Shown here one piece after another: positions 1-12,307 of a stretch of 12,307 nt of DNA. The first letter of the stretch is position 1, and each line of letters opens with the position of its first letter. The translations under genes were made by a program, and so were the position numbers. The DNA is taken from NCBI GenBank assembly GCA_030271595.1, contig JARXKO010000017.1:2458-14764 (forward strand), in the 5' to 3' direction. The notes below the pieces were generated by a model that was not told the DNA's origin, made no database searches, and saw only the letters and a list, made by a program, of their open reading frames with translations. This stretch comes from Pseudomonadota bacterium (GTDB lineage Bacteria > Pseudomonadota > Alphaproteobacteria > Sphingomonadales > Sphingomonadaceae).

Positions 1-2316
1 GCAGGATTTGTCGGCACGGACGAGCTGGTGGCGCGGCGCCTGCGTAATTACCGGGCCATGCACGAGCTCAACCAAGGCGATTCGAAGAACGCGCTCAAGG
101 AGCTCGACAGGCTCCCGCCGCGCTCGACGCTCCCTGCCGGGAGCGATGCCGCCGGGCAGATGAACATCGACGCTTCGACCGCCAAACGGCTCAATGCGGA
201 CTCGAAGCTGGGCCGCCAGCTCGGCGCCGAATCGGACGAGTTGCTGCCGGCCGAGAAACTCGAGATCCTCGACGCCCAGGCGCTTCAGTTGCGCGGTACG
301 GCGCTGCGGCTGTCAGGGGACATTCCCGCCGCGATCACGGCGCTCAACAGCGCTGACGCCAAGCTTCAGGCGGTGCGCAACGGCACGGTAACCTCCGTAG
401 TGTGGATGCGCGCCCAGATTCTGGGCGATCTGGCGGCAATCGCCGAGGATTCGAAGAACCCGGCCGAGGCGGATCGTCTGTACCGCCAAAGCGTGCTGTT
501 GATCGAGACCGGCTACCCGGGCTCGGCGGCGCTGCTCACGGCCCGCGCCCGGCTGGCCGGTTATCTGGCTCGCAGCGGCCAGTCCGCCCAAGCTGAGGCG
601 ATGTTCCGCGAAATCGTCCATTCACAGCCGGACGCGAGCAATCTCCCGCCCAGTTTTGCCTATGTGCTCCGGCCCTATGTCGATTTGCTGCTCCAGCGCC
701 CGACCGACGCTGCCGCTTTGGCCGAGATCTTTGCCGCCAGCCAGCTGATGGTGCGGCCGGGCCTGGCCCAGACCCAGGCCGTTCTCGCGCGCGAGCTCAG
801 CGGCGGTGGCGACGAAGCCTCGCGCCTGTTTCGCCAGTCGGTGACCTTGAGCCGTCAGGTCGAGCGCAGCCGGGTCGAACTCGCCCGGCTCGAGAGCTTG
901 CCCAAGCCGAACCCCGAGGAATCGACGCGGATGCGGACCGTTCGCGCATCGCTCGCCCAATCGGCCAATGATCAGGTCGCGACCCAATCGGCGCTGGCCG
1001 GCTTCCCCCGCTATCGCGCGGTATCGAGCGACGTCATCCCGCTGTCCGAGATGCAAAAGGTGCTCCATCCGAACGAGGCTTATTATCGCATGGTCGTCGT
1101 TGGCGATGCGATCTACGCAATGATCCTCACACCCGCTTCGGCCGAAGCCAAGAAACTCGATCTCACGGCCAAGCAGCTCGACGATCAGGTCACGTCGCTG
1201 CGCGATACCATTTCGACGATCGAAGATGGCCAGCACAAAACGTACGCATTCGACGTGGCGCTCTCCCATCAAATGTATCAGGAGCTGTTCGCCCCGTTCA
1301 GCGACAAGCTCGCCGGAGTGACGTCGCTGATCGTGGAGCCCGACGGGGCAATGCTGCGGCTTCCGGCCAATCTCCTGGTCATGGATCAGGCTTCGGTCGA
1401 CACTTATGCCAAGCGCTTTGCGGCCGGCGGCGACGCCGCCGAATTCGATTTCCGCGGCATCAACTGGTTCGGGCGCGACCGCGACATCAGCACCTCGGTT
1501 TCGCCCCGGTCATTCGCGCAGCTCCGCGCGACGCCGCCTTCGACCGCGACCCGCGAATATCTGGGGATGGGTCAGAATACGCCGCCGACCCAGGCCAATG
1601 AAGCGATGGTCCCGGCGATTGGCGATCGCGATTGCACCCTCCCCCTGTCGTCGTGGGCGAAGCCGATTTCGGCCAAGGAACTCGAAACCGCGAGCGGGAT
1701 TCTGGGGAAGAACGATCCCGCCAGCGTCAAAGTCATCACCGGCGACCAGTTCACCGACACCGCAATCGAGCAGCGCAGCGACCTCAGCGATTACCGGATC
1801 CTCCATTTCGCGACCCACGGCGTGGTTACCTCGCGCGCCGCCAAATGCCCCGCCCAGCCGGCCTTGCTGACCAGTTTCGGCGGTGCCGGATCGGACGGGC
1901 TTTTGACTTTCCGCGAAATCTTCGACCTCAAGATCGACGCCGATGTCGTTGTCCTTTCGGCCTGCGACACCGCCGGCATGGCGAGCGCCGCGGCGACCGA
2001 GTCGGCCGGCCTTGCGACCGGCGGCGACGTCGCGCTGGATGGACTGGTCCGCGCCTTCGTCGGTGCTGGCGGCCGATTGGTGATTGCCAGCCACTGGCCC
2101 GTTTCCGACGAATATAACGCCACCCAGAGGTTGATCACGGGCCTCTTCTCGGCGGCGGAAGGAGAGCCGATGGCGACCGCTTTGCGCCAGTCGCAGCGCG
2201 CGCTGATGGACGATCCCGACACGTCGCACCCGTTTTACTGGGCGCCATTCGCTCTGGTCGGGGACGGCGAGCGGCCATTGGTTCCGGTCAAGGCGCAGAT
2301 TGCGGCGGCCAAATAG
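1..2316 (+). CDS. TPR-CHAT domain protein (caspase-like peptidase), 5' end outside window
   Basis: The reading frame is open from base 1 to the TAG at 2314-2316 (771 residues). The GTG at 28 is therefore probably not the true start, and the gene begins upstream of the window. The N-terminal part (about bases 250-900) is helical with TPR-like pairs such as AAITALNSADAKL and AEADRLYRQSVLL. The C-terminal half is a CHAT domain (caspase HetF associated with TPRs, peptidase clan CD). It shows SLIVEPDGAMLRLPANLL, the catalytic-His motif HFATHGVV (His at 1816-1818), the catalytic-Cys motif VVLSACDTAG (Cys at 1963-1965), then RAFVGAGGRLVIASHWPV and a final FYWAPFALVGDG. Both dyad residues are present, so it should be an active cysteine peptidase. 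Its substrate is unknown; in this family TPRs usually bind partners. I cannot see whether it carries a signal peptide. The next gene runs toward it, so it is not directly co-transcribed with the downstream + strand operon unless transcription reads through. Confidence 0.93.
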   Translation, partial: AGFVGTDELVARRLRNYRAMHELNQGDSKNALKELDRLPPRSTLPAGSDAAGQMNIDASTAKRLNADSKLGRQLGAESDELLPAEKLEILDAQALQLRGTALRLSGDIPAAITALNSADAKLQAVRNGTVTSVVWMRAQILGDLAAIAEDSKNPAEADRLYRQSVLLIETGYPGSAALLTARARLAGYLARSGQSAQAEAMFREIVHSQPDASNLPPSFAYVLRPYVDLLLQRPTDAAALAEIFAASQLMVRPGLAQTQAVLARELSGGGDEASRLFRQSVTLSRQVERSRVELARLESLPKPNPEESTRMRTVRASLAQSANDQVATQSALAGFPRYRAVSSDVIPLSEMQKVLHPNEAYYRMVVVGDAIYAMILTPASAEAKKLDLTAKQLDDQVTSLRDTISTIEDGQHKTYAFDVALSHQMYQELFAPFSDKLAGVTSLIVEPDGAMLRLPANLLVMDQASVDTYAKRFAAGGDAAEFDFRGINWFGRDRDISTSVSPRSFAQLRATPPSTATREYLGMGQNTPPTQANEAMVPAIGDRDCTLPLSSWAKPISAKELETASGILGKNDPASVKVITGDQFTDTAIEQRSDLSDYRILHFATHGVVTSRAAKCPAQPALLTSFGGAGSDGLLTFREIFDLKIDADVVVLSACDTAGMASAAATESAGLATGGDVALDGLVRAFVGAGGRLVIASHWPVSDEYNATQRLITGLFSAAEGEPMATALRQSQRALMDDPDTSHPFYWAPFALVGDGERPLVPVKAQIAAAK

Positions 2317-2327
2317 AGCAGCGCTGG

Positions 2328-2352
2328 GGTCGCGGGCGACCGTTGGCCTTTT
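2328..2352 (+). terminator. possible weak terminator after the CHAT gene
   Basis: A GC-rich hairpin GGTCG-CGGG-CGACC (2328-2341) lies 12 bases after the CHAT stop codon and is followed by a short CCTTTT run (2347-2352). The stem is only five or six base pairs, and the T-run is short and offset by seven bases, so it is at best a weak intrinsic terminator. The position between convergent genes is right for one. Confidence 0.3.
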
Positions 2353-2391
2353 GAGTGGGGTCGGGGCCCCGGGTTCAGGACAAAGCCGGGA

Positions 2392-2646
2392 TTACTGGCC
2401 CGGATCGCCGCAGCGGCAGCTGGTGACTCGCGCTGTGCGCTTACGTGGTGCCGGCGCGGAAGCAGGCTGAGCTTCAGCCGCCGGATTTTCCGCATTGGGG
2501 AGACGGTCGGCCGAGGCCATGACAACCTCTGCCGGGCGACTATCCTGCTGGCTTGCCGGGTGCACATTGGGCTGGGGCGGCTGAGCAACTGCCATGGTCG
2601 CTGCCGACACGGCTGCCGCTGCAAACATGATCCCACGGACGGTCAT
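2392..2646 (-). CDS. small exported protein with C-terminal CxC motif
   Basis: 84 residues; I do not recognise a family. The N-terminus MTVRGIMFAAAAVSAATMAVAQ is a typical Sec signal peptide with a likely signal peptidase I cut after AVA (residue 21). The mature chain is about 63 residues, rich in Pro, Ala and Gln and probably disordered. It ends in a basic patch (PRKRTAR) followed by SCRCGDPGQ, with Cys77 and Cys79 as the only cysteines. These could bind metal or form a disulfide in the periplasm, which is inference. The start is well supported: ATG at 2646 is preceded by GGAGGAA at five bases' spacing. The gene converges on the CHAT gene and diverges from the repeat-protein operon across 225 bp. 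The signal peptide plus the strong ribosome binding site argue for a real gene despite its length; competing frames on this strand have neither. Confidence 0.7.
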   Translation of the reverse strand: MTVRGIMFAAAAVSAATMAVAQPPQPNVHPASQQDSRPAEVVMASADRLPNAENPAAEAQPASAPAPRKRTARVTSCRCGDPGQ

Positions 2647-2651
2647 CGTAT

Positions 2652-2658
2652 TTCCTCC
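2652..2658 (-). promoter_or_regulatory. Shine-Dalgarno site of the small exported protein gene
   Basis: The minus strand reads GGAGGAA-atacg-ATG. This is the most canonical ribosome binding site in the window and fixes the start of the small gene at 2646. Confidence 0.75.
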
Positions 2659-2694
2659 ACGTTGAGTGTGCAGGAATACGACTCGGCTGCTTTC

Positions 2695-2714
2695 CCAATC
2701 GCTTTCGAAATTGG
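2695..2714. repeat. short inverted repeat CCAAT-N10-ATTGG
   Basis: Five-base arms (2695-2699 and 2710-2714) flank a ten-base centre that contains the palindrome TTTCGAAA (2703-2710). It sits about 50 bp upstream of the small exported gene in the divergent intergenic region, where an operator would be expected. The arms are short enough to occur by chance, so I offer this only as a candidate regulator site. Confidence 0.2.
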
Positions 2715-2812
2715 TTAAAAGGCGCTCAATCGTCCTCGCTAAACGCCGATTAATGACACGTTATTTCCTTTCGACCGCAGTAATTTAAGCCTTTTTCGAG
2801 ATTCTGTGATGT

Positions 2813-2841
2813 TTGACTTTTGTTAAACTTGGGCTCAAAAT
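2813..2841 (+). promoter_or_regulatory. putative sigma-70 promoter of the repeat-protein operon
   Basis: TTGACT (2813-2818) and CAAAAT (2836-2841) are separated by exactly 17 bases. They match the -35 consensus at 5/6 and the -10 consensus at 4/6. The element lies in the most AT-rich part of the window and would start transcription near 2848, giving a leader of about 24 bases before the ATG at 2872. The rest of the intergenic region (2647-2812) shows no other convincing promoter. Confidence 0.5.
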
Positions 2842-2859
2842 TCCGGCCTTCAACCTTCT

Positions 2860-2864
2860 GGGGG
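2860..2864 (+). promoter_or_regulatory. G-run Shine-Dalgarno of the repeat-protein gene
   Basis: GGGGG followed by seven bases and the ATG at 2872. It supports this start over the ATG at 2820, which lies in another frame. It resembles the G-run sites ahead of the next two genes in the operon. Confidence 0.6.
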
Positions 2865-2871
2865 ATGAATC

Positions 2872-4392
2872 ATGGCTACGGCTGTTTCAAACAAACGAAA
2901 AATGTACATGACGACCGCGGGCGTGCTCGCGGTCGGGGTCGCCGCTTACGGTCTGGGCAGGGTCTACCCGCCGATGGGGCCAAGCGCCGGCACGATCGGA
3001 CCCGCCGAGCGCTATGTCTCGAGCCAGGTCGGCGAAGGTGATGTCACCCTTGGCGACACCGCTGTTCCCGAGCTGATGCAGACCGATGCGTTCGAGCTGA
3101 TGACCAAGGACCCGAGTTTCAGGGCACTTGCCGCAAGCCCGGGCTTCCAGGCCCTGGCCGGACAGCCGCAGGTCATGGCGGCGCTGATGGCCAATCCCAA
3201 GGCTTTCGCAGCGCTCGCGGCCAATCCGTCGGCATTCGCCGGCCTCGCCAGTTCGGCCCACAACCTCGCGGCGCTCGCGCCCGCGGCGCGGCAAAACAGT
3301 GCCCAGGTAATGTCGGCCGTCGCGAGCCATTCAGCAGCGCTGCAAGCGCTTGCAGGCCATCCACAGGCGCTGGCCGCGATTGCCGCCAATCCGTCGGCCT
3401 TTTCCAGCGCCGCCGCGATCCAGGCATCGGCCGCCAGTTCGGCTGCGCTCGCCGGTCTCGCCAATGACGCTTCGGCGATGAAGGCGCTCAACGCCGACCC
3501 GCAGGCGTTCAGCGCGCTCGCTGCCAACGCCGCCGCGTTCAAGGCACTCTCCGGCCAGCCGCAAGCGCTCGCAGCGGCGGTCAACAGCGCCGCGGCCGCT
3601 GCCCATTACTTCCAGTCGGCAGGCGTGTCGCAACAGGCACTGGCCTCGATCGCGCGCAATGCCAATGCGTTCAGCGCGCTCGCTGGTCAGCCCAAGGCAC
3701 TGCAGGCGATCGCCGCTCACTCCAACGCTTTTGCAGCGCTTGCTTCGCATCCTGCGGCGTTGGCTGCGATTATGAGCAATGCCTCGGCGTTCGGCAGCTT
3801 CGCCAATAACGCCAATGCCTTCCGCGATGCGGCTTCGAAAGCGGCGGCCAATGCCCAGATGGCGCACAATGCCTCGGCGTTCCAGCAACTGGCGAGCGAC
3901 AATGCGGCGATGAAGGCGCTGTCCGCCGACCCGCGGGTATTTTCGGCCATGAATGCCAATGCCGCGGCCTTCGCCGGGCTCGCAAGCAACGCCCGGCTGC
4001 TCAACCCGCAGGCGCTTGCGGCGATCGGCAACAATGCGTCGGCTTTCTCCAGCATGTCGGCCAATGCCGCGCAGCTGAGCGCCGCGGCGCATGCGCTACA
4101 GGCGTTCGACGCCCACTCGCTGGCGGCTTCGGCAGCGGCCGCGGGCCAGCTCAACGCCGCCTCGATGCAGGCGGTGATGGCCAACCCGCAGGCGTTTTCG
4201 GCGATGATGGCCAATCCAAGCGCGTTTGCGGCAATCAGCAGCCGCTCCGCGGCACTGGCGGCGCTGGCTTCGAATGCGAAGGCGTTCGCGGCCTTGGCGG
4301 CACAGCCGAACATGGCGGCATTGATGGCCAATCCGAACTTTGCGTCGGCGCTGAGCCAGTCGGGGATGGCATCGGGGTCACACGCAGACTGA
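2872..4392 (+). CDS. membrane-anchored or exported alanine-rich decapeptide-repeat protein
   Basis: 506 residues; I do not recognise a family. A basic start (NKRK, residues 7-10) precedes a hydrophobic stretch at about residues 12-29, which acts as a signal anchor or an uncleaved signal peptide. A non-repetitive spacer follows to about residue 71. From residue 72 to about 494 the chain is roughly 35 degenerate copies of a ten-residue unit, approximately A-[F/L]-x-A-[L/I/M]-A-x-[N/H/Q]-[P/A]-x, for example AFAALAANPS, AFKALSGQPQ and AFSAMMANPS. By my count 171 residues (34%) are alanine; there is no Cys or Trp, and few charged residues in the repeats. The pattern suggests short amphipathic helices broken at N-P turns, stacked as a solenoid or fibre. 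It is the first gene of an operon with an outer-membrane-type metalloprotease 26 bp downstream and a PrsW protease after that. It could be structural, an adhesin or matrix protein, or a protease substrate; the function is unknown. The sequence is not simple low-complexity slippage: the repeats vary at the DNA level while the reading frame is kept. Confidence 0.85.
   Translation: MATAVSNKRKMYMTTAGVLAVGVAAYGLGRVYPPMGPSAGTIGPAERYVSSQVGEGDVTLGDTAVPELMQTDAFELMTKDPSFRALAASPGFQALAGQPQVMAALMANPKAFAALAANPSAFAGLASSAHNLAALAPAARQNSAQVMSAVASHSAALQALAGHPQALAAIAANPSAFSSAAAIQASAASSAALAGLANDASAMKALNADPQAFSALAANAAAFKALSGQPQALAAAVNSAAAAAHYFQSAGVSQQALASIARNANAFSALAGQPKALQAIAAHSNAFAALASHPAALAAIMSNASAFGSFANNANAFRDAASKAAANAQMAHNASAFQQLASDNAAMKALSADPRVFSAMNANAAAFAGLASNARLLNPQALAAIGNNASAFSSMSANAAQLSAAAHALQAFDAHSLAASAAAAGQLNAASMQAVMANPQAFSAMMANPSAFAAISSRSAALAALASNAKAFAALAAQPNMAALMANPNFASALSQSGMASGSHAD
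3085..4353 (+). repeat. coding tandem array of about 35 diverged 30-bp units
   Basis: Each unit encodes about ten residues, with Phe or Leu at position 2 and Asn-Pro, His-Pro, Gln-Pro or Asn-Ala at positions 8-9. The register is regular over long stretches (for example residues 92-132). It is interrupted by insertions of about five to fourteen residues, near residues 137-150, 176-190, 236-250, 325-338, 372-378 and 401-430. Individual units have diverged in nucleotide sequence, pointing to an old expansion held by selection at the protein level. Confidence 0.8.
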
Positions 4393-4403
4393 GCGTTTAA
4401 TCC

Positions 4404-4409
4404 GGGGGG
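4404..4409 (+). promoter_or_regulatory. G-run Shine-Dalgarno of the metallopeptidase gene
   Basis: GGGGGG nine bases before the ATG at 4419, inside the 26-bp gap after the repeat-protein stop. There is no room for a separate promoter, which supports co-transcription. Confidence 0.6.
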
Positions 4410-4418
4410 CAGTTGTAA

Positions 4419-7400
4419 ATGCGTTTGGAGTCTGGCGGGCGCGAGTTCGTCCATGTGATGCTCGCGCTCGTCCTGGCCACCTGCGCCGGGCCTGCGCTCG
4501 CCCAGGCTCAGTCGGGTCAGCCCGAACCGCCGCCCCCGCCTCCTGCTGATACCACCACCCAGGTCGAACATCCCGATGCGGTGCCGCCGCCCCCGGCCGA
4601 CACCCCGCCGGCCGAACCGGTTGTCGCTGCGCCGACCCAGCCCAATGCGCCCGAGCCGACGACGGCGGAACAGAAGACCCCCGATCATGTCCCCGCCGAC
4701 GCCTCCGGCTTCCATCTTTCGACGCTCGAGACAAAACACCTCACCTTGCTCTACATCGATCCGGCGCAGACCTATCTGACGCCGTATCTCGGCCGGGCAT
4801 TCGAGAACGCGCTGGCCTTCCACATGAAGGAATTCCACTGGCAGCCGTGGGAAGCGACGACGGTCCTGCTCAAGGACTTCGGCGATTACGGCAATGCCGC
4901 GGCGCTGGCCTCGCCAAGCAACATGGTGCTGCTCGATGTCGCGCCCTTGTCGCTGTCGATGGAGACCTTTTCCCCGGGCGAGCGCTTCTTCACCTTGACC
5001 AACCACGAGCTCGCCCATGTCGCTGCGATCGACGTGTGGGACAAACGCGACGCGTTCTGGCGCCATATTCTCGGCGGCAAGCCGGTGCCGCTTCAAAAGC
5101 ACCCTGAATCGATCCTCTACAATTTCCTCACCTCGCCCCGGAACCTCAGCCCGCGCTGGTACATGGAAGGCAGCGCGGTGTTCTTCGAAACCTGGATGGC
5201 TGGCGGCCTTGGCCGGGCTCAGGGCGGCTATGACGAAATGGTGTGGCGGGCGAAGGTCCGCGACAATGCGCGCATCTTCTCGCCGCTCGGCCTCGAAAGC
5301 GAAGGCACGTCGATCGATTTCCAGGTCGGCGCCAATTCGTACCTCTACGGCACCCGCTTCTTCTCTTATCTGGCGTTGACCTACGGACCCGAACGGACCG
5401 TCGAGTGGCTTCGCCGGTCGGAGGATTCGAAGGCCTTCTACGCCAGTCAATTCAAGCATGTGTTCGGCATGCCGCTGGATTCGGCGTGGAACGACTGGAT
5501 CGCGTTCGAGCGCAAGTTCCAGAAGGACAATCTGGCCGCGATCGCGCGCTATCCTCTTACGGACGTCCAGCATTTGTCGCCGCGCGGACTGGGCTCGATG
5601 TCACGCGGCTATGTCGATGACAAAACCAACAGCCTGGTTGCCGCTTTCCGCTATCCCGGCCGGATCGGTTTCCTCGGCAAGATGGACCTTGGCAGCGGCA
5701 AGGTCACCCCCCTGACCGACCTCGACGGCATGATGCTCTACAAGGTCACCAGCCTGGCGTTCGACCCGGCCACCCGGACCGCCTTCTATACCAATCAGAA
5801 TTACGCCTATCGCGACCTCAACGCGATCAACGTCGATACCGGCAAGAAGCAGCGTTTGCTGACCGACGCCCGGATCGGCGACCTCGCCTTCAACCACGCC
5901 GACAACAGCCTGTGGGGCATTCGCCATCAAAACGGGTTTGTCACTTTGGTGCGAATCCCCGCGCCCTATACGGAATTCAACCAGATCAAGACCTTTCGCT
6001 ATGGCGAGATCATCTTCGACCTCGACATCTCGCCCGACGGCAATCTCGTCGCCGCATCCTATGGCACCGTCGATGGCAAGCAATCGGTCAAGGTATGGAA
6101 GCGCGAGGACCTCGAGCAGGGCAATGCCGAGGAGCCGATCGCGACCTTGTCGTTGCCGCCCTCGGTGCCGGAGAATTTCACCTTCACCCCCGACGGCAAG
6201 GCGCTGCTCGGCAACAGCTATTACACCGGCGTCTCGAACGTTTTCCGCTTCGATATCGCAAGCGGCAAATATGACGTCCTGACCAATGCCGCGACCGGCT
6301 TCTTCCGGCCGCAATTGCGGCCCGACGGTTCGCTTCTGGTCTATGATTATACCGGCGAGGGCTTCAACCCGTCGCTCATCAAGCCCGAAGTGCGCCAGGA
6401 TCTGGCCAACGTCCGGTTCCTCGGCAATGAAGTGGTCAAGGCCCGCCCCGAGCTCAAGGCCTGGGGCATTGGCTCCCCGGCCAAAGTGCCGCTCGATCAG
6501 CTCGTCACCGCTCGGAGCACCTATGAGCCGCTCGAGCGGATGCGCTTCGATGCCCATTATCCGATCGTCTCGGGATATGCCCGGTCGCCCGCCCCGGGCT
6601 ATTATTTCCACATCGCCGACCCGCTCCAGTTCCGCCAGTTCAGCGCCACCGTCTCGGTCTCGCCCTTCGGCCATTTGAAGACGAGCGAGCGCTTCCACCT
6701 CAATGTCGAATATCAGACCCCGAACTGGAAGCTCAATTACTGGCATAACCTGGCCGACGTTTACGACCTGGCTGGTCCCGTGCTGCGCAGCCGCAAGGGC
6801 GATGCTTTCATCATCAGCTATAACAAGCCCGTAATCTACGATCCGCCGCGGCAGCTCGAACTGTTCGGTTCGGCAGCGGCCTATTTCGGGCTCAACCAGC
6901 TGCCCGGCGCCCAGAACATCCTCAGCCCCAAGCAACTGACCTCGGGCGAAATCGGGCTGCGCTATACCAATACCACCAAGGCGCTGGGCGGGGTCGATCA
7001 CGAAAAAGGCGTGGCTGGCCGGCTCGTCTTCGGCACCGACGAGGCGCAGGGCAAATTCTACCCCAAGCTTTATGGCGGCTTCGACATTGGAACGGCGCTT
7101 CCGTGGAGCAATAGCTCGGCCTGGCTATATGGCCATGCGGGCACCGTCGGGGGACCTCGGCTAAGCCCGCTCGCAGCTTATTATTTCGGATCATTTCGAA
7201 ACAATTACGTCGATGACCGGAGTGAGAAGCGCTACCGCGAAATGGAGAGCTTGCCGGGCTTCGGGATCGACGAGATTGCGGCGCGGCGCTTCGCCAAATT
7301 GACCGGGGAGATCAACCTGCCACCGGTCCGTTTCGCCGAGCTCGGGACCGCCGCTTTCTACATGAATTATATCCGCCCGGCGGTGTTCGCCGGGGCCATG

Positions 7401-7577
7401 GTGACCCAGGCACCGGACGGGTCAAATCACCGCTACGAAGATGTCGGAGCCCAGCTCGACCTCAATTTTACCGTCGCGCTGCGCCTGCCGATGATCTTTT
7501 CGGTGGGGCTGGCGAGCGGTTGGCAGGATGGCCATTACAGCAAGACCGAATGGCTCGCTTCGCTGAAGATCCTGTGA
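4419..7577 (+). CDS. exported metallopeptidase / beta-propeller / outer-membrane barrel fusion
   Basis: 1052 residues. A Sec signal peptide (hydrophobic FVHVMLALVLA at 10-20, likely cut after PALA or AQA near 28-30) is followed by a proline-rich linker (about 34-92). The peptidase region (about 98-370) has the gluzincin signature NHELAHV with His196, Glu197 and His200, and RWYMEGSAVFFE with Glu250 as the probable third zinc ligand. This is the arrangement of peptidase-MA-like proteins. Residues about 380-660 carry TolB/PD40-like propeller blades (DLDISPDGNLVAASYG, FTFTPDGKALLGNSYY, QLRPDGSLLVYDY). The last ~350 residues alternate polar and aromatic or hydrophobic strands with Gly and Tyr (GEIGLRYTNTT, KLYGGFDIG, WLYGHAGTVGG) and look like an outer-membrane beta-barrel related to surface-antigen/Omp85-type barrels. 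The chain ends in Leu rather than the common aromatic. The likely picture is a barrel in the outer membrane with the propeller and protease in the periplasm. It is the second gene of the operon and may process or export the repeat protein, which is inference. Confidence 0.88.
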   Translation: MRLESGGREFVHVMLALVLATCAGPALAQAQSGQPEPPPPPPADTTTQVEHPDAVPPPPADTPPAEPVVAAPTQPNAPEPTTAEQKTPDHVPADASGFHLSTLETKHLTLLYIDPAQTYLTPYLGRAFENALAFHMKEFHWQPWEATTVLLKDFGDYGNAAALASPSNMVLLDVAPLSLSMETFSPGERFFTLTNHELAHVAAIDVWDKRDAFWRHILGGKPVPLQKHPESILYNFLTSPRNLSPRWYMEGSAVFFETWMAGGLGRAQGGYDEMVWRAKVRDNARIFSPLGLESEGTSIDFQVGANSYLYGTRFFSYLALTYGPERTVEWLRRSEDSKAFYASQFKHVFGMPLDSAWNDWIAFERKFQKDNLAAIARYPLTDVQHLSPRGLGSMSRGYVDDKTNSLVAAFRYPGRIGFLGKMDLGSGKVTPLTDLDGMMLYKVTSLAFDPATRTAFYTNQNYAYRDLNAINVDTGKKQRLLTDARIGDLAFNHADNSLWGIRHQNGFVTLVRIPAPYTEFNQIKTFRYGEIIFDLDISPDGNLVAASYGTVDGKQSVKVWKREDLEQGNAEEPIATLSLPPSVPENFTFTPDGKALLGNSYYTGVSNVFRFDIASGKYDVLTNAATGFFRPQLRPDGSLLVYDYTGEGFNPSLIKPEVRQDLANVRFLGNEVVKARPELKAWGIGSPAKVPLDQLVTARSTYEPLERMRFDAHYPIVSGYARSPAPGYYFHIADPLQFRQFSATVSVSPFGHLKTSERFHLNVEYQTPNWKLNYWHNLADVYDLAGPVLRSRKGDAFIISYNKPVIYDPPRQLELFGSAAAYFGLNQLPGAQNILSPKQLTSGEIGLRYTNTTKALGGVDHEKGVAGRLVFGTDEAQGKFYPKLYGGFDIGTALPWSNSSAWLYGHAGTVGGPRLSPLAAYYFGSFRNNYVDDRSEKRYREMESLPGFGIDEIAARRFAKLTGEINLPPVRFAELGTAAFYMNYIRPAVFAGAMVTQAPDGSNHRYEDVGAQLDLNFTVALRLPMIFSVGLASGWQDGHYSKTEWLASLKIL

Positions 7578-7580
7578 AAC

Positions 7581-7587
7581 GGGGGGA
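7581..7587 (+). promoter_or_regulatory. G-run Shine-Dalgarno of the PrsW gene
   Basis: GGGGGGA six bases before the ATG at 7594, within the 16-bp gap after the metallopeptidase stop. It selects this ATG and supports operon translation. Confidence 0.6.
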
Positions 7588-7593
7588 CGCGCA

Positions 7594-8643
7594 ATGACCG
7601 CCGAATTCATCCATTGGGGTCTGGCACTGGTTCCGGTTCTCGTGTTGCTCGCCTTGTTCACCTGGCTCGACGCGTACAAGCTGATGAACTTCAAGGAGAT
7701 TTCAGTCCTGCTCATGCTTGGCGGGGTGGCCGCGGTCGTGTGCTACCCGATCAGCGGGCGCATGATCGATACCCTGCCGATCGGCTTCAATTTCTACAGC
7801 CGTTTCGTTGCGCCGTGGATCGAGGAGGGGGTCAAGGGGCTGGTCGTGGTCGCGCTCTTCCGCGCCAACCGCATCGGCTACAAGCTCGACGCGGTGATTT
7901 CCGGTTTCGCCATCGGCGCCGGCTTCTCGGTCATCGAGAACATCATCTATCTGATGCGCTTTCCCGACTACGGTGCGGGCACGTGGCTGGTCCGCGGGCT
8001 CGGCACCGCGGTGATGCACGGCACCACGCTCGCCTTGCTTGCCGCAAGCGCTCACGAATTCGCCGAGCGCGAGAACCGCGAGGCCGCGGGCGAGTTCAAT
8101 TTCCGCTTGTGGTGGTTTGTCCCGGGTTACCTCGGTGCGGTCGCAATCCACATGCTGTTCAATCAGTTTCCAGACCGGCCGATGCTGGCAATGATGGGCG
8201 CGGTGCTGGTCGCTCCGGTGGTGATGATCGGGATCCTCAATTTCGGGACCTCCGAGGCCCAGGCGTGGCTGGCGACCGAATATGAGGCGCATAAAGCGGC
8301 GCTTGCGGCGCTTGACAAGGGCCGGTGGCCGGAGGGGGCGGCAAGCCCGAGGATCGCCGCGCTGGGCAAGCGAATGGGGCCTGAAGCGGCCGAGCGGATC
8401 CGCGCTTACTGGCGAACCCAGGCCTATCTCGTGGTCGAGGCCGAGGAAACGCTGATCGAGGAGGCCGGCGGCGATGCGGTGTTCGACCGTGCCAAGGTCG
8501 CCGCGGCCTTTGCCGAGCTCAACCGCCTTCGCGGTGAGATGGGCAAATCGGCCTTCGCCGCGCTGAAACCGCTGCTGCCGTTCAGCCGCAACGATTATTG
8601 GGAAGTGTCCGAACTGCGCCAGCGCCTCCAGAAAGAGCGCTGA
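7594..8643 (+). CDS. PrsW-family intramembrane metalloprotease with soluble C-terminal extension
   Basis: 349 residues. The first ~217 are hydrophobic with about seven membrane segments (roughly 7-26, 37-51, 73-90, 99-121, 134-153, 173-191 and 199-217). The family's motifs are all present: APWIEEGVKG (Glu77, Glu78, Lys81), GFAIGAGFSVIEN (Glu115, Asn116), GTAVMHG (His142) and AIHMLFN (His186, Asn190). PrsW belongs to the CPBP/Abi-like glutamic intramembrane protease superfamily. The founding Bacillus member clips the anti-sigma factor RsiW, but nothing here shows an anti-sigma substrate. Residues ~218-349 are a helical, charged, non-membrane extension that I do not recognise; it may regulate the protease or bind a substrate. 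It is the third gene of the operon, 16 bp after the metallopeptidase gene. A natural candidate substrate is the anchored repeat protein encoded first in the operon (inference). Confidence 0.9.
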   Translation: MTAEFIHWGLALVPVLVLLALFTWLDAYKLMNFKEISVLLMLGGVAAVVCYPISGRMIDTLPIGFNFYSRFVAPWIEEGVKGLVVVALFRANRIGYKLDAVISGFAIGAGFSVIENIIYLMRFPDYGAGTWLVRGLGTAVMHGTTLALLAASAHEFAERENREAAGEFNFRLWWFVPGYLGAVAIHMLFNQFPDRPMLAMMGAVLVAPVVMIGILNFGTSEAQAWLATEYEAHKAALAALDKGRWPEGAASPRIAALGKRMGPEAAERIRAYWRTQAYLVVEAEETLIEEAGGDAVFDRAKVAAAFAELNRLRGEMGKSAFAALKPLLPFSRNDYWEVSELRQRLQKER

Positions 8644-8695
8644 GCCCACGCACGCGGCGTCTGTCCAAATCCACCAATTCGGCTATGCCACCTCG

Positions 8696-9214
8696 ATGCG
8701 CGAGACCGACCCCACCGACACGCCGATTGAAATCGATCCGGCGCATTTTCGTTCGGTCCTTGGCCATTACCCGACCGGCGTGTGCGTCGTGTCCGGCTGG
8801 CGCGAGCCCGGGAGCGCGGCCGGCCTTGCGATCGGCACCTTTACCTCGGTGTCGCTCGATCCGCCATTGGTCGGTTTCTGCCCCGACAAAAGGTCGTCAA
8901 GCTGGCCGCTGATGCGCCGCTCCGGGCGCTTTTGCGTCAATGTCCTCGGCGCCGACCAGCATGCGCTGTCGCGCAAATTCGCCACCCGCGGCGTCGACAA
9001 ATTTCACGGCGTGTCGCACAGCCTGTCGAAGCATGGGTTGCCCGTACTCGACGGAGTCGTCGCGGCGATCGAATGCGATATCGCCGCCGAACATGACGCC
9101 GGCGATCACCTGTTCGTCATCGGCCGGGTACTGTCGCTAGAGATTCTCCGGCCGGCCGCGCCGTTGCTCTATTTCAAGGGCAGCTACGGCACCTTTACCG
9201 CGCTCGATCACTGA
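8696..9214 (+). CDS. flavin reductase-like FMN-binding split-barrel protein
   Basis: 172 residues, normal length for the flavin_reduct (RutF/HpaC-like) family. Members bind FMN and use NAD(P)H to supply reduced flavin to a monooxygenase partner, in the cytoplasm. Visible family features are HYPTGVCVVSG (24-34), GTFTSVSLDPPLVGFCP (47-63), RFCVNVLGADQHALSRKFA (78-96), GDHLFVIGRV (136-145) and PLLYFKGSYG (156-165). There is no signal peptide. The ATG at 8696 is the only ATG, GTG or TTG in frame between the PrsW stop and the conserved region, but it has no clear Shine-Dalgarno sequence. It lies 52 bp after the PrsW gene on the same strand and may be read from the same transcript; its role seems unrelated. 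No oxygenase gene is visible in the window to pair with it. It converges on the kinase gene with a 16-bp gap. Confidence 0.88.
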   Translation: MRETDPTDTPIEIDPAHFRSVLGHYPTGVCVVSGWREPGSAAGLAIGTFTSVSLDPPLVGFCPDKRSSSWPLMRRSGRFCVNVLGADQHALSRKFATRGVDKFHGVSHSLSKHGLPVLDGVVAAIECDIAAEHDAGDHLFVIGRVLSLEILRPAAPLLYFKGSYGTFTALDH

Positions 9215-9230
9215 AGTCGGAGGACCCCGG

Positions 9231-11216
9231 TCAGCCGGCGTTGTTGAATGCGTCCGAGACCTTTTTCAGGTTGATCGGCTTGCGCACCACGGGGATGTGC
9301 TCATTGCCCGCGAGCCGGATATCGTCGGCATAGCCGGTCATCAGTGCGAGCCGGGCATTGCCCGATAGTTTTTCAACCTGACGCAACGTTTCGAGCCCGT
9401 CGAGACCGGGCATGGCGAAATCGCTGAGCACGTAATCGTAGCGGTCGGGGGCCTTGCGAAAGGCATCGATTGCCGCCCGTCCGTTCGAGAATTCTTCGAC
9501 GATCCCGCCGGCGTCGCGAAATTGCTCCGAGAGGACTACGCGGACCGAATCATCGTCATCGATGAGCATCAGCCGTTTGTCCGCGAGCCAGCCAAGCCGG
9601 TCGTCCTCGTCCTCCGCCGCCTCGGTCGCTGCGGCCTCGGTGGCGGGCAGGATAAGATCGACCGTGGTCCCCTCGCCCGGGATGCTGCGGATGTTGAGCT
9701 CCCCGCCGGACTGATGAACGAAGCCGGCGACCATCGATAGGCCAAGCCCGGTGCCTTTGCCGGTTTCCTTGGTGGTGAAGAACGGCTCGGTGACCTTGGC
9801 GAGAATATCTTCCGGGATGCCCGGTCCGCGATCGGCCACGCGAATGCGGATCGCGGGCTTGCCGACGGTGGTGCTGTCGGCAGCGTCGATTGAAACCGTG
9901 ATTTCTCCGCCTTCGGGCATGGCGTCGCGGGCATTGATGATGAGGTTCATCAACGCCAGCTCAAGCTGGTTGCGGTCGACGAACAGGTTGAGCGCTCGCT
10001 TCGGGCATTGCCAGTCGACGGTGATGGTTCCGCCAAGAGTATGATCGACCAGACCGGCGACCGATTCGCACAGGCTTGCCGGGTCGACACTCGACGGTGT
10101 CAGGTCCTGTTGCCGGGCGAAGGCCATCATCCGCCGAACCAGCTCGGCGCCCTGTTCGGCGGCATATTTCATCTGGTCGACGACCCGCTCCTCACGATCG
10201 CCGAGCTTGAGCCTGCGCTGGAGGACATGAATGCCGCCGAGCACCGCGGCGAGCAAATTGTTGAAGTCGTGCGCGACTCCGCCGGTCAACTGGCCGAGCG
10301 CATCGAGCTTGCCGACATGGACCAGCTGCGCTTCGAGCAGGCGCCGTTCGCTGACGTCGGTCAGCGTGCCCGCAAATTCGCCCGCTTTGCCCCCGTCAAG
10401 CAACACCGCCTGATCGTGAAAATGCTTGTAGCTGCCGTCGGCGCACTGCCACCGATATTCGATCGAAAGGCCGCCTTTGCCGCTGCGCTCGGCAAGCGCG
10501 GCGAGGACCGTCTCGCGGTCTTCGGGATGGATCCGCTCCTGCCACAGCGCGGGTTCGGACTTGACCTGATCGAACGAAAATCCGGTCATTGCCTCCAAGT
10601 TTCCGCTGACGAATTCGGGTCGTCTCGGGCCCTTGCCGTCGCGCTCGGTATAAAGGACGATCGGCAGGGATTGGATGATCGCGGCCTGGCGCCGCTCGCT
10701 ATCCTCGAGCTGCCGTTCGGCCTCGATCCGGCTCAATTGCTCCTGGTAATGCGCCTCGCGCAGCTGCTGCTCGGCAAGCGCCTGATCCTCGACCTGTCGG
10801 CGCATCCGGTAGAGGTCGACGAACACGCTGACCTTGGACTTGAGCACCAGCGGGTCGACCGGCTTGAACACATAATCGACCGCGCCCATCGCGTAGCCGC
10901 GCATCAGGTGTTCGGTTTCCTTGTTGACCGCCGACAGGAAGATGATCGGGATGCGCGCGGTCTGGGCACGATCGCGGATCAGGGCCGCGGTCTCGTAGCC
11001 GTCGAGCCCGGGCATGAACACGTCAAGCAGGATGACCGCGAATTCCTCGCGCAGCAAAAGACGGAGGGCATTGCGCCCGGACGAGGCGGTCACCACTTCG
11101 GCGACCGAATTCAGCACTTCCGACAGGGCCAGCAGGTTGCGCTCGTCGTCGTCGACCACCAGGATCCTGGCGGTGGCCGTCCCCTCATCGCTTGCCGCCG
11201 CGCGGTGTTTGGTCAC
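9231..11216 (-). CDS. hybrid histidine kinase, REC-PAS-HisKA-HATPase-REC
   Basis: 661 residues, cytoplasmic, no membrane segment. The order is: receiver 1 (about 17-135; acidic VDDDE, phosphoacceptor Asp65 in [10 protein letters not shown], Lys118 in FKPV); a coiled coil (about 135-178); a PAS/PAC domain (about 178-290, ending [10 protein letters not shown]); HisKA with His316 in [17 protein letters not shown]; HATPase_c with N box [11 protein letters not shown]1 box DRGPGI and G2 box GKGTGLGLS; and receiver 2 (about 547-660; Asp599 in LSDFAMPG, Thr627, Lys646). All signature residues are intact. The GTG start at 11216 overlaps the upstream stop as GTGA, so translation is probably coupled; no Shine-Dalgarno sequence is seen. 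The N-terminal receiver probably takes phosphate from the upstream hybrid kinase and controls this kinase, and receiver 2 then acts as output or phosphate sink. There is no DNA-binding domain, so the final target is outside this protein. Confidence 0.93.
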
Positions 11217-12307
11217 GCCGCGACCGTAGGAGCCGAAGCGCGAGCCAAGTCACGGTTCGTCGCCGAACGGTCGATCCACACCCGCAGCAGCGCCAGCAGC
11301 ATGTCGATGTCGACCGGCTTGGCGATATAGTCGCTGGCCCCCGCATCGAGGCACTTCTGGCGGTCGCCCTTCATCGCCTTGGCGGTGACCGCGACCAGCG
11401 GGATATTCGCCAGACTGGGATTGGAGCGGATCCGGCGCATGGTTTCATAGCCGTCCATGTCGGGCATCATGATATCGACCAGTGCGACATCCACCCCGGG
11501 ATTCGAATCGAGAATCTCGATGCCTTCGGCGCCGCGCTCGGCGTGAAGCACCTCGGCTCCCTGCGCCTCGAGCACGCTGGTCAGCGAGTAGATGTTGCGG
11601 ATGTCATCATCGATGATGAGGATGCGTCTGCCCCTCAGGCTCTTGGCCGGCCTGGCGGGGCCGATCGCCCGCGCGGCCTTGGGTGCCTTCTTGCGCGGCT
11701 TGACCCTGGCAATGGCGCCGAACAACTTGGCCAGACGCTCCCGATCGGCCGGCTTTTCGATTACTTCGGTCGCGCCCAGAGCGAGTGCGTCCCCGGCGCG
11801 GTCGCCACCTGAAATGACATGGACCGGGATCGACGCCGTCTCGGGCTCGTGGCGCAGCAGGTCGAGCAACACGAAGCCGTCGATGTCGCTGAGACCAAGG
11901 TCGAGCGTGATCGCCGCGGGCTGGAGCTTGCGCGCCAGTGCGGCAGTCCCCGATCCGGTCGGCGAAATCACGCCCTTCATCCCCGATTCGTGGGCGATGT
12001 CGAGCAGGATCCCGGCAAACGCAGGGTCGTCCTCGACGATCAGGACGAACGGGTCCTTGCCGAGATAGCCGCGATCGTCGGTCGGCTCGACCAGTGGCTG
12101 CGCAGCCACTGCTTCGCCCTCGTCGCCGTCGAGCGCGACAGGGTGCGACAGGGCCGGAGCGCTCGAGGCGTGGAGCGGGACATAAAGGGTGAAGGTCGAG
12201 CCTTCGCCGGGGGTCGAGCTAACCTGGAGCTCGCCGCCGAGCAGGCCGGCGATTTCGCGGCTGATCGACAGGCCGAGCCCGGTGCCGCCATATTTGCGGC
12301 TGGTCGT
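11213..12307 (-). CDS. hybrid sensor histidine kinase, C-terminal part (HATPase end plus two receivers), 5' end outside window
   Basis: The frame is open to the window edge, giving 364 visible residues, so the GTG at 12109 is internal and not the start. The first visible residues, [19 protein letters not shown] and then [15 protein letters not shown], are the G2 box and end of a HATPase_c domain. Two receivers follow. The first has IVEDDPA, phosphoacceptor Asp (visible residue 136, [10 protein letters not shown]) and the Lys of IEKP. The second, after a Lys/Ala-rich linker, has IIDDDIRN, Asp (visible residue 278, [12 protein letters not shown]) and the Lys of IAKP. A signal input domain, probably with HAMP or PAS, should lie upstream. 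The gene ends TGA at 11213-11215, overlapping the next kinase gene by four bases. The two proteins probably form one phosphorelay, with the downstream N-terminal receiver as partner. Confidence 0.93.

Follow-up and report, generated by a model that had tools for sequence, protein, structure and literature searches.

A conserved three-gene cassette of a repeat protein, a metallopeptidase and a PrsW-family protease as a candidate envelope sensing or processing system

What could a membrane-anchored repeat protein have in common with two dissimilar proteases encoded directly behind it? The question is raised by a locus in a stretch of 12,307 nt (here called the window) from the Sphingomonadaceae assembly GCA_030271595.1, contig JARXKO010000017.1, positions 2,458 to 14,764 of the forward strand. 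Three open reading frames follow each other on the + strand, at the coordinates and with the intergenic gaps of 26 and 16 bp given in an earlier sequence-only reading, and each of the three starts is preceded by a G-rich run. The proteins are called REP, PEP and PrsW.

2813..2841, + strand: promoter-like site (weak) upstream of REP; site count not above shuffles
2872..4392, + strand: REP, 506 amino acids, single-pass anchored protein with Ala-rich 10-residue repeats
4419..7577, + strand: PEP, 1052 amino acids, metallopeptidase with a beta-propeller and a C-terminal barrel-like domain
7594..8643, + strand: PrsW-family intramembrane protease, 349 amino acids (PF13367)

The shared promoter that had been suggested corresponds to the site at 2813-2841, which is indeed present, but promoter-like sites are not commoner in the region than in shuffled sequences (2 against a mean of 1.3), so that this site provides no evidence.

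Recurrent adjacency of the three genes, which had been put forward as support for a common function, is borne out, and the condition named as refuting it, adjacency confined to this one genome, is clearly contradicted. Co-occurrence in the window's genus is all-or-none: among 71 genomes REP, PEP and PrsW are all present in 29, none is present in 39, and 3 are cut by a contig end (34 genomes were PEP-positive, including 3 with weak matches only, G197, G200 and G242, which were dropped). Gene order and strand are identical in 27 of 27 genus loci that have all three genes on one contig, and the flanking genes vary among these loci (11 groups by a crude count). The cassette recurs in relatives labelled alpha-, beta- and gammaproteobacteria and Acidobacteria; culturable carriers of the trio include Sphingomonas edaphi DAC4 and S. 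alba SE158. In a survey of 80 loci, 16 of them belonging to the window's genus, with overlap with the genomes above, both neighbours are directly in place in 63 (49 of the 64 outside the genus). REP was called in this survey by any profile match or anchor motif, and very short pieces such as the 65 residues in L140 are weak for that reason. What speaks for chance neighbours without a common function are three of the 80 loci in which PrsW does not adjoin (L110, L114 and L147, the first two sigma-linked) and one, L148, in which it lies 2.6 kb away; the three loci also weigh against the module favoured below. This explanation is rejected and we give it practically no credence, since it is contradicted by the co-occurrence and the fixed order in the genus, although the flanks differ there, and by the 63 loci with both neighbours. 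A role in anti-phage defence was also discarded: PADLOC gave no match for the CHAT protein, REP, PEP or PrsW.

REP itself consists of three parts.

2902..2958, + strand: predicted transmembrane anchor of REP, about residues 11-29 (hydropathy of homologous REPs; alignment A2)
2968..3096, + strand: conserved juxtamembrane module of REP, spanning P33 to residue 75 or so (invariant columns of A2, 27 rows)
3097..4389, + strand: tandem 10-residue repeat domain of REP (autocorrelation)

The anchor is the single hydrophobic helix of the protein and lies near the N-terminus. The juxtamembrane module includes G40 and T41 (the GT at 2989-2994), Q52, D57 and the motifs LGD and MQTD; G40, T41 and Q70 are invariant also in alignment A6 (18 rows). 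The repeat period of 10 appears as an autocorrelation of 0.29 at lag 10 (mean maximum in shuffles 0.22), and alanine accounts for 171 of the 506 residues. Among REP relatives the anchor is fixed and the repeat sequence strongly variable, with units of 9 or 10 residues and an arm that in most N-terminally complete copies measures ca. 240-530 residues. Since REP matches nothing above cut-off in Pfam and NCBIfam, no adhesin or surface family is recognised; below cut-off, the repeats match STI1/DP (E 7.6e-5) and XPC-binding domains, which may be compositional. A search for the REP anchor in 398 genomes of the phylum gave one positive, the window's own, and of 117 candidates from a protein search with this region one was a hit, results which say no more than that the family is uncommon in the samples or difficult to find.

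The fixed N-terminal part, the variable short tandem units and the constant period could also be those of a peptide precursor, in which a leader is followed by 9- or 10-residue units, to be cut apart by the proteases as short signalling peptides. The likeness of the units to short capped helices (the sub-threshold STI1/DP match) suits a structural solenoid equally, and no recurring adjacent peptide exporter or receptor was noticed in an unsystematic look; a precursor appears very improbable to us.

As a separate observation, a REP-like anchor is found on L,D-transpeptidases. It was first met in five genomes, and L,D-transpeptidase matches reaching into the anchor (query start at or before residue 29) come from at least 10 genomes; among the listed genomes with this anchor, three (G216, G225 and G237) are without the cassette. 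We note it as a weak lead for a second substrate class.

The second protein, PEP, combines a peptidase motif with two further regions.

5004..5018, + strand: HELAH zinc-binding motif of PEP, residues 196-200
5961..6392, + strand: TolB-like propeller stretch of PEP, residues 515-658 (PDB match 4r40, E 1.1e-6)
6516..7574 (limits approximate), + strand: C-terminal region of PEP, possible Omp85-type barrel (Omp85_2 in relatives)

PEP starts with a signal-peptide-like segment, as judged by eye. By sequence it has an HExxH motif and a downstream Glu, as in metallopeptidases of the gluzincin type; E250 (5166-5168) is the candidate third zinc ligand. H196, E197, H200 and E250 are invariant in 37 of 37 diverse PEP relatives (alignment A4). 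The window's PEP matches no Pfam or NCBIfam family above cut-off, and the similarity of the propeller to a TolB-like structure is weaker when searched by profile (E 0.0034). Omp85_2 is matched by 6 of the 37 relatives (best E 2.9e-5), not by the window's PEP, and the barrel would be located in the outer membrane. In a sample of 196 genomes of the order, full-length PEP occurs in 10, all from the window's genus, the remaining matches being short.

The third protein is a clear member of the PrsW family, with a match to PF13367 of E 8.6e-20 and 71.5 bits against a cut-off of 23.5; it is the sole PF13367 match in the window's genome, the assembly of which is 67% complete.

8227..8640, + strand: C-terminal extension of PrsW past the Pfam domain; most genus copies end LLPFSRND-WE-SEL

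Residues E77, E78, E115, H142, H186 and N190 are invariant in 62 of 62 rows and N116 in 61 of 62; these make up the conserved Glu-Glu, Glu-Asn and His motifs. Of the C-terminal ending, distant relatives keep a part only. With the Bacillus-type PrsW model NF033739 the protein scores 27.2 bits, far below the equivalog cut-off of 225. To our knowledge, few PrsW substrates are known outside the Firmicutes.

A candidate for such a substrate is suggested by the relatives. Among the 80 loci, 21 also encode an ECF sigma factor together with a domain of anti-sigma type, in most cases immediately upstream of REP. L115, L141 and three metagenome proteins went into the first anti-sigma model, and the sigma factor of L141 served as the accompanying query, so that the rows of L115 and L141 match by construction; a repeat search with the sigma factor of L138 and profile A5, made without the fusions described below, gave the same 21 loci. 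The sigma factor was thus recovered with two different queries, its identity being confirmed by Pfam in both loci tested, and the anti-sigma domain was found in 20 loci by the first model and in 21 of 21 by A5. In four loci (L115, L133, L139 and L141) the anti-sigma domain is in frame or continuous with REP; these match A5, which was built without them, with E 4e-12 to 3.8e-21, and the same fusion is present in metagenome proteins P0016, P0020 and P0026. Among the 17 separate cassette anti-sigmas, 16 match the NCBIfam anti-sigma model NF052375 at E up to 0.05, below its equivalog cut-off of 100 bits (the first member, with 54.7 bits and E 1.4e-14, has the lowest E among them), and 8 match zf-HC2.

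The motif GT[IMVL] stands just outside the membrane helix in 55 of 56 REPs and in all 20 cassette anti-sigmas, fusions included, which are not 20 independent cases because the cassette anti-sigmas are mutually related. Among 26 other anti-sigma-like proteins it was found in none (22 have a usable stretch; in L160, L164, L165 and L180 either a usable helix is lacking or the sequence beyond it is too short). L115, L139 and L141 are counted in both groups and L133 among the REPs only; the REP count leaves out 12 rows without an above-threshold membrane helix (cut by a contig start, or just under in the case of L070), and the list contains no REP whose profile E exceeds 1e-3, as that of L144 does. 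When the 17 cassette anti-sigmas are aligned, the G, the T and one Pro are the only invariant columns, and comparison of the anti-sigma and REP anchor profiles gives a moderate match (57.7% probability). Instead of PrsW, it may be PEP, a site-2 protease or folding that the motif serves. The common motif also bears on a passive tether, in which REP would link the inner membrane to PEP in the outer membrane and PrsW would merely clear old REP: the long repeat arm and the presumed outer-membrane partner suit such an arrangement, which leaves the linked anti-sigma genes with their GT motif unexplained and which we consider improbable.

An ECF sigma factor and an anti-sigma in the operon with the protease are expected of a sigma module controlled by regulated intramembrane proteolysis; both are present in the 21 relatives' loci, and the window's cassette has neither. 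Neither gene was found on the contig of the window, nor in any of 32 further genus stretches with the cassette or parts of it, and the anti-sigma profile gave weak matches only, unlinked to the cassette, in 11 of 71 genus genomes; the evidence for a signalling part thus comes from other lineages. Of the 59 loci that lack a sigma gene, 27 have 4.3 kb or more of sequence before PEP, all of them labelled alphaproteobacterial, and these have no linked anti-sigma either; the remaining 32 have less than 4.3 kb there, so that absence cannot be judged for them. These absences agree with a function in maturation or export, where REP is a surface or secreted product, PrsW frees it from its anchor and PEP processes or exports it, with no transcription signal in the window's lineage. 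The fixed anchor next to strongly varying repeats, the Omp85-like matches of PEP relatives and the proposal, in passages of PMC3482391, that PrsW is a release peptidase for polymorphic toxins are in line with this. The relatives' sigma and anti-sigma genes and the anti-sigma-REP fusions point to signalling instead, and REP falls in none of the adhesin or surface families of Pfam and NCBIfam; we regard maturation or export as possible, if rather unlikely.

According to passages of PMC3498285 and PMC10202637, the anti-sigma RsiW has PrsW as its site-1 protease. By a slight balance we favour the view that the cassette is a regulated-intramembrane-proteolysis module akin to RsiW/PrsW, with REP and, where present, the anti-sigma as PrsW substrates and with PEP acting on the repeat arm. 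It builds on the observed gene order, co-occurrence, catalytic residues, common motif and sigma linkage in relatives, and for cleavage, the order of cuts, the compartments and the signal we infer the following. REP would be held in the inner membrane by its one helix, and the long arm of 9- or 10-residue repeats would extend into the periplasm. PEP is probably fixed in the outer membrane, its protease and propeller lying in the periplasm, and would recognise or trim this arm, after which PrsW would cut REP at or near the conserved juxtamembrane segment containing GT[IMVL]. In sigma-linked relatives the same PrsW would cut the GT-bearing anti-sigma, by which the ECF sigma factor would be freed. 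The window's lineage has the presumed substrate and both proteases with no linked sigma or anti-sigma, and the output there may be release or turnover of REP. The dedicated system and the sensing or release role of the earlier interpretation fit these results well, and both gain support from the ECF sigma and anti-sigma genes to which the cassette is linked in relatives. More tentatively, and with considerable doubt, the proteolytic module could sense from the outer membrane to the inside: PEP would there read or cut a periplasm-spanning REP, one PrsW would sort REP and anti-sigma via GT[IMVL], REP would be a consumable timer or decoy for the anti-sigma, and alphaproteobacteria such as the window's genus would have kept the protease-substrate core, with the sigma arm either lost or not yet acquired.

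A conserved trio, in some loci beside a stress-response switch, points to a so far undescribed envelope sensing or processing route. In it PrsW is encoded next to its likely substrate and to a protease of outer-membrane type; relatives add a sigma factor and an anti-sigma with the same GT motif, which provides a concrete and testable substrate motif. The cassette is a candidate path by which information could pass from the outer membrane to transcription. The titles and abstracts found by literature searches and the passages covered gave no description of the cassette, and the sigma group may already stand in the ECF classification.

Several known systems share single elements with the cassette. 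PEP resembles TolB in its propeller and may resemble the Omp85 superfamily in its barrel-like part and, unlike these proteins, has an additional N-terminal HExxH peptidase. As in polymorphic-toxin release, PrsW would be the processing enzyme of an attached protein; in passages of PMC3482391 it is fused to the toxin, mainly in Gram-positive bacteria, whereas the cassette PrsW is a separate gene, and no toxin domain of Pfam or NCBIfam was matched in the cassette proteins. In the E. coli SigE-RseA-DegS-RseP system with RseB, two proteases likewise relay envelope stress to a transmembrane anti-sigma (passages of PMC10202637); the protease families differ, a repeat protein or outer-membrane protease is not mentioned in these passages, and a weak RseA_N match was found in only 1 of the 17 cassette anti-sigmas. 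Compared with SigW-RsiW-PrsW of Bacillus subtilis, as covered by passages of PMC3498285 and PMC10202637, PrsW is here encoded with its presumed substrate, in the window without a linked sigma or anti-sigma, and the cassette adds a repeat protein and a presumed outer-membrane metallopeptidase that those passages do not mention for B. subtilis. The likeness to this system lies in the PrsW-family protease itself and, in the sigma-linked relatives, in the ECF sigma factor and single-pass anti-sigma that they add to it.

The cassette comprises three genes, for a membrane-anchored repeat protein (REP), a metallopeptidase-propeller protein with a possible C-terminal barrel (PEP) and an intramembrane protease (PrsW):

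2872-4392, + strand, REP, 506 aa
4419-7577, + strand, PEP, 1052 aa
7594-8643, + strand, PrsW, 349 aa

The gaps of 26 bp (REP-PEP) and 16 bp (PEP-PrsW) reported by the sequence-only reading were reproduced; the promoter-like site at 2813-2841, upstream of REP, is not above chance. The window is part of a single contig of a 67%-complete genome, and the names of relatives suggest that its genus is Sphingomicrobium/Sphingomonas. Upstream of the cassette lies a CHAT-TPR protein gene (PF12770, E 1.2e-49), present in one of nine stretches compared from genus relatives (locus L033); the flavin reductase and hybrid histidine kinase genes downstream occur in none of these nine. On the contig, the CHAT-TPR gene (window 1-2316) adjoins a filamentous-haemagglutinin-like gene upstream of the window, and the CHAT-TPR neighbourhood in L033 (12027-16948) also contains a ShlB/FhaC-like gene (these two genes were named by eye); in these two genomes the cassette has a neighbourhood of two-partner-secretion and caspase-like type beside it. 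A secreted-looking 84-aa ORF (2392-2646, - strand) is divergent from REP; in L033 a weak relative of it (E 4e-4) adjoins the CHAT gene.

Among 71 genus genomes, 31 carry PrsW, 30 carry REP and 31 carry PEP (34 listed minus three with weak matches only). The complete trio is present in 29 and 39 lack all three genes; in the remaining three (G229, G238, G239) the cassette reaches the end of its contig. Among the 53 genomes of 90% completeness or more, each gene occurs in 22 (for PEP, 24 listed minus two weak). All 27 genus loci with the trio on one contig agree in gene order and strand, with PEP-PrsW gaps of at most 27 bp in all of them and REP-PEP gaps of at most 150 bp in 26; negative gaps are partly due to choosing the longest ORF. 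The exception is L042 (843 bp), the PEP of which is the closest in the genus set (88%). In this close relative of the window (L042/L072) the 843-bp insert between REP and PEP carries a 269-aa ORF, and the C-terminus of REP is altered. Sorting the 27 loci by the flanking ORFs they have in common gives 11 groups, a crude count inflated by short contigs; the largest, of 14 loci, includes the window.

With the PEP alignment as query, 84,980 species genomes yielded 233 relatives, of which the best 80 loci were kept, 16 of them from the window's genus. These 80 are labelled alpha-, beta- and gammaproteobacteria and Acidobacteria, and are mostly metagenome-assembled. The adjacency of the trio proved recurrent, the support that the sequence-only reading had asked for: both neighbours of PEP are in place at 63 of these best 80 loci; outside the genus the count is 49 of 64. 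REP lies directly upstream of PEP in 68 of the 80, nine are truncated by the start of the contig, and three are special cases: L072 with its insert, and L119 and L131, in which the PEP frame is broken and REP is found further upstream. PrsW directly follows PEP in 74 of the 80 and two are cut at the contig end; no PrsW was found nearby in L110, L114 and L147, and the PrsW of L148 lies 2.6 kb from PEP. In an even sample of 398 phylum genomes the cassette is rare, the REP anchor being found in a single one, the window's own. In the PEP tree, the copy of Sphingomicrobium nitratireducens (L109, which is also G170) clusters with Marinicaulis, away from other Sphingomicrobium/Sphingomonas copies, which suggests horizontal transfer.

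The window's PrsW matches PF13367 (E 8.6e-20) and, against the model for Bacillus-type PrsW, scores far below cut-off; E77, E78, E115, H142, H186 and N190 are invariant in all 62 aligned rows. PEP has a signal-peptide-like start (by eye), a HELAH motif with a later Glu (H196, E197, H200 and E250, invariant in 37/37) and a TolB-like propeller; in its C-terminal region Omp85_2 was matched in 6 of 37 relatives, and not in the window's own protein. REP consists of a short N-terminal tail, a single hydrophobic helix, a juxtamembrane module (conserved G40, T41, Q52, D57, LGD, Q70 and D72) and Ala-rich repeats, of period 10 in the window. All genus REPs but L060 (28 of 29) have a best repeat lag of 10 or one of its multiples; in all 18 sigma-linked REPs measured it is 9 or one of its multiples. 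Aberrant units such as EGLAAQGRAA and EALGH occur in L098, L100, L108 and L116, attached to the usual conserved anchor or, in copies truncated so that the anchor is missing, encoded at the usual position in the operon; from these the repeat domain seems freely replaceable.

In some relatives the cassette is linked to ECF sigma and anti-sigma genes. A sigma gene is present at 21 of the best 80 of 233 loci, a second query recovering the same 21, and both sigma proteins tested exceeded the cut-offs of the models for sigma-70 regions 2 and 4. An anti-sigma domain was found at 20 of these in the first search, and at all 21 with profile A5, made from separate cassette anti-sigmas without the anti-sigma-REP fusions. 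The order sigma, anti-sigma, REP, PEP is seen in 16 loci, with PrsW last in 14; sigma-linked L110 and L114 have none. In the rearranged L148, sigma adjoins the distant PrsW. NCBIfam anti-sigma models matched 16 of 17 separate anti-sigmas, below cut-off, and zf-HC2 matched eight; in a genome-wide zf-HC2 search the L107 and L110 anti-sigmas passed the cut-off and three others fell just below. In L115, L133, L139 and L141 the anti-sigma domain is in frame with REP. Five of seven fused proteins scanned matched NCBIfam anti-sigma models; the L141 and L133 fusions matched none of these, and both matched profile A5. Since L115, L139 and L141 have a strong ribosome-binding sequence (aggaagga) before an internal ATG just ahead of the membrane helix, they may make both fused and free REP from one gene.

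In the PEP tree, all of the 20 sigma-linked loci fall to the same side of the midpoint root; the sigma label changes 9 times, against 17.9 for shuffles, and none of 500 shuffles gave so low a number. The 27 no-sigma loci with at least 4.3 kb before PEP all carry alphaproteobacterial labels; a further 32 are too short there to judge sigma absence. No sigma or anti-sigma gene was found in 33 genus stretches of the window's lineage, and genus anti-sigma matches are weak and unlinked, in 11 of 71 genomes. The window's lineage holds the cassette core only, without a linked sigma arm.

When 17 cassette anti-sigmas are aligned, no column is invariant except a single Pro and the Gly-Thr pair immediately beyond the membrane helix. 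All 20 anti-sigmas or fusions carry GT[IMVL] after the predicted helix, as do 55 of 56 REPs (GAI in L149); since the rows are related, these counts are not independent events. The motif occurs in none of 26 control anti-sigma-like proteins (22 with a usable stretch), of which the window's genus supplied ten and genomes with sigma-linked cassettes 16. Profile comparison of anti-sigma vs REP aligned helix and GT (57.7% probability). A REP-like N-terminal anchor, with G[TSA][IVM]-x-P after the membrane helix, is also found on L,D-transpeptidases (YkuD; the single one tested matches PF03734) in L062-L066 (G219, G224, G211, G236 and G231), and on L,D-transpeptidases of genomes without the cassette.

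In B. subtilis, PrsW is the protease that cuts the anti-sigma factor RsiW at site 1 (PMC3498285, PMC10202637). As PrsW is here encoded alongside two proteins that each cross the membrane once and have a juxtamembrane motif in common, it is most simply read as a single protease for two predicted substrates, REP and the anti-sigma. In the in-frame loci the repeat arm stands where an anti-sigma has its sensory domain. PEP, with its invariant peptidase site and the barrel-like end of some relatives, would act from the outer membrane on the repeat arm. In the window's lineage the predicted cuts may yield REP release, REP turnover or a signal via an unlinked partner. The literature searched, which did not extend to the ECF reclassification paper, contained no description of the cassette. 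We take the system to be probably a form of regulated intramembrane proteolysis, a known principle, unusual in its composition.
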